Shown piece after piece: positions 1-64,000 of a stretch of 64,000 nucleotides of DNA; positions within the stretch are counted from its first letter, which is position 1, and every line of letters starts with the position of its first letter. The stretch is from the NCBI GenBank assembly GCA_020725335.1, contig DYFF01000018.1, forward strand, positions 124,001-188,000, given 5' to 3'. Source of the DNA: Thermodesulfovibrio sp. Its GTDB lineage: Bacteria; Nitrospirota; Thermodesulfovibrionia; Thermodesulfovibrionales; Thermodesulfovibrionaceae. The notes beneath the pieces are model-generated. The model saw only the letters and a program-made list of their open reading frames with translations, was not told the DNA's origin and searched no databases. Made by a program: the position numbers and the translations under genes.

Positions 1-641
1 TCATTTACAAAATCATCATCAACTCTTGTTTCTATTCCAATTGCACCCTGTCCTATTGCTGGGATCATCGTTTGTTCAGAAAAAACTTCCGTTACCATGT
101 TCCCATATCCCATGCGTTTTATCCCTGCCATAGCAAGAACAATGGCATCAAATTCCCCTTCTTTAAGTTTTCTGATTCTAGTATCTACATTCCCCCGCAA
201 AGGTTTTATAATTAAGTTTCTTTTTAATGCTCTTAATTGAACAGTCCTTCTCAAACTGCTTGTTCCTATGATTGAAGCATCTGAAAGCTCATTTAACAAC
301 TTACCATCTTTACTTATAAAAACATCTCTGGGGTCTTCTCTCTCACAAATAGCATGAATGTTTAATCCTTCAGGAATTTCCGTAGGAACATCTTTCATGC
401 TATGAACTGCTAAATCAATTTTTTTTGATATCAAAGCTTCTTCAATTTCTTTAACAAACAAACCCTTGCCACCAATTTTTGCCAAGGGAGCATCAAGAAT
501 TTTATCTCCTGTTGTTTTTATTTTTTCTATTTCAATCAGCAAATTAGGGTAGATTGAACTCAGTTTTTCCTTAACCCAATTTGCCTGCCATAAAGCGAGC
601 TTGCTACCTCTTGTTCCAATTACAATTTTATTCTTCCTCAT
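1..641 (-). CDS. hemC: Hydroxymethylbilane synthase (porphobilinogen deaminase), 3' end cut by window
   Basis: Joins four porphobilinogen units into hydroxymethylbilane in tetrapyrrole synthesis; cytoplasmic. The reading frame opens with ATG at 641 ([19 protein letters not shown]) and stays open to the window edge. It shows family motifs: [10 protein letters not shown] near the N-terminus, AVHSMKDVP, the GTSSLRR phosphate-binding run and [10 protein letters not shown]. About 213 of the usual 300 or so residues are present, so the C-terminal domain with the dipyrromethane cofactor cysteine lies outside. The start overlaps the end of hemA by 14 bp, so the two are translationally linked. Identification is firm. 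Confidence 0.95.
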
Positions 642-1929
642 TATCAAGTCCAAATAACCTCCTTGCTGCTAAAATTAATGTTTCCTTCATGTCACAATTA
701 TTCTTAAGAGCAACTGTTGGTTCATGCATTATTTTATTTATTATGCTTTGAGTTAGATAATCAATAGAATTCAAAATATCAGGAGATAAGTCTTTAAATT
801 TACCCTTAAATTTCTCTAATTCCTCTTGTCTAATATGTTCTGCCTTATTTCTAAGAGAAACAATTACAGGAACGCTATTAAGAGATTCCAACCATTGGAA
901 AAATTTATCTGTTTCTTCATAAACAATTTCTAAAGCCTTGTCTGCTTCCTTCCTACGTTCAAGAATATTAGAATCAACAACATCCTGAAGGTCATCAATA
1001 TTGTATAGATATACGTTATCAAGATTATCACAAGCAGGGTCAATATTTCGGGGTACGGATATATCTATTAAAAATATGGGTTTATACTTCCTTAAAAACA
1101 TTACTTCCTTTAACATTTTCTCATCTATTACATAATGAGGAGCACCAGTGGAACAAATAACAATGTCTGTTTTTATTAGATTTTCTTTTAATTTTTCAAA
1201 AGCAGTTGCTTTTCCATTAAACAAACTCGCTAATTCTTCAGCTCGCTGTAATGTTCTGTTTGTAACATAAATTTCTTTAATTCCACTTCCAATCAAATGT
1301 CTTATTGCAAGTTCTGCCATTTCACCAGCACCCACAAGAAGAACTGATTTTTTTGAGAGGTCATCAAAAACTTTTTTGATAAGTCCGACTGCTGCATAAC
1401 TTACAGACACAGGATTTTCCCCTATCCTGGTTTCCTTTCTTACTCTCTTTGCAGTAAAAAGAGCTCTATTCATGAGGTAATTTAATATCAAAGACGTTGT
1501 TTTTTCCGATAAAGCGATTTCGTATGCTTCCTTTACTTGTCCTGTTATCTGAGGTTCTCCTATTATCATTGAGTCAAGGCTTGATGCAACTTTAAAAAGA
1601 TGTTCTACAGCTTGCCTATCTTTATGAATATATAAATATTTTTCAAATTCTCTCTGATCAATTTTATGGAAATCAGACAGGAAGTTTTTAATCAATTCCT
1701 CTAAAGCGCGTCCGTTTTCTGGTACGCTTTCAATATTGCAGGAAATCGATGTATATACGTATATTTCAACTCTATTACAGGTAGAAAAAATTAATGCTTC
1801 GTTCACTCCAAGCTTATTTATTAAATACTTTAAACCCTCTCTAATAGATTCCTTACTATTGAAAGCTAACCTTTCTCTTATTTCAACAGGTGCTGTTTTA
1901 TGATTAACTCCAACAACAATTAAACTCAT
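628..1929 (-). CDS. hemA: Glutamyl-tRNA reductase
   Basis: Reduces glutamyl-tRNA(Glu) to glutamate-1-semialdehyde with NADPH, the first step of C5-route tetrapyrrole synthesis. The 433-residue length is normal. [15 protein letters not shown] lies at the N-terminus, and the catalytic cysteine is Cys51 in STCNRVE. A Rossmann NADPH site ([13 protein letters not shown]) is near residue 200 and is followed by a C-terminal dimerisation helix. It overlaps the CcsA-like gene upstream by 4 bp and hemC downstream, giving the common ccsA/hemX-hemA-hemC order. Confidence 0.97.
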
Positions 1930-2741
1930 AACGGTTTATGAAAACTCTCTGTTAATAAGTTTATGCCAAAAAAGCCGACAATCATAAGAAGAAAAGCAAA
2001 AATAGTTAAATAGGCAGCCTTTTTCTTTCTCCAATCTCCCTTCACCCTTAAATAAAAAATCGATAAATAAACTATCCACGTTAAAAAGCTCCATATTTCT
2101 TTTGGATCCCAAAGAAAACCTAATAGAGATAAATACTTAACAAGTCCAACAATTAAGGCAATGCTGTAGATAGGAAAACCCCAGAATATTAAACGATAAT
2201 TTAATTTATCAAGTATTTCAAGGCTTGGGATTATACTTTCAAGTCCTCCAAATTTTTTAGCTTTTACAGCTCGTTCTTGAATCAGGTAGAGTATACTAAA
2301 AATAAAAGCTAAACTGAATAAAGCTATACCAAAAACTGCCATGAGGGCATGAATATCAATCCAAAAGTTTTTTAGTTCAGCTTTTAAGACTGGAATATTT
2401 CTTGGGAAAAAAGCACTTACAAACATAAAAGAAAAGCTTAATATTATATTAAAATTAATTATTTTTACTTTGTTTGTAAAATATATAAAAAAAGATATTA
2501 ACAGAATACTCCAGGCAAAGAAGGAATTTGCTTCATGCATTGAAAAAATTGGTGCTTGACCAGCTTTTATATATCTTAACAATAAATAAATAGAGTGTAG
2601 AACAAAACCAGATAAGCTAAGGATTAAAACCGCTTTATCTAAATCTTGCTTTTTCCTTATAATACCAGCAAGACTGAGGAGAAATCCTGCAAAATATAGG
2701 GTGAGTGCAAGTTCAAAAAAAATAGTGCCCATTAAAAACAA
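1926..2741 (-). CDS. CcsA/HemX-like cytochrome c assembly membrane protein
   Basis: Polytopic membrane protein of 271 residues with about eight hydrophobic segments. Near residues 210-225 it carries LWDPKEIWSFLTW, a form of the tryptophan-rich WWD haem-handling motif of the CcsA/CcmC/HemX family. Such proteins either deliver haem to cytochrome c synthase or, as HemX next to hemA, influence glutamyl-tRNA reductase level. Position directly before hemA favours the HemX name; the motif favours CcsA-like. It overlaps its neighbours by 4 and 10 bp. Family is secure, exact role is not. Confidence 0.85.
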   Translation of the reverse strand: MFLMGTIFFELALTLYFAGFLLSLAGIIRKKQDLDKAVLILSLSGFVLHSIYLLLRYIKAGQAPIFSMHEANSFFAWSILLISFFIYFTNKVKIINFNIILSFSFMFVSAFFPRNIPVLKAELKNFWIDIHALMAVFGIALFSLAFIFSILYLIQERAVKAKKFGGLESIIPSLEILDKLNYRLIFWGFPIYSIALIVGLVKYLSLLGFLWDPKEIWSFLTWIVYLSIFYLRVKGDWRKKKAAYLTIFAFLLMIVGFFGINLLTESFHKPL

Positions 2742-3415
2742 CCAAGTTCACATTTTTTTATTTTTATTTTCAATTCATTTGCCATTCTTCCCACTTCAAT
2801 ATAAGGAATTCTTAATTCTTCAGCAATTTTTCTTGCTTCTGTGCATGTAATCTTTCCATCATTACTTCTCTCTTTTAATAATTTTTCAATAAGTTTTTTC
2901 TGTTGAATTTTTTCAATCTCAGACATAATTTCCTCCATTACATAATCCTTTTGTATTACTATATCTGCCAAATCAAGGATAGCCTTACCAGAGGGCTTCA
3001 TTTGTTCTCCCTTATTACCCTTAAAGAATATTATAACATCAGCATGCATAAATCTTACCAGAGAATTACCTTCCAAAATAACTATCATTCTATTTTTATC
3101 ATCCTCAGAAAAATTCGATAGAATTTCTTCTCTTAATTTTTGAGAAACTTTTGCTAATTCTTGTTCTGAAGCCCTTATCCAATAAACATAATCAGCGCCT
3201 GCCTTTTTCATCCTTGCAGTATCCTTACCAGATTCTTCTATAATTTCAGGGTCTGTAATAATATCCACTAATCCCGAAGTTTTAGAGTACTTGACTGAAA
3301 CGATAAAGATTTGATTGTTAATACTTTTAATGAATTGAATAAAATTCTCTATGAAAGTGGTTTTACCTATCCCACTTTTAGCAGAACCAACTCCAAGTAT
3401 CAAAGGAAAAATCAC
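2732..3415 (-). CDS. MobB-like P-loop GTPase with C-terminal extension
   Basis: A 227-residue protein with a P-loop at residues 10-20 (GSAKSGIGKTT). KYSKTSGLV and GKDTARMKKAGAD follow, which resemble the GKD-x-R-xx-x-AGA region of MobB, the molybdopterin guanine dinucleotide synthesis GTPase. Residues about 180-227 form a short extra domain that looks like a small helical or winged-helix module ending in two cysteines. The start is GTG at 3415, with an in-frame stop 27 bp upstream and no clear Shine-Dalgarno. It is first in the leftward haem operon. Whether it serves Mo/W cofactor or another metallocofactor cannot be told from sequence. Confidence 0.6.
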   Translation of the reverse strand: MIFPLILGVGSAKSGIGKTTFIENFIQFIKSINNQIFIVSVKYSKTSGLVDIITDPEIIEESGKDTARMKKAGADYVYWIRASEQELAKVSQKLREEILSNFSEDDKNRMIVILEGNSLVRFMHADVIIFFKGNKGEQMKPSGKAILDLADIVIQKDYVMEEIMSEIEKIQQKKLIEKLLKERSNDGKITCTEARKIAEELRIPYIEVGRMANELKIKIKKCELGCF

Positions 3416-3704
3416 GATGTTATAGTCTTTAATATTTTCTTAATTTTTTCAAGTTTATTAATTTCTATAAAAATGCAGAAGCTAATATCTCCAAAATAAA
3501 TTAGAGATGAAAAAAGAAATTAACGGTAAAATAATCCTTCTAAAAATTCCCTTCTTGCTCTTGGTGTGTAGTGTAAAATTTTATCTCGAGATATTAGGAT
3601 TAGGTTTAAATATCACACATTATTAAGACTCTCTATATAAAGCTTTTCTTATTTAAGGTAATTATTAATTTTCATTTAGATTTTTGATGAGTCAATTCGG
3701 AGTC

Positions 3705-3734
3705 TTGACATTATCTATAAAATCAAAATAAACT
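3705..3734 (+). promoter_or_regulatory. Candidate promoter for a short leader or small RNA
   Basis: A perfect TTGACA at 3705-3710 is followed after 18 nt by TAAACT (3729-3734, 4 of 6 to TATAAT). The predicted start falls at about 3741, exactly where the first hairpin begins. Weak -10, so moderate confidence only. Confidence 0.4.
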
Positions 3735-3740
3735 ATTATA

Positions 3741-3818
3741 GTTCAGCTGAAGCTGAACGGAATATTAACCATGAAGGAGTAAGGGATGAACCCTATTATA
3801 ACTTCATGGTTTTTTTTT
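3741..3818 (+). ncRNA. Candidate small RNA or aborted leader (two hairpins, terminator)
   Basis: About 78 nt bounded by a candidate promoter and a terminator. Hairpin 1 is an 8 bp perfect stem with a 2-nt spacer (GTTCAGCT/AGCTGAAC, 3741-3758). Hairpin 2 is a 10 bp perfect stem (3767-3776 with 3802-3811) with a small inner GGG/CCC stem, followed by a T run to 3818. No open frame of note lies inside. It may be a stand-alone small RNA or a terminated leader; no match to a known RNA family is claimed. Confidence 0.4.
3767..3818 (+). terminator. Rho-independent terminator
   Basis: Perfect 10 bp stem (AACCATGAAG at 3767-3776, CTTCATGGTT at 3802-3811) followed directly by seven more T residues. No protein gene lies upstream on this strand, so it must end a short transcript or act on a leader. 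Confidence 0.75.
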
Positions 3819-3835
3819 GCTCCTTACATGCCCCT

Positions 3836-3862
3836 CACCCCTTAGTAGCCCCCTAAGGGGTG
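3836..3862. repeat. Perfect 10 bp inverted repeat, C-rich loop
   Basis: CACCCCTTAG (3836-3845) and CTAAGGGGTG (3853-3862) with a 7-nt loop TAGCCCC. No T run follows, so it is not a classical terminator. It lies in a C-rich patch unlike the AT-rich surroundings. Confidence 0.7.
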
Positions 3863-3878
3863 TCCCTCCCTAAAATAA

Positions 3879-3912
3879 ATAGGAGACCATCCCCTTGGTC
3901 TCCTATATTTTT
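3879..3912 (+). terminator. Terminator-like hairpin just before ubiX
   Basis: An 11 bp perfect stem (3879-3889 with 3896-3906; core AGGAGACCA/TGGTCTCCT) followed by ATTTTT. It ends 23 nt before the ubiX start codon, so upstream transcripts would be stopped and ubiX needs a promoter after it, or this is an attenuator. Confidence 0.65.
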
Positions 3913-3935
3913 GGTAAAAATGTTATCATAAAAAG

Positions 3936-4511
3936 ATGAAAAAGGTAGTATTAGCAATAACTGGAGCTTCAGGGATAATTTATGGTTTAAAATTACTTGA
4001 TAATCTGTTAAAAAATTTTAAAGTAGAACTTATCCTTACAGATTCCTCTATAAGTGTTATGCAATATGAAAATAATTTATCCATATCAAAGGTGGATGAT
4101 TTCAAAAAAATCTATGACTTTGATAACTTAATTGTTTATTCAGAAAAGGATATTTCTGCTCCTTTAGCAAGTGGCTCTCACATAACCGAAGGTATGTTTA
4201 TAGTGCCCTGTTCAATGAAAACTCTTTCGGCTATTGCAAATGGTTATGCTGATAATCTCGTAACAAGAACTGCAGATGTAATGATTAAAGAGAAAAGAAA
4301 ACTTATTTTATCTCCAAGAGAGATGCCTTTCAGCGCTATCCATCTTGAGAATATGCTAAAACTCTCAAGAATTGGTGCGGTTATAGCTCCTCCAATACCA
4401 GCTTTCTATAGTAACCCTAAAACACTTGATGATTTGGTCAACTTTGTTGTAGGAAAGTTATTAGATTGCATGGGTATAGAAAACGATATCTACAGGAGAT
4501 GGAATGGCTAA
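3936..4511 (+). CDS. ubiX: Flavin prenyltransferase UbiX
   Basis: Makes prenylated FMN, the cofactor of UbiD-family decarboxylases. The 191-residue length is typical. The FMN-binding TGASG loop is at residues 9-13, PCSMKT at 91-96 and PREMPFS at 127-133, all family signatures. No Shine-Dalgarno precedes the ATG; an extended -10 (TGTTATCAT, 3921-3929) sits 6 nt before it, so the mRNA may be leaderless. It overlaps hemH by 8 bp. No ubiD lies in the window; a UbiD-like enzyme in quinone synthesis elsewhere is the likely partner. Confidence 0.93.
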   Translation: MKKVVLAITGASGIIYGLKLLDNLLKNFKVELILTDSSISVMQYENNLSISKVDDFKKIYDFDNLIVYSEKDISAPLASGSHITEGMFIVPCSMKTLSAIANGYADNLVTRTADVMIKEKRKLILSPREMPFSAIHLENMLKLSRIGAVIAPPIPAFYSNPKTLDDLVNFVVGKLLDCMGIENDIYRRWNG

Positions 4512-5433
4512 AAAGGGAGTCTTGCTCCTTAATATGGGAGGACCTGACAGCCTTGATGCTGTAAAACCCTTTCTTTTTAATCTTTTTCAAGATCCTTACA
4601 TTGCAAATTTTGGAATACTACAAAAACCCTTAGCCTGGCTTATTTCAAATTTAAGAAATGAAAAAGTCAAAAAAGCATATCGATTAATAGGAGGGAAATC
4701 TCCCCTAAAGGAAATCACGTTAAAACAGGCTTCTGAATTAGAAAAAGCGCTCGGGAGTGATTATAGAGTCAAGATAGGTATGAACTATTGGCACCCCTTT
4801 ATAGAGGATTCTCTAAAAGAATTTGAAAATGAGAGGATTAAATTTATTATTGCCCTATCTCTTTATCCACAATACTGTCATGCAACTACAGCTTCAGCAA
4901 TAGAAAAATTTAAAAAGTTTTCAAAAGATAGATTTGACTTTAGAATAATTAATTCTTGGTATGACAATCCCTTTTATATTGAAGCATGGGGTGAAAATAT
5001 AAAGGATACAATTAACAAATATGGGGATGGCTTAATTTTGTTTAGTGCTCATGGAATTCCTGTCTCTCTTTATGAAAAAGGTGACCCTTACATCAAAGAA
5101 ATAGAGGAAACAGTAAAAATAATAGTAAAAGAGATGAATTTATCTGAATGGGAACTTTCCTATCAAAGTAGAACAGGACCTGTTAAATGGGTAGGACCCT
5201 CTACAGAAGAAAAGATAAAAGAACTTGCTAAAAGGGGAATTAGAAAAATATTTATTGTGCCTATTAGTTTTGTGTCAGATCATATAGAAACTCTATATGA
5301 AATAGATATAATCTACAAAAAAATGGCAGCCGATGTTGGTATTGAACTTATAAGAGTTCCTTCGCTAAATACCAATACAAAATTTATTGAAGCTTTAAAG
5401 TCTCTTGTGTTAAATCAGACAGAAAGGGGGTAA
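4504..5433 (+). CDS. hemH: Ferrochelatase
   Basis: Inserts ferrous iron into a porphyrin (protoporphyrin IX or coproporphyrin III). The 309-residue length fits a bacterial Hem[16 protein letters not shown] lies at residues 10-24, the catalytic His183 is in FSAHGIP, and [15 protein letters not shown] and [14 protein letters not shown] follow, all characteristic. It sits between ubiX (8 bp overlap) and queF (1 bp gap). Its presence implies a porphyrin-type haem branch rather than only the sirohaem-derived route common in sulfate reducers. Confidence 0.94.
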
Positions 5434-5434
5434 A

Positions 5435-5803
5435 ATGCTTTACGGAGAAAGGTCTATTCAAGAGGCAAAACTTGAGGCATGGGATAATCCTTACCCTGAC
5501 AGAGACTACACCATTGAAATAAGTTTTCCTGAGTTTACATGCCTTTGTCCTCGGTCAGGTTATCCTGATTTTGCAACAATTAAGCTAAAATATATACCTG
5601 ACCAAAAAATTGTTGAACTTAAATCCCTCAAGCTTTATCTTAATTCATACAGAGACAAACATATATCCCATGAAGCTGTAACAAATAAAATATATGATGA
5701 CTTAAAAAGTCTTCTTAATCCAAGATTCATAGAACTCATTGGAGATTTCAATCCGAGAGGAAACGTAAAAACAATAATAAGGGTCTGCTCTGAGAACAAA
5801 TGA
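5435..5803 (+). CDS. queF: NADPH-dependent preQ0 reductase QueF, short form
   Basis: Reduces 7-cyano-7-deazaguanine to preQ1 in queuosine synthesis. At 122 residues it is the short one-module type. The catalytic Cys38 lies in [11 protein letters not shown] with Asp45, and the QueF motif ELKSLKLY is at residues 61-68. HISHE (77-80) supplies the substrate-binding glutamate. A strong ribosome site (AAAGGGGG) precedes the ATG. It is last in ubiX-hemH-queF, and the tRNA promoter overlaps its downstream edge. Confidence 0.93.
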
Positions 5804-5812
5804 TTTCAGCTA

Positions 5813-5821
5813 TGGTATAAT
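5813..5821 (+). promoter_or_regulatory. Extended -10 promoter of tRNA-Arg
   Basis: TGGTATAAT at 5813-5821 is a perfect TGnTATAAT extended -10 placed 7 nt before the mature tRNA 5' end. No good -35 is seen, as expected for an extended -10. Confidence 0.7.
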
Positions 5822-5828
5822 AATTTTA

Positions 5829-5902
5829 GCGCCCATAGCTCAGTAGGATAGAGCGTCGGACTACGAATCCGCAGGTCGGGGGTTCAAATCCTCCTGGGCG
5901 CA
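5829..5902 (+). tRNA. tRNA-Arg (anticodon ACG)
   Basis: A 74-nt cloverleaf. The acceptor stem is GCGCCCA/TGGGCGC (7 bp), the D stem GCTC/GAGC, the anticodon loop CTACGAA (ACG), and the T arm GGGGG-TTCAAAT-CCTCC, with discriminator A. CCA is not encoded. The outermost pair of the anticodon stem is a T-C mismatch. ACG is normally deaminated to ICG to read CGU/CGC/CGA. Confidence 0.95.
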
Positions 5903-6018
5903 TTTAAAAATAAAGCATTTCTAAAATTCCGAAAAATCAGTTTTGACTATACTGCAATAAAATTTTACATAGTCATTTACTGGCTCAGCAACTTTATAGT
6001 AGCAAAACTTCCAGATAA

Positions 6019-7917
6019 TTAAACCTTTTTCCCAAAACCAAGACTTCTTAGTTTTTCCTCAATTTCAATCAAAATTGCAGGATCATCAATTGTAGCAGGC
6101 ATTGTATAGGACTGCCCATCAGCAATTTTTCGCAAAATACCTCTAAGAATCTTACCAGAACGAGTCTTTGGAAGCCTTTCAACAATTATAGTGTCTCTGT
6201 AACAAGCAATTGGTCCAATCTGATTTCTGACCATCTGAGCAATCTCCTGCTTTATCTCGTTTGGATCCCTGTTAACCCCTGCTTTAAGAACAATTAAACC
6301 CAAAGGAAGCTGTCCTTTAAAGCTATCTTCTATTCCAAATACAGCACATTCTGCCACATCTGGATGTTTAGATATAACCTCTTCCATTGCCCCAGTAGAA
6401 AGACGGTGTCCAGCCACATTTATTACATCATCAACTCTCCCCATAATGAAAACATAACCGTCTCTATCAATATAGCCACCATCTGCAGTAAAGTAATAAC
6501 CGGGAATCACTTTAATATATGCTTCTAAATATCTATTCTCAGCATTCCATAAGGTTGGAAGAGTTCCTGGTGGCAAAGGTAGTTTTATAACTATCAATCC
6601 TTCTTGTTCTGGAGCAAGAATATTACCATTAGCATCAACTACATGGACACTATAGCCTGGAACTGGTTTTGTTGATGAACCGGCTTTTATAGGAAATTGT
6701 TCTATTCCCATACAGTTAGCTGTAATAGGCCATCCAGTTTCTGTCTGCCACCAGTGGTCAATGACTGGACGATTTAGCAAGTTTGAAGCCCAGTAGTAAG
6801 TATCTGGATCAAGCCTTTCACCTGCCAAAAAGAGATATTTGAAATCTGAAATATTATATTTTTTTAGATATTCACCATTTGGGTCTTCTCTTTTTATAGC
6901 TCTAAATGCAGTTGGTGCAGTAAAAAGTGCCTTTACCCTGTGCTGGGAGATAACTCTCCAGAATGCTCCGGGGTCAGGAGTGCCAACAGATTTACCCTCG
7001 TAAACTATGGTTGTGCAACCTGTAATCAATGGAGCATAAACGATATAGGAATGTCCTACAACCCAACCTACATCAGAAGCTGCCCAGAAAACATCACCGG
7101 GTTTAATGTCATAGATATTCTCCATACTCCATCTAAGGGCAACTGCATAGCCACCACTATCTCTTACTACTCCCTTTGGCTTACCTGTTGTGCCTGAAGT
7201 ATACAGTATGTAAAGAGGATGAGTAGACTCAACAGAGACACAATCAACTGGCTGAGCATTATTCATTAATTCATTCCAGTCATATTCAAAGCCTTGCTTT
7301 AATTGAACAATGGACTGAGGTCGCTGAAATATTATGCAAGCTTCTGGCTTGTAAACAGCCATCTCTAATGCCTTATCAAGAATAGACTTGTAATCAATAA
7401 TTCTCTTTACCTCAATACCACATGAAGTTGCAATTATCAGCTTTGGTTTTGCATCATCAATTCTTACTGCCAGTTCATTTGCAGCAAAACCTCCAAATAC
7501 TACAGAATGTATTGCTCCAATTCTTGCACAGGCTAACATGGCAACTACCGCCTCTGGCACCATTGACATATAGATTACAACTGTATCACCCTTCTTTACT
7601 CCAAAGCTTTTTAAAACTGCAGCAAATTTTGCTACATATTCGGTTAACTCTCTGTAGCTATATTTTTTTATTTGATTTGTAACAGGACTATCCCAAATTA
7701 GGGCAGTCTGCTCACCACGTCCAGCTTCAATGTGTCTGTCTAAGGCATTGTAACAGATATTTAATTGCCCACCTACAAACCAACGATAAAAAGGTGGGTT
7801 AGAATCATCTAAAACCCTATCATACTTTTTAAACCATGATATTGCTTGAGCTGATTCATCCCAGAAAAGCTCAGGTTCTTGAATACTTTTTTTGAATATC
7901 GCCTCGTAATTATTCAT
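6019..7917 (-). CDS. prpE: AMP-forming acyl-CoA synthetase, propionyl-CoA synthetase type
   Basis: Activates a short-chain acid (propionate or acetate) with ATP and CoA. The 632-residue length matches PrpE. It has the PrpE-style opening (EPELFWDESA, SNPPFYRWFVGG), YTSGTTGKPKG, GWVVGHSYIVYAPL, WQTETGWPI, the GRVDDVINVAGHR hinge and the acylation lysine motif TRSGKILRG. It ends with the PrpE-like TIDDPA tail. GGGAG precedes the ATG. It stands alone. Similarity to PrpE is stronger than to Acs, but the true substrate may be acetate. Confidence 0.87.
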   Translation of the reverse strand: MNNYEAIFKKSIQEPELFWDESAQAISWFKKYDRVLDDSNPPFYRWFVGGQLNICYNALDRHIEAGRGEQTALIWDSPVTNQIKKYSYRELTEYVAKFAAVLKSFGVKKGDTVVIYMSMVPEAVVAMLACARIGAIHSVVFGGFAANELAVRIDDAKPKLIIATSCGIEVKRIIDYKSILDKALEMAVYKPEACIIFQRPQSIVQLKQGFEYDWNELMNNAQPVDCVSVESTHPLYILYTSGTTGKPKGVVRDSGGYAVALRWSMENIYDIKPGDVFWAASDVGWVVGHSYIVYAPLITGCTTIVYEGKSVGTPDPGAFWRVISQHRVKALFTAPTAFRAIKREDPNGEYLKKYNISDFKYLFLAGERLDPDTYYWASNLLNRPVIDHWWQTETGWPITANCMGIEQFPIKAGSSTKPVPGYSVHVVDANGNILAPEQEGLIVIKLPLPPGTLPTLWNAENRYLEAYIKVIPGYYFTADGGYIDRDGYVFIMGRVDDVINVAGHRLSTGAMEEVISKHPDVAECAVFGIEDSFKGQLPLGLIVLKAGVNRDPNEIKQEIAQMVRNQIGPIACYRDTIIVERLPKTRSGKILRGILRKIADGQSYTMPATIDDPAILIEIEEKLRSLGFGKKV

Positions 7918-8060
7918 TCACACTCTCCCAGCTGATTTATGAAATGCCTCCTCAGAGAAAGCTTTAAAAATTAATAAATATTATATTGAAATTTTTAAAT
8001 TATAAGTCAAGCAGATTTCATGATTTTTTAATAGCAATCTGGAGATAAAAATGGCTTCTT

Positions 8061-9083
8061 TCACTTAATTAAATAAAATTTCCAACTTGTATTTATTAAA
8101 ACTTCTTCTCCGCTTGGACAGCTTTCTTCCTTTGAAGGGCTATTTGTATCTTTCTTTTTTCCAGCTTTACTGCTTAATTTATCTCTCCCTATGCCAAAGC
8201 CTATCTTGTCTTGAAAGGGATGTCCGCAACTTTTCCATGATTCAGAGCCTTTCATCTCCCCGTTGGGTGAAACATTATCTGAAATACTAAAGCTTCCTAC
8301 GCTAATCTGACGACTGTAATTGATATGCTGAAGGCAATCTGGATGACTATCTCCCTTACGTTTCTTACCTTCTATGTTTACAACCATTCCTGGAAGAACA
8401 GCCCTGTAAATTGGCCTCATATTTGGCATGTTGTAAATTTGAATACGAGAAGCAGGGCCATCATAACGGGGATCTAATGTGTACCCCTTTGCACTTCCAT
8501 CATTTATTTCCCAAAGTATTATTGGACATTCATGTTGATGTGGCATGAGTGAGGGGCAGTTTTCATTATGTTCCAGGGCAGTTTCATTATAGTTATAGAC
8601 TATCTGTAGGTTTTCTGGTTTGAAACTCTGGATATAGCCATATGATTCTGAAGTCTGCTTTTTCCATGTTCCTACTAAAGTATAAGAACCATCTCTCTCT
8701 TTGTAAGGACTTGAACAGATATTACTTTTTTCTCTAAAAGATATGTGAACAATACCAACGACATCTCCTTTGCTACAGTTTTTATGAGTTTTATAACAGC
8801 TTTCCGTGCATTGGTGATAAAATTTTTTACACTCTCTATCCCAATAACTGTTAATAGAGTCAACACAGAGTCTAAAATCCTTTGAAGATGGTTTATATCC
8901 TATGCTTTTACATTTAAAATCAGCTAAAATTTTATTGTCCAGACATTCTTTATATCTAACTTCAGAGTTTGATAGGCATTCTTTTAGAAATTGGTCACAG
9001 GATTGTTGTGCATGAGTTTTTAAAGAGAGAAATATTATTGAGAAAATACAAAACATAGTCATAAAAATCTGATTTTTTCTCAT
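8061..9083 (-). CDS. Secreted cysteine-rich protein of unknown function
   Basis: I do not recognise this 340-residue protein. It begins with a clear signal peptide (hydrophobic core about residues 7-20, cleavage near AQQ). Residues 28-110 carry many cysteines in paired spacing (for example CDQFLKEC, CTESCYKTHKNC) but no CxxCH haem site, so disulfides are likely. The middle is rich in aromatic and polar residues and looks like a beta-rich extracytoplasmic domain; the C-terminus has a lysine/serine-rich linker. AAGGAG precedes the ATG. It lies downstream of the 5'-nucleotidase gene pair on the same strand. Confidence 0.7.
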   Translation of the reverse strand: MRKNQIFMTMFCIFSIIFLSLKTHAQQSCDQFLKECLSNSEVRYKECLDNKILADFKCKSIGYKPSSKDFRLCVDSINSYWDRECKKFYHQCTESCYKTHKNCSKGDVVGIVHISFREKSNICSSPYKERDGSYTLVGTWKKQTSESYGYIQSFKPENLQIVYNYNETALEHNENCPSLMPHQHECPIILWEINDGSAKGYTLDPRYDGPASRIQIYNMPNMRPIYRAVLPGMVVNIEGKKRKGDSHPDCLQHINYSRQISVGSFSISDNVSPNGEMKGSESWKSCGHPFQDKIGFGIGRDKLSSKAGKKKDTNSPSKEESCPSGEEVLINTSWKFYLIK

Positions 9084-9101
9084 TTTTAATTACTCCTTAT
9101 T

Positions 9102-9305
9102 TTATTCAGTATTTTTTATTTCATCAATAACAAAAATTCTCACTCCCTCTGTGAGCCCACCATCTAAACCTATCTCATTTCCCCACTCATCGCAAACCTT
9201 TTTACCCTTTTCAATCTCTCCAAACATATTAGCCTTGATAAGTGCATGCTTTACTGTCATCCCTGGTAAAAGTTCAACAGGCATATCATTTACATAAACT
9301 CTCAT
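9102..9305 (-). CDS. Small beta-grasp (ThiS/MoaD-like) protein
   Basis: 67 residues in the pattern of ubiquitin-like beta-grasp proteins: an MRVYVNDMPVEL beta hairpin, a PGMTVKHAL helix start, GGLTEGVRIFVI as last strand. It lacks the terminal Gly-Gly needed for thiocarboxylation (ends KNTE), so it is probably not a sulfur carrier. Its start overlaps the 5'-nucleotidase stop by 4 bp, so the two are co-translated. Function unknown. Confidence 0.65.
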   Translation of the reverse strand: MRVYVNDMPVELLPGMTVKHALIKANMFGEIEKGKKVCDEWGNEIGLDGGLTEGVRIFVIDEIKNTE

Positions 9306-10843
9306 TTTACTGAAACTTCCCTTATTCTTTCTTCAGTTTTTGGCTCAACTACTCCCTTCTTTTTTATATAATCGACAACAATATCCCTTAAATACCTACT
9401 CGCATCAGAATATACAAGCCTTTCAGCTTTTATCACTCCGCCTATGATTTCATAGTCCTTTGATGATTTTATGGTCTCACCAAATGCAGTGTATCCATCT
9501 CCGCCAGCAACTAAAAAATCATTTGTTGCAACCATGTATTCTCTATTTAGTTCAATTGGCTGCCCTCTTATAAAAATCTCTCTTATCCTATTTCCTCTTT
9601 CTGCTTTTGGTTCATAAGAAAAAGTAATTCCTGACACTTGAGGGAATCTACCTGCTGATTCCTCAATAGCTGATACACCGTGTTCAAGGGCTTCTTTGAT
9701 TTTAGCCCCTGACATTTTGATTGCAACAATATAGTTATTAAAAGGCAAAACTGAATAAACATCCTTCACCCTAATTTCTCCCTTTTTAATGCCTGTTCTT
9801 ATTCCTCCACCATTGATTATTGCAGCATCTGAAGCTGCTGTTTCTCTAATTATATCTGCTATTAGATTTCCCAAATTAGTCTCTCTTTTCCTCACATTTT
9901 CTCCATCTAAGTCAATCAGTGCTATACCAATTTTTTGATTTAAAATTTCATTAATCTGTTCACTATATTTTTTAACGAGTCCCTTTACTTCAGTATCTTC
10001 AGTATTTTCAGGAGATATCTCTTCAAGATAACTCCTAAAACTTATAATCCTCCCCTTTTCAAAAGTTATATCCAAAACTCCCAAAGCCTTACCATGTTCC
10101 CAAGCCTGAACTATAATCGTATTTCCAATTAGGACAGGGTTCTCTATTTTTGTGTGAGAGTGTCCGCCAACTATTACATCAATGCCTTTTATTCTCTCTG
10201 CAAGTAATCTGTCTGCATGATGACCTATATGGGATATCACGACTATTATGTCAACTTTGCCCTTCAATTCCTGCAAATATCTTTCAAGAGCACTCTCAAC
10301 AGGTTCAAATCTAAGCCCTTCAACATTTTTTGGATGTGTTACAGTTGGTGTATCCTCAGTTACTACACCAATTACTGCTATTTTCATACCTGATAATTCC
10401 TTTATGATAAATGGCTTCAAGGATTCTAAGCCCTGAACATTTGCGCCTAACACAGGAAAGTTTGCCTCCGAAATCCTTTTCTTTAAAACCTCCTGCCCAA
10501 AATCAAACTCATGATTGCCCACAACCATTGCATCAAAGCCCATAGCGTTCATTAACTCAATAACAGACTTGCCTTCTGTAAGATTTGCCCAATTATCGCC
10601 CTGAATCATATCCCCTGCAGAGAGCAAAAGAGTTGGTTTTTCGCTACGAAGCATTTTTATCGCACTTGTGAGATAGGATGCACCACCCATTAATTTCTCT
10701 GAACCAAAGGGCTTATAGCTTTCTGCGAAACCGTGGAAATCATTGATATGAAGAATTCTTATCTCAGCTGATTCAGCAAAAACTGAGAATACAAGGAGTA
10801 CCAATAAAGTTAAAAAAACCTTAAAATGTTTTAATCTTAGCAT
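9302..10843 (-). CDS. Secreted 5'-nucleotidase / UshA-family metallophosphoesterase
   Basis: A 513-residue periplasmic or exported phosphohydrolase. The signal peptide occupies about residues 1-25. The dimetal site is seen in HINDFHGF (Asp35, His37), SAGDMIQGD, VVGNHEFDFG, VISHIGHHAD and GGHSHTKI. The C-terminal substrate domain has INGGGIRTGI and the NDFLVAGGDGYTAF signature. It probably cleaves nucleotides or cyclic nucleotides for salvage; exact substrate not visible. It is directly followed by the beta-grasp gene. Confidence 0.88.
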   Translation of the reverse strand: MLRLKHFKVFLTLLVLLVFSVFAESAEIRILHINDFHGFAESYKPFGSEKLMGGASYLTSAIKMLRSEKPTLLLSAGDMIQGDNWANLTEGKSVIELMNAMGFDAMVVGNHEFDFGQEVLKKRISEANFPVLGANVQGLESLKPFIIKELSGMKIAVIGVVTEDTPTVTHPKNVEGLRFEPVESALERYLQELKGKVDIIVVISHIGHHADRLLAERIKGIDVIVGGHSHTKIENPVLIGNTIIVQAWEHGKALGVLDITFEKGRIISFRSYLEEISPENTEDTEVKGLVKKYSEQINEILNQKIGIALIDLDGENVRKRETNLGNLIADIIRETAASDAAIINGGGIRTGIKKGEIRVKDVYSVLPFNNYIVAIKMSGAKIKEALEHGVSAIEESAGRFPQVSGITFSYEPKAERGNRIREIFIRGQPIELNREYMVATNDFLVAGGDGYTAFGETIKSSKDYEIIGGVIKAERLVYSDASRYLRDIVVDYIKKKGVVEPKTEERIREVSVK

Positions 10844-11167
10844 TTTTCTTCGTTTTCTTTTAATTAAAAATTAATATCAATTTTTTTCTTTATTATAGCA
10901 TTTGTATCCTTTAGGGATATTTTGGCTATCCAAATTGAATTGATTGTTTCGAACTCTGTTACTGAAACAAGCATCTATAAATTATGAGTGATATTGAGGA
11001 ATCACGAACAACTGCCTTACCTCGTCTTCACTGGAAATATCTCCTTTGGCACAGAGGGATACATCTTGATTAGCTTTTCAGGGAAGGCGAAATCAACTGG
11101 CATCAGAAATAATATAAACAAAAAAGAGAAAAAAGAGTTTTTTGAATTATTTTTATTACCCCTTTAC
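10844..11167. other. Intergenic region with a short coding-like relic
   Basis: 324 bp between leftward genes. On the minus strand, about 11118 down to the stop at 11017-11019, an open frame reads as a hydrophobic segment then MPVDFAFPEKLIKMYPSVPK and ends after KTR. It is richer in G+C than its surroundings and looks like the front of a secreted protein, but it has no good start codon. It may be a gene relic. The opposite-strand frame at 10988-11185 looks spurious. Confidence 0.35.
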
Positions 11168-12160
11168 TCAATCCATCTTCTTTAGTTTATATCCTTCAGG
11201 TACCTGAAAAATTTTAGGCTCAATAATCATCTCTTTGATGTTTTTCACTGCAAAAATGGTATGCGGTTGATCCTGAAAATAATTAATAAATTTGATTGGA
11301 ATGCCGTATTTCTTTGAAATCCAGGCAGTCTGAATGAGTAGATTTCCAAGTCTTATTTCCTTTTTTTCACAAACAAGCCTTTCAATAGGTTCTTCTCCTT
11401 TATCTGTCACTTTATATTCCTTAAACTCACTCATTATGTTAAATGCTTCCACAGGATTATATAAAATTGTATCAGAAATATCTCCTTCAGAATAGATTTT
11501 CTCATCGTGATCAAGTATTAAAGCTTTACCTGTTTCTCTATTTACTATTATTGTTAAATTTCTCTCCTCAAAAGTTATTTGGGTTGTTAAATCTCCAAGA
11601 GGTGTTTTGATTTTGTCTTCAACCGTACGTTTCTTCCTTTGCTCTACAAATACGTCGTATCGATATAGGTGATCTTTAAGATAAATTTTGCCATTTGTTA
11701 GACTCCCTTTTATATTCATAACTGTATCAGCAGAAAATGACCCTTTTGAATGAATTACTCTCTTTGAAGGCTTGTCAGTAAGCACCTCTTTCTTTAGTTT
11801 GTTACCGTGTTTGATTAAAATTGCCCCCTCCTGAAGTTCAATTATGACCTTTTCAGCCATTGCACCATCTCCTATCCCAATCTCCCAGGTTCCAGATTTA
11901 CCTTCTCCAAGATGAAATGGAAGTTCAAAATCAAAACCTTTTGAATAATAAAATATCCGAATCATACCTTTTGAAGCGACTCTATCAGTAGGCTCATCAG
12001 TTATTATGATTTTAAATGGAGATTTAGATTCAACCAAATACGATGCTTTTACATTCTTCCCCGAAAGTTTATCTAAGTCATCCGCATAAGTCGTTAAAGA
12101 TGATAACATTACTAAAAATATGGGAATTAAAATTTGACATAAGATTTTTAGTACAGTCAT
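11168..12160 (-). CDS. Secreted protein with DUF4412-like C-terminal region
   Basis: A 330-residue exported protein with a signal peptide at about residues 1-26. The C-terminal half runs GKALILDHDEKIYSE, an internal region on a membrane-protein-like beta scaffold, and a closing VPEGYKL. This resembles periplasmic DUF4412/LolA-like proteins with a long curved sheet; that is a fold-level impression only. AGGGA precedes the ATG. It lies downstream of a DUF3617-like gene and an OmpA-like gene on the same strand, so an envelope role is likely. Confidence 0.6.
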   Translation of the reverse strand: MTVLKILCQILIPIFLVMLSSLTTYADDLDKLSGKNVKASYLVESKSPFKIIITDEPTDRVASKGMIRIFYYSKGFDFELPFHLGEGKSGTWEIGIGDGAMAEKVIIELQEGAILIKHGNKLKKEVLTDKPSKRVIHSKGSFSADTVMNIKGSLTNGKIYLKDHLYRYDVFVEQRKKRTVEDKIKTPLGDLTTQITFEERNLTIIVNRETGKALILDHDEKIYSEGDISDTILYNPVEAFNIMSEFKEYKVTDKGEEPIERLVCEKKEIRLGNLLIQTAWISKKYGIPIKFINYFQDQPHTIFAVKNIKEMIIEPKIFQVPEGYKLKKMD

Positions 12161-12193
12161 TGTATTCCCTATTTCAAAATTTTACTTAGAGTT

Positions 12194-12559
12194 TTACTTA
12201 CACGGTCCTATCCATTTTCCTGAAATCTTTGCTTTCATTATCAACTCTCCATTTTCCCTGAACTCTTCTACTCCGTCAAAGGTATTCCCTTTATAAGTAA
12301 CTCTACCTATTATGGTTGTTACCCCTTCTTTGTCTCTACATTCTGCCTTCCAGGAGACTGTGTCACCTTTTATCTGCTTTGAGATAAATTTGCAATTTTT
12401 ATCAGCCTCTTCAATCTTAGGTACGGGATCTTCTTTCTTAATACACTGTCTCACTGTTTGCGAAGGCGCTTTCACTGGCATCCCTTCCTCCATCTCCATC
12501 TTTACAGTTATTTCCCAGAGACCTTCCTTTATGTTTTGAGCTATAGTGATATCATTCAA
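12194..12559 (-). CDS. DUF3617-like secreted protein, copy 1, apparent frameshift in signal peptide
   Basis: The 121-residue body is paralogous to the lipoprotein at 15770-16204: both have KEG-WEIT, QCI-KE--VP, KGDTVSW, VTYKG-TFDG and GKWIG-CK. The first usable codon in frame is TTG, with no ribosome site. A proper GGAGG plus ATG lies upstream at 12621, but that frame stops after six codons. One extra A in the run at 12611-12615 would join it to a good signal peptide and this body. So the gene is a recent pseudogene, a sequencing error, or depends on slippage at the A run. Confidence 0.7.
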   Translation of the reverse strand: MNDITIAQNIKEGLWEITVKMEMEEGMPVKAPSQTVRQCIKKEDPVPKIEEADKNCKFISKQIKGDTVSWKAECRDKEGVTTIIGRVTYKGNTFDGVEEFRENGELIMKAKISGKWIGPCK

Positions 12560-12663
12560 AAATAGAATTAATATACTAATAAGTAATACAAAACCAATCT
12601 TTAACCAATCTTTTTAATCATCTCTATCCTCCTTTTTTAATAATTAATAAATCCCTTTAAAAA

Positions 12664-13512
12664 TCACTGTTTCACAAGCTCAACTCTTCTATTTTTTGCC
12701 CTTCCTTCCTCTGTGTCATTAGATGCAACTGGTGCAAGGGAAGCAACTCCAAAGGCTTTAAGTCTGTCAGATGAGATTTTATATTTTGTTGTGAGTTCCT
12801 TTACTACGGCATCTGCCCTGGCTTTTGAAAGTTTCATGTTATAATCCAGATTTCCAACATTATCAGTATGACCAACAACATAGAGTTTCAATCCTTTATT
12901 TTCTTGAAGGAGTTTAGCAATCTCTTTAATTGCTGGTTCGGATTCAGGCTTAATATCTGCTTTGTCAAAATCAAAATATATTCCATATACTGAAGCACTC
13001 CCTTTTGTTTGAATATCGCTCATCAGGCTTTTTGCGTCCGCAACAACCTCTTGAACCATCTCAGCCTTTTCTACAATTGTTATTCTATAATTCTCTCCCT
13101 TAGCACCACTCGCCCATGAATCAACATATACCCAAAAAGTTTTATCAGACTGAGTAAGTTTTAGATATATATGATAATTTCCATCTTGATAGACTTTTTT
13201 ACCTCCTATCTTTCTAATCGCATTTTCAAAGTTTCTAATAACTTCTAATCCACTTGGCGGAGTAAAACCCTTTCTTATTCTATATTCCGCCCAATAGTAT
13301 TTTCCTTCAACTGTTATTTTTTTACCTTTTTCATCTAAAAAATTAAAGGCATCAAATCTTCTTTCTTCACAATTTCCAATATAAAAATTTTCCATCCTCG
13401 TAAAAAGTGGATGGTCTTTACAGCCAGGCTTATCAGTCTGAGCAAAAGCAACACTACTAACTGCAAATACAAAAAAACCAATCAACAACATTATTCTCGC
13501 CATTTTTTTCAT
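12664..13512 (-). CDS. OmpA-family outer membrane protein
   Basis: 282 residues with a signal peptide (about 1-24). A middle domain of about 150 residues carries WAEYRIRKG and TFWVYVDSW. A C-terminal OmpA peptidoglycan-binding domain follows: GIYFDFDKADIKPES, VVGHTDNVGNLDYN, LSKARADAVV, and KNRRVELV at the end. It anchors the outer membrane to peptidoglycan. GGAGG lies before the ATG, and a 13 bp palindrome (13553-13565) is 40 bp upstream. A deleted relic of a close paralogue sits at 14934-15132. Confidence 0.88.
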   Translation of the reverse strand: MKKMARIMLLIGFFVFAVSSVAFAQTDKPGCKDHPLFTRMENFYIGNCEERRFDAFNFLDEKGKKITVEGKYYWAEYRIRKGFTPPSGLEVIRNFENAIRKIGGKKVYQDGNYHIYLKLTQSDKTFWVYVDSWASGAKGENYRITIVEKAEMVQEVVADAKSLMSDIQTKGSASVYGIYFDFDKADIKPESEPAIKEIAKLLQENKGLKLYVVGHTDNVGNLDYNMKLSKARADAVVKELTTKYKISSDRLKAFGVASLAPVASNDTEEGRAKNRRVELVKQ

Positions 13513-13930
13513 GGTAAATACCTCCTTTTTGATTTAATTTGCCTAAATATGTGACCTTATAGGTCTCTTAATCAAATACACATTCTCGATTTCTATCTAA
13601 TACCAAACTCTCATCTCCCACAGAGGCAAACTGAAGATAGAACAATAATGATTAAATTGATTTTAGTTTGATGATCAATAGAGTATGATAAGTCAAGCGG
13701 AAATGTTACAAAGATGAAAAGAATACTAAAACTAATAGATTTAATAAAAGTGTTTTTAAGTCGCATAAAACTACCTCTTAAATCTCTCTTATACCTAATT
13801 CAACTATATAGAAAAATTCTCAGAACATCAAGGGGTTAGTTATTACCATTTAAATTCCATTTAGATTTATTGTTCTCCTAAAATATAGTCATTATCACAT
13901 CTCACTTTCTACCCCTGAATTTATTAAGAA
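13513..13930. other. Intergenic region, mostly empty
   Basis: 418 bp. Near the OmpA gene there is a palindrome GACCT-TAT-AGGTC (13553-13565) that could be an operator. A 41-codon frame at 13714-13839 (plus) would give a basic amphipathic peptide but has no ribosome site, so I do not call it. Nothing else is apparent. Confidence 0.5.
13553..13565. promoter_or_regulatory. Short palindrome upstream of the OmpA-like gene
   Basis: GACCT-TAT-AGGTC, five base pairs each side. On the minus strand it contains TATAAG, a possible -10 for the OmpA-like gene 40 bp away, so a bound protein would block transcription. No second copy was noticed in the window. Confidence 0.3.
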
Positions 13931-14884
13931 TCAATCAAAAATTGGTTCATATTTCAAAATCTTAACTTTTTTTGTTTTTTCATCTATAAAAAGATGGTAA
14001 ACATCACCCTGTTCTGTAACTCTAAATTGATGTTGAATATCAGTAGCTATTACTTTAAATTTTCCAATAACTTGCAAATTAGAATTTATTATTAAAACGT
14101 GGGAATTAGAGCATGCTTTTGCTCCAGTAGTAATGTCAATATAAATTCTCTCTCTGTTATCTGTACCTATGTTGTTTATGAAACATATGTAATCATTCAT
14201 AAAAATATCTATTTCCTCAAACTTTGAAAGTGAACCTCTGTTATAGACATAGAGCATGAAAGTTGCATCACCAATGATTTTCATATCAAAAATTCTCGTT
14301 CCATCATTGTAAAATTTTCCTGGAACAGCTACTCTCATGGTTTCTGTTCCATCAAGATTGGCTAATTTAACAGATGACCCTCCTGCATTAACCCATATTC
14401 CAGCCCATTTGCCAGAGTCAATCACTTTGATGCCAGTAACTTCGGGTGCATAAGATATTAAATCTCCTTCAAGAGGGATTTTGTTGATTACTTTGCCTTG
14501 AGAATCAATGATAAAAATGGATTTTTCGTTTATATTATCAAGCACAATAATTCTACCATCTTGAGTTAAGGAAATGTCCTCAAAATATCCCTCTGAGGGA
14601 AGCGGAATAGTCTTTATTCTCTTTCCATTCTTAAAAATCTGAATTCTTTTGTTTGCGGTATCAAGAATATAAATCTCTCCACTTTTACTTAGGGCAAAAC
14701 TTTCAGGATAAAGTGGACGAGCTTCTGGAGGAAAATAGACTCCTATTTCATCAGCTTTAGAACCAAATTTCGCTTGAAGCACTTCTTTTTTAATTACTTT
14801 GAGACTTTTAATCTTTTCTAAGGAAAAAGCCTCATTGCATAATATACATGATAGAAAAACCATCAATAAAATGAAATTTTTCAT
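13931..14884 (-). CDS. Secreted beta-propeller (NHL-like) protein
   Basis: A 317-residue exported protein with a signal peptide (about 1-21). Repeating blade-like strands follow, for example SGEIYILDTANKRIQIFKNG, DGRIIVLDNIN--SIFIIDSQG and RERIYIDITTG, spaced as in NHL or six-bladed propellers. AAGGAG lies before the ATG. Ligand unknown; such proteins often bind polysaccharide or act as scaffolds in the periplasm. It lies between the intact OmpA-like gene and the OmpA relic. Confidence 0.7.
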   Translation of the reverse strand: MKNFILLMVFLSCILCNEAFSLEKIKSLKVIKKEVLQAKFGSKADEIGVYFPPEARPLYPESFALSKSGEIYILDTANKRIQIFKNGKRIKTIPLPSEGYFEDISLTQDGRIIVLDNINEKSIFIIDSQGKVINKIPLEGDLISYAPEVTGIKVIDSGKWAGIWVNAGGSSVKLANLDGTETMRVAVPGKFYNDGTRIFDMKIIGDATFMLYVYNRGSLSKFEEIDIFMNDYICFINNIGTDNRERIYIDITTGAKACSNSHVLIINSNLQVIGKFKVIATDIQHQFRVTEQGDVYHLFIDEKTKKVKILKYEPIFD

Positions 14885-14933
14885 TTTTATCTCCTTAAGT
14901 TTAATTAGCCAATATAAGATAATTCATAAAAAC

Positions 14934-15132
14934 CTACTGTTCCACAAGTTCACTCCTTATATTTTTTAATGTCTCTCCGTCTTATTTGATGCAATTGTTC
15001 CCAGGTAAGCAAATCCAATGGCTTTCAGTCTGTATGGTCTTTACAACGGGGGTTATCATTTTGAGCAAATAGGGTTAATGAACTGATAATTAACAAGAAC
15101 ATCAAAAACAAGGAGACCATTATCTTTTTCAT
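14934..15132 (-). pseudogene. Relic of a second OmpA-like gene (internal deletion plus frameshift)
   Basis: Starting with ATG at 15132 the frame gives a signal peptide and then AQNDNPRCKDH, matching AQTDKPGCKDH of the intact OmpA-like protein. It then jumps straight to RLKAIGFAYLGTIASNKTE, matching RLKAFGVASLAPVASNDTE near the intact C-terminus. After a frameshift it ends with KNIRSELVEQ (intact: KNRRVELVKQ) and TAG at 14934. About 210 codons between are gone. This is direct sequence evidence for a decayed duplicate. Confidence 0.88.
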
Positions 15133-15161
15133 GATAGCCCCCTTTGTGCCTTAATTTAATA

Positions 15162-15755
15162 TTACATCATTCCTCTAATTGCTGGTGCGCTCACAAATAT
15201 TGCTGAGGTAATAAATCCTATTAGAATATAGACTATTATTGTTAACACAAGAACCACAATAACATAGACCAATGCTTTATCTTTTGGAGTATTCATCAAA
15301 AGGGGAAGTCCTAAATAAAATAGATAAATCCCGTAAATACCTGCCAGAATAACAAGTATTGAAAGAGGTGGGATGATGTAAAGCACTCCTGCTATCCATG
15401 AAGGTGTCATAGAAAAGGTCACTGCTTTAAATGCATTAATTAGATTTTGTTCAGAACCAAATTTTGGAGATAAAGCATTAGCAATTAGGGCAACTATATA
15501 AACTCCCAACAAGGTCATTACATAAGAAATTATAGAATAGGCTAAAGCATTAAATATTCCTAATCTGTAATGCACTCCCATGACTGAATAGCCAACAAAA
15601 GCACTTCCGATAAACTGACAAATAGCAGGAATAGCAGCGAGAATTATAACATAGGAAAGATATAAATCCGATATGCTCAACTGTTCATTTTTAATCTCTT
15701 CCCATGTTTGGGAGGGCTTTAATATGATATTTTTTGCTCTCTCTACGACATTCAT
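15162..15755 (-). CDS. Yip1-domain membrane protein
   Basis: 197 residues with five likely membrane helices. The N-terminus VERAKNIILKPSQTWEEIKNE is the amphipathic lead of bacterial Yip1-domain (DUF1282-like) proteins, and PSWIAGVLYIIPPLS lies in the middle. Role unknown; members are integral inner-membrane proteins of unclear function. It sits 15 bp from the DUF3617-like lipoprotein gene upstream and is probably co-transcribed with it. A ribosome site (GGGAGG) precedes the ATG. Confidence 0.75.
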   Translation of the reverse strand: MNVVERAKNIILKPSQTWEEIKNEQLSISDLYLSYVIILAAIPAICQFIGSAFVGYSVMGVHYRLGIFNALAYSIISYVMTLLGVYIVALIANALSPKFGSEQNLINAFKAVTFSMTPSWIAGVLYIIPPLSILVILAGIYGIYLFYLGLPLLMNTPKDKALVYVIVVLVLTIIVYILIGFITSAIFVSAPAIRGMM

Positions 15756-15769
15756 TCAAATCCTCCCTA

Positions 15770-16204
15770 TTATTTACACTCTCCAATCCATTTGCCGTTC
15801 ATAGTCTGCGTGATCTCCATATCCTTCTGTTTTACTTTTATCATGCCATCAAAGGTGGTACCTTTATAAGTGACTGTTCCATCAGTTATAACAGGACCTT
15901 CTGGAGTTTTACATTCTACTGTCCATGATACAGTATCTCCCTTAACTTCTTGTTTAGTAATCTTACAATCTTGATTTGGCTCAACCTTTTGTGGAACAGC
16001 ATTCTCCTTAGTTATGCATTGAGTAAATGTCTGGGGAGGCATTTGAAAAGGCATTTTACCTGTTGCCTGCATTGTAAATGTTATCTCCCACTTACCTTCT
16101 TTCATATTAAGACCACTTACTTTCTTACTCCCTTCTTCCTTTTTGGAGCATCCCATAAATAAAAAAGACAAACACATCAGAGTTACTAAAAAAAGTCTAA
16201 CCAT
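15770..16204 (-). CDS. DUF3617-like lipoprotein, copy 2
   Basis: I place the start at ATG 16204 (MVRLFLVTLMC) because GGAGG lies just before it; an ATG further upstream at 16246 has no such support. The 144-residue protein has a lipoprotein signal ending LFMGC, so Cys19 would be lipidated. A short charged linker and the DUF3617-like domain follow (QCITKENAVP, KGDTVSW, VTYKGTTFDG, GKWIGECK). It is the intact paralogue of the frameshifted gene at 12194. Function unknown. Confidence 0.78.
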   Translation of the reverse strand: MVRLFLVTLMCLSFLFMGCSKKEEGSKKVSGLNMKEGKWEITFTMQATGKMPFQMPPQTFTQCITKENAVPQKVEPNQDCKITKQEVKGDTVSWTVECKTPEGPVITDGTVTYKGTTFDGMIKVKQKDMEITQTMNGKWIGECK

Positions 16205-16652
16205 TTTAATATCCTCCTTCTTTTTCGGAAATTGGCAATAAACCAATTTTCCTTTTTGATAGGATTGTATCAGTTAATATAGAGTTTGTCAAGACTCGAA
16301 TTATCTATTCAAAGATCTCAATGCAAAGAAATCTTCGCCTCATGTAAGAGAGAGTTTATATTAGAAAGAATTAATATAAGAGTAAGCCTCAATATGAAAA
16401 CAAAAAGAAATCATTAATAATAAATATCCTAATGAGATTCAAAGAATATAATAAACCTTCAGGAAAAAATGTTAGTAAAGTGTTTAATAAAAGACAAAGT
16501 GAGAAAATCTGTGGTAATAATTATAAAAGTCAACATAAATTTCGTTATGTTATCTTTAGAATTTAAAATGACGCAACACCTACCTGTTTTGTTGCAAGAG
16601 CTTATAAAAATGGTTTATTATTAACAATAGTTTTCTTAATTTGAGGTAAAAA
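16205..16652. other. Divergent intergenic region upstream of feoAB
   Basis: 448 bp holding the control region of feoAB and of the leftward lipoprotein gene. Seen here: a 20 bp palindrome at 16532-16551, a small stem at 16573-16595 (GCAACA/TGTTGC), and a candidate promoter TTGCAA (16592-16597), 17 nt, TTATTA (16615-16620). The part 16260-16500 shows nothing I can name. Confidence 0.5.
16532..16551. promoter_or_regulatory. Palindrome upstream of feoAB, possible operator
   Basis: AACATAA-N6-TTATGTT, seven perfect pairs, about 100 bp before feoA. It resembles neither the classical Fur box nor an FNR site. It is a reasonable candidate for an iron- or redox-responsive regulator because feoAB is the only rightward gene pair it could serve. 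Confidence 0.4.
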
Positions 16653-16883
16653 ATGAAAACACTAATTAATATAGATAATGGCAAAAAGGTAAAAATTCTC
16701 AAAATTTCAGGTGGTAAAAACATTAGACAACATCTTCAATGTTTAGGCATTCATATTGGTGATGTTGTAACTTTGAAAAAAAGATCTTTCTTAGGAGGGC
16801 CTGTTCTTTTAGAGATAAACGGGTATGATGTTGCATTAGGTAAAGGCGTTGCCTCAAAGATAGAAGTTGAGGAGGTCGAATGA
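16653..16883 (+). CDS. feoA: Ferrous iron transport protein A
   Basis: A 76-residue SH3-like protein that assists FeoB. It shows the FeoA pattern: GGKNIRQHLQCLGIHIGD, a central GGPVLLEINGYDVALGKG and a C-terminal acidic tail. GAGG precedes the ATG. Its stop overlaps the feoB start (ATGA), giving a standard feoAB operon. Confidence 0.9.
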   Translation: MKTLINIDNGKKVKILKISGGKNIRQHLQCLGIHIGDVVTLKKRSFLGGPVLLEINGYDVALGKGVASKIEVEEVE

Positions 16884-18799
16884 AAATTGCCTTTATAGGG
16901 CAGCCTAATGCAGGAAAAAGTACTCTTTTTAACAGCATTGCTGGCTATAAAACTGTAACAGCAAATTTTCCAGGACAGACAGTTCACTATACAGTAAGTA
17001 AGGTGACTGTAGCAAACGAAACCTTTGAGATAGTGGATCTTCCCGGCATCTACTCTCTCACAGCAATAGATAAAGCAGAACTTGAATCACGCAAATTCAT
17101 ACTATCTGGACAAGCTAATGTAATAATAAATGTGATAGATGCTTCTACTCTATCCAGAAGTCTGGAACTTACTCTTCAACTTGCAGAATTACAAGTTCCA
17201 ATGGTTATTTGTTTAAATATGATAGATGAAGCAAAAAGAAAAGGAATTGATATAAACGTAGAGAAGCTTTCAAATATTTTTGGTATTCCTGTAATAGAAA
17301 CAATTGCAAACAAGGGAATAGGACTAGACAGAATATTCACTTCTGCAAAAGAAGCTTTTTATAAGAATTTAATTCCTAAAATTCAGTATTTTCACAAAGA
17401 TATAGAGGAAAGAATACATGAAATAGAGAAAATCCTTCCCGCAGAATTTACATCTAAAATTCCAAAAAGGTATACTGCAGTTAAATTATTAGAGGGAGAT
17501 ACAGAATTGTTTAAAGAGATAGATAGATATCCTGAAGTTTTAAATAAGATAAACGAGATAAGAGAAGAAATAAAGATTTCTCATGGTAGACACACTGATA
17601 CCGTAATCTCATCTGAAAGACATGCACTAACAATGAATATCTTTGAGGAAGTTGCAAAAGTTGTAGAGCCCAACAAGACTTTAAGAGAAAAAATAGATGA
17701 TTTACTAACAAACAAATACCTTGGATATCCACTCTTATTTTTTATACTTTTTGGAATATTTTTCATTGTATTCGAAATAGGAAAATTTATTGAAGAACCT
17801 CTTATTAATAAATTTGACTCCCTTATCCAGCAACTTCCTGAGTATGTAACTGAAGATTCTTTCATGTTTTTTATATTGAAAGGCTTACTTGAAGGATTTT
17901 CTGGGGGATTAGGTGTTGCTATACCATATTTAATCCCATTTTTTATTGGACTTACTATCTTAGAGGATATAGGTTACCTACCAAGAATGGCTTTTCTTAT
18001 GGATACAGTTATGCATAGAATTGGTCTACACGGTAAGAGTATTTTACCTTTCATAATATCCTATGGTTGCAATGTCCCAGGAGTAATGGCCACAAGAATA
18101 CTCGAATCACCAAGAGATAGGTTTATTACTGCAGCACTGTCTGTTTTTGTTCCATGTGCAGCAAGAACAACTATAATACTTGGGCTCATTGGTGCTTACA
18201 TTGGCGGATTCGCGGCAGCAGGACTTTATATTTTTAACCTCTTTGTAATTATGATTATTGGCACTATTTTTACAAAATTCATACCAGAAATCACTCCAGG
18301 ATTAATCATGGAAATTCCACCACTGAGGATTCCTACTTTTAAAAATGTGTTTATGAAAACATGGCTAAGACTAAAGGATTTCATGATTGTTGCTTGGCCA
18401 CTCCTTGTTATAAGCAGTATAATTCTCAGTTTGCTCGAATACCTAAATCTCGATTTATTTTTAAATAAGCTATTCTCTCCCATTGTAAGCTGGATTCTTG
18501 GCTTGCCGGAACAAACAGGAATCACACTTCTATTTGGCATACTCAGGAAAGAACTTTCCATGATAATGCTTTTTCAGGCGATGGATACTACAAACTTAAA
18601 TACAGTGATGACAAAGATTCAACTTATTACGTTTACTATCTTTACAATTTTCTATATACCTTGTGTAGGAACCATGGGAGCATTAATAAGAGAAGTAGGA
18701 ACTAAAAAGACAATCCTGATCACCGCCTTAAGCATAGCCATAGCCATAATACTTTCAATTATTGTGAGATTCATTTTTTCTATATTATATAATTCATAA
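16880..18799 (+). CDS. feoB: Ferrous iron transporter B
   Basis: Takes up Fe(II) across the inner membrane. At 639 residues it is a compact FeoB. The N-terminal G domain has G1 GQPNAGKST (7-15), G3 DLPG (53-56) and G4 NMID (113-116). A helical GDI-like region runs to about 270, then a membrane domain with two Gate-like segments, including SYGCNVPGVMATR and VPCAARTT, whose cysteines are the conserved pore residues. Together with feoA it is the window's only metal uptake system. Ferrous uptake fits an anaerobe. Confidence 0.96.
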   Translation: MKIAFIGQPNAGKSTLFNSIAGYKTVTANFPGQTVHYTVSKVTVANETFEIVDLPGIYSLTAIDKAELESRKFILSGQANVIINVIDASTLSRSLELTLQLAELQVPMVICLNMIDEAKRKGIDINVEKLSNIFGIPVIETIANKGIGLDRIFTSAKEAFYKNLIPKIQYFHKDIEERIHEIEKILPAEFTSKIPKRYTAVKLLEGDTELFKEIDRYPEVLNKINEIREEIKISHGRHTDTVISSERHALTMNIFEEVAKVVEPNKTLREKIDDLLTNKYLGYPLLFFILFGIFFIVFEIGKFIEEPLINKFDSLIQQLPEYVTEDSFMFFILKGLLEGFSGGLGVAIPYLIPFFIGLTILEDIGYLPRMAFLMDTVMHRIGLHGKSILPFIISYGCNVPGVMATRILESPRDRFITAALSVFVPCAARTTIILGLIGAYIGGFAAAGLYIFNLFVIMIIGTIFTKFIPEITPGLIMEIPPLRIPTFKNVFMKTWLRLKDFMIVAWPLLVISSIILSLLEYLNLDLFLNKLFSPIVSWILGLPEQTGITLLFGILRKELSMIMLFQAMDTTNLNTVMTKIQLITFTIFTIFYIPCVGTMGALIREVGTKKTILITALSIAIAIILSIIVRFIFSILYNS

Positions 18800-18887
18800 A
18801 TATCTCGCATATTAAAAGCTAAATTAGATTCTGTTTTAGCATCTATATTTTACAAGAGAATAATTAAGTAGACTTATTCAATGGATT

Positions 18888-18893
18888 CATAAT
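18888..18893 (+). promoter_or_regulatory. Candidate -10 six nucleotides before the AEC permease
   Basis: CATAAT (18888-18893) would place the transcription start at the A of the ATG (18900). There is no Shine-Dalgarno. One of a set of similar arrangements in the window. Confidence 0.4.
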
Positions 18894-18899
18894 AGATTA

Positions 18900-19838
18900 A
18901 TGAATATGTTTAGCGAGATTTTATTACTTATTCTAATCGGCATATCTCTTAGAATTATATTTACTATTTTAGGTATTCCTTATGAGAAAATTGAAAATTT
19001 CCGTGATAGAGCAACTAATTTAGTTTTTTACTATATTATTCCTTTTATATGTTTTAAAACAACCTATACTATGCCATTTAGTCTTAACAATATAAAAATT
19101 GCAATAGTTGCCAACCTTACCATAATAAGTTCTCTTACTATTTCATGGTTAATTTATAAGAAGTTAGCTCAATTAAAAAAAATTTCTTCTGAAGTAGTTG
19201 GCACACTTTTAATGTGTTCTGCTTTCGGAAATGTACTTTACATAGGGTTACCTATTGTAACAAAACTCTATGGAGAAGAAGGTATGAGTTATGCCTTTTC
19301 CTATGATTTTTTGGCAAGTACACCCCTTACATGGACATTAGCAGTAGCCATATGTATGAAATATGGTAAAGGCAGGGGAATAAGATTCCGAGATTCTATT
19401 ATTACAATTATTAAAATCCCTTCTATATGGGGACTAATTATAGGATTTATTTTTAGGGAATTAAATATCCTAATCCCTTTAGAATTAACAAATTCAATAA
19501 ATTTAATTTCCAATTATGTTATTTCTTTTATGCTTATAATAGTTGGGCTTTCTATTAAAGCTGTGACATCTGAAAAATTTAAGGTTTCTTTAACTGCAAT
19601 CTTAGTAAAAATAATCATATCACCACTTTTTGCATTGCTATATGGAAATATTGCTGGACTTTCAGGAATTTCACTTAACGTATGTTTAATTGAAGCAAGT
19701 ATGCCTTCTATGTTGCTAAGTATAATTTTTGCCTCAGCATTTGGAGTAGACGCTAGAACAGCTGTTGAAATGATTTTTCTATCAACAATTTTCTGTATGG
19801 TATTTCTACCACTTTTATTTTTGCTATTTCAATTTTAA
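18900..19838 (+). CDS. AEC-family permease
   Basis: A 312-residue membrane protein of the auxin efflux carrier / malonate-malate permease family. It has about ten hydrophobic helices in two halves, with NVLYIGLPIV in the first half and a paired region SMPSMLLSIIFASAFGVD in the second. Bacterial members export or exchange small organic anions such as malate, so with the C4 genes elsewhere a dicarboxylate is possible; the substrate cannot be read here. No ribosome site precedes the start. Confidence 0.78.
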   Translation: MNMFSEILLLILIGISLRIIFTILGIPYEKIENFRDRATNLVFYYIIPFICFKTTYTMPFSLNNIKIAIVANLTIISSLTISWLIYKKLAQLKKISSEVVGTLLMCSAFGNVLYIGLPIVTKLYGEEGMSYAFSYDFLASTPLTWTLAVAICMKYGKGRGIRFRDSIITIIKIPSIWGLIIGFIFRELNILIPLELTNSINLISNYVISFMLIIVGLSIKAVTSEKFKVSLTAILVKIIISPLFALLYGNIAGLSGISLNVCLIEASMPSMLLSIIFASAFGVDARTAVEMIFLSTIFCMVFLPLLFLLFQF

Positions 19839-19849
19839 AAAATTTGGAA

Positions 19850-19855
19850 TATAAT
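19850..19855 (+). promoter_or_regulatory. Candidate -10 before the histidine kinase
   Basis: A perfect TATAAT at 19850-19855 ends 8 nt before the ATG at 19864, with no Shine-Dalgarno between. Transcription would begin at about 19862, leaving almost no leader. Confidence 0.45.
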
Positions 19856-19863
19856 TAAATTAA

Positions 19864-22110
19864 ATGCATATAAAAAACATTTTCTTTCAAAAAAGTATTA
19901 ATCAATTGATGTCCCTAATTGAGAGATATCATCCTTTTAATCTTAAATATTTTAAATTTATCGTAACCTTAGCAATGATTATACTTCTTGGTATGGTTCT
20001 TTTTCTTGGATGGCTCTCCACAAAAAAAATAACTGAAATTGTTACCGAAGATTTCAATCAACAACAGCTTATGATGGCTAAACATGCAGCAAGTCAAATT
20101 GAAAATTCAGTGGAAATGTTAAAAAGAGAAATAACTCTACTTAGTCTTTCCCCTGCAATTCAATATTCGGAAAAACCTGCACTTATAAACAGAATGAGCA
20201 TTACTTTTTCAAGTGTAAAACATGAAGGCGTTACAGAAATCAAATTTATTGAACATAAAACAAAAAAAATATATAAAGTAGTTGAAGGCAAGAATTTTGA
20301 AATTGAAAATATACAGAAAGAAGATGAAGAGTATTTAAATTGGGCTTCAAAGGAAGATAACAAGGGAAAAATATTTTTTTCCGAAATTAGCGCCAGTAAA
20401 GAATCGGAAAACTCTAAGTTACTTATGATGAAAATGGTTATTCCTGTCTGGCAAATATCTATAGATGAATCTCACCCTGTTGCAACTAATAAATTCTCTG
20501 GTGCTGTTGTATTTAATGTTGAAGTTACCGATTTGGTTGGGAAGGTTACTAAAAAAATCAAATCAGGCAAAACAGGATATGCATGGATAATAGATAAAAA
20601 CGGTACGTTTCTATATCATGAAGAAAATATTTTTATCGGACAGAACGCTTTTGAAGCAAGAAAAGGTAAAAAATCTAACATATCCTTTGAACAAATAAAT
20701 GAAATCCAAAGGGATAAAATGCTCAGAGGAGAAGAAGGCACTGGTTGGTATATCTCTGGATGGCATAGACAATTAGAGGGAGAAATAAAAAAACTTATTG
20801 CTTATGCACCTATAAAAATAGCCGATGGGCAAAAAAATATTATCTGGTCTATTGCTGTAGTTGCTCCTATAAGTGATGTTGAAGGAGCTATTCATTCTAT
20901 TCAAAGTCAACAGATATTACTTCAAGGAATAATTATCATAGTTATTTTGTTTGGAGGAATTTTTGTAAACTTTATTCTCGTAACATGGTCAAATATTCTT
21001 GAAAAAGAAGTTATAAGAAAAACTACAGAGCTTAAAAAGACTGAGGAAAGATATAAAAACTTAGTAGAGAACGCAGAAGATATTATTTTTACAATTGACA
21101 ATGAGGGAAAAATAATCTCAATGAATAAGTTTGGAACTGAATTTTTTAATAAAAATGAGTCTGAAATTGTTGGACAGAATATAGGCAATATTTTCATCCC
21201 AGACGGAGTTCTTCTTACAATAAATATAAAAAATCTATTCAAAACCGGGGAAAGCAAACAACTTACTCATAGAGTTACCGTTGACAGTAGGGACTTTTGG
21301 TTGAATACCAACCTGCGAGCCTTAAAGGATGATAAAGGCAATATATACTCTGTGCTTGGCATAGCTCGTGATATTACAGACAGAAAAAAAATGGAAGAGC
21401 AAAGTTATTATACAGAAAAATTAGCAGCATTAGGAACACTATCAGCAGGAGTGGCTCATGAGATAAATAATCCTCTTACAATAATTCTTGGATTTACGGA
21501 TCTTTTACTTGAAAAAACTCCTCCTAATTCTGACCAATATGAACTTTTAAAGACAATTGAAAAACATGCTACTAATGCAAAAAGAATCGTAGAACAACTT
21601 CTAAGTTTTGCAAGACAGAAAGAGCCAAAAAAAGAAAATGTAGACATTAATGAATGTATAGAAGCAGTGCTCTCAATTATGAATAATACAATTAAACTAA
21701 ACAATATTCAAATAAATAAAAATTTACAAGAAGACTTACCTTCAATTATTGGTTATCCAGAGGAGTTACAGCAGGTATTTTTTAATATAATTAATAATGC
21801 AGTGCATGCAATGAAAGGTGGTGGAACGCTTTCTGTTTCAACACGTTGCAAAGATGACTGGATAGAAATATTAATTTCCGACACAGGTTCAGGAATCAAG
21901 AAAGAATACAGACATAAAATTTTTGATCCTTTCTTTACTACAAAAGAACCTGGTAAAGGAACAGGCTTAGGGCTATGGGTTTCCTACAATATTATAAAAG
22001 AGCATAATGGCATTATTAATTTCGAGACTAAAACTAAAGAAGAGACAGAGAAAACAGGCACAACCTTTATAATCAAATTACCCAAAATATGCGCCATGAA
22101 CAATGAATAG
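19864..22110 (+). CDS. Membrane sensor histidine kinase (Cache, PAS, HisKA, HATPase)
   Basis: 748 residues. A first membrane helix (about 36-57) is followed by a large extracytoplasmic sensor of the double Cache type (GKTGYAWIIDKNGTFLYHE). The second helix lies near 355-378, then a PAS domain (NLVENAEDIIFTIDNEGKI to ARDITDRKKME). The HisKA box carries His532 (GVAHEINNPL). The ATPase part has NIINNAVHAMKGGG, ISDTGSGI and GTGLGL. It senses an external small ligand. No regulator is directly adjacent; the receiver at 26873-27298 is the nearest candidate partner. It precedes the TauE/SafE pair. Confidence 0.9.
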   Translation: MHIKNIFFQKSINQLMSLIERYHPFNLKYFKFIVTLAMIILLGMVLFLGWLSTKKITEIVTEDFNQQQLMMAKHAASQIENSVEMLKREITLLSLSPAIQYSEKPALINRMSITFSSVKHEGVTEIKFIEHKTKKIYKVVEGKNFEIENIQKEDEEYLNWASKEDNKGKIFFSEISASKESENSKLLMMKMVIPVWQISIDESHPVATNKFSGAVVFNVEVTDLVGKVTKKIKSGKTGYAWIIDKNGTFLYHEENIFIGQNAFEARKGKKSNISFEQINEIQRDKMLRGEEGTGWYISGWHRQLEGEIKKLIAYAPIKIADGQKNIIWSIAVVAPISDVEGAIHSIQSQQILLQGIIIIVILFGGIFVNFILVTWSNILEKEVIRKTTELKKTEERYKNLVENAEDIIFTIDNEGKIISMNKFGTEFFNKNESEIVGQNIGNIFIPDGVLLTINIKNLFKTGESKQLTHRVTVDSRDFWLNTNLRALKDDKGNIYSVLGIARDITDRKKMEEQSYYTEKLAALGTLSAGVAHEINNPLTIILGFTDLLLEKTPPNSDQYELLKTIEKHATNAKRIVEQLLSFARQKEPKKENVDINECIEAVLSIMNNTIKLNNIQINKNLQEDLPSIIGYPEELQQVFFNIINNAVHAMKGGGTLSVSTRCKDDWIEILISDTGSGIKKEYRHKIFDPFFTTKEPGKGTGLGLWVSYNIIKEHNGIINFETKTKEETEKTGTTFIIKLPKICAMNNE

Positions 22111-22145
22111 CTTTAATTCCTCAGAATAATTAAATATTTAAATAA

Positions 22146-22218
22146 ATTATAACAATATAAAATTGTTTATATTGACATTATAACAACATTACATAATAAA
22201 ATGGATACATTATAACAA
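22146..22218. repeat. Three phased ATTATAACAA direct repeats
   Basis: Identical 10-mers at 22146-22155, 22177-22186 and 22209-22218, start-to-start 31 and 32 bp, about three helical turns each. The second lies in the promoter spacer and the third near the transcription start, as in an operator set. A partial copy follows at 22220-22228. Confidence 0.7.
22172..22199 (+). promoter_or_regulatory. Promoter of the TauE/SafE operon
   Basis: A perfect TTGACA (22172-22177), 16-nt spacer, then TAATAA (22194-22199). Start predicted near 22206, about 42 nt before the ATG, which has a strong AGGAGGG. Operator-like repeats overlap the spacer and the start. Confidence 0.65.
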
Positions 22219-22247
22219 ATATAACAAAAAGAAAAGGAGGGTTTAAA

Positions 22248-23501
22248 ATGTCTGTTCTGGGAAAAGTGTCTGAATTTATTCAACTTTCCATGGTTGCACA
22301 TGCAAAATGGGACTACGAGACTTCCATGAACATTTTAAGAAGTGGGAAAAGGAAATGGCTCCTTGTATTGCTGGCAGCCTCATTACCTATTCTGATTTAT
22401 ATGATTGCAGATGCTGGTGATATTATTGGTGGTAAAAAAGCTTATGCACCAGCCTTTTACTCAACTACCGTATTTTTAGTATCAATTGGAATAGGCTTTT
22501 GTGCAGGACTTATAACGGGATGTATTGGGGCAGGAGGTGGATTTATTATTACACCTGCTCTTATGGCTGCTGGAGTAAGAGGCATTCTTGCTGTTGGTAC
22601 GGACCTCTTTCATATCTTTGCTAAAGCTATTATGGGTTCTGTACTGCATAAAAAACTTGGCAACGTAAATGCGAAAATAGCAATAGCATTCTTAGTTGGC
22701 TCTATAGGAGGTGCTACCTTAGGGGGATATCTTCAAAAACTGGTTTATTCAAAAGACCCAATTATGAGTGACGCCTTTTTAAGTATAATATATGCCTTGA
22801 TACTCGGTTTACTTGGTTGGTATGGAGTATCTGATCTAATAAAGAAAAGAAAATTAGCTCGTACGCCCTTAGAAATGAGGCCTCCCACAGCAGCAGAAAA
22901 AAGATTAGCTTTCAAACTTCAATCGATAAATCTTCCTCCTAGTATAAGATTTGACGAGGATATAGTACCAGGGGGGAGGAAAATATCTGGTATTATCCTT
23001 GCTGCAGGTGGTTTTCTTGTAGGCTTTGTCTCTTCATTGATGGGAGTTGGGGGAGGATTTATTACATTCCCATTATTCGTTTATGTTTTTGGTATCTCTA
23101 CTTTTACCACAGTTGGTACTGATATTTTCCAAATTATCTTTACTGCAGGATATGCAGGCATATCACAATATGCTATATATGGTTTTGTATTTTATACTCT
23201 CGCTATGGGACTCCTTCTTGGTTCTCTGGTAGGAATCCAAATAGGAGCTCTTACAACAAAAGTAGTAAGTGGTTCAACAATAAAAGGCTTTTGGGTTACT
23301 ACGATTGTAGCTGGATTTATAAATAGGTTAAGCGTAATTCCTAAACAATTTAACGAACTCGGTATTATTAATATTCCAAAATCAATTGCACAAGGGATTG
23401 AAACAGCAGGCTTTTTTATATTCTGGATTATCATTGCTATTTTCGTCTGTTGGGTAATGCTAAGCTTCCTTAAAAACATTAAAACTTTCAGGGAGGGCTA
23501 A
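22248..23501 (+). CDS. TauE/SafE-family anion permease (probable sulfite exporter)
   Basis: 417 residues with an N-terminal extension of about 80 residues containing one helix, then the two homologous TauE/SafE halves marked by GCIGAGGGFIITPAL and LMGVGGGFITFPLF. The family exports sulfite, sulfoacetate or similar anions. In a sulfate reducer sulfite is a central intermediate, so sulfite handling is a sensible but unproven guess. A strong AGGAGGG precedes the ATG. It is followed after 2 bp by a small membrane protein, probably its partner. Control region: three phased repeats. Confidence 0.82.
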   Translation: MSVLGKVSEFIQLSMVAHAKWDYETSMNILRSGKRKWLLVLLAASLPILIYMIADAGDIIGGKKAYAPAFYSTTVFLVSIGIGFCAGLITGCIGAGGGFIITPALMAAGVRGILAVGTDLFHIFAKAIMGSVLHKKLGNVNAKIAIAFLVGSIGGATLGGYLQKLVYSKDPIMSDAFLSIIYALILGLLGWYGVSDLIKKRKLARTPLEMRPPTAAEKRLAFKLQSINLPPSIRFDEDIVPGGRKISGIILAAGGFLVGFVSSLMGVGGGFITFPLFVYVFGISTFTTVGTDIFQIIFTAGYAGISQYAIYGFVFYTLAMGLLLGSLVGIQIGALTTKVVSGSTIKGFWVTTIVAGFINRLSVIPKQFNELGIINIPKSIAQGIETAGFFIFWIIIAIFVCWVMLSFLKNIKTFREG

Positions 23502-23503
23502 AA

Positions 23504-24217
23504 ATGATAATAACAGATAAAAAACATTTTTCCATTGGGATAATACTAACAATTGGTTTCTTAGGATTGTTTCTTCTAATACTTTCTCCTGTCTTTGGTG
23601 ATGGGAAAAATGGATTGGAGTATTCAGATGACCTTTTCAATAAGCTTTCTAAAGGTTCATCTTATTTCATTCCTAAATTGTCAAAAACAATAGAGTCTTT
23701 CAAAGGAAAACAATTCAATGTGACAGTAAAGTATAATTCTACAGATGAAGCTCAAAGAGCAGCTAAACTCTTTACAACAGCAGGAGCTAACGTTGAGCAG
23801 AAAGATAACTCTTTAGTCATCCAAGGAGACTTGGGAAATATTCTTACTATAATTGTAAGAGACTCTGACCTAATGTATAAAAATAAGGGTGAGGAAGTTA
23901 GGAATATTTATGGTTATGATGAGAAAAAAGCCTTAAAAGACTGGTGGGTCTCCTTAGATCAGATAAGTAAAACTTTTAAAGCAAATAAATTATTCGAGGA
24001 ATCTAAAATATTAGAGGAAATTAATAAAAAGGCTGTTGAACCTGCTTACAATTTCTATAAAATTGAAGCGGTAAAGGTTTCTGAGAAAGCCTTACTTATG
24101 GTAATACTTCTTGCAGGATATGTAATTTATACAATCTGGTGGGGATATTCTATGTATCATCTATTTGAAGGGATAGGGCTTACAGCTAAAAAACCGAGGG
24201 TTAAAAAGGAGATTTAA
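23504..24217 (+). CDS. Membrane-anchored partner of the TauE/SafE permease, unknown function
   Basis: Not a family I can name. 237 residues, with an N-terminal membrane helix (about 11-31), a soluble extracytoplasmic part of about 160 residues with alternating charged helices and strands, and a second helix near 195-215 followed by a basic tail. The central part begins KQFNVTVKYNSTDEAQRAA and may be a small alpha/beta fold. The 2 bp gap to the permease, and a terminator after it, define a two-gene unit, so a role in the transport complex is likely. Confidence 0.65.
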   Translation: MIITDKKHFSIGIILTIGFLGLFLLILSPVFGDGKNGLEYSDDLFNKLSKGSSYFIPKLSKTIESFKGKQFNVTVKYNSTDEAQRAAKLFTTAGANVEQKDNSLVIQGDLGNILTIIVRDSDLMYKNKGEEVRNIYGYDEKKALKDWWVSLDQISKTFKANKLFEESKILEEINKKAVEPAYNFYKIEAVKVSEKALLMVILLAGYVIYTIWWGYSMYHLFEGIGLTAKKPRVKKEI

Positions 24218-24236
24218 AATTAATATAATTCTTTAT

Positions 24237-24275
24237 AAAGGATGCCTTTTATAAAAGGGCATCCTTTGATTTTTA
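24237..24275 (+). terminator. Rho-independent terminator after the TauE pair
   Basis: A 10 bp stem, AAAGGATGCC (24237-24246) with GGCATCCTTT (24258-24267), then GATTTTT. It closes the two-gene TauE operon. Confidence 0.8.
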
Positions 24276-24309
24276 AAAAATTGAATTTAATTTCTCTTTA
24301 AATATAGGA

Positions 24310-24315
24310 TATAAT
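24310..24315 (+). promoter_or_regulatory. Candidate -10 before the PEP-synthase-like gene
   Basis: A perfect TATAAT at 24310-24315 ends 7 nt before the ATG at 24323, downstream of the terminator, without a Shine-Dalgarno. Suggests a leaderless transcript. Confidence 0.45.
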
Positions 24316-24322
24316 TAAAAAT

Positions 24323-26869
24323 ATGGGTTTTTTTGATTTTTTTAAATCTAAAGATACAAAACATGATAGGAAAGAAGAACTGAAAAAACTTCTCAGAGAA
24401 AAATATACATATTTTGAGAACTTGCTCAATACTAACAACCATGTTCTCAGTATAATGGCAGATCTTGAGGAAAAATTTTCTGGTGAATATCTTTTTGATA
24501 TTCATTATCTAAATACCACTATCAGTAATGTATCAGAGGGAGTTTTAAAGGTTATTCAAAATCTCAATGCTCTTACAGATAACAAATATTCAGCCTTAGA
24601 AAAAATCTATAATGAAATTAAAGAGAAAATTGAAAAACAACTAAGTTCAAAAATAGAAATACCAATTACAGAATTTACTTTACCATTAGAATCTCTAAGT
24701 AAAGAAGCAGTAAATATTGCTGGTGGTAAAATATCTAATCTCGCTGAACTAAAAAATATATTAGGATTACCAACTCCAGAAGGCTTTGCGATAACCTCTT
24801 ACTCTTTTATAAAGTTTCTATCCCATAATAATTTAATTAATAAAATCTCTCAGATTGTGCAGGATATAAATATTAGTAATATTGAAGAATTAGAGATAAG
24901 TAGCAAAAAAATTCAGGAGATGATTATAAAGTCAGAACTTCCAGAAGAAATGGTAAATACAATAAAATCAGCATATGAGGATTTATGTAAAAAAATAGGA
25001 AAAAATTGTAATGTTGCAGTTAGAAGTAGCGCCATTCATGAAGATTCTCATTTTAGTTTTGCAGGACAGTATTCTTCTTTTTTAAATGTAACAAGAGATT
25101 TTATTATTCAAAAATATAAAGAAGTTGTTGCAAGCCTTTTTAATTCAAGTGCAATTTTTTACTATAAAACAAAAGGTTTTTCTGAAAAAGAGATGGTCAT
25201 GGCAGCAGGAGTGCTTACAATGGTAAATGCTCGCGCTGGTGGAGTTATGTATTCTCAAGACCCTAATGAAACAGAAAGTAGAAATATAATTATTAATTCA
25301 GCTAAAGGATTGGGTAAAATCGTTGTAGATGGTACAGTCAAGCCAGATGTTTTTATTGTAAATAAAGATAATCTTTCAATTATAGAAAAAAGAAAAGGTC
25401 AACAATATAAGATGCTAATATGTAGTAACGCACATGAAGGATTAGAGGAAATTATTGTTGATAATGGAGACGCTGAATTATCTCTTTCAGATGAACAGAT
25501 TATAAAATTAGCAAAAATTGCTAATAGAATAGAACAACACTTTGGAAGACCACAAGATATTGAATGGGCAATAGATGAGGAAAATAATATATATATACTG
25601 CAAACAAGACCTTTAAGGATAAAAGAAAAGAAGGCTACCAAAGTTTTACTGCCAACACGTATAAAGGGTTATAACATTCTCATAGATAAGGGAGTTACTG
25701 CTTGTAAAGGTGTTGGCTATGGGAAAGCATTTATATTAAAAGACGAAGATGAACTTGAACATTTTCCTGAAGGATATGTATTAGTAGCAAAACATACAAA
25801 TCCAAAGTATGTAGTAATAATGAACAAAGCCTCAGCAATTGTTACTGATATCGGAAGTCAAACAGGACATATGGCATCTTTATCACGAGAATATAACGTG
25901 CCTACAATACTTAACACTGAATTTGCAACAAAAGTATTAAAACATGAACAAGAAATAACAGTTGATGCTACAAACTGCGTTATATATGAAGGAAAAGTTG
26001 AAGAATTACTAAGTGTAGCTAAAAAAAGTGAAGACTTATTTAAAGAAACAACAATTTATAAAACACTTGAAAAAGTAATAAAATTAATAGTCCCTCTTTA
26101 TCTTGTTGATCCCAAATCTGAAAGTTTCAAACCTGAAAACTGTAAAACATTCCACGATATCACGAGATTCTGTCATGAGATGGTCATGCAAGAAATGTTT
26201 ACAATGTGGGATAAATATAACAGTGAGATACATGCCATTAATCTTGTAGCTGGTATCCCCATCGGAGCCTTAATCCTTGATATAGGGGGAGGGTTAAAAG
26301 AAGGATTAAAAAGAGCAACCCCAGATGATATCCTCTCTATTCCTTTGCGAGCTGTGTTAAGAGGAATGATAAGCATGAAATGGCCTGAACCACCCCCTAT
26401 AGATGCCAAAGGATTTGTTGAAATGATAGCTCATTCAGTATCTATTCCTGAAGAAGAATTAATGGACATCGGTAAAAAAAGTTTTTGTATAGTTACTCAA
26501 AATTATATGAACTTTAGCATCCGATTGGGTTATCACTTTTCAATGATAGAAGCCTATGCTGGAGAAAATTTAAATGATAATTACATTAAATTCTTTTTCA
26601 AAGGTGGAGGGGCTGCAATAGATAGAAGACTAAGAAGAGTTAGGCTTATTTCAGAAATTCTTAAAAAAATGGGATTTAGGGTATCTATAAAGGAAGATGT
26701 AATAGATGCTATTTTAACAAAATATGATATGGCTACAATAGAAAAAAATCTTGAAATACTTGGAAAACTTACAGCTTATACCAAACAACTTGATATGGCT
26801 CTATTCAATGATACTGTAACTCAGATGTACACAGATGATTTTATCAATCAACATCTAAAAGAAAGTTAA
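24323..26869 (+). CDS. PEP-synthase-like phosphohistidine protein with novel C-terminal domain
   Basis: 848 residues. After a charged leader (1-115), residues about 120-435 form an ATP-grasp PEP/pyruvate-binding domain (NVAVRSSAIHEDS, GGVMYSQDP, QDIEWAID--IYILQTRP). Residues about 445-560 are the swivelling phosphohistidine domain, with His516 in GSQTGHMASLSREYNVPT, a variant of the usual TSHAA-IARE motif. The PEP/pyruvate TIM barrel is missing; residues about 575-848 form a different domain that I do not recognise. It probably phosphorylates or transfers phosphate to an unknown acceptor. A receiver gene follows convergently. Confidence 0.75.
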   Translation: MGFFDFFKSKDTKHDRKEELKKLLREKYTYFENLLNTNNHVLSIMADLEEKFSGEYLFDIHYLNTTISNVSEGVLKVIQNLNALTDNKYSALEKIYNEIKEKIEKQLSSKIEIPITEFTLPLESLSKEAVNIAGGKISNLAELKNILGLPTPEGFAITSYSFIKFLSHNNLINKISQIVQDINISNIEELEISSKKIQEMIIKSELPEEMVNTIKSAYEDLCKKIGKNCNVAVRSSAIHEDSHFSFAGQYSSFLNVTRDFIIQKYKEVVASLFNSSAIFYYKTKGFSEKEMVMAAGVLTMVNARAGGVMYSQDPNETESRNIIINSAKGLGKIVVDGTVKPDVFIVNKDNLSIIEKRKGQQYKMLICSNAHEGLEEIIVDNGDAELSLSDEQIIKLAKIANRIEQHFGRPQDIEWAIDEENNIYILQTRPLRIKEKKATKVLLPTRIKGYNILIDKGVTACKGVGYGKAFILKDEDELEHFPEGYVLVAKHTNPKYVVIMNKASAIVTDIGSQTGHMASLSREYNVPTILNTEFATKVLKHEQEITVDATNCVIYEGKVEELLSVAKKSEDLFKETTIYKTLEKVIKLIVPLYLVDPKSESFKPENCKTFHDITRFCHEMVMQEMFTMWDKYNSEIHAINLVAGIPIGALILDIGGGLKEGLKRATPDDILSIPLRAVLRGMISMKWPEPPPIDAKGFVEMIAHSVSIPEEELMDIGKKSFCIVTQNYMNFSIRLGYHFSMIEAYAGENLNDNYIKFFFKGGGAAIDRRLRRVRLISEILKKMGFRVSIKEDVIDAILTKYDMATIEKNLEILGKLTAYTKQLDMALFNDTVTQMYTDDFINQHLKES

Positions 26870-26872
26870 TTT

Positions 26873-27298
26873 TCAGTTATTAGGGGTTAGTTTAAGCTTA
26901 TCTTTTAACATTCTATTTTCTTTTTGTACTTTTAACCATTTTAGAGCTCTTTCAATTGTAAAAAGAATTTGTTCTTTTTTGAAAGGCTTTGTTATGAAAT
27001 CAAAACCTCCTTTCTCGATAGCTTCAGTCGCAGAGTCAATAGTCCCATAAGCAGTAATAATAACCACAGGGATATCTTCATTTTTCTTCTTCACTTCCTC
27101 AAGAAGCTGTAATCCATCTAATCCAGGCATCTTTAAATCAGTTATTATTAAATCAAAATCTGTTGTTTTAACTAATTGAACCGCTTCCATCGGATTATTA
27201 GTAGTTATTACTTCATAAGGCGTTTTCTCTTTCAAAATCATAGCAAGTAGTTTAAGCATGTCTGGCTCATCATCAACAATTAAAATTTTTTCTGCCAA
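26873..27298 (-). CDS. Response regulator, receiver domain only
   Basis: 141 residues: one CheY-like receiver with acidic pair DD (9-10), phosphoacceptor Asp54 (ITDLKMPG), a threonine in VVIITAYG and KPFKK. The tail is short and helical with no output domain. The sequence style is of NtrC-type receivers. It must act by protein contact or relay. It is convergent with the PEP-synthase-like gene, with only 3 bp between. The Cache/PAS kinase at 19864 is the nearest candidate partner. Confidence 0.88.
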   Translation of the reverse strand: MAEKILIVDDEPDMLKLLAMILKEKTPYEVITTNNPMEAVQLVKTTDFDLIITDLKMPGLDGLQLLEEVKKKNEDIPVVIITAYGTIDSATEAIEKGGFDFITKPFKKEQILFTIERALKWLKVQKENRMLKDKLKLTPNN

Positions 27299-27443
27299 AT
27301 TGCCCTCCTCTTTTTAAAATTTTATTAGTTTTTAATTTATAACATAATCCTAGGTTTTTTGCAAGAAATTTCAAAGTGTTATTATAAGATTTGATATTTG
27401 GTTTATTTTTTATGATATTGAAGGAAATAATTTAAAAATTTAA

Positions 27444-27472
27444 TTGACAAATTATAATATTATTTGTATGAT
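27444..27472 (+). promoter_or_regulatory. Promoter of the GntR-family gene
   Basis: TTGACA (27444-27449), 17-nt spacer, TATGAT (27467-27472). The spacer begins with ATTATAATAT, 8 of 10 to the repeats in the TauE promoter and in nearly the same place relative to the -35. GTTATAA recurs at 27486-27492, just after the predicted start. This suggests shared control. Confidence 0.6.
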
Positions 27473-27514
27473 ATATTATCATAATGTTATAAAATCATAT
27501 AAAAGAAGGGTAAT

Positions 27515-28252
27515 ATGGTTGAACTAATTAGTAGAGATGAACATGAAAAGTTATATCTTCAATTGTATGAAATTTTAAAAAAGAAAATTGAAAATCAAGA
27601 ATGGAAGGCAGGCACTCAAATCCCTACAGAGGAACAACTGTGTAATATGTTTAAAGTTAGCAGAGCTACGGTAAGGAATGCTATACTTGAACTTGTAAGG
27701 CAGGGTTATCTAATAAGACAACAAGGTAAAGGAACTTTTGTAAACAAAGATTATATAGAAAGTGGAATAATTTTCACTACTATTCTTAAACCAATATTTG
27801 TTAATAATGAAACGAACTATAAAAAAAGTGTTGCTACAAAAACAGTAATGATGCCTCTTGATATTTTGAGCAATGAATTAAACATTCCTGAAAATAGACA
27901 TATTATATATATCAAAATTTTATGGTTTAATGAAAAAAATGTATCCGTAATACAAGAATCTTTTATTCCTATTAATATATGCCCTCAATTACTTGAAGAA
28001 GACCTTGGGGCTCAATCTATTATTGACATTTTAGAAAAGAAATGTGGCATAAAAATAACTAAAATACATAATTATTTCGAGATAAATTTATTAAACAAAG
28101 AATTAGCTTTGTCTTTTAATTTACCAGAAAATCATCCTGTTATTTTGTTAACTCAAAAAGTTTTTTCAGGAGATACGGTTGTGTTTCTGAATAAAATTTA
28201 TAAAAGAGACGACAAAGATAAATTATTTATTGCTTTCCAACGAAAATTATAA
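27515..28252 (+). CDS. GntR-family transcriptional regulator, HutC/UTRA type
   Basis: 245 residues. N-terminal winged helix (about 8-80) with the GntR pattern: PTEEQLCNMFKVSRATVRNAI and GYLIRQQGKGTFV. A UTRA ligand-binding domain (about 95-240) follows. The ligand is unknown; HutC-type proteins bind sugars, phosphosugars or amino-acid derivatives. GAAGGG precedes the ATG. Its own promoter has elements like those upstream of TauE, so it is a good candidate for that operon's repressor. Confidence 0.85.
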   Translation: MVELISRDEHEKLYLQLYEILKKKIENQEWKAGTQIPTEEQLCNMFKVSRATVRNAILELVRQGYLIRQQGKGTFVNKDYIESGIIFTTILKPIFVNNETNYKKSVATKTVMMPLDILSNELNIPENRHIIYIKILWFNEKNVSVIQESFIPINICPQLLEEDLGAQSIIDILEKKCGIKITKIHNYFEINLLNKELALSFNLPENHPVILLTQKVFSGDTVVFLNKIYKRDDKDKLFIAFQRKL

Positions 28253-28418
28253 ATAAAAAATTTCACAATCAATATGCCGTCTGAATTTTCCCTAAAAACA
28301 TGTTATAGTATATAGAAAAATAAAAATATTTAGCCATAAAAATACGATAACTGGTAAAATTAATATTTAAAACTGTTTTATTTTATAAAAATTTTTATAA
28401 ATATTCGGAGGTGAGAAA

Positions 28419-28934
28419 GTGGCAGAAAGAAAAATTGTAAGGGATATAATGTTAGAATTATTTGAATATCCTCACATTCCATACTGGTTTAGTATTGAAC
28501 AAGTTATTAAAGTGATGAAAGCCTCTTTTATTCAATCTCAAAAGCACACAGACCCTCTTGTAGTGCTTGTGTTTGATGAAAAATATAATCTTCTTGGAAC
28601 AGTAACCCCCAAGGATGTTTTAAAAGGTATCACATCGTCAAATTTTAACTCTTCGGTACTTTCCCACGTTACAGTAGAAGAAAAAACAGAAGTTGATTGG
28701 AACAGTCTTTTCGGTGAAGAGTCAAAAAATCTTGCTCAAAAACCTGTAAGTGAAATAATGTTACCGGCAAAGCATTTTGTTGATCCTTTAGATCCAGTTA
28801 CAAAAGCTGCTTACTTGATGACCAATTTAGACCTGCCTGTACTACCTGTTATTGAGGATAAAAAAAAGCTTGTGGGTGTAGTAAGAATGTTTGAAATATT
28901 TGATATAATCTCAGACGAAATAATAAAAAAATGA
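28419..28934 (+). CDS. CBS-domain protein
   Basis: 171 residues made of a CBS pair: VVLVFDEKYNLLGTVTPKDVL in the first and LPVLPVIEDKKKLVGVVRMFEI in the second, linked by VSEIMLP. Such modules bind AMP, ATP or related nucleotides. The start is GTG with a perfect GGAGGTGA. It lies 93 bp before the Mrp-like operon on the same strand and could be an energy-sensing regulator of it; that is inference from position. Confidence 0.8.
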   Translation: MAERKIVRDIMLELFEYPHIPYWFSIEQVIKVMKASFIQSQKHTDPLVVLVFDEKYNLLGTVTPKDVLKGITSSNFNSSVLSHVTVEEKTEVDWNSLFGEESKNLAQKPVSEIMLPAKHFVDPLDPVTKAAYLMTNLDLPVLPVIEDKKKLVGVVRMFEIFDIISDEIIKK

Positions 28935-29027
28935 AGACAAAATTCTTAGTTAATGCTATAGAAATTTAGGAAATACTTTGCGACCCCTACTTTATAAAAA
29001 AAAATATTTAAAAGTGGGAGGTATTAC

Positions 29028-29531
29028 ATGAATAGAAAAGTGGTTACCTTTTTTATACTCTTTGGACTATGGTGTGTTTTTTCCGGAATGTTTGACGCAT
29101 TTCATTTAGCCCTTGGAGTTATATCTTGTCTAATAATTACATTAATCTCGGGAGATTTATTCTTTAATAGTGAAAAAATTACTAAATCTCATATTATAAA
29201 TGGATTAAGATTTATAAAATACCTACCTTGGCTAATTTATCAAATAATTATTGCAAACATTCATGTTGCCTACTTAGTGCTACATCCTAAAATGCCAATA
29301 GAACCATTTGTGCTCGAATACAAAGCTAAACTCAAAAAAGACATATCAAAAGTTGTATTTGCAAACTCAATAATTCTTACTCCTGGAACAATTACTATGG
29401 ATATTACTAAGGATAATGTTTTCTTAGTGCACTGTATTAGTCGAAAAGTTGCTGACGACCTGCTTACAGGAGAAATGGAAAAAAGAGTTGCGAATGTATT
29501 TGGTGAGCATATTAAAATGGGCAAAAAGTAA
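29028..29531 (+). CDS. mnhE: Mrp-type antiporter subunit E
   Basis: 167 residues with N-terminal membrane helices and a conserved cytoplasmic part: SVVFANSIILTPGT-like text (here KVVFANSIILTPGTITMDI) is the MnhE/MrpE signature. It is the first gene of a long plus-strand operon. GGGAGG precedes the ATG. Its stop overlaps the next start by 1 bp. Confidence 0.88.
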   Translation: MNRKVVTFFILFGLWCVFSGMFDAFHLALGVISCLIITLISGDLFFNSEKITKSHIINGLRFIKYLPWLIYQIIIANIHVAYLVLHPKMPIEPFVLEYKAKLKKDISKVVFANSIILTPGTITMDITKDNVFLVHCISRKVADDLLTGEMEKRVANVFGEHIKMGKK

Positions 29532-29839
29532 TGGAAAAATTCTTTATATTTACAATAATAACTCTTGGAATAATGGTTATTTTATGTCTTTATCGTGCAG
29601 TTTTTAGCCCAACAATTATGGATAGAATTGCAGCCGTTGGAGTTATTGGAACTAAAACAACATTAATTCTTGTCTTATTGGGAATTTATTATAAAAGAAT
29701 AGATATGTTTGTCGATATTTCTCTTGCATATGCTCTTCTTAATTTCATAGCTACACTTGCTGCCTCTAAGTTTTTTAGACTCAGAAAAAGTATCACACCT
29801 GGAACTAAATTTTTAAAGGACCGGGAGGCTGGTAAATGA
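29531..29839 (+). CDS. mnhF: Mrp-type antiporter subunit F
   Basis: A 102-residue, three-helix membrane protein with the MrpF signature YRAVFSPTIMDRIAAVGVIGTK and a following YALLNFIATLAASKF. Part of the cation/proton antiporter complex. It overlaps mnhG by 4 bp. Confidence 0.9.
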   Translation: MEKFFIFTIITLGIMVILCLYRAVFSPTIMDRIAAVGVIGTKTTLILVLLGIYYKRIDMFVDISLAYALLNFIATLAASKFFRLRKSITPGTKFLKDREAGK

Positions 29840-30183
29840 TAGATTTCGATCTCATCATAGATACTGTGGTAATTATAATTGTAATTATAGGTTTGTTCTT
29901 TTTCTTCACAGCAACTATTGGACTTTTAAGATTTCCTGATTTTTATTGTAAACTTCAAGCAACTGGTAAAGGAGATACCTTAGGTGCAATACTAATTCTT
30001 TTTGGAATAGTAATTTATATACTTAAGGAAGATTTTTCTTTTAATACAATACTTGTCTCTTTAAAAATTTTTTTTATTATATTCTTTATATTCCTTGCTA
30101 ATCCCACAGCAACCCATGCCTTGACAAAAGCAGGATTAGACAGTGGAGTAACTCCGTTTAAAAAGGAGGATTTAAAGAAATGA
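29836..30183 (+). CDS. mnhG: Mrp-type antiporter subunit G
   Basis: 115 residues, three membrane helices, with the MrpG signature GLLRFPDFYCKLQATGKGDTLG and NPTATHALTKA. It overlaps both neighbours by 4 bp, so translation is coupled. Confidence 0.9.
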   Translation: MIDFDLIIDTVVIIIVIIGLFFFFTATIGLLRFPDFYCKLQATGKGDTLGAILILFGIVIYILKEDFSFNTILVSLKIFFIIFFIFLANPTATHALTKAGLDSGVTPFKKEDLKK

Positions 30184-30425
30184 TATGGATTATGGAGATA
30201 TTAATATTGACAATCGTTCTTATATGTGCTTTAGCAGCAATACATGTAAGAGATTTGCTAAGTTCTGCCATACTCTTAGGTGCATATAGCTTTCTTATGT
30301 GCATTTTATGGGCAGAAATGGGAGCAGTTGATGTGGCTTTTACCGAAGCTGCTGTTGGTGCTGGAATCAGTACTGCCTTTTTTATAGGTGCAATTTATCA
30401 AACAACAAGAAGGACAAAAGATTGA
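30180..30425 (+). CDS. DUF4040 / MbhD-like subunit (equals part of MrpA C-terminus)
   Basis: 81 residues, two or three membrane helices, with DLLSSAILLGAYSFLMC and MGAVDVAFTEAAVGAGIST, the signature of the DUF4040/MbhD module. In classical Mrp this is fused to the C-terminal part of MrpA; here it is separate, as in Mbh-type membrane hydrogenase complexes. It overlaps the next gene by 4 bp. Confidence 0.82.
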   Translation: MIWIMEILILTIVLICALAAIHVRDLLSSAILLGAYSFLMCILWAEMGAVDVAFTEAAVGAGISTAFFIGAIYQTTRRTKD

Positions 30426-30706
30426 AAATTTTTGCTCTAATAATAGTAATAATTACAGGTGCTGCTCTTATTTACAGCACCCTTGATATGCCTAATTGGG
30501 GAGACCCAAACTCTCCAGCAAGTTTACATGTATCACCCCGTTATATTGAAAAAACTATAAAAGAAACTGCTACTCCAAATGCTGTTACATCAGTTCTTGC
30601 AGACTATAGAGGATATGATACATTAGGAGAGACAACAGTAATATTTACAGCTGCCATTGTGTGTATTTTACTGTTGAGGAGATTTGAAAATGATAAGACT
30701 TTATGA
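30422..30706 (+). CDS. MbhE-like subunit (MrpA/MrpB-related)
   Basis: 94 residues starting at TTG within TTGA. It has two membrane helices around an outer segment containing ATPNAVTSVLADYRGYDTLGE, the highly conserved signature of the last part of MrpA or of MbhE. The rare TTG start overlapping the upstream stop suggests reinitiation and perhaps limited stoichiometry. Confidence 0.82.
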   Translation: MKIFALIIVIITGAALIYSTLDMPNWGDPNSPASLHVSPRYIEKTIKETATPNAVTSVLADYRGYDTLGETTVIFTAAIVCILLLRRFENDKTL

Positions 30707-31145
30707 TGACCTCATAATACAAACTGTTTGCAGAATTATGATCCCTCTCATTCAACTTTTTGCTTTATATGTCATCGCTCATGGACATTATAGTCCTGGA
30801 GGAGGATTTCAAGGAGGATGTATTTTAGGAGCTTCATTTATACTGATGTTAATTGCTTATGACATAAACTGGATGAAAAGAAGATTTTCCGAAGATATAA
30901 ATATTCTCATGATTGCTTTTGGAGTATTGCTTTATGCAGTAATTGGACTCATCTGCGTATTATTAGGAGCAGAATATCTAAATTACGGCATTATTCATAA
31001 AATCATTCCGCTCGATCCTGTAAGAGTTCGCGCTCTCGGAACACTTGGGATAGAAATAGGCGTTGGTATTACGGTTATGGCGGTAATGGTATCTATATTC
31101 CTTAATCTTACAACATTTGGCAAACATGAAAAAGGCGAGGTCTAA
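30690..31145 (+). CDS. mnhB: Mrp-type antiporter subunit B
   Basis: About 151 residues, four membrane helices, with HGHYSPGGGFQGGCILGASF, the MrpB signature. I choose ATG at 30690 because GAGGAG lies about 10 nt before it; a TTG two codons upstream is also in frame. It overlaps the MbhE-like gene by 17 bp. Confidence 0.9.
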   Translation: MIRLYDDLIIQTVCRIMIPLIQLFALYVIAHGHYSPGGGFQGGCILGASFILMLIAYDINWMKRRFSEDINILMIAFGVLLYAVIGLICVLLGAEYLNYGIIHKIIPLDPVRVRALGTLGIEIGVGITVMAVMVSIFLNLTTFGKHEKGEV

Positions 31146-31520
31146 ATGGAAATAATTATTGGCAAATATAACTATTGGATTTACATATCTCTTATGATGA
31201 TAGGCTTTTATGCAATGATAGCAAAAAAAAATCTTGTAAAGAAACTTGTAGGAATGAATATTTTTCAAACCGCTATAATCTTATTTTTTATATCAACAGC
31301 TTACAAAAAAGATGCCACAATCCCTATTTTAGTGAAATCTCAAGAAGCTATAAACCCAGCACAATATATTAATCCTCTACCTCATGTTTTGATGCTCACT
31401 GCTATTGTAGTAATGGTAAGCACATTTGGAGTTGCCCTTGCTGTTATTATGATGATTTATAAGCAGTATAAAACTCTTGATGAAGATGAAATAATTGAGA
31501 TATTAAAAAAGAAAAAATGA
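31146..31520 (+). CDS. mnhC: Mrp-type antiporter subunit C (NuoK-like)
   Basis: 124 residues, three helices, NuoK-like. It carries KKLVGMNIFQTAIILFFI with the helix 2 region and LPHVLMLTAIVVMVSTFGVALAVIM, typical of MrpC. It follows mnhB without a gap and overlaps the next gene by 4 bp. Confidence 0.9.
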   Translation: MEIIIGKYNYWIYISLMMIGFYAMIAKKNLVKKLVGMNIFQTAIILFFISTAYKKDATIPILVKSQEAINPAQYINPLPHVLMLTAIVVMVSTFGVALAVIMMIYKQYKTLDEDEIIEILKKKK

Positions 31521-32998
31521 ATCTTTCAGAGCATGCATCAATTCTAATTGTTGTTATTCCTTTAGTTGCTTCATTTATAAATATATTTTTGATTTTCTTA
31601 AAAAGGTCCCTCTGTTACCCCTTCTTTGTACTTGTTTTAGGTATATGCTTTGCTCTCTCAATTGATATTTTATATACAGTTATTAATTTCGGAACTGTAA
31701 GATATAAACTTGGCGGATGGATGCCTCCTTGGGGAATTGAGTACGTTATAGATTATTTAAATGCTTATGTGATTGTCATTGTTTCTTCAATCAGTTTTAT
31801 TATAGCCATATATTCTAAGGACAGTGTAAAAAAAGAAATTACAAAAGCAAGGTTACCATATTTCTATTCTACCTATCTACTTCTTACAACAGGATTACTT
31901 GGCATAACAATTACTGGAGATATTTTTAATCTTTATGTATTCCTTGAAATAGCATCTCTTTCAGCATATGCTTTGATAGCTATTGGAGAGAAACGTTCTG
32001 TACTTGCAAGTTATAACTATATAATAATGGGCACTATAGGAGCCTGTTTCTACTTGTTAGGAGTAGGCTATATTTATATAATTACAGGATCCCTAAACAT
32101 TAATGATCTAACACGTTTGCTGCCATCTATGTATGAATCAAAAGTAACTCTTACTGCTTTAGCATTTTTCGTAGTCGGTATTGCAATAAAAATTGCTCTA
32201 TTTCCATTACATAGATGGCTACCAGATTCTTATACATTTGCTCCATCTGCTGTTAGTGCATTTGCTTCAGCAACTGTAACTAAAGTAGGTATATATGTTT
32301 TGATTAGAATATCATTTACGCTTTTTGAACCCAGATTTTTAACTGAAATAACGCCTCTTTCAAACATGCTTATATGGTGGGCAACCATAGCTATCTTTTT
32401 CGGAAGTATAATTGCTATTGGGCAGACAGATTTTAAAAGAACTCTTTCCTATATATTAATTGCAGAAATAGGATATATGGTGCTTGGTGCAAATTTAGGT
32501 AATAAAGAGGGATTTATAGGTGCAGTTTTACACATGCTCAATGATGCTGTAATGATTGCTTGTCTTTTTATGATAGCAGGAGGAATTTTCTATAGAGTTG
32601 GTTCAAGAAATCTTGAGGATTTTAATGGATTAAACAAAAACATGCCAATTACTATGTCAGCTTTCACCATAGCCGCATTGTCTATGATAGGGATTCCTCC
32701 AACTGCAGGATTTTTTAGCAAATGGTATTTAATTTTAGGTGCTATTGAAGCAAGACATTGGATTTCTGCAAGTGCGTTGATTTTTAGTAGTTTAGTTAAT
32801 GCATTTATATTTTTCAAACTCCTTGAAAAAGTTTATTTTGGGAAAAATGTGGGGGTATTAAAGTATAACTTTAGAGAATTGCCGTTAAGCATGATGATTC
32901 CTATCTTAATAATGGCATTAGCAATTTTGATAATTGGTTTTTACAGTGGAGAAATTATCTCCTCTGTCATTAAATTTACTGTACCAGCAGGGTTTTAA
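31517..32998 (+). CDS. mnhD: Mrp-type antiporter subunit D (first NuoL/M/N-type)
   Basis: 493 residues, about 14 membrane helices, of the proton-conducting NuoL/M/N family. Conserved parts: GDIFNLYVFLEIASLSAYALIA, the half-channel lysine region VVGIAIKIALFPLHRWLPD, and GIPPTAGFFSKWYLI. It is the first of three paralogues in this operon. 3 bp separate it from the second. Confidence 0.9.
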   Translation: MNLSEHASILIVVIPLVASFINIFLIFLKRSLCYPFFVLVLGICFALSIDILYTVINFGTVRYKLGGWMPPWGIEYVIDYLNAYVIVIVSSISFIIAIYSKDSVKKEITKARLPYFYSTYLLLTTGLLGITITGDIFNLYVFLEIASLSAYALIAIGEKRSVLASYNYIIMGTIGACFYLLGVGYIYIITGSLNINDLTRLLPSMYESKVTLTALAFFVVGIAIKIALFPLHRWLPDSYTFAPSAVSAFASATVTKVGIYVLIRISFTLFEPRFLTEITPLSNMLIWWATIAIFFGSIIAIGQTDFKRTLSYILIAEIGYMVLGANLGNKEGFIGAVLHMLNDAVMIACLFMIAGGIFYRVGSRNLEDFNGLNKNMPITMSAFTIAALSMIGIPPTAGFFSKWYLILGAIEARHWISASALIFSSLVNAFIFFKLLEKVYFGKNVGVLKYNFRELPLSMMIPILIMALAILIIGFYSGEIISSVIKFTVPAGF

Positions 32999-33001
32999 AT
33001 T

Positions 33002-34492
33002 ATGGAAACTATAATTTCATTAAAACCCATATTAGCAGTAATAGTATCTACAATAGCATCATTTCTGATAGCAATCACGGGAGATAGGGCAAGAAATCTA
33101 AGAGAAACATGGACTATTCTTGCTGCAGTAATAAAATTTGGCATAGTCATTTCAATGTTACCTGATATTTTAAATGGAAAAATAATTGAATACACCTTGC
33201 TTAAAATTACACCTGAACTAATACTGCATTTTAAAGTAGATGCTCTGGGAATCTTTTTTGCTATTACTGCCTCTTTTCTATGGATAATAACTTCCTTTTA
33301 CTCAATAGGCTACATGCGAGGACTTAATGAACATGGCCAAACCAGATATTTTGCCTATTTTGCCATAGCACTATCAGCTACAATGGGTGTAGCTTTCTCA
33401 GCCAACATGTTTACTGCCTTTCTATTTTATGAAATTATAACTATCTCAACCTTTCCTCTCGTAGCTCACAAGGAAACTGAAGAAGCAAAAAGAGGTGCAA
33501 GAAAGTATTTAGCCTATCTACTTGGTACATCTGTGGCATTTCAACTGACAGCAATTGTAATAACTTATAACATTACTGGAAATCTCAATTTTTCCTATAA
33601 GGGAGTATTTATTGGTGCAAACATCTCTCATACAATCATAACAATCACCTTTTTGTTATACATTGCCGGTATAACAAAGGCAGCAATAATGCCTTTGCAC
33701 AGCTGGCTACCTGCAGCAATGGTTGCACCAACTCCTGTGAGTGCACTTCTTCATGCTGTGGCAGTTGTAAAAACAGGTGTTTTCATGGTTATGAGAGTAG
33801 TTCTCCACATATTCGGAATTGACCTGCTTAAGAGTTTTGACTTGGGAACAGTTCTTGCCATAATAGCATCTTTCACAATAATATCTGCTTCAATAATGGC
33901 TTTAAAGCAGGATAATCTTAAATTAAGACTTGCCTACTCAACAGTAAGTCAACTTTCCTATATTGTTCTTGGCGTCGCTCTCCTCACTCCTTCAGGCATT
34001 ACTGGAAGTATAATGCACATTGTGGGACACGCTTTTGGTAAGATAACCCTCTTCTTTACTGCAGGAGCTATATATGTAGCAACCCATAAAACCAAAATAA
34101 GCGAACTTGATGGAATAGGAAAGCAAATGCCCTTTACAATGGGAGCATTCACAGTAGGTGCCCTTTCCATGATAGGAATTCCACCTTTTGCTGGATTTAT
34201 CAGCAAATGGTACTTAAGTCTTGGAGCACTTGAGGCGGGTGATATTTTCGTGCTTGCCGTATTAGCAACAAGTACAATTCTTAATGCTTGCTACTTCATG
34301 CCTATAATTTATATAGCCTTTTTGAAAGAGTCTAAATCTATTATAAATAATAGAAAAATCAACGAAGCTCCTATGTTAATTGTCATACCTCTTGTTATTG
34401 CTGCTATTGGAACAGTTTTTATATTTTTTTATCCTTCGATTTTTATTGACATAATAAAAGTTATTATATTAGCTGTTATAGGAAACAATTGA
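33002..34492 (+). CDS. Second NuoL/M/N-type antiporter subunit
   Basis: 496 residues, about 14 helices, with SANMFTAFLFYEIITISTFPLVA, AAIMPLHSWLPAAMVAPTPVSALLHAV and GIPPFAGFISKWYLSLG. The HAVAVVKTG region is the conserved lysine-bearing segment. It is nearer to MrpA/NuoL-type sequences than the first copy in the APTPVSALLHA motif, but lacks the long MrpA C-terminus, which is supplied by the small MbhD/E-like genes. Confidence 0.85.
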   Translation: METIISLKPILAVIVSTIASFLIAITGDRARNLRETWTILAAVIKFGIVISMLPDILNGKIIEYTLLKITPELILHFKVDALGIFFAITASFLWIITSFYSIGYMRGLNEHGQTRYFAYFAIALSATMGVAFSANMFTAFLFYEIITISTFPLVAHKETEEAKRGARKYLAYLLGTSVAFQLTAIVITYNITGNLNFSYKGVFIGANISHTIITITFLLYIAGITKAAIMPLHSWLPAAMVAPTPVSALLHAVAVVKTGVFMVMRVVLHIFGIDLLKSFDLGTVLAIIASFTIISASIMALKQDNLKLRLAYSTVSQLSYIVLGVALLTPSGITGSIMHIVGHAFGKITLFFTAGAIYVATHKTKISELDGIGKQMPFTMGAFTVGALSMIGIPPFAGFISKWYLSLGALEAGDIFVLAVLATSTILNACYFMPIIYIAFLKESKSIINNRKINEAPMLIVIPLVIAAIGTVFIFFYPSIFIDIIKVIILAVIGNN

Positions 34493-34494
34493 TT

Positions 34495-34626
34495 ATGGAA
34501 AGGAATAGTCAAGGGAAAATTAAAGAACTCAAACACAAAGGAAATAATTTATACAGAAAAATTTTTTATATTTTATTTACTATTCTTTTTGTATATTTAA
34601 TATTGATTCTCTGGAAAACTTTATAA
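34495..34626 (+). CDS. Small single-helix membrane protein in the Mrp-like operon
   Basis: 43 residues: a basic polar N-terminus (MERNSQGKIKELKHK) and one hydrophobic helix (residues about 24-40) ending WKTL. The ATG is 3 bp after the stop of the second NuoL-type gene and the stop is 10 bp before the next gene, which leaves no other use for the space. Probably a small accessory subunit. No family recognised. Confidence 0.55.
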   Translation: MERNSQGKIKELKHKGNNLYRKIFYILFTILFVYLILILWKTL

Positions 34627-34636
34627 AGGAAAAAAT

Positions 34637-34882
34637 ATGAGCAAGAAAGACTTTTTTAATAACCAAAAAAATGTAAAAAAATTCTTTTTTGTTTTTTACG
34701 TGATGGTTATAGTTTCTATTTTCGCAGAATTATTTATTCAAAAACATACCTATTTTCCTTGGGAAGAATTTCCATTTTTTTATGCATCCTTTGGTTTTGT
34801 TGCTTTTGTATTTCTTATTTTAATTGCTAAACATGTTTTAAGACCTATAGTCAAAAAAAATGAGGACTACTATGATGATTAA
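34637..34882 (+). CDS. Small two-helix membrane protein, Mrp-like operon
   Basis: 81 residues with helices at about 19-35 and 47-66 and an acidic C-terminus (KKNEDYYDD). Between the helices lies HTYFPWEEFPFFYASFG. AAGGA precedes the ATG. It overlaps the third NuoL-type gene. Likely an accessory subunit of the antiporter; family not recognised by me. Confidence 0.6.
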   Translation: MSKKDFFNNQKNVKKFFFVFYVMVIVSIFAELFIQKHTYFPWEEFPFFYASFGFVAFVFLILIAKHVLRPIVKKNEDYYDD

Positions 34883-36671
34883 TACAATTCCTCCTGCATT
34901 TATATTTATATTTGGAGCTTTATTACTTCCTTTCTTTAGAGGCAAACTACAGAATAGTTATTTACTGCTTTTGCCCCTTTTAGGCTTTATTAACTTTATA
35001 AACATTCCTGAAGGCCTTCATTGTACCTTAAAGTTTTTAGACAATAACCTTATCCTTGTAAAAGTTGACAAAATAAGCATGCTCTTTGGATATATTTATC
35101 ATATTGTAATTTTCCTTGCTCTTCTTTACTCTCTTCATGTTAAAGAAACGATTCAACATATGGCAGCACTCTTTTACGCAGGAGCAGCCTTAGGTGTAAT
35201 ATTTGCAGGAGATTTTATGACTCTATTTATCTTCTGGGAAATAATGGCATTTAGCGCTTTTTATCTTATATGGGCATCCAGAACAAAGCAGTCCTATGGA
35301 GCAGGGTTAAGGTATCTTTTAGTTCACATCTTTGGTGGATTGTGTCTTCTTTTTGGCATTGTTATGCATTATTATAGTACAGGAACTTTAGAATTTGGCT
35401 ATATAGGGCTTAAAAGTTTAAGTTCATGGCTTATTTTTATAGGATTTGGTTTAAACTGTGCTTTTCCTGGACTACATGCTTGGTTACCTGATGCTTATCC
35501 AAGAACAACTCCCACAGGCGGAGTTTTCATGTGGACTTTTACTACTAAAACAGCAGTTTATGTTCTTGCGAGAGGATTTCCGGGAACAGAACTCTTAATA
35601 TGGATTGGAGCAGTGATGACTGTCTTTCCTATATTTTTTGCTGTTATTGAAAATGACCTCAGAAAAGTACTCTCCTATAGTCTTATTAATCAGCTGGGAT
35701 ATATGGTCACAGGCATTGGCATCGGAACTCAGCTATCCTTAAATGGAACCTTTTCCCATGTATTCTGTCACATTCTATATAAAGCTCTGCTTGTTATGTC
35801 AATGGGAGCTGTGCTTTACCGAACAGGCAAGATAAAATGCACTGACTTAGGAGGATTGTATAAAAGCATGCCCTTAACAGCCCTATTTTGTATCATAGGT
35901 GCTGCATCTATTTCTGCATTTCCTCTTTTTAGCGGCTTTGTAAGTAAGTCAATGGTTGTTGAAGCCTCTGCAATAGGAGGCTTAATTCCTATATGGTTTA
36001 TGCTTACCTTCGCTTCAGTTGGTGTTCTTGAGCACGCAGGAATTAAAGTGCCTTACTATGCATTTTTCTCTCATGACTCAGGCATTAGAACAAAGGAATC
36101 TCCTCCGCATATGCTTCTTGCAATGGGATTAACTGCATTTTTATGCGTTTTCATAGGAGTTAGTCCAACATTCCTATATAGCTTATTACCATATCCAGTT
36201 GATTTTGAACCCTATACTGCATCCCATATTGTAACAACGACACAATTACTCTTATTTGGAATTCTTGCCTACGTGTTTCTTATGAGAGCAGGTATTTTCC
36301 CCGCTGAAATGAGAGCAACAAATCTTGATCTTGACTGGTTCTATAGAAAGGGAGCTCAAGCTTTCATGTGGTTTATTAATAAACCTGGTTCTATAATTAT
36401 GCAATGGATAAACAAAATAGTTTTCAATAAAATCCCAACTTTTTTAGGCTGGTTAACAAAAAATCCTGTTTTAGCAATAAAAATCATAAGGGATTCGATT
36501 TTGCTTATATTTTCAATACCCGAAAAAAGAAAGGAAATTGAAACTCGACTGAAAGCAGAAAAAGCACTCTATCCAGGAGATTCTTATTTACCTATGCCAA
36601 TTGGAGTTCTTGTGCTATGGTCAATATTTTTCCTTTTAGTCTATTTAATAATTTATTATGCAAGCAGTTAA
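34872..36671 (+). CDS. Third NuoL/M/N-type antiporter subunit
   Basis: About 599 residues. I choose ATG at 34872 because GAGG is 6 nt before it; an ATG four codons upstream has no ribosome site. It has some 14 helices with GDFMTLFIFWEIMAFSAFYLIW, GLHAWLPDAYPRTTPTGG-VFMWTF and FSGFVSKSM, and a longer cytoplasmic C-terminal stretch (about 490-590) before a final helix. It is the most divergent of the three and ends the antiporter operon. Confidence 0.85.
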   Translation: MMINTIPPAFIFIFGALLLPFFRGKLQNSYLLLLPLLGFINFINIPEGLHCTLKFLDNNLILVKVDKISMLFGYIYHIVIFLALLYSLHVKETIQHMAALFYAGAALGVIFAGDFMTLFIFWEIMAFSAFYLIWASRTKQSYGAGLRYLLVHIFGGLCLLFGIVMHYYSTGTLEFGYIGLKSLSSWLIFIGFGLNCAFPGLHAWLPDAYPRTTPTGGVFMWTFTTKTAVYVLARGFPGTELLIWIGAVMTVFPIFFAVIENDLRKVLSYSLINQLGYMVTGIGIGTQLSLNGTFSHVFCHILYKALLVMSMGAVLYRTGKIKCTDLGGLYKSMPLTALFCIIGAASISAFPLFSGFVSKSMVVEASAIGGLIPIWFMLTFASVGVLEHAGIKVPYYAFFSHDSGIRTKESPPHMLLAMGLTAFLCVFIGVSPTFLYSLLPYPVDFEPYTASHIVTTTQLLLFGILAYVFLMRAGIFPAEMRATNLDLDWFYRKGAQAFMWFINKPGSIIMQWINKIVFNKIPTFLGWLTKNPVLAIKIIRDSILLIFSIPEKRKEIETRLKAEKALYPGDSYLPMPIGVLVLWSIFFLLVYLIIYYASS

Positions 36672-36693
36672 ATGTGGAAAAAATAAAATTTTA

Positions 36694-36702
36694 TGATATA
36701 AT
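36694..36702 (+). promoter_or_regulatory. Extended -10 promoter before the LCIB-like gene
   Basis: TGATATAAT (36694-36702) is a perfect TGnTATAAT. The predicted start near 36709 gives a leader of about six nucleotides before the ATG at 36715. The three-gene unit therefore can be expressed apart from the antiporter operon. Confidence 0.55.
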
Positions 36703-36714
36703 AACCTCATAATT

Positions 36715-37407
36715 ATGACATTAGATAAAATTTTTGATAAATATCTCGAAGAGGACTATTTTATAAAACTTTCCGCAGAAAAATTAAAAAAATACGGATT
36801 TAATTATAACAATACAATTGCAGGTGTATGTCTTTGCAGAGATGAAATATGCCAAAGCGTTTTATTAAAAATAAAAAACTTTTGGGGAGACATCTTTAAC
36901 TTCTCAAGCTTTGCAGGTATTTATACATCTGGAGAGATTGGTATAAAAGTCTTTATCAGTCATGCCCCTGATATTGGAGAAGATAAGAGATGCGTTTTTT
37001 ATTTATTTACTCATATAGGGTTAGATGAACAAGGTAATTTCGGAATTTGTAAAAGAAAAGGTTTAGAAAAATCAACTGCCTGTGGAGCTCTTTTTTTATT
37101 TCTTAATGAGTTATCAAAGTTTAGCAAAAAAGAAAAAGAAGAAAATCCAGAATTAATTCTTGTCAAACAAAAACTTCGAAAAGAAATATCTAATAAAATG
37201 CCAGACCTCATGGAACTCACTAAAATAGCTCTTCAAATAAGTTGTAAAGACATTGAGCAGACTATGGAAAATTTTATTAAATCAGAAAAAATTATATATG
37301 CAATAATCTCCGGTATTCAAGTACATTATTTAGATAAAAATTACGTTGTACCCATGGATTCATTTATCTTTATGAATAATAAAAAAATAAACATTGAGGT
37401 CATGTAA
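36715..37407 (+). CDS. LCIB/LCIC-family protein, probable beta-type carbonic anhydrase
   Basis: 230 residues. The first 135 resemble the low-CO2-inducible LCIB family, shown in algae and some bacteria to be a zinc carbonic anhydrase fold. Candidate metal and active-site residues are Cys41-Arg42-Asp43 in LCRDEIC, His83 in SHAPDI and Cys123 in TACGAL, with FSSFAGI and FTHIGLDEQG between. The C-terminal part (140-230) is helical and unfamiliar. It would interconvert CO2 and bicarbonate. It follows the antiporter operon, which suggests a link to carbon or pH balance. Family assignment is from memory of motifs. Confidence 0.62.
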   Translation: MTLDKIFDKYLEEDYFIKLSAEKLKKYGFNYNNTIAGVCLCRDEICQSVLLKIKNFWGDIFNFSSFAGIYTSGEIGIKVFISHAPDIGEDKRCVFYLFTHIGLDEQGNFGICKRKGLEKSTACGALFLFLNELSKFSKKEKEENPELILVKQKLRKEISNKMPDLMELTKIALQISCKDIEQTMENFIKSEKIIYAIISGIQVHYLDKNYVVPMDSFIFMNNKKINIEVM

Positions 37408-38342
37408 TGAACAATACTCTAAGAAAAATATTACTTCCTGTTGACAGGAGTGAAAACTCAAAAAAGGCAATTAAATTTGTAAGCTCCCTATTAAAATTTT
37501 TTGAAGACAAAAATATAGAGCTTACTCTTCTTAATGTAGTTTCCCTTGAATCAATTAGTGAAAAGATTAAAAATGTTGATTTTCGATTAGTAATGATTCA
37601 GGATAAAATTTTTACTGAAAAAATCATAGAAAAATATATTAAAGACCACATTGCGCCCATCTTAGATGAATACGAAAGACAAATTAAAAATACAGGTTTC
37701 TCAGGGATAATAAAAAAAGAAGTAGAGATAGGAGACCCTGGTAATAAAATCATAGAAATTTCAATTAGCCAAGATATTAAAACAGTTATGCTTGCCCGTA
37801 GGGTAATGTCGAAATTTAAAAAGATAATTCTCGGTAGTGTCTCAGAGAAAATACTATACGGGCTTTTAAACCAAAACATATATATTATAGGGCAAAAAAT
37901 ATCAGAAGAAAACCCTATAGGTAACATACTTATTCCTGTTGACGGTTCTGAGTATTCAATGAAGGCTGTTGAACATGTTGTATCTCTTGCTAAAGCAGTC
38001 AAGAGGATACAAAAAATTAATATTTTAAGAATAATAAATGTATCGCTTTATCTTGAGAGGGTTAGGCAGGGAATTGATCCAGAGATAGAAGCAGAGGAAA
38101 TTCTTCTTGAATCTAAAAGAAAATTCACCAATGAAGGAATATCTCCGGAATTAATTGTTACAAAAAGCATTGTTGGCTTTCCTAAGGATGAAATCATTAA
38201 AGAAATTCAAGAAGGCAATTATGACCTTATAGTAATGGGACGGAAAGGACGTTCTGCAATTAAAGACCTTGTTTTAGGCGGTGTAAGCTCAGCAGTTTTG
38301 AATAACTGTTTTGAGCCAACTGTAGCGATAATTAATCAATAG
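37407..38342 (+). CDS. Tandem universal stress protein
   Basis: 311 residues made of two UspA domains. The first starts KILLPVDRSENSKKAIKFV and the second NILIPVDGSEYSMKAVEHV. The second has the ATP-binding GRKGRSAIKDLVLGGVS segment, and the first has a looser version. Such proteins bind ATP and respond to energy or ion stress. Its ATG overlaps the upstream stop by 1 bp and its stop overlaps the next start, so the three genes form one unit. Confidence 0.85.
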   Translation: MNNTLRKILLPVDRSENSKKAIKFVSSLLKFFEDKNIELTLLNVVSLESISEKIKNVDFRLVMIQDKIFTEKIIEKYIKDHIAPILDEYERQIKNTGFSGIIKKEVEIGDPGNKIIEISISQDIKTVMLARRVMSKFKKIILGSVSEKILYGLLNQNIYIIGQKISEENPIGNILIPVDGSEYSMKAVEHVVSLAKAVKRIQKINILRIINVSLYLERVRQGIDPEIEAEEILLESKRKFTNEGISPELIVTKSIVGFPKDEIIKEIQEGNYDLIVMGRKGRSAIKDLVLGGVSSAVLNNCFEPTVAIINQ

Positions 38343-38944
38343 TGAATGTCTTCGTATCCGGCTGGGCAGGATTTAAAGAAGTTTTAGAAAAAATTCCTGA
38401 AAGTTGGCATTTCATAAATCCCTTCTTAGACTTAGATGAAGGAGAAATATTAAACTTCTTACAGGATAAATCCGGCAATTTTGTGATTGGCTGGTCTACA
38501 GGAGGACACATTGTTTTAAAGAATCTTCGATTTTTTTCTGAAAGATTCGAAGAAATAATAATTATTGCAGGCTTTAAAAAATTTACTCAATATGTTAGTC
38601 CAAGGATCATAAAAAAAATGATACTAAAGATGGAAATACAACCTGAAAAAGTTATAAAAGAATTTTTAATTAATGCTGGCTGCAAGCCAGTAATCCCTAA
38701 GGAGATCGACTATAATAAGCTGATACAGGGACTTGAATTTCTTATTTACTCTGAAATTTCAGATTTATATAGGGAAGCGAAAAATCTCATTCTTATTCAA
38801 GGATTAGAGGATAAAATCCTTCCAATAAAAGCATTGGAAGATTTAAAAAATTGCTATCACTTTGCTAAAACATTTTTAGTAAATGGTGCTCACTGGATTA
38901 CTTTTGAAGAAATATTAAAAATAAAAGCCTCAGAATATATCTGA
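38342..38944 (+). CDS. Small alpha/beta hydrolase, BioH/BioG-like
   Basis: 200 residues. The nucleophile elbow GWSTGG, the acid in GLEDKILPIKA and the histidine in GAHWITF form a plausible Ser-Asp-His triad. MNVFVSGWAGF at the start and the small cap resemble pimeloyl-ACP methyl ester esterases (BioH/BioG type). No other biotin gene is in the window, so this role is uncertain. The start is GTG, overlapping the stop of the stress-protein gene (TAGTG). Confidence 0.65.
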   Translation: MNVFVSGWAGFKEVLEKIPESWHFINPFLDLDEGEILNFLQDKSGNFVIGWSTGGHIVLKNLRFFSERFEEIIIIAGFKKFTQYVSPRIIKKMILKMEIQPEKVIKEFLINAGCKPVIPKEIDYNKLIQGLEFLIYSEISDLYREAKNLILIQGLEDKILPIKALEDLKNCYHFAKTFLVNGAHWITFEEILKIKASEYI

Positions 38945-38954
38945 GGCTTTTATT
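38920..38954. terminator. Bidirectional terminator shared by two convergent genes
   Basis: A perfect 14 bp inverted repeat (38920-38933 with 38941-38954, core AAAAGCCTCAG) around a 7-nt loop, with A and T tracts that give a U run on both strands. The hydrolase stop codon (38942-38944) lies in the right arm and the TRAP permease stop codon (38953-38955) at its edge. Confidence 0.85.
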
Positions 38955-40917
38955 AATCCTTCTGTTTTTTAATAATCTGTTCAGGCCTTTTAGCTATTAC
39001 AGGTATCTGCACATCAAATTTTTCAAGTAAAAGTCCCATTAAAAAGATAGTTAATCCCACGAATGTCCAATAACCTGGTGCCATCATAATTAATCCACCG
39101 GCTATGTAGAGTGCTCTTTCAAGTGGAGTAGAGGGCTTTTTCCAGTAGCCTAAAACACCTGCTTCTATAGCAAACATAGCAACAAAAGCACCAATGAATA
39201 TGAATAATACTTCCCATGCCGGACCTTTCATTAAATAAGCTGGAACAAATATGAAGAAGAAGGGCATTATGTATCCACCTATTCCCAATTTCATGGAATT
39301 CCAAGCAGCCTTCAGCCAGCTACCTCCAGCAATTGCAGTTGTTGTGAACACTGTAATACATACAGGAGGTGTTAAACCAGATTTAATAGCAAAATAAAAA
39401 ATAAATAAATGAGCAGCAAGAGGATTTACTCCCATCTGTTGCAAAGCAGGAACAAGAACAGCTGCGGCTATAACATAAGCAGCAGTTGTTGTCATTCCCA
39501 TGCCAAGAATTATAGCAGTAAGCATTGTTGCGATTAATGCAAGATAAACATTATAGCCAGATATCTCTATAATTACCTCTGAAACCTTCACTCCAAACCC
39601 TGTTAAAGATATAAGGCTTACAGCTATCTGAACACAAGCCATCATTATCATAAGCCATGCTAAAGCCTTTACTACTCCCTCAAAAAGTCCTCCCCAGATA
39701 GATTTTATTCTACTTATAATTTCCTTTGTCTTAAAAGGTCCTCCAAAAAAAGTGAAAAATACTACTGATACCACAATTGCCCATGCTGCACATATTTGAG
39801 CAGGGAAAAACATAAAAAGAAGAACACCAAGTGTACCAATAGGAAGAACAAAACCCAGTATTCTATTTGGTCTCAAAATAGTCTTCAATTCGGGCATTAA
39901 ATCTTTTGGAAGTTTTCCCATTCCTGTTCTACCTGCTTCAATCCATATACCTGCAGCAATACCAGCAAAGTAGATAACAGCAGGAATTAATCCCGCGATC
40001 ATTATGTGAGCATATGGAACGTTAAGAAATTCTGCCATTATGAAACATCCAGCCCCCATAATAGGTGGCATAATTTGTCCACCTGATGAAGCTGCTGCCT
40101 CAACAGCTGATGAAAAAGATCTTGAAAAACCAAACTTTTTCATCAAAGGTATAGTAAAAGAACCTGTTGTCGCTGCATTTGCCACAGAAGATCCGCTAAG
40201 CATTCCAAAAAGAGAACTTGAAATTACTGCCACGTGTCCAGGACCACCTCTAATTTTGCCACCAAAGTAGGTCGAAAGTTCCATAACCGTTGAACCTACA
40301 CCTGTTGCAAAAAGTATCGGACCAAAAATGATAAAGGGTGCTATTATTCTACTTGCCATATCAGTTAAAAGTCCCCAGATACCCTCTGTCATCAAATAAA
40401 GTTGATAAAGTATATCTGTAAAGCTAAAGCCTGGGTGACCAAATCTTCCAGGTATATGGGGACCAGCTATGGTGTAAATGATAAAGAACAATACAAGTAT
40501 TGGGATTGTTAATCCCAGAGCCCTTCTTGTTCCTTCAAGAAGAGATACTATTAGCAAAATGGCTAAAACCAGATGATATTGTTCAAAAACTCCAGGATTT
40601 CTTACTATATCTTCCCAGTGAGTCATTATATAAATACAAGGTATCAAACTGATAGCTATGAATATTAGGTCAACAAATGAAGGCGCATTTTTAGTTCCAG
40701 TTAGTAAATATTGGAAGAATTTAGGAACATTCAACTTAAGCATTCTTTTTGAAAAAGGATAAACGAGGAATACTATCGCAAGTCCTATTGATAGGGAAAT
40801 ACCGCCTTGTAGAAGCGGATGCAAGGCATAAAGTAATGCTGTATAAAGTATGAATATTCCCCAGACTCCGACGAGCAGATTAAGAATTAATCTCCAGAAG
40901 CCCTTAAGCTCACGCAT
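38953..40917 (-). CDS. TRAP transporter permease, fused 4TM/12TM (TAXI type)
   Basis: 654 residues. The first 130 or so are the small DctQ-like part and the rest the large DctM-like part, as in the fused permeases that pair with TAXI binding proteins. SSLFGMLSGSSVANAATTGSFTIP and SSGGQIMPPIMGAGCFIMAEF are signatures, as is the FYFAIKSGLTPPVC region. Uptake of an organic acid driven by an ion gradient. Its binding protein lies upstream at 41321. GGAGG precedes the ATG. Confidence 0.9.
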   Translation of the reverse strand: MRELKGFWRLILNLLVGVWGIFILYTALLYALHPLLQGGISLSIGLAIVFLVYPFSKRMLKLNVPKFFQYLLTGTKNAPSFVDLIFIAISLIPCIYIMTHWEDIVRNPGVFEQYHLVLAILLIVSLLEGTRRALGLTIPILVLFFIIYTIAGPHIPGRFGHPGFSFTDILYQLYLMTEGIWGLLTDMASRIIAPFIIFGPILFATGVGSTVMELSTYFGGKIRGGPGHVAVISSSLFGMLSGSSVANAATTGSFTIPLMKKFGFSRSFSSAVEAAASSGGQIMPPIMGAGCFIMAEFLNVPYAHIMIAGLIPAVIYFAGIAAGIWIEAGRTGMGKLPKDLMPELKTILRPNRILGFVLPIGTLGVLLFMFFPAQICAAWAIVVSVVFFTFFGGPFKTKEIISRIKSIWGGLFEGVVKALAWLMIMMACVQIAVSLISLTGFGVKVSEVIIEISGYNVYLALIATMLTAIILGMGMTTTAAYVIAAAVLVPALQQMGVNPLAAHLFIFYFAIKSGLTPPVCITVFTTTAIAGGSWLKAAWNSMKLGIGGYIMPFFFIFVPAYLMKGPAWEVLFIFIGAFVAMFAIEAGVLGYWKKPSTPLERALYIAGGLIMMAPGYWTFVGLTIFLMGLLLEKFDVQIPVIAKRPEQIIKKQKD

Positions 40918-40948
40918 TATTTTCCCATTTCCTCCTTAAGTTCTATTT

Positions 40949-41311
40949 CTATTTCTTTTCTTTAGGTGTTACTTCTATCACAGTTTCTAATTGACTACCT
41001 TTATTGCCTATAATTTCTATTTTATGTTTTCCTGGTTTTGCATTAATTGGAATACCAGATTTTACAGAAAATAAACCATTAGCATCAGTTTTGATAATAT
41101 CTACTTTTTCAGTCCCTAATCCTACCTTTTCTCCCTCGTCAAGAGTTATTACTATATCAATTTCTTCTTCTGGGTGAAATCCCTTGCCTTCAATTGTTAT
41201 TACTGCTGCAGGTTCGCCCTTTGATGGTGTTATTGTTACTTGAGGTTGAGCAAAAACAATCATAGGAACTGCAAGAATAAATATTGCTATAAATATTATT
41301 TTCTCTCTCAT
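40949..41311 (-). CDS. Secreted single-domain IPT/TIG-like protein
   Basis: 120 residues: signal peptide (about 1-21), then one Ig-like domain of the IPT/TIG pattern (VTITPSKGEPAAVITIEGKGFHPEE, DANGLFSV, GKHKIEIIG). It sits between the TAXI binding protein (10 bp away) and the permease (31 bp), so it is part of the transporter operon. An accessory periplasmic role is likely but unproven; this extra gene is not a usual TRAP component. Confidence 0.7.
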   Translation of the reverse strand: MREKIIFIAIFILAVPMIVFAQPQVTITPSKGEPAAVITIEGKGFHPEEEIDIVITLDEGEKVGLGTEKVDIIKTDANGLFSVKSGIPINAKPGKHKIEIIGNKGSQLETVIEVTPKEKK

Positions 41312-41320
41312 TTTCGCCTC

Positions 41321-42331
41321 CTATTTCTTTTTCATCTCTGGAGGAATAAGTTTATCTGGAATTTTAACTTTTAATACATCTCTATAAAACTTAACTGCGC
41401 CTGGATGTAAAGGTACATTCCCATACTTTGCTGCCATTCCAAACATATCTTCAAAATTACCCTCTTTTAAAGTGGCAAGCGCACCAACAATTTCTTTTCT
41501 GTTTTCATATACTGCTTTTACAATTTTAAAAACTACATCCTCTGGTACATCTTTATCAACAAAGTCTGTTACAACATATGCCAAGCTTGGCTGAACTTTT
41601 TTAACACTTTTAAATAAACCAGCAGGTATATCCATCATTAATCCTTGTCCAGGATAAACTTTGTTAAATTGGTCAATGAGTTGTTTTGATACAGGAAGAA
41701 CTAATATGTCCATATTTGCCTCAAGGTCAAGGATAGCTGAATCTTTGTATCCTGCCTTATACCAACCCTTTACAACACCTGATTTCATAGCATCCACACT
41801 TGCTCCAATTCCCATCATTTTGTAGTTAGGAGCGATGTTGAGAGCTTTGAAAAACAACTCTACAACTCTACCTGATGTGGTTCCTGGATTCATAGCAAAA
41901 TCAACACCGGTTAGTTGTTTCACATCCTTTATACCACTTTTTTCAGTCACAACAATATGAATTGGTGTAATATATCCTCCCCAGAGAGTTCTCAAGTTAG
42001 GATTAGCTTTACCTTGATAATCAATAATTCCCAAGTAGTTTGCATATCCTGCTGCTGCATCAGCTGGTCCCATATGAATTGCTTTTCTCTGCAATCTTGA
42101 GAGATTTTCAAGAAATCCACCGGTTTCAACAACAGTAACTTCAATCTCTCCAGGATAGGCTTTGTTAACAACCTTTGCCATAGCAACTGTGTTAGCATAA
42201 AGACCAGACCTCACAGAAGTAGCACCCCATTTTACATAAAACTTCTTTGCTGCCTCTGAGGTTAATGCCGTACCGAACACGAAAACGAAACAAAGAAAAA
42301 GGCTTAAGAGGATAAAGATAGTTTTCTTCAT
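41321..42331 (-). CDS. TAXI-family TRAP transporter binding protein
   Basis: 336 residues with a signal peptide (about 1-28). The TAXI signature region is seen as VKWGATSVRSGLYANTVAMA and VVETGGFLENLSRLQ, and GTTSGRVVELFFKALNI. It binds an organic acid in the periplasm and passes it to the fused permease. TAXI ligands include glutamate and C4/C5 acids; the next genes (malic enzyme, Sdh) hint at a dicarboxylate. AGGAGGGG precedes the ATG. Confidence 0.88.
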   Translation of the reverse strand: MKKTIFILLSLFLCFVFVFGTALTSEAAKKFYVKWGATSVRSGLYANTVAMAKVVNKAYPGEIEVTVVETGGFLENLSRLQRKAIHMGPADAAAGYANYLGIIDYQGKANPNLRTLWGGYITPIHIVVTEKSGIKDVKQLTGVDFAMNPGTTSGRVVELFFKALNIAPNYKMMGIGASVDAMKSGVVKGWYKAGYKDSAILDLEANMDILVLPVSKQLIDQFNKVYPGQGLMMDIPAGLFKSVKKVQPSLAYVVTDFVDKDVPEDVVFKIVKAVYENRKEIVGALATLKEGNFEDMFGMAAKYGNVPLHPGAVKFYRDVLKVKIPDKLIPPEMKKK

Positions 42332-42402
42332 TTTACCCCTCCTTATTTAGGATTTTAATGATAATATTAAAAAAATCAAAAAAAGTCAATATAATTATAC
42401 CT

Positions 42403-43806
42403 TTATCTTGATAATTTTAGCTTTTTAGCCTTTTCCGCAACAGCATTAGAAACTATTTGAGCAACCTTCTTATTAAAAATACTCGGAATAATATAGTCTT
42501 CATTCAATTCCTCCTCTCTAATTATGTTAGCAATCGCATTAGCCGCGGTAAAGAAAATTTGCTTATCAACACCTTTTGCACGAGCTTCAAGCAATCCTTT
42601 AAACAATCCCGGGAAAGCAAGAACATTGTTTATCTGATTAGGATAATCAGACCTTCCTGTTGCCATGATTCTTACAATAGGCATAGCAAGTTCAGGCGCA
42701 ATTTCAGGGTCTGGATTTGCAAGTGCAAATACTACTCTATCCTTAGCCATCTTTTCAATGTCTTCTGGTTTCAATATATTAGGAGCAGATAAACCTATAA
42801 AAACATCAGCATTTTCAAGAGCATCTGTAAGTTTTCCCTTAATTTTTCTGGGATTTGTTTTTCTGGCAAGTTCCTGTTTATAGGGATCAATATCCTCAGC
42901 TCTTCCTTCATATATAGTTCCTGCTCTATCACAAACAATGATATCTTTTATTCCATAATCAAGAAGCATATATGAAGTAGCAGTTCCAGCAGCACCAGCA
43001 CCGGCTATAACAACCTTGAAATCTCTTATATCTCGTTTAAGTATTCTTCCCACATTTATTAAAGCGGCTAACACGACAATTGCTGTGCCGTGCTGATCAT
43101 CATGAATAACAGGAATTTGAAGCTCTTCTCTAAGTCTTCTTTCAATTTCAAAACAACGGGGTGCCGCAATGTCTTCAAGATTTATTCCACCAAAGGGAGT
43201 GGATATTTTTTTTATTATATTAACAACCTCATCTACGTCAGTGGTTCTTACAGCAATAGGAAAGGCGTCAACTCCCCCAAATTCCTTGAATAACATGCAT
43301 TTCCCTTCCATCACAGGCATTGCTGCATCGGGGCCTATGTTACCAAGTCCCAAAACAGCAGTTCCATCTGTTATAACAGCGACAGTATTACCTTTTATAG
43401 TGTATCTGTAAACATGATCTGGATTTTTGTGTATATCAAGACAGACTCTTGCTACACCAGGAGTATAAACTCTTGATAAATCCTCTCTTCCTTTTACATT
43501 CACTTTATTGTATATTCCGATTTTACCACCTTCATGAACAAGAAATGTCCTGTCCATCACCCTTAAAATCTTAACACCTTCAATGTGTTTTAATGCTTTA
43601 ATTATTTTTTTCTCATGTTCTTCATCCCGAGCATTTACTGTTATGTCTCTTATAATTCTTCCTCTTTCTACTTTAACAATATCAATTGAACCAAGATCGC
43701 CTCCCGCACCACTTATAGCAGAGGCAATTTTGGCAAACATTCCTATTCTGTTTTCAATCTCTACTCTTAATGTTATACTATAACTTGGACTTGGTACATA
43801 TCCCAT
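42403..43806 (-). CDS. NAD(P)-dependent malic enzyme with N-terminal ACT domain
   Basis: 467 residues. Residues about 8-80 form an ACT domain (ITLRVEIENRIGMFAKIA), and the rest is bacterial malic enzyme: YTPGVARVCLDI, TDGTAVLGLGNIGP, IHDDQHGTAIVVLAAL and the NAD site GAGAAGTATSYMLL. It decarboxylates malate to pyruvate, or the reverse, with amino-acid control through the ACT domain. It lies between the TRAP-TAXI operon and the divergent sdh operon. AGGAGG precedes the ATG. Confidence 0.93.
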   Translation of the reverse strand: MGYVPSPSYSITLRVEIENRIGMFAKIASAISGAGGDLGSIDIVKVERGRIIRDITVNARDEEHEKKIIKALKHIEGVKILRVMDRTFLVHEGGKIGIYNKVNVKGREDLSRVYTPGVARVCLDIHKNPDHVYRYTIKGNTVAVITDGTAVLGLGNIGPDAAMPVMEGKCMLFKEFGGVDAFPIAVRTTDVDEVVNIIKKISTPFGGINLEDIAAPRCFEIERRLREELQIPVIHDDQHGTAIVVLAALINVGRILKRDIRDFKVVIAGAGAAGTATSYMLLDYGIKDIIVCDRAGTIYEGRAEDIDPYKQELARKTNPRKIKGKLTDALENADVFIGLSAPNILKPEDIEKMAKDRVVFALANPDPEIAPELAMPIVRIMATGRSDYPNQINNVLAFPGLFKGLLEARAKGVDKQIFFTAANAIANIIREEELNEDYIIPSIFNKKVAQIVSNAVAEKAKKLKLSR

Positions 43807-43881
43807 TTTTGTCCTCCTATGCTTGACTTTGTGCTATAAATTATACAAAATAAAATAATTTTTGCAAATAAGGAGGAGGCG

Positions 43882-45615
43882 GTGGAGATTAACAAACACT
43901 ATTTTGACACAGTTATTATTGGTTCAGGACTTGCAGGATGCAGAGCAGCAATTGAATGTATTAATCATGGAACAGTAGGTGTGCTAAGCAAGCTTTATCC
44001 TACCCGCTCCCATTCAACAGCAGCACAAGGAGGCATTGGTGCTGCTCTTGGCAATGAGGAAGAGGATTCTCCAGAATGGCATACCTATGACACAGTTAAA
44101 GGCAGCGATTTTCTTGGTGACCAAGATGCAATTGAGATTATGTGCTATGACGCTATCCCTACAATTATTGAGCTTGAACACATGGGAGTACCTTTCTCCC
44201 GTACTCCAGAGGGTAAGATTGCCCAGAGAAGATTTGGTGGGCATACAAGGGATTTTGGTAAAGCACCTGTTCGTAGGGCATGCTATTCTGCTGACAGAAC
44301 AGGACATGCAGTGCTGTTTGCTCTTTATGAACAATGCCAGCTTAAAGGTGTGAAGTTTTTCCAGGAATTTCAGGTTCTTGATATTGTCATAGAAAATAAC
44401 AAAGTTCAAGGAATTATAGCCGTGAATATAAAAAATGGTTCTCTTCATATATTTGAATCAAAAGCTGTGATAGTAGCAAGTGGTGGATACGGAAAAGTTT
44501 TTAAAGTTACTTCCAATGCCTATGCAAGCACAGGAGAGTGCCTTAGTATGCTTTTTAGGCAGGGACTACCTCTTGAGGATATGGAGTTCTTTCAATTCCA
44601 TCCTACAGGACTTTACGGACTTGGAATATTGATTACAGAGGGTGCAAGAGGTGAAGGTGGAATTCTTATTAATGGAAAAGGTGAAAGATTTATGGAAAGA
44701 TATGCCCCTACAATAAAAGACCTTGCACCTCGTGACATGGTATCCCGTGCAATTCTTATTGAGATAAGAGAAGGCAGAGGAATTGACGGAAAAGATTATG
44801 TTTATCTCGACCTTAGACATGTGGACAAAAAGATACTGCATGAGAGACTTCCAGAAATAACAACCTTTTGCAAAATATACATGGGAATTGACCCCTCTGA
44901 AGCACCTATTCCTATTGTCCCAACTGCCCATTATGCGATGGGTGGAATTCCAACAGATAATGATGGCAGGGTTTTAAGAGATATAGATGGCTCAATTGTA
45001 GAAGGGCTCTATGCTGCAGGAGAATGTGCCTGTGTATCTGTTCATGGAGCAAACAGACTTGGTTGTAATTCCCTGCTTGACACAGTTGTTTTTGGAAGAA
45101 GGGCTGGGAAATCAGCAAGTTCTACCTTAAAGAATGCCATAAAAGGCAAGGTTAAAAAGGAAAGAATATCTCTTATTGCTGATTGTGTAGATATGATAAG
45201 AAAGAGTAATGGGAAAGAAACAGTGGCTTCAGTAAGAAGGGACCTACAAACTGCCATGATGGATAAATGCTCTGTTTTTAGAAAAGAAGAAGAGCTAAGC
45301 GTGCTACTTGAGGAATTACAAGCACTAAAGGAAAGATACAAAGATATATCAATAACTGATAAATCAACCACATTCAACACAGAGCTGCTTGATGCTATTG
45401 AGCTTGGACATATGTTAACTCTATCAGAAGTTATAGCCTCCTGTGCATTACACAGAAAAGAAAGTAGAGGAGCGCATTGCAGAGAGGACTATCCAAAAAG
45501 AGATGATGAAAACTGGCTTAAGCACACCTTTGCATTTCAGGGAGATAAAGGTATTACCCTTAAGTATAAGCCTGTTAAATTAACAAGATTTAAACCGGAG
45601 GAGAGGAAATACTAA
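43882..45615 (+). CDS. sdhA: Succinate dehydrogenase/fumarate reductase flavoprotein
   Basis: 577 residues. It has the FAD site [10 protein letters not shown], the covalent-flavin histidine region [11 protein letters not shown], the active-site [21 protein letters not shown], the HYAMGGIPT and the [12 protein letters not shown] motifs. The start is GTG with AGGAGGAGG before it. First gene of sdhABCD. In an anaerobe it may run as fumarate reductase. The stop overlaps sdhB by 1 bp. Confidence 0.95.
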
Positions 45616-46334
45616 TGAGCAAATACTACACTTTCAAAATCAAAAGATATTTACCAGATGAAAATCCAAAAATAAGATGGGATGTATTTAGACTAAAGCT
45701 TAACAGTATGGAAAGAGTCCTTGACGGGCTTGTGAAAATTAAGGAAACTATGGATGGCACTTTAACTTTCAGAAAATCTTGTGCCCATGGTGTATGCGGT
45801 TCCTGCGCAATGAAGATAAACGGAAAAAATCGACTTGCCTGCCAAACACTTGTAAAAGATTTACCCGAAAAAATTGAGATAGAACCTCTACCTTCTCTAC
45901 CTGTTATAAAAGACCTTGTGGTAGACATGACTTTGTTTTTCCAAAAAAATGACAAAGTCTTACCATATCTTATTAATGAAGAACCACCTCCTGAAAGAGA
46001 AAGAATTCAATCTCCTGAAGACCAGCATAAGATTCTTGAATCTATAACCTGTATAATGTGTGGAAGCTGCACCACATCATGTCCTGTATTCTGGACAGAC
46101 AAAGAATATCTTGGACCTTCAGCATTGCTCAAGGCATATAGATTTCTCTTTGACACACGTGATAGAGCAATAGAGGAAAGACTTGAAGCCGTTACAGGTG
46201 AGCATGGAGTATGGCGATGTCATTCAATTTTTAACTGTGTTGAGGTTTGTCCAAAGGAGATAGATATTACAAAACATATACTTAAACTTAAAAGGCTTGC
46301 AGTAAAAAAGGGATTTAAAGGAGGTCCAGAATGA
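45615..46334 (+). CDS. sdhB: Succinate dehydrogenase/fumarate reductase iron-sulfur subunit
   Basis: 239 residues. The [2Fe-2S] site is CAHGVCGSC plus the later cysteine in LACQTL. The [4Fe-4S] site is CIMCGSCTTSCP and the [3Fe-4S] site CHSIFNCVEVCPKEID. All three clusters of a standard SdhB/FrdB are present. It overlaps sdhC by 4 bp. Confidence 0.96.
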   Translation: MSKYYTFKIKRYLPDENPKIRWDVFRLKLNSMERVLDGLVKIKETMDGTLTFRKSCAHGVCGSCAMKINGKNRLACQTLVKDLPEKIEIEPLPSLPVIKDLVVDMTLFFQKNDKVLPYLINEEPPPERERIQSPEDQHKILESITCIMCGSCTTSCPVFWTDKEYLGPSALLKAYRFLFDTRDRAIEERLEAVTGEHGVWRCHSIFNCVEVCPKEIDITKHILKLKRLAVKKGFKGGPE

Positions 46335-46675
46335 GATACCGTTGGCATACAGGTTCCTTAGCATGGCTTGCTCACAGAATTACTGGCATAATACTCAGCC
46401 TTTATTTAGTAGCTCATATTTATGTTTTAAGTCATTTAAAAGACCCCGCTGAATATAATAAGCTCATGGAATTGATGAAAAATCCCTTACTTAAAATAGG
46501 TGAATTAATACTTTTTGCCATAGTTCTTAAACATGTCTTTGCAGGAATAAGAATTACTCTTCTTGAAATGGGAGTTTCAACTAAATATCATAAATCTATG
46601 GCATATATAGGAGCTGTTTTTGCTTTTCTCATATGGATTGTTGGAGCTTTTTATTTTCTTAGGGAGGTGTTCTAA
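46331..46675 (+). CDS. sdhC: Succinate dehydrogenase cytochrome b subunit (SdhC)
   Basis: 114 residues, three membrane helices. SLAWLAHRITGIILSLYLVAHI holds the conserved histidines and the HR(I)TG motif. LKHVFAGIRI in helix 2 supplies a second histidine. It binds haem b and quinone with SdhD. Confidence 0.9.
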   Translation: MRYRWHTGSLAWLAHRITGIILSLYLVAHIYVLSHLKDPAEYNKLMELMKNPLLKIGELILFAIVLKHVFAGIRITLLEMGVSTKYHKSMAYIGAVFAFLIWIVGAFYFLREVF

Positions 46676-46989
46676 TGTGGAGTTGGCTTCTACATAGAAT
46701 AACAGGCGTGATTCTTGTAGTAGGATTACTTTATCATTTCATCTTAATGCACTTCATGGGGCACGATAACTACTCCTATGAAGCAGTTATTCAAAGACTA
46801 AGTGAACCCTCATGGAAAGTATTTAATATTGTTTTTCTTTTTTCAGCTCTTTATCATGGTTTCTACGGACTTAATGGACTCATAACTGAATATGTAAAGG
46901 GTAATTCCCTAAAAAATTTTTTAAAATTCATTATAATAATTTTACCTTTAGCACTTGCATTTTTTGGAATAAAAATTGTACTCTTTTAA
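46675..46989 (+). CDS. sdhD: Succinate dehydrogenase membrane anchor (SdhD)
   Basis: 104 residues, three membrane helices with LLHRITGVILVVGLLYHFILMH and LYHGFYGLNGL, which are the paired haem-histidine motifs of SdhD. It ends the sdhABCD operon; pilC follows 21 bp later and may be read through. Confidence 0.88.
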   Translation: MWSWLLHRITGVILVVGLLYHFILMHFMGHDNYSYEAVIQRLSEPSWKVFNIVFLFSALYHGFYGLNGLITEYVKGNSLKNFLKFIIIILPLALAFFGIKIVLF

Positions 46990-47010
46990 AAAGGGTAAGA
47001 GGTATGAAAT

Positions 47011-48219
47011 ATGCCTACAGTGTTTATCTGGAGAGGTAGAACAGAAGATGGCCTTTTAGTTAGCGGTGAAACAGAAGCCGAAAACGAAGGCGATCTTATT
47101 TTAGCACTTAGAAAAAAAGGTATCGTACCAAGATATGTAAAAGAAAAACAAGAAGGAAGAACTTTCCGACTAAGAGGCGGAGTTTCACAGAAGGAAATAC
47201 TTTTCTTTACACGTCAATTTGCAACTCTTTTTGCATCAGGTGTTCCCATAGTTCAAGCTTTTGAAGCTTTAATAGGACAGGTAAAAAATAAAAATTTCAG
47301 AAAAGTTCTTATTCAAATGAGAAATGACATAGAAAAAGGCTCTTCTCTTGCAGATGCCATGAAGAAACATCCAAGAGTTTTTAGTTCCCTCTATGTAAAT
47401 ATGGTTAGAGCAGGAGAAGAAGGCGGCATGCTTGATAAAGTCTTATTCAGGATGGCTGACTATTTTGAAAAAATGATCAAACTTAGAAGAAAAATTATTG
47501 GTGCAATGATTTATCCTTCTATAGTAATAGCAGTTGCTGCTTTAGTTGTTGCCATCATAATGATTTTCGTTATTCCCACATTTGCAAAACTTTTTGGTGA
47601 AATGGGGGTTCAATTACCGCTACCAACAAGAATTACCATTGCTCTTAGTAATTTTATGGTTCAGACAGGAGTATTTATTATTTTAGGAATAATAGGCTTT
47701 TTTATTTTTATAAAATTTTTCCGACGTACAGATAAAGGTAAAAAAATTACAGACCAATTTTTGCTTAAAATACCTCTCTTAGGAACCATACTGCTTAAAG
47801 CTTCTCTTTCAAGATTTGCAAGAACGCTTGGAACACTCCTGGGAAGTGGTGTGCCCATACTTAACAGTATGGAAATTTCAGCAAGAGCCTCAGGTAATAA
47901 GGTAATAGAAGATGTAGTAATTGAAATGAGAGAAGATATAACAGCAGGAAAATCTCTTACAGAAGTCCTCAAATCAAGACCTGAGTTATTCCCTCCTATA
48001 TTTATTCAGATGATAAATGTTGGTGAGTCTACAGGTGGTACGGACGAAATGTTAAATAAAGTATCTGATTTTTATGACGAAGAAGTTGACAATGCTGTAG
48101 CTAACCTGATGAATATGCTTGAACCAGCATTAATAGTTTTCTTAGGTATTACAATAGGTTTTATAGTAATTTCACTATATCTACCAATATTCAAGCTTGG
48201 TGAGGTAATTGGAAAATAA
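47011..48219 (+). CDS. pilC: Type II secretion/type IV pilus inner membrane protein F (PilC/GspF)
   Basis: 402 residues with two T2SSF domains (about 65-190 and 270-395), each with conserved FTRQFATLFASGVPI or FARTLGTLLGSGVPI. Three hydrophobic helices lie at about 170, 215 and 375. It assembles pili or pseudopili at the inner membrane. No pilB, pilT or pilin gene lies nearby, so it is an isolated member whose partners must be elsewhere. It is convergent with purL. Confidence 0.88.
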   Translation: MPTVFIWRGRTEDGLLVSGETEAENEGDLILALRKKGIVPRYVKEKQEGRTFRLRGGVSQKEILFFTRQFATLFASGVPIVQAFEALIGQVKNKNFRKVLIQMRNDIEKGSSLADAMKKHPRVFSSLYVNMVRAGEEGGMLDKVLFRMADYFEKMIKLRRKIIGAMIYPSIVIAVAALVVAIIMIFVIPTFAKLFGEMGVQLPLPTRITIALSNFMVQTGVFIILGIIGFFIFIKFFRRTDKGKKITDQFLLKIPLLGTILLKASLSRFARTLGTLLGSGVPILNSMEISARASGNKVIEDVVIEMREDITAGKSLTEVLKSRPELFPPIFIQMINVGESTGGTDEMLNKVSDFYDEEVDNAVANLMNMLEPALIVFLGITIGFIVISLYLPIFKLGEVIGK

Positions 48220-48220
48220 G

Positions 48221-51200
48221 TTATAGGTTATCACACCAGTGTCTTGCGTTCTGGAAAAGCTTAAGCCAAGGAGAGGCTTTTAACTTTTTCCAATCCTTAG
48301 GCATCCATTGCCACTGCCAGAGTAGAAAAGCTCTTTCTGGATGGGGCATCATGGCAAGATGTCGACCATCCTCTGTGCAGAGCGCTGTGATTCCAACTGG
48401 AGAACCATTAGGATTAAAGGGATAACTTTCAGTAATATTACCTTCATCATCAACATAACGAAGAGGAGCAAGATTTTTAGCAATGACTTCATCAAAAACT
48501 GCCTTATCAGGAAAATAGGCTCTACCTTCTCCATGAGCTATCCATACACCAAGCTGCGAGCCTTCCATTCCTTTTAGCATAATTGATGGCGATGAAAGTA
48601 TCTTAACCGTAGCCCATCGAGATTCAAACCTTCCAGATTTATTCCAAATAAAACGGGGCTGTTTAACATCCTCAATACCATACCATGGAATCCAACCGAG
48701 TAAAGCCATCAACTGACAGCCATTACAAACTCCAAGGCTAAATGTATCTTTTCTCATGTAAAACTTTTCAAATTCTCCTTTAAGATGGGAAAATCTGATG
48801 CAACCAGACCATCCCTTAGCAGAGTCAAGGACATCAGCAAAACTAAAGCCACCTACAAAAGCTACTCCTTTAAAATCTTTAAGATTTATCTTTTGGTCAA
48901 GCAAATCCTGCATACATACATCCCATGGTTCAAATCCTGCCATATAAAAAGCCGCTGCCATTTCTCTGTCGCCGTTGCTTCCTTCTTCCCTTATAATAGC
49001 AACCCGAGGCTTTACTTTCCTTCTTATAATCACTGAGGGAGTTTTTTCAGGAGAGAAACTTAAATGATAGTTGGGTAATTTTCTTTGATAGATAACCTTC
49101 TTCTCTTCATCTACGCATTCAGGATTTGCCTGGAGCCTGTCAATGCGATAACTTGTCTCTTCCCAGAGGTCTCTTAATTTTGTCATTTTATCGGAGAAAA
49201 TTTCTTTCCCCTTGTTCTCTATCTGAATAATGTCCTCTGAGATAGTTTCTGCAATTTCATGGAAAGGAATATTCTTCTCTCTCAGTAAATCTCTAACTCT
49301 CTTAACTTTAAAACTTTCAACTTCAATCAACAACCCGGGTTCTTCATTAAATAATTCTGCAATAATATATTCTGAAGTGTTTAGTCTTATTTTTAATCCA
49401 CAAGAACCCGAAAAAGCCATCTCAAGCAAAGCTATAATAAGTCCACCATCGGAAATATCATGGCCTGAAAGAATTAAATTTTTATCTATTAAAGTTTGAA
49501 TTAAATTAAAGGCTCTCTTTAAAAGCTCAGGGGCTTCAAGATCAGGACATTCATCTCCAAGCTGCCCAAAGCATTGTGCAAGGGCTGTTCCTCCAAGTCT
49601 TCTCTTTCCAGAAGAAAGGTCAATATAAAAAATTATACTCTTACCAGGAGTTTTAATGTCTGGAGTAATTACTTTGTTTATATCTGGACATGGAGCATAG
49701 GCTGAAATCACAAGTGTTCCTGGTGATTTGACAACCTCCATTCCATCTTTACTCTTAACCTTTGCGGCCATAGAAAGGGAATCCTTTCCACCATCAATTG
49801 CTATTCCTAAGTTGATCATCAACTCTGACATTGCCTCTGCTGCTCTGTAAAGCCTTACTCCTTCTCCTGGAAGTTTTGCTGCCCACATCCAGTTGGCAGA
49901 ACATTTTATATCTTCAAGAGAAGTTATCTTTGCCCAAACAATATTTGTTAATGCTTCTGTTACTGAAAGCCTTGCCATTGCTTGAGGATTAATTAATCCT
50001 TTTATTGGTTGTTCTCCAATAGCATGGGCAATTCCTGTTTTATTGAAATAGCTCTGAGCTACAACACATAAGTTTGAAACTGTAAGTCCTACAGGGCCAC
50101 AGCATTGTTGCCGTACTATAAGTCCTGTAACTGAACGGTCAACCTTATTTGTTAAAAATCTTTTAGAACCAACTGAAAGAAGTCTTAAAACCCTGTTTAA
50201 TGCTTCCGCTATTGTAAGGTTGTGAGGTAAGGTCAAAGGTTTAAACTTCCTTTCTACACTCTGAAGCCTGAATTCTTTCTTTGGTATCTCACCAAGAACA
50301 TCTTTAAGATTAAAATCTACAGCCATGGATCCATCTTTGCTATCAAACACTATAAGCCTTCCATCACCTGTAACTTCTCCGATAATTGAAAAGGGAAGAC
50401 GTTCTCTTTTACAGAGAGTCTCAAAAAGAGCTGCATTCTCTTTTTTTATCAAAAGGGCATCATTTTCCTGATATTCAGCTCCCCAAATTTCAAGCACTGA
50501 CAGACTTTCATCACCGAGTATTACCTTTCTTATGTCAACCTTCGCACCTTCAGGATATACAAGCTCTTTGACAACATTACAATTTCCTCCTGCACCTTGG
50601 TCATGTATACTTATAATAGGATTTCTCTCTCCAAGCTCAACGCAGGCTCGAACAACTCTATTAAGTTTATTTTCCATCTCTGCATCCCCTCGCTGAACAG
50701 CATTAAAATCAAGCTCCTCGCTCAGTTCGCCTGAAACCACTGAAGATGCAGCACCTCCTCCCATTCCAATTCTATATGCAGGACCTCCTATTTTTACCAC
50801 ATACATTCCCTTCTGAGGAGGTTCTTTCTCTGTATGAATTGCATTTATCTGACCTATTCCGCCTGTAAACATTATTGGCTTTATCCATTCAATTCTCTCT
50901 CCATCAGAAAGTCTTATACCAAAAGAACGGGTAAACCCTGCAATCAAAGGTTCTCCAAATTTATTTCCATAGTCTGATGCACCATTGCTTGCCTCTATTT
51001 CTATCTGAAGAGGTGTTGCAAGATTGCTTGGATATTGAAAAGACTTATCTTCCCAAGGAAGCTCATATTTAGGAATGTGTAGATTGCCCACACAATATGC
51101 AGCTGTGCCTGCTATGGTTAATGCACCTTTACCTGTAGCATGAACATCACGAATTCTGCCACCTGTGCCTGTTTCTGCGCCTGGGAAAGGAGCAACACCT

Positions 51201-52123
51201 GTGGGAAAGTTATGAGTCTCTGCTGTAAAAATTAGATGATTAAGCTGTTTTTTTATCTCAAAAAAGCAGGGACTTCCTGAATTTGAAGGTTTTAAATAGT
51301 TTATTTTCGCACCATAAATTGCACTTGAGTTGTCCTTAAACGCTATAACTGAATTTTTTGGATTTCGCTTAAGAGGCTCTTTTACAATCTCAAATAAAGT
51401 TTTCTTTGCAGGCTTTCCGTCAATAAGCAGAAGACCTCTGAAAAACCAGTGTCTTGAATGTTCACTGTTTGACTGGGCAAGATCAAAGCATTCCACATCA
51501 GTAGGATTTCTCTTTAAACGGTCTCTGAAAAGTTTAAGATAGAAATCCATATCCCAGTCATCCCATCCCAATCCAAGCTCATTATTGATTCTTTCAAGAG
51601 CAACCCTTCCCTCTTCAAGAACTGACACTATCTTTATTGGCTTTGGAATGATACCATGAGAAAAATCCTTGAGGGGTTCTGGATAGGGGCATTCTGTCAT
51701 TCTGTCATGAATAATATTTAAAAATTTATTTATAGGAAAATTATCAATTTTGGGAATTAATTTATATCTACGGGAACGCTCTATCCTTTTAATTTTCTTT
51801 ATTCCAATACTATGGAAGATGGATAAAGCACAAGTTGACCAAGCAGTAGAAAAATTAAGTCTTGGCCCAACTTCAAAAAGTATACCCTCTTTATTATTAA
51901 GAAAACTTTTTGATGAAAAATATTGAGGCTCAAAAGTCTCCGAAAGTAGCCATCTTAAAATATTTTCCTCATCAGAGCTCAACTCCTCAGTAACAAGAAT
52001 GTTAAAACAAAACTCTGTTTCAATATCTTTGATTTTGCTTGCAAATTCAGATTGGACTTTCTTAAGAAGTTCTCTTTTTCTGTATTCTGATAAGGCGTTT
52101 TTTCTATAAAATCTTAAAATCAC
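48221..52123 (-). CDS. purL: Phosphoribosylformylglycinamidine synthase, single-chain form
   Basis: 1300 residues. It converts FGAR to FGAM with glutamine and ATP. The N-terminal PurS-like part (about 1-150) is followed by a linker and two AIRS-type halves (TAETHNFPTGVAPFPGAETGTGG, DQGAGGNCN, RQQCCGPVGLTV). A C-terminal class I glutaminase follows: Cys in LGVCNGCQLM, then PHPERAF for His and Glu. This fused form is typical of gammaproteobacteria and eukaryotes, while most other bacteria have separate PurS, PurL and PurQ. It overlaps the thioesterase upstream by 4 bp. Confidence 0.93.
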   Translation of the reverse strand: MILRFYRKNALSEYRKRELLKKVQSEFASKIKDIETEFCFNILVTEELSSDEENILRWLLSETFEPQYFSSKSFLNNKEGILFEVGPRLNFSTAWSTCALSIFHSIGIKKIKRIERSRRYKLIPKIDNFPINKFLNIIHDRMTECPYPEPLKDFSHGIIPKPIKIVSVLEEGRVALERINNELGLGWDDWDMDFYLKLFRDRLKRNPTDVECFDLAQSNSEHSRHWFFRGLLLIDGKPAKKTLFEIVKEPLKRNPKNSVIAFKDNSSAIYGAKINYLKPSNSGSPCFFEIKKQLNHLIFTAETHNFPTGVAPFPGAETGTGGRIRDVHATGKGALTIAGTAAYCVGNLHIPKYELPWEDKSFQYPSNLATPLQIEIEASNGASDYGNKFGEPLIAGFTRSFGIRLSDGERIEWIKPIMFTGGIGQINAIHTEKEPPQKGMYVVKIGGPAYRIGMGGGAASSVVSGELSEELDFNAVQRGDAEMENKLNRVVRACVELGERNPIISIHDQGAGGNCNVVKELVYPEGAKVDIRKVILGDESLSVLEIWGAEYQENDALLIKKENAALFETLCKRERLPFSIIGEVTGDGRLIVFDSKDGSMAVDFNLKDVLGEIPKKEFRLQSVERKFKPLTLPHNLTIAEALNRVLRLLSVGSKRFLTNKVDRSVTGLIVRQQCCGPVGLTVSNLCVVAQSYFNKTGIAHAIGEQPIKGLINPQAMARLSVTEALTNIVWAKITSLEDIKCSANWMWAAKLPGEGVRLYRAAEAMSELMINLGIAIDGGKDSLSMAAKVKSKDGMEVVKSPGTLVISAYAPCPDINKVITPDIKTPGKSIIFYIDLSSGKRRLGGTALAQCFGQLGDECPDLEAPELLKRAFNLIQTLIDKNLILSGHDISDGGLIIALLEMAFSGSCGLKIRLNTSEYIIAELFNEEPGLLIEVESFKVKRVRDLLREKNIPFHEIAETISEDIIQIENKGKEIFSDKMTKLRDLWEETSYRIDRLQANPECVDEEKKVIYQRKLPNYHLSFSPEKTPSVIIRRKVKPRVAIIREEGSNGDREMAAAFYMAGFEPWDVCMQDLLDQKINLKDFKGVAFVGGFSFADVLDSAKGWSGCIRFSHLKGEFEKFYMRKDTFSLGVCNGCQLMALLGWIPWYGIEDVKQPRFIWNKSGRFESRWATVKILSSPSIMLKGMEGSQLGVWIAHGEGRAYFPDKAVFDEVIAKNLAPLRYVDDEGNITESYPFNPNGSPVGITALCTEDGRHLAMMPHPERAFLLWQWQWMPKDWKKLKASPWLKLFQNARHWCDNL

Positions 52124-52518
52124 TCTCTTTTTTCCTTTATTATTAACTTGCCTTCAGCCTCTGCAATTAAATTACCTTGAGCATCTTTTATTTTAGCTCT
52201 TGCTTCAATTAGTTTTGATTTTACAAGATTTGCCTGAGCTTCTACAAGAATTTTTTCTTCAGGCTTAAGAGGCTTTTTAAATCTCACTTTTAATTCAGCT
52301 GTTACTGTGTTATAACCTAAAGAATTACCAGCATATACGCAGGCTTCATCAAGAAGAGCAGAGATGATTCCTCCGTGAATAATTCCACTCCATCCTTGAT
52401 ATTCTTTTGATATTCTTAGCTCCGAAAAAGCTTTACCTTCGCCGTAGTTGAACTGAGCTTTAAGTCCTATAGGATTTTGCTTCCCACAAACAAAGCAGTA
52501 ATCCTCAGTTTTCATCAT
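52120..52518 (-). CDS. Hotdog-fold thioesterase, PaaI type
   Basis: 132 residues with the PaaI/YdiI motif [22 protein letters not shown] (His, Gly-Gly, Asp-Glu) and a leading [11 protein letters not shown] cysteine pair, which recalls the small zinc-like knuckle in some PaaI-like proteins. It probably hydrolyses an acyl-CoA. It overlaps rho upstream and purL downstream by 4 bp each, so the three genes are co-transcribed. Confidence 0.83.
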
Positions 52519-53792
52519 TTATTCATCATCTCAAGAAACTCTTTGTTGGACTTTGTACCTTTAAGTTTACTAAGCAAAAATTCCATTGCTTCAATAGGAC
52601 TTAGCGTGCTTAAAACTTTTCTTAAAATCCAAACCTTATTAAGAACATCTGGTGGTAAAAGCAGTTCTTCCTTTCTCGTGCCTGAAGCACCAATATCAAT
52701 GCTTGGAAATATTCTTTTATCAGCAAGCTTTCTGTCTAAATGGACTTCCATATTACCAGTTCCCTTAAACTCTTCAAAAATAACATCGTCCATCCTGCTA
52801 CCTGTCTCTACAAGCGCGGTTGCAATCACTGTTATTGAACCACCTTCTTCTATATTTCTTGCTGTACCAAAAAATCTTTTAGGTCTCTGAAGAGCTGTTG
52901 CTTCAAGTCCTCCAGAAAGAACCTTGCCTGAAGCTGGCGTAATTGCATTATAGGCTCTTGCAAGTCTTGTCAAACTGTCAAGAAGTATCACAACATCAAA
53001 GCCTTCTTCAACAAGTCTTTTTGCTCTTTCAATCACCATTTCAGAGACCTGACAATGCCTTTGTGCAGGTTCATCAAAGGTAGAACTTATAATTTCAGCA
53101 CCCTTAACCTGACGTTTCCAGTCTGTTACTTCTTCAGGTCTTTCGTCAATCAATAAAATCATTAAATATATTTCAGGGTGATTCTTCTTGATTGCTTTTG
53201 CAATAGACTGAAGCAACATAGTTTTTCCTGTTCTTGGTGCAGCAACTATAAGACCACGCTGTCCTTTACCAACAGGAGTAAGCAAATCCATAACTCTTGT
53301 TGAATAGTCTGTGTGATTGTATTCAAGCTTTATTTTTTCTGTTGGATAGTAAGGAGTGAGATTGTCAAAAAGTGGTCTTATAATACTTTCCTCAACTGGT
53401 TTGCCATTTATTGTCTCTACCTTTAGCAGGGCAAAATATCTCTCATTTTCCTTCGGTGGTCTTATCTGGCCTGTGATTAAATCTCCTGTTCTAAGCCCAA
53501 ATTTTCTTATCTGCGATGGAGAAACATAAATGTCATCAGGACTTGGAAGATAACTATAATCAGGACTTCTCAAAAATCCAAATCCTTCAGGTAAAATCTC
53601 AAGCACACCAGAACCATAGACAGTGCCAATTTTTTCGATCTGGCTTTGAAGAATTGCAAATATCAAGTCTTGCTTTTTCAAGGATGTAGCATTCTCGATG
53701 TTCAATCCGTCAGCCATTTCAAGAAGTTCAGATATTTTCTTCTGCTTGAGCTCAGAAATGGAGATGGGAATATTATTGTTGTTGTTTTCCAT
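52515..53792 (-). CDS. rho: Transcription termination factor Rho
   Basis: 425 residues. N-terminal helical part (about 1-55) rich in asparagine at the very front, then the RNA-binding cold-shock-like domain ([23 protein letters not shown]), and the ATPase core with Walker A AAPRTGKT (184-192). Further signatures are [22 protein letters not shown], and [21 protein letters not shown]. The full-length enzyme appears intact. GAGG precedes the ATG. Its mRNA leader is about 120 nt. Confidence 0.96.
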
Positions 53793-53919
53793 GCTATTTA
53801 CCTCTAACTATTTGGATTTGTTTAGAATTTTTTCAATTTTAAAAAATAGATGTTACAATTTCCCTTCATTTGCTCTTTCTATACATAACCCTTCAGGAGG
53901 GCAACCATTGACTTATTTA

Positions 53920-53948
53920 AGATTACAAAATCTATAAAATTTTGTCAA
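53920..53948 (-). promoter_or_regulatory. Promoter of the rho operon
   Basis: On the minus strand: TTGACA (53948-53943), 17-nt spacer, TAATCT (53925-53920). The predicted start near 53913 leaves a leader of about 120 nt before rho, a size compatible with Rho autoregulation. Confidence 0.6.
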
Positions 53949-53954
53949 CAGTAT

Positions 53955-54494
53955 TTAAGAATTATCTGATTTCTTAAGATTCATAAAATAGAAAGCCACA
54001 GCTATCAGCAAAATACCTAAAGACAGCATGAGAAGATTTATCATATCCCAATTGCTTTGTCCAATTGCGTATTTAAAGAAAGTTACAATTAAAACCATTA
54101 CAATAACTTTTGCGATTTTATCTTTCAGTTGATCAAGTGAGTGTATCATTAAAATTTTTGATGATTTGGTATCTCTTTCAATATGGTCAATTCTGCTGAT
54201 AAACAACTCATATAGTCCTAAGCCAAAAATCAGAAGCACTGTAGCGATGAGGTAATTATCAACCGCACCTATAATTTTTGCAATAGCTTCCCTCTGAAAA
54301 TATTCAAAATTATCTGAACTCGTAAATAAGTTAATAATTGCTTTTTTTAATAAGACCAGTATGTCATAGGTTCCTAAAAAAACTAAGAGAGTAGAGGCAA
54401 AAAGACAAGCAACCACAGCTAATATTAGAATTAATCTACTCTCCCAAAGCAGTCTCTCTAAAATTTTTATTATCAAAACTTCAAAATTCTTCAT
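53955..54494 (-). CDS. YqhA/UPF0114-family membrane protein
   Basis: 179 residues, four membrane helices, with LLWESRLILILAVVACLFAS, VDNYLIATVLLIFGLGLYELFIS, and the KDKIAKVIVMVLIVTFFKYA region, as in the uncharacterised YqhA (UPF0114) family. The start lies 8 bp from the upstream gene on the same strand. Function unknown. Confidence 0.8.
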   Translation of the reverse strand: MKNFEVLIIKILERLLWESRLILILAVVACLFASTLLVFLGTYDILVLLKKAIINLFTSSDNFEYFQREAIAKIIGAVDNYLIATVLLIFGLGLYELFISRIDHIERDTKSSKILMIHSLDQLKDKIAKVIVMVLIVTFFKYAIGQSNWDMINLLMLSLGILLIAVAFYFMNLKKSDNS

Positions 54495-54502
54495 TTTTTA
54501 TT

Positions 54503-55210
54503 CTACAACATTAGCAATGAAATATACTCTCTTATTGCCTTAGTAGAATTTGAAAATGAACTAATTTTAGGTAAAAAGCTATAGACAGAATATTTTTTAT
54601 CAGTCTTATAATCAGTAGGATAAGGAATTATGGATAGACCAGTTTTTTGAAAAATTTTCAATGCTCTTTGCATATGATAGGCTGAAGTAACGAGTATTAT
54701 TCTATTAAATCCCCTTTTCTTACAAATTTCAGAGGTATTAAAAGCATTTTCTAAGGTGTTCCTACTCTTGCTTTCTTCAATTATTTTAGAATTATCTATT
54801 CCAATTTCCCTAAGAATTTTTGCCATAATCTGACTGTCTGACAATTTTTCATCTGATGCACCGCCTGATAGAATAATTGGTAGCCTTGTTTTTTTATAGA
54901 GAAAATATCCTTCCAATAATCTATTTAATGAATCCTCTTTTAAAGAACCTGAGTCATAACTTCCTCCACCTAAAATAACAATTACATCAGCATTTAATTC
55001 TTTTGTAACGCTAAAGCTTTTTTCAAGAGGTGATATCAGGATATCTTTCACCGGTTCAATTGAAATGAGATATAGAAATAACCCTGAAAACATAGCAATC
55101 AAACATAATATCTTGTTATTTCTTATAAAAAAGGCAAGAAAAAGTAATATTAAGATAAAAACACCTGGAGGTACAATAAGAGAAGTAGCTAATTTTTTAA
55201 GAAAAAACAT
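54503..55210 (-). CDS. YdcF/DUF218-family envelope protein (ElyC/SanA-like)
   Basis: 235 residues with two N-terminal membrane helices (about 10-30, 35-55) and a DUF218 domain: DVIVILGGGSYDSG, LPIILSGGAS, ESKSRNTLENAFNT, ILVTSAYHMQRAL. Members such as ElyC affect cell-wall precursor metabolism. No ribosome site; TGTTATATT (minus strand, 55225-55217) lies 6 nt before the ATG. Confidence 0.83.
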   Translation of the reverse strand: MFFLKKLATSLIVPPGVFILILLFLAFFIRNNKILCLIAMFSGLFLYLISIEPVKDILISPLEKSFSVTKELNADVIVILGGGSYDSGSLKEDSLNRLLEGYFLYKKTRLPIILSGGASDEKLSDSQIMAKILREIGIDNSKIIEESKSRNTLENAFNTSEICKKRGFNRIILVTSAYHMQRALKIFQKTGLSIIPYPTDYKTDKKYSVYSFLPKISSFSNSTKAIREYISLLML

Positions 55211-55216
55211 AAAATA

Positions 55217-55225
55217 AATATAACA
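55217..55225 (-). promoter_or_regulatory. Extended -10 before the DUF218 gene
   Basis: TGTTATATT read on the minus strand, ending 6 nt before the ATG at 55210. The start would coincide with the start codon. Confidence 0.4.
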
Positions 55226-55284
55226 GATTTGTATCCGGAAACAAAAACATTCTAAAGCTAAAAATGTGGAGAGGAGTTAAATAA

Positions 55285-56133
55285 ATGGAAATAATCAGAA
55301 TTCCAAGAATTATGAGAGAAATAACCAAAAATCTCAAAAATAGAGCTAAATCAATAGGTTTTGTGCCTACAATGGGAGCTCTTCATGATGGACATCTCTC
55401 ACTCATAAAAAGAGCTAAGGAAGAGAATGATATTACTGTAGTTAGCATATTTGTAAATCCAACTCAATTTGCCGAAGGTGAGGATTTTGAAAAATATCCA
55501 AGAGACCTTGAGACTGATTCTGAAAAACTAAAGAAAATAGGAATTGAATATTTGTTTTATCCTGAAGCAAAAATTCTTTATCCAAATGGCTATTCTACCT
55601 TTGTAAATGTAGAAAATATCAGCAATAAATTATGTGGTAAGTTTAGGCCTGGACATTTTCGAGGTGTCGCAACTATTGTTTGTAAACTTTTTAATATTAT
55701 AAATCCAAATAGGGCATACTTCGGACAAAAAGATTATCAACAAACCCTAATTATAAGAAAAATGGTAGAAGATTTAAATTTTGATATTGAAATAATCGTA
55801 TGTCCTACAATAAGAGAATCAAATGGATTAGCAATGAGTTCAAGGAATTCTTATCTTGAAGAAAACGAAAAAAAAGCAGCTACAGTCATATATAAGGCTT
55901 TATTGGAAGGTGAAAAGCTGTTGAAATCCAAAATAAAACCCTCCGAAGTTACTCTAAAAATCCAAGAAATACTAAGAAAAGAACCAATGATAAAAGAAAT
56001 TCAGTATGCAGGAGTATATGACCCTTTAACCCTTGACGAATTGGATGAAAAAACAAACAAATACTTAATTGCCATAGCAGTAAAAATAGGGGATACAAGA
56101 CTAATTGATAATATGTTAGTAGAATTAAACTAA
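55285..56133 (+). CDS. panC: Pantothenate synthetase
   Basis: 282 residues. Ligates pantoate and beta-alanine using ATP. Signature motifs: VPTMGALHDGHLSLI with the conserved histidines, FVNPTQF, the GHFRGVATIV loop, GQKDYQQ, and SSRNSYL. GGAG precedes the ATG. It is convergent with the HD-GYP gene, with stops overlapping by 4 bp. Confidence 0.96.
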   Translation: MEIIRIPRIMREITKNLKNRAKSIGFVPTMGALHDGHLSLIKRAKEENDITVVSIFVNPTQFAEGEDFEKYPRDLETDSEKLKKIGIEYLFYPEAKILYPNGYSTFVNVENISNKLCGKFRPGHFRGVATIVCKLFNIINPNRAYFGQKDYQQTLIIRKMVEDLNFDIEIIVCPTIRESNGLAMSSRNSYLEENEKKAATVIYKALLEGEKLLKSKIKPSEVTLKIQEILRKEPMIKEIQYAGVYDPLTLDELDEKTNKYLIAIAVKIGDTRLIDNMLVELN

Positions 56134-57194
56134 TCTTTAAATTTTTCTTTAATATCTAAGAAGTTATCTAAGTTATTGATAAAAATATCAAAAAGTTGAG
56201 GATCGAAATGGCTACCTCTCCCCTTTTTCATTATGTCAACAGCCTGTTCTACAGTGAAAGCAGGCCTATATACTCTATCAGAAGTCATAGCATCAAAAAC
56301 ATCACTTATAGCTACAATCCTTGCGTAAAGATTTATATCCTCTCCCTTAAGTTTAAAAGGATAACCTGAACCATCCCATTTTTCATGATGCTGTTCAGCA
56401 ATAACTTTACCAGCTCTTAATGTCATAAATCTTGGATCAGCATCCAATATTTTTGCTCCTATTGTTGTATGAAGTTTTATTATTTCAAATTCCTCTGGAG
56501 TAAGAGGTCCTGGTTTTTTCAAAATGTTATCAGGAATACCAATCTTACCTACATCATGTAAAGGTGAGGCATATAAAAGGAGATTTTGTTCTTCTTCTAA
56601 TAAACCTAATAATTGCCCAAAAAGTTTTGCGTAAAAACTTATTCTTCTAATATGAGCTCCGGTTTCTTCGTCTCTAAATTCAGAAATCATACCGAATTTC
56701 AAAACCATTTCATATTCAGCTTCCCTTGCAAGTTGTAAAGCCTCTCGCAAATCCTTAGTTTTCCGCATTACTTCTTTTTGAAGAACTTCATTTATATCTT
56801 TGATAATGTCGTTATATTTTTTTATTTTAAGGTTGTTTATAATTCTTAATTTTAATTCTTCTGCATCAAAAGGTTTAGCAACAAAATCAGATGCACCAAT
56901 AGCTAATGCTTTTTTCTTTTCATGTTCATCACCTGATAGAACAATTACTGGAATATTTGAAGTAGCAATATCAGATTTTAGATACTCTAAAACTTCTATT
57001 CCTGTCATTTTTGGCATTCTTATATCAAGTACAATAATATCTGGCAGATTATCTTTCAAAATTTCTACCGCCTGCAATCCATCTTCGGCAGTTAAGATAA
57101 TCGTATTTGGGTCATCCGCAAAAATAGCACTGACAAGCTCCAGATTAATTGGTTCGTCATCAACAACCAAAACTTTGGAGACTTCTTCGAACAT
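56130..57194 (-). CDS. Response regulator with HD-GYP phosphodiesterase domain
   Basis: Receiver domain (DDEP, phosphoacceptor aspartate in IIVLDIRMP, KPFDA) followed by a coiled linker and an HD-GYP domain (LHDVGKIGIPDNIL, then HHEKWDGSGYP). It probably degrades cyclic di-GMP. I prefer ATG 57194 (MFEEVSKVL, 354 residues); a TATCAT -10 (57220-57215, minus strand) would place the start point after the ATG at 57212, which would exclude that upstream codon. No kinase gene is adjacent. Confidence 0.88.
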   Translation of the reverse strand: MFEEVSKVLVVDDEPINLELVSAIFADDPNTIILTAEDGLQAVEILKDNLPDIIVLDIRMPKMTGIEVLEYLKSDIATSNIPVIVLSGDEHEKKKALAIGASDFVAKPFDAEELKLRIINNLKIKKYNDIIKDINEVLQKEVMRKTKDLREALQLAREAEYEMVLKFGMISEFRDEETGAHIRRISFYAKLFGQLLGLLEEEQNLLLYASPLHDVGKIGIPDNILKKPGPLTPEEFEIIKLHTTIGAKILDADPRFMTLRAGKVIAEQHHEKWDGSGYPFKLKGEDINLYARIVAISDVFDAMTSDRVYRPAFTVEQAVDIMKKGRGSHFDPQLFDIFINNLDNFLDIKEKFKD

Positions 57195-57198
57195 GGTG

Positions 57199-57220
57199 TG
57201 ATATATTAACATAAATGATA
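57199..57220. promoter_or_regulatory. Overlapping divergent promoters, dtd and HD-GYP gene
   Basis: Plus strand: TGATATATT (57199-57207), 7 nt before the dtd ATG. Minus strand: TGCTATCAT (57223-57215), whose -10 complement covers the dtd start codon. The two elements face away from each other and would compete. Confidence 0.4.
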
Positions 57221-57655
57221 GCAGTAATCCAACGGGTAAATAAAGCCTCTGTAAAAGTAAATGAAAAATTAATATCAGAGATAGATAAGGGTATACTGAT
57301 ATTTTTGGGTATTGAAAAAGAAGATAACGAAAAAGATGCTGATTATCTTATAAACAAAATCAGTAATCTGAGAATTTTTGAAGATTCTTCAGGGAAAATG
57401 AATCTCTCCATAAAAAATGTCGAGGGCGAAATCATGGTAGTGTCAGAGTTTACTGTCGCAGGTGATTGTAAAAAGGGTAACAGACCATCTTTTGATAGAG
57501 CAATGCCACCACAGGAAGCTGAAGAACTTTATAGATATTTTATAGATAAACTTAAAAGTAGAGGCATTTCCGTTAAGGAAGGAGTATTTAAAAGTTTTAT
57601 GTATGTATCTATTGTAAATGAAGGTCCTGTGACATTTATATTGAGTACGAGGTGA
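57215..57655 (+). CDS. dtd: D-aminoacyl-tRNA deacylase
   Basis: 146 residues, normal DTD length. Removes D-amino acids and glycine mischarged on tRNA. It has MIAVIQRVNKASV, the KKGNRPSFDRAMPP segment and a C-terminal NEGPVTFIL (the Gly-cisPro region). The usual SQFTL motif reads SEFTV here. No ribosome site; a -10-like TATATT ends 7 nt before the ATG. Confidence 0.92.
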   Translation: MIAVIQRVNKASVKVNEKLISEIDKGILIFLGIEKEDNEKDADYLINKISNLRIFEDSSGKMNLSIKNVEGEIMVVSEFTVAGDCKKGNRPSFDRAMPPQEAEELYRYFIDKLKSRGISVKEGVFKSFMYVSIVNEGPVTFILSTR

Positions 57656-57658
57656 AAT

Positions 57659-58900
57659 ATGTTTGAGGAATTAATAAGAAATCCCTATTTTAAAGAAGTT
57701 GTAAATTTTTTAAAAGAAAAGGAATTATCTAAACATGCTTATCTTGTTGGTGGCTCGGTGAGAGATTTGCTTCTCAGAAGGGATTTAAAAGACCTTGATT
57801 TTGCAATTGACGGGGATTCATTAGAACTTGCTAAAGAGTTCTCAAAGAAAACAGGAGGAACATTCGTCCTTCTCGATGAAGTCTTTTCAATAGGTAGAGT
57901 TGTAAAGGATAGTATAACAATAGATTTCTCTCGATTAAGTGGGGGCTCAATCGAGGCAGATTTAAGTGAGAGAGATTTTACAATAAATGCAATAGCCTTA
58001 ACTTTATCTCTTGATAGACTTATTGACCCCTTCGAAGGGTTAAAAGATATAAAAAATAAAACTATTAAAATGGTCAATGAAGAAAATCTAAAAGTAGACC
58101 CCTTGAGAATACTTAGAGCTTATAGATTTCATGCTACCTTGCACTTTGAAATAAATCATAACACTCGTGATGCTCTAAAAAGAAATGCCCATCTTATTAA
58201 AGTTACAGCAAAAGAGAGAGTAAGAGAAGAACTTTGGAAAATATTATCTGAGGACAGTTGTGCAAAGACAGTTTCAATGATGGTAAAAGATGAGATATTC
58301 AAATCTTTATTTAAAACCTCTGATTTATTACCTTTAAATCCAAATCTTCAAGCACTGATAATACTTGAAGAAATATTAAATAATCCACAAAAAGTTTTTA
58401 AATACTATAAAAACCTCAGCTCAAATACCATCTTATGCCTGAAATTCGCAGTATTATTTGGTCTCTATTCTCCTTCCTTAATAAAACAGATAAAACCTTC
58501 AAAGAAGGAAGAAAGATTTGTAGAAAAATTAATTGAAGCAGGAGATAGAGTTAAAAAAATAGAAACCCTGATTGATAAGGTAAGATTTATAAGAAATTAC
58601 GAAAATATTCTATATCCTGCACTTATTTATGGTATAAGCATAGATCCTCTTTGCTTAGCAAGAGCTTGGTTTTACAGAGGAATAGAAAATTTTTATAGAA
58701 AAGTTTATCTCAGGAACAAAAGAAAGCTTCCACTTATAAAAGGAGAGGATATACTTTCTCTGGGATTTAAACCATCTCCACTGGTTGGAGAAATAATTGA
58801 AAGAATAGAATCCTTTGTTTTAGCCGGAAAAATTTCTAACAAACAACAGGCAATAGAGGAGATAAAAAATCGCTATCTTTTAAAGATATCTCCTCCGTAA
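57659..58900 (+). CDS. CCA tRNA nucleotidyltransferase / poly(A) polymerase family
   Basis: 413 residues, class II nucleotidyltransferase: LVGGSVRDLLL with the nucleotide lid, DLDFAIDGD with the catalytic aspartates, and SERDFTINAIAL. RILRAYRFHATL follows. No HD domain is seen. Needed because the tRNA in this window has no encoded CCA; A-adding versus CC-adding activity cannot be told apart. Its 3' end overlaps the convergent fumarase beta gene by 28 bp. Confidence 0.85.
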   Translation: MFEELIRNPYFKEVVNFLKEKELSKHAYLVGGSVRDLLLRRDLKDLDFAIDGDSLELAKEFSKKTGGTFVLLDEVFSIGRVVKDSITIDFSRLSGGSIEADLSERDFTINAIALTLSLDRLIDPFEGLKDIKNKTIKMVNEENLKVDPLRILRAYRFHATLHFEINHNTRDALKRNAHLIKVTAKERVREELWKILSEDSCAKTVSMMVKDEIFKSLFKTSDLLPLNPNLQALIILEEILNNPQKVFKYYKNLSSNTILCLKFAVLFGLYSPSLIKQIKPSKKEERFVEKLIEAGDRVKKIETLIDKVRFIRNYENILYPALIYGISIDPLCLARAWFYRGIENFYRKVYLRNKRKLPLIKGEDILSLGFKPSPLVGEIIERIESFVLAGKISNKQQAIEEIKNRYLLKISPP

Positions 58901-59403
58901 CAATCGATAGCAACTATAACAGGGAAATTTTTTAGCAATAGCTTTTTTATAGACTCTGTCCCCAGTTCAGAGAAAGCTAATTCCTCCGATGAAACTACAT
59001 GTTTGCTAAGGAGTGCTCCTGCTCCTCCTGTTGCAAGAAAATATACTGCTTTGTATTTCTTAATCGCTTCTATAACGTCCTCACTTCTTTGCCCTTTACC
59101 AATCATACCTTTTAGTCCAAGTGAAATTAGTAGTGGAGTATAAATATCCATTCTTGAAGATGTTGTAGGTCCTGCTGAACCTATCGCTTTTCCTGGAGGT
59201 GGAGGTGTTGGACCCACATAATATATAACTTGACCTTTTAAATCAAAAGGAAGGGGTGCATTATGACTTATTAGTTCAACAAGCCTCTTATGTGCTGCAT
59301 CTCTTGCTGTATAAACATAACCATTTATTCTGACTATATCACCTACTCTTAATTTCTTTACTACCTCATCTGTAAGCGGTGTTTCTATCATAATTTCGTT
59401 CAT
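58873..59403 (-). CDS. fumB: Class I fumarate hydratase, beta subunit
   Basis: 176 residues, the C-terminal half of two-subunit class I (iron-sulfur) fumarase. Motifs: LRVGDIVRINGYVYTARDAAHKR, GPTPPPPGKAIGSAGPTTSSRMD, and GLKGMIGKGQRS. It overlaps the alpha subunit by 4 bp. The symbol is a label for the subunit, not the E. coli paralogue. Its 3' end runs under the CCA-transferase gene. Confidence 0.92.
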   Translation of the reverse strand: MNEIMIETPLTDEVVKKLRVGDIVRINGYVYTARDAAHKRLVELISHNAPLPFDLKGQVIYYVGPTPPPPGKAIGSAGPTTSSRMDIYTPLLISLGLKGMIGKGQRSEDVIEAIKKYKAVYFLATGGAGALLSKHVVSSEELAFSELGTESIKKLLLKNFPVIVAIDCYGGDIFKR

Positions 59404-60242
59404 ATTTCTGCCTCCTTATGTCTTGCAGAGTGGCACTGAATATTTACTGCCACAGGTAGTGACGCAATATGGCATGGAGCATATTCTACGTGAACAGCTA
59501 AAGCAGTTGTTTTTCCTCCAATTCCCATAGGACCGATATTAAGAGCGTTTATTTCCTCTAATAATTCCTTTTCAAGTTGAGCATAAGCAAAGTTTTTATT
59601 AGATTCGCCCACTTTTCGTAAGAGTGCTTTCTTTGCTAAAATTGCACATTTTTCAAAGTTTCCTCCAATACCTACTCCAACTATTATGGGTGGGCATGGA
59701 TTCCCTCCTGCATTTTTTACTGTTTCAATAACAAAATCTTTAACACCTTTCAAGCCCTGTGAAGGCTTGAGCATTCTAAGGGCAGACATATTTTCACTGC
59801 CTGCCCCCTTTGGAGCAAGTACTATTCTAACTTTATCTCCATTTATGGGTTCAAAATGCAATATACAGGGAGTATTATCTTTTGTATTTTTCCTTTCAAA
59901 AACAGGGTCTTCAACAACACTTGCCCTTAGATAGCCTTCCTTTACTGCAAGCCGAATACCCTCATTGAATGCTTCCATTGGGTCTCCCTCTTCGTATATT
60001 GCCTGAGTACCCCAATAGACAAAAATAACTGCGACTCCTGTGTCCTGACAAAGTGGAACTCTTTCTTCCGATGCTATTTTCTGATTTTCCATTATCTGGC
60101 TTAGTATCTCTTTAGAAAGCCCTTTTTCTTTTTCATAGGCTTTAACTAATACTGCCGAAACATCCTCTGGTAGTGAAACTACTGCATCTAAATAAAGATT
60201 TTTAACTGTAAGTACAATATCTTCTCTTTTGATTTTTCTCAT
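59400..60242 (-). CDS. fumA: Class I fumarate hydratase, alpha subunit
   Basis: 280 residues. VPLCQDTGVAVIFV and GGNFEKCAILAKKALLR carry conserved cysteines that ligate the [4Fe-4S] cluster, and PCPPIIVGVGIGGN is the substrate region. Interconverts fumarate and malate. The iron-sulfur type fits an oxygen-free cell. It overlaps the alcohol dehydrogenase by 4 bp and the beta subunit by 4 bp. Confidence 0.92.
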   Translation of the reverse strand: MRKIKREDIVLTVKNLYLDAVVSLPEDVSAVLVKAYEKEKGLSKEILSQIMENQKIASEERVPLCQDTGVAVIFVYWGTQAIYEEGDPMEAFNEGIRLAVKEGYLRASVVEDPVFERKNTKDNTPCILHFEPINGDKVRIVLAPKGAGSENMSALRMLKPSQGLKGVKDFVIETVKNAGGNPCPPIIVGVGIGGNFEKCAILAKKALLRKVGESNKNFAYAQLEKELLEEINALNIGPMGIGGKTTALAVHVEYAPCHIASLPVAVNIQCHSARHKEAEI

Positions 60243-61246
60243 AACTGAATTAGATACTTTATACCCTCCCCTCTTGAAAGTTTTTCAAAGGCTAATGAAA
60301 TCTCAGAAATTGTAAATTTATCTGTTATTAATTCTTTTAGCTTAAGTTTCTTTGATTTAATCAATTCATAGGCTTCTTTTACATCCTCAGGATTGTAATG
60401 AAAAGCTCCCTTTAGAGTAATCTCATCATAGTGAATTCTTGCAGCATCGTAACATACTTCAGTTCCTGCTTTTAATCCTCCGAACAGCAAAACAGTACCA
60501 CCTTTTCTAACAAGATAAATAGCTCTAAGCCATATCTCCTTCTCCCCCGTGCATTCAACAACTTTATCATAACCAAAACCCTCTGTGAAATCTAAAGCTT
60601 CCTCTGCAGAATAATAAATCCTATCAGCTCCTATCTTTTCAGCCACACTAAGCTTATTTTTATTCCTTCCCATAACTGCCACACTTACACCCATGCTTTT
60701 TAAAACCTGTAGGAAAAGAAGTCCAACAGGCCCTGTGCCGATTAAAAGAATTTTATCTTCTTTTGAGGGGCAGAGAACCTTTACACCATGGACTATACAT
60801 GACAGTGGCTCAAGGAAAGCAGCTTCTTCAAAATCAATGTCTGCAGGTTTATGAAACATATTCTGTCTGACAACTCTATTTTTTACAACTATGTATTCGG
60901 AAAAAGCTCCAAGCATCATATCCTTAGTTAAGGTATCACAAAGATTGAAAAATCCCCTTTTACAATAGGAACAGTTCCCACAAGGTGCTGTATGGACAAG
61001 CATTACAGCATCGCCTTTTGTGAAACCGTTCACACCTTTTCCGATTTGTTCAATTACTCCAGAAAATTCATGTCCAAAGGGTCCTGGCATAGGTATTAAA
61101 GGATGTCCTCTGAGATAAGCTTTTAAATCTGTTCCACAGGTCAACGCAGCTTTTACTCTGACAAGAACCTCATCATCCTGAATTGAAGGAATAGACTTTT
61201 CAATAACCTCTATCTTATTAGGCTTAATTAAATAAGCAGTTTTCAT
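60239..61246 (-). CDS. Zinc-binding medium-chain dehydrogenase
   Basis: 335 residues, MDR family. Catalytic zinc residues in TCGTDLKAYL and FGHEFSG. The structural zinc cysteines are CGNCSYCKRGFFNLC. NAD site: LLIGTGPVGLLFLQ. Closest in style to sorbitol or threonine dehydrogenases, substrate unknown. The start overlaps the rsmI stop, and the fumarase genes follow, so it is probably an incidental operon member. Confidence 0.85.
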   Translation of the reverse strand: MKTAYLIKPNKIEVIEKSIPSIQDDEVLVRVKAALTCGTDLKAYLRGHPLIPMPGPFGHEFSGVIEQIGKGVNGFTKGDAVMLVHTAPCGNCSYCKRGFFNLCDTLTKDMMLGAFSEYIVVKNRVVRQNMFHKPADIDFEEAAFLEPLSCIVHGVKVLCPSKEDKILLIGTGPVGLLFLQVLKSMGVSVAVMGRNKNKLSVAEKIGADRIYYSAEEALDFTEGFGYDKVVECTGEKEIWLRAIYLVRKGGTVLLFGGLKAGTEVCYDAARIHYDEITLKGAFHYNPEDVKEAYELIKSKKLKLKELITDKFTISEISLAFEKLSRGEGIKYLIQL

Positions 61247-62076
61247 TACTCATTATCCGTCTTTAGACTTTTTTCATAAAGCTCTTTCTTGCTTAAATTA
61301 TAGAGTTCTGATACTATTTTAACAGCTTCTTTTCTACCTTTACCTTTTTTCATGAGCTCTTTCACTTCTTTTAAAGCTTCTTCAAAGCTTCTTTCTTTTT
61401 CTTGCTGACCTTCAACTACTATAACATATTCCCCAGCTATTTTTGATTCCTCAAGCTTATCCAGTATTTCTTCGAGACTACCTCTTAAAATTTCTTCAAA
61501 CATCTTTGTAAGCTCTCTTGCCACACAAGCACGCCTATTTCCAAATACCTCCAGCATATCATCAAGGGTTTGAATTATCCTATGAGGCGCTTCATAAAAG
61601 ACAAGAGTTCTTTTTTCAGAACTAAGTTCAAGTAGTTTCTTTCTTCTCTGAGATTGCTTTACAGGAAGAAAACCAACAAAGATAAACTCTTCTGTGTTTA
61701 AGCCAGAAATACTCAAAGCAGTAATTAAGGCAGTCGGTCCTGGCACAGGTATTATTTCAATTTCCTCCTCTAAAGCCCTTGAAATAACAACTGCTCCAGG
61801 GTCTGATATTCCAGGAGTTCCCGCATCAGTTATCAATGCAACATTATGTCCAGCTTTTATTTTATGAATTATATCTTCAGCTCTAACCTTTTCTTTTTCA
61901 GACCAGTAGCTTATAAGAGGCTTTTTTATTCCATAGTAGTTAAGAAGTTTGAGACTGTGTTCTGTATCCTCACAAGCGATGTAGTCAACCTTTTTTAGGG
62001 TTTCAAGAGCTCTTAAGGTGATGTCTTCAAGATTACCTATTGGAGTGGATACAATATAGAGTCTGCCCTTTGGCAT
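61246..62076 (-). CDS. rsmI: 16S rRNA 2'-O-methyltransferase RsmI
   Basis: 276 residues. Methylates C1402 of 16S rRNA. GRLYIVSTPIGNLEDITLRAL, IACEDTEHSLKLLNYYGI, LITDAGTPGISDPG and VFYEAPHRI are the RsmI landmarks. The tail (about 225-276) is a lysine-rich helical extension. It follows the small secreted protein gene without a gap. Confidence 0.95.
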   Translation of the reverse strand: MPKGRLYIVSTPIGNLEDITLRALETLKKVDYIACEDTEHSLKLLNYYGIKKPLISYWSEKEKVRAEDIIHKIKAGHNVALITDAGTPGISDPGAVVISRALEEEIEIIPVPGPTALITALSISGLNTEEFIFVGFLPVKQSQRRKKLLELSSEKRTLVFYEAPHRIIQTLDDMLEVFGNRRACVARELTKMFEEILRGSLEEILDKLEESKIAGEYVIVVEGQQEKERSFEEALKEVKELMKKGKGRKEAVKIVSELYNLSKKELYEKSLKTDNE

Positions 62077-62331
62077 CTACTCCTCCTTAAAAAGCTGCCT
62101 TAGACGCTTGTCAGCTTTAATAACCTCATCAACACTTTCCCCCGTAATGTCCCAACTGTATTCACCCTTTTTATCACGATGAAGCTTTATTTTTATGGGT
62201 TTTTTTGGTTTTGCATACTGAAGTGCCTTATCCTTTGTAATCTGCACCTGAGTCTGTGTCTGAGTGAATGCATTATCTGTAAATAAGCTAAATGTTAAAA
62301 GTATAAAAAATATCACAAGCAGCTTTTTCAT
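62077..62331 (-). CDS. Small secreted protein of unknown function
   Basis: 84 residues: signal peptide (about 1-23) and a basic mature part with YAKPKKPIKIKLHRD and a GEYSWDITG strand. No family recognised. It sits between nadE and rsmI in one leftward run and ends immediately at the rsmI start codon. Confidence 0.65.
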   Translation of the reverse strand: MKKLLVIFFILLTFSLFTDNAFTQTQTQVQITKDKALQYAKPKKPIKIKLHRDKKGEYSWDITGESVDEVIKADKRLRQLFKEE

Positions 62332-62357
62332 AAACCCTCCAAAAATTAAATACTAAA

Positions 62358-64000
62358 TTATCCTCCAAATCTATTTGTAATTGGAAATCTCCAGTCTTTA
62401 CCAAGGGATACTGGAGTAATCTTTATCCCAGGAGGTGACTGCCTTCTCTTAAATTCTGCTTTCTTGACCATTGCTAAAACTTTCTTCACAGTTTCTCTGT
62501 CAAATCCATATTCAATTATTTCATTCTCACTCATGCATTTTTCAATATGTCTTTTAAGTACCTCATCCAGCACCTCATATGGTGGCAAAGTATCCTGATC
62601 AGTCTGATTTGGTTTTAGCTCTGCTGAAGGTGGTTTTATAAAAACCCTCTCTGGAATCCGTCCCTTAGATGCCCACTTTGCTATATTATAAACTTGTGTT
62701 TTATAAACATCTTTAATTACAGCATATCCACCAGCCATATCTCCATATAAAGTTGCATAACCAACAGCCATTTCTGATTTATTGCCTGTTGTTATCACAA
62801 GCCATCCAAACTTGTTTGAAAGTGCCATAAGGATATTTCCACGAATTCTGCTTTGAATATTCTCTTCAGTGACATCCTCTGGTAAATCTTTGAATAAATC
62901 CGCAAGTTTTATACTATACTCTTCAAAAATTTCATCGATGGAAATCTCGATTAACTCAATACCGAGATTTTTTACAAGCTCATATACATCTTCTCTGCTT
63001 TCCCGTGAAGTATACCTTGAGGGCATAAAAACTCCTGTAACTCTATCACTCCCCAATGCCTCTACAGCAATCAATGCTACGAAGGAAGAGTCAATTCCTC
63101 CGCTTAAGCCAAGGCATACCTTTTTAAACCCATTTTTATTAACATAATCTCTCAACCCTGTAACAAGAGCTTTAAAAATCTCTTCTTCCTCTGAAAGTGA
63201 ATACATACTTCCAGTACTTTTCTTTAAGTCACCTACTTTTCTTATAAGAGGAATTTTTGTTATTTCAGCATCTTCAAAAATTTCTGTTTCCCATCTTATC
63301 TTAGGTTCACGCATCCTTGTCCTTGTCACTTCTTCCATATCAAGCTCTACAACTATAATATCCTCTTCAAAAGCTTTAGCCATTGTAATTATTTCACCTG
63401 ATGGAGAAATAATAAGGCTTCTTCCATCCATGACTATTTCATCCTGTCCTCCAACCATGTTTAAATAGGCGATATAGACTCCAAGGTCATAGGCTCTTGT
63501 TGATAACATTTTAATTTTTCTTTTATGCTTCCCGGCATAAAATGGAGAAGCACTGATATTGATTATAAGCTCTGCACCAGTGGTTGCCTGAATGAGGCTC
63601 GGAAGGGAGGGATGAAATATATCTTCACATATATTAACAGCAAAAAAAACTCCATCGTATTCATAAACAGGTGTTCTGCTTCCGGGCTTAAAATATCTCA
63701 TCTCATCAAAAACACTGTAGTTAGGAAGATATATTTTGTCATAGTAATCTATAATCTTCTTGTCAGTAATTATTACAGCTGAGTTGTAAAGGTCATCCCT
63801 TTTAACAGGAAGTCCTGCAATTAGAATAAAATCCATAACATTTTTTGTAATTTCTTCTAATGCTCTTTCTGTTTTCTTTATAAAAGATGGATAAAATAAC
63901 AAATCCTCTGGAGTGTAACCTGTTAATGCAAGTTCTGGAAAAACTACTATTTCAGCATTTTTTTTATAGGCATCTTCTACGAAGGACAATATTTTAAATA
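62358..64000 (-). CDS. nadE: Glutamine-dependent NAD+ synthetase, 5' end cut by window
   Basis: At least 546 residues. The N-terminal nitrilase-like glutaminase has Glu in VFPELALTGYTPEDLL and the nucleophile Cys in VNICEDIFHP. The C-terminal synthetase has the ATP loop LSGGIDSSFVAL and the TGNKSE motif. The frame is open to 64000, where the normal opening should be about 30 residues further upstream; an internal TTG at 63989 is not likely the true start. It converts deamido-NAD to NAD with glutamine. Confidence 0.94.
   Translation of the reverse strand, partial: FKILSFVEDAYKKNAEIVVFPELALTGYTPEDLLFYPSFIKKTERALEEITKNVMDFILIAGLPVKRDDLYNSAVIITDKKIIDYYDKIYLPNYSVFDEMRYFKPGSRTPVYEYDGVFFAVNICEDIFHPSLPSLIQATTGAELIINISASPFYAGKHKRKIKMLSTRAYDLGVYIAYLNMVGGQDEIVMDGRSLIISPSGEIITMAKAFEEDIIVVELDMEEVTRTRMREPKIRWETEIFEDAEITKIPLIRKVGDLKKSTGSMYSLSEEEEIFKALVTGLRDYVNKNGFKKVCLGLSGGIDSSFVALIAVEALGSDRVTGVFMPSRYTSRESREDVYELVKNLGIELIEISIDEIFEEYSIKLADLFKDLPEDVTEENIQSRIRGNILMALSNKFGWLVITTGNKSEMAVGYATLYGDMAGGYAVIKDVYKTQVYNIAKWASKGRIPERVFIKPPSAELKPNQTDQDTLPPYEVLDEVLKRHIEKCMSENEIIEYGFDRETVKKVLAMVKKAEFKRRQSPPGIKITPVSLGKDWRFPITNRFGG

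Follow-up and report, generated by a model that had tools for sequence, protein, structure and literature searches.

A putative small RNA gene of Thermodesulfovibrio behind an attenuator common to metal-uptake leaders

What are four perfect hairpins, a promoter candidate and two T runs doing in a gap with no plus-strand gene upstream? The locus that raises this question lies in a 64,000-nucleotide window of a Thermodesulfovibrio sp. genome (G000; coordinates without a contig label are window positions), and protein similarity likewise places the organism in Thermodesulfovibrio. The original prediction offered two answers, a stand-alone small RNA or a leader that attenuates ubiX-hemH-queF, and considered a MITE-like origin. 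All the elements on which it was built are present, and the upstream side is indeed free of plus-strand genes: hemA, a ccsB-like gene and an unnamed ORF are all on the minus strand, while ubiX-hemH-queF follow downstream on the plus strand. The minus-strand ORF adjoining the RNA (2732–3415) matches no NCBIfam model at 1e-10 and shows, by eye, a P-loop motif, GKTTF.

Read along the plus strand, the block opens with a sigma-70 type promoter (3705–3734), in which TTGACA at 3705 stands 18 nt before TAAACT; with 10 of 12 consensus matches it is the joint-best promoter-like site in 2 kb. The predicted 5′ end of the RNA is hairpin 1 (3741–3758; GTTCAGC-TGAA-GCTGAAC), an 8-bp perfect inverted repeat (3741–3748/3751–3758) with an NGAA loop and a C-G closing pair. 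Hairpin 2 (3767–3811) has a terminator stem CCATGAAG..CTTCATGG, a 10-bp perfect repeat (3767–3776/3802–3811) enclosing an inner hairpin GGG-AUGAA-CCC (3783–3793), and a run of nine Ts (3810–3818) provides the U-tract at which a short form of ~78 nt is predicted to end. Beyond it lie a conserved C-rich segment (GCUCCUUACAUGCCCCUCACCCC, 3819–3841), hairpin 3 (CACCCCTTAG-TAGCCCC-CTAAGGGGTG, 3836–3862, a 10-bp repeat 3836–3845/3853–3862 with a C-rich loop) and a second C-rich, single-stranded and anti-Shine-Dalgarno-like segment (UCCCUCCCU, 3863–3871). The terminator scan marks hairpin 4 (3879–3912; 11-bp repeat 3879–3889/3896–3906), with ATTTTT directly 3′ of it, as the end of a predicted long form of ~170 nt. 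The C-rich patch noticed earlier appears as a GC peak of 0.48 at 3800–3899 (~0.22–0.30 nearby), and the fold of 3690–3940 reaches −76.7 kcal/mol, compared with −48.9 ± 4.9 in shuffles (z −5.66, 0/200). Could the block be a mobile repeat? A genome search for further copies found it in single copy, which excludes a MITE-like origin.

Stand-alone gene or leader

Is the block maintained as an RNA? Nucleotide searches find it in 11 of 16 Thermodesulfovibrio genomes, the window copy and ten congeners; G001 and G002, both ~99% complete, are without it. The alignment of these 11 copies gives a consensus structure made of hairpin 1, hairpin 2 with its inner hairpin, and hairpin 3, in which nine pairs change on both sides yet remain paired. 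Such two-sided changes occupy 23 cells, where shuffles give 7.9 and slid-partner controls no more than 5. Compensatory changes affect five of the seven pairs of hairpin 1, convert AU to GC in the hairpin 2 stem of five of the 11 sequences, and occur once in hairpin 3, whose pairs are kept in all copies save for two gap cells. TTGACA and the −10-like box stand at the same place in 11 of 11 copies, the U-rich tract after hairpin 2 is retained in every one and the second C-rich segment is C-rich throughout; the C-rich blocks of the 3′ half are nearly invariant, and this half is among the most conserved parts of the RNA. A covariance model recovers all 11 copies at 123–157 bits and has no comparable match elsewhere in the order; weak matches opposite hairpin 2's strand were rejected as palindrome artefacts. 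The stems are conserved in relatives, with covarying pairs. Rfam scans of the region and of related elements gave no match at the gathering threshold, the weak best matches (suhB, Qrr and TEG147) lying below the cut-off; the suhB/mmgR sRNA family (RF00519) scored 23.4 bits (E 0.018) against a gathering score of 41 bits.

Does this RNA belong to the gene downstream? In eight genomes ubiX follows the block directly. In G009, G012 and G014 the block has a divergent aminotransferase-like gene (ilvE by eye) on one side and mfd on the other, with ubiX at a distant locus. Because the downstream gene differs in this way, the block is better read as a stand-alone RNA gene than as a ubiX leader. A GGAG..CTCC terminator hairpin equivalent to hairpin 4 is found in the eight ubiX-linked copies and is absent from the three mfd-linked ones; the block has its own promoter and terminator independently of its neighbours, save that these three copies lack the 3′ terminator. 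In both settings a −10-like box is found just before the start codon, with no ribosome binding site (TTATCATAA at 3918–3940 beside the ubiX start codon, from the alignment of eight genomes), so ubiX and mfd are probably transcribed from their own promoters, and their start codons, a few bases past the conserved boxes, are probable leaderless starts. Attenuation of ubiX-hemH-queF does not survive the presence of mfd in three genomes, the intervening hairpin 4 terminator and the −10-like box at the ubiX start codon. The other half of the original prediction fares well: conservation with covariation, a conserved promoter of its own and two unrelated downstream genes make it very probable that the block is a conserved stand-alone RNA gene.

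The probable attenuator of the 5′ half

If ubiX is not its object, is there any attenuation at this locus? The idea finds support for the RNA's own 3′ half, by way of a terminator family common to metal-uptake leaders. Weak covariance-model matches at other loci yielded a search pattern, CCATGAAG-N(4–34)-TTCATGG(C/T)TTT, which occurs in 30 of the 176 genomes of the order (reversed-pattern control: 0) and, outside the order, in only five of the sampled genomes of the phylum. In its members a sigma-70 promoter is followed by (A)NGAA-loop hairpins and these by a terminator AAGCCAUGAAGG..CUUCAUGGCUUUUUU; a sigma-70-like promoter lies just upstream of 30 of 33 leaders, compared with 271 of 926 control positions (29%). 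Hairpin 1 and hairpin 2 with its U-tract form one member, and we hold it highly probable that the 5′ half of the RNA belongs to this family of metal-uptake attenuators. A transcription-factor palindrome was considered for CCATGAAG/CTTCATGG and rejected; the spacing between the two is so variable that a fixed DNA site is unlikely.

Which genes follow these leaders? They encode TonB, TonB-dependent receptors, a periplasmic binding protein and CpaM-like methyltransferases, the ECF Ni/Co transporter components CbiM, NikL and CbiQ and, by eye, ExbB/ExbD-like proteins; one leader's operon includes a NikL-type Ni/Co subunit. The window genome has three members: the sRNA, a tonB-type leader (C3:49013–49097; by eye its gene looks TonB-like) and a third leader, at C18:195184–195232 (L226 4185–4232), that precedes a gene for an OprB-like porin. 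This last leader and its relatives L228, L231 and L233 are compact, the terminator hairpin coming directly after a TTGACC..TATAAT promoter, without hairpin 1 and with a UGAA/AGAA-loop hairpin nested inside; the OprB-like porin gene follows and, in L231 and L233, genes of the CbiM and NikL types come next in the operon that the leader heads. Among tonB leaders, in the genus-level set, the 5′ hairpin covaries (five of eight pairs). The first gene downstream of a leader repeatedly codes for a class I methyltransferase that shows weak similarity to CpaM and has the motif W(M/I)EHNxYH in its N-terminal part (L236 3868–4587 on the minus strand, L206 3314–4270 and similar cases); this gene adjoins TonB and a TonB-dependent receptor, and a metallophore or corrinoid link is possible.

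How might such a terminator be overcome? Small leader hairpins have NGAA or ANGAA loops closed by C-G in 76 of 131 cases, against 90 of 1299 in control stretches, an enrichment that is partly a consequence of the search pattern itself; the loops seen are UGAA, AGAA, AUGAA, ACGAA, AAGAA and UCGAA. One such hairpin, AAGCC-AUGAA-GGCUU, uses the 5′ arm of the terminator and forms when the leader is folded up to a point short of the 3′ arm. Its core, GCC-AUGAA-GGC, overlaps the terminator arm, and this mini-hairpin could act as an antiterminator. In the hairpin scan of the 33 leaders it has 3–7 bp in most and at least 4 pairs in 21, extending to CAAGGCC-AUGAA-GGUCUUG in G037. The window copy's own candidate (CC-AUGAA-GG, 3769–3777, overlapping the 5′ arm of hairpin 2) is weak, with 2 bp. 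As for the antiterminator first suggested, in which CTCCTT pairs with AAGGAG, it is present in the window and absent from the other ten copies, and is given up here. In L210 (G037), L206 (G025), L211 (G026) and L213 (G087) the stretch from terminator to start codon has further ANGAA-loop hairpins close to the ribosome binding site; their 5′ arms, CCUCC or CUUCC, could pair instead with the Shine-Dalgarno sequence GGAGG, which suggests a second, translational layer of switching.

The C-rich 3′ half and hydrogenase

What would the 3′ half be for? A segment of it, CCAUACAUG(C/U)CCC, is antisense to the start region of a [NiFe]-hydrogenase small-subunit gene, with which window positions 3825–3835 of the RNA can pair, the predicted partners being CCAUACAUG in the sRNA and CAUGUAUGG in the hydrogenase start region. 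A scan of the window genome with the C-rich segment places this gene 8th of 1833 start regions, and a VhuG-like hydrogenase subunit 13th. In seven of ten genomes the hydrogenase start ranks among the best 20 of 1831 (ranks 1, 3, 5, 6, 8 and 19 in other genomes), with the G000 gene set serving as background for those other genomes in place of their own; shuffled sRNAs do as well at frequencies of 0 to 22 per 1000 in these seven. The predicted pairing energy is −31.6 kcal/mol in G012 and −30.8 in G009, and in G009 it includes 13 contiguous Watson-Crick pairs, CCAUACAUGCCCC, over the ribosome binding site and start codon of the hydrogenase gene, a 13-nt run matched by no G000 start region.

How specific is this complementarity? 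Genes unrelated to nickel (dsrM, nuoN, porB and a phsA-like gene) score equally well or better, and the top-scoring functions include sulfate respiration, pyruvate synthase and NADH dehydrogenase; some of the top matches depend on wrongly called starts, and a C-rich RNA pairs with any G-rich Shine-Dalgarno sequence. Three genomes (G008, G013 and G005) have a different sRNA segment as well as a different hydrogenase sequence, and the two pair weakly; G002, where the RNA is missing, still has this start sequence on its hydrogenase gene, so the RNA cannot be all that maintains it; and two other [NiFe]-hydrogenase-like operons of the window genome show no strong pairing. For these last three reasons the case for hydrogenase as the target of the C-rich segment is suggestive, not strong. 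Being complementary to the start of a nickel-enzyme gene, the C-rich half may make the RNA a nickel-saving regulator. A tblastn search with the E. coli protein found no Hfq in G000; a CsrA homologue is present (C1:69502–69645).

Proposed switching, other readings and known systems

How could the two halves work together? Transcription is predicted to start at the base of hairpin 1 (~3741) and by default would stop at hairpin 2 and its U-tract, leaving the ~78-nt stub. A regulator or ligand binding the (A)NGAA loops of hairpin 1, the inner hairpin and the mini-hairpin would prevent the terminator, as in ANTAR-type antitermination, and read-through would give the ~170-nt form with the C-rich 3′ half. 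Since the same attenuator stands before TonB, TonB-dependent receptors and Ni/Co ECF transporters, read-through is expected under scarcity of the metal concerned, most likely nickel. CCAUACAUGYCCC and neighbouring C-rich stretches of the long RNA would then base-pair with ribosome binding sites, in the first place the one belonging to the [NiFe]-hydrogenase small-subunit gene, and less nickel-using protein would be made. Judged from sequence, there is about an even chance that the block is an independent gene for a trans-acting sRNA with an attenuator of its own, yielding a metal-sparing long form when nickel is scarce; that this long form acts on hydrogenase under nickel scarcity is a more tentative proposal, predicted from complementarity. 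NikR was detected in none of the 16 congeners, although the positive control was. Two known riboswitch classes were also considered as sensors. The cobalamin riboswitch (RF00174) was rejected, with no match in the region and none at the gathering threshold in 11 leader loci, the family being found elsewhere in the genus; the NiCo riboswitch is not among the matches for the window region at E values up to 10, nor among those for three related elements at E values up to 0.5.

Is nickel the right metal? A conserved sRNA with the shared attenuator might respond to cobalt, cobalamin, iron or haem and act on respiratory genes generally, and although we think this unlikely, there is evidence for it: TonB, the receptors and CbiM/CbiQ serve cobalt, cobalamin and iron too, and dsrM, porB, nuoN and the PhsA-like reductase are among the predicted targets. 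However, cobalamin riboswitches are already present in the genus at loci separate from the attenuator leaders, the NikL-type subunit in one leader's operon points to Ni/Co, and several genomes have hydrogenase as their most specific match. The functional product might instead be the short form, hairpins 1 and 2 serving, for example, as a decoy that titrates a GAA-loop-binding factor away from the uptake leaders, with the C-rich half secondary. Both hairpins are common to the leaders, the U-tract is conserved in all copies, and Rli55 acts through antiterminator sequestration (PMC8079631); but a decoy needs no C-rich half, yet hairpin 3 pairs in 100% of cells and the C-rich blocks hardly vary, and we regard this reading as improbable.

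Two further possibilities carry even less weight. The constant strand and short distance in 11 of 11 genomes, together with the missing hairpin 4 in the mfd copies, would suit a cis-acting leader of ubiX or mfd, but ubiX and mfd have nothing to do with each other, elsewhere the attenuators stand before metal-uptake genes, termination at hairpin 4 would come ahead of ubiX, and the downstream starts have −10-like boxes of their own and no Shine-Dalgarno sequence to sequester, which leaves a cis-acting role quite improbable. Rut sites are typically C-rich, G-poor single strands, and the C-rich stretch has this composition in a genome where Hfq was not found; a Rho loading site, or a structural 3′ part with no base-pairing role, would nonetheless require neither a hairpin 3 conserved in sequence nor 13 nt exactly complementary to a start-codon region, and is very improbable.

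The preferred reading remains an sRNA that spares nickel behind a metal-uptake attenuator. Neither the sRNA nor the attenuator is described in Rfam or in the literature covered, largely that outside subscription journals, so that two hitherto undescribed RNA families are proposed, a genus-level sRNA and an order-level attenuator before Ni/Co and TonB uptake genes. Should nickel be what the switch senses, whether directly or via a protein, RNA control of nickel uptake would be joined to a nickel-sparing sRNA where NikR is not found. In a bolder version, which we consider doubtful, the leaders with tandem (A)NGAA loops would form a novel class of attenuator that senses metal and replaces NikR in Thermodesulfovibrionales, either as a nickel-responsive riboswitch or as the target of a putative RNA-binding nickel regulator, and the window RNA would be a nickel-sparing sRNA that has this switch and shuts down [NiFe] hydrogenase under nickel scarcity.

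Which known systems come near? The target RNAs of ANTAR proteins consist of a pair of small hairpins whose loops are conserved, and the second of these shares sequence with the 5′ arm of an intrinsic terminator that lies directly ahead of a gene (PMC3369931); most leaders similarly combine a 5′ hairpin with an AGCC-AUGAA-GGCU mini-hairpin on the terminator arm that would exclude the terminator (2 bp in the window copy). However, ANTAR hexaloops have A at position 1 and G at position 4, whereas here NGAA/ANGAA loops with G at position 2 or 3 are closed by C-G; identity with ANTAR targets was rejected on this loop rule, and the ANTAR domain (PF03861) was found in 0 of 16 congeners, control genomes being equally silent. 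NiCo (czcD) and cobalamin riboswitches likewise place Ni/Co-related genes under RNA control, the former located before efflux genes (PMC9294342), but the anatomy here is different and no Rfam match reaches the gathering threshold. With RyhB and IsrR (PMC9410917) the proposed logic is common, metal scarcity bringing on an sRNA that blocks the start sites of metal-using enzymes, and IsrR also has C-rich pairing stretches; these work with iron and Fur, and as far as Rfam shows they are not homologous to the window RNA. NikS/Nrr of Helicobacter and s-SodF of Streptomyces are nickel-responsive sRNAs (PMC5385501, PMC9294342) and, as proposed here, are linked to nickel status and nickel-dependent functions; they depend on the DNA-binding NikR or Nur, whereas here, where NikR was not found, control by attenuation is proposed. 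Rli55/EutX and AspocR are sRNAs made in short or long forms set by a cobalamin riboswitch (PMC8079631). As in Rli55/EutX, a 5′ attenuator on a stand-alone RNA, read here from its sequence, would set short versus long transcript and tie an sRNA to a cofactor and to the control of cofactor-using genes; unlike them, the window RNA has no cobalamin aptamer in the Rfam scan and no ANTAR-type loops, and it is proposed to act by base pairing in trans, not by protein sequestration, AspocR being an antisense RNA. None of these systems has the anatomy of the window RNA; the closest in logic are Rli55/AspocR together with the nickel-responsive sRNAs of Helicobacter and Streptomyces.
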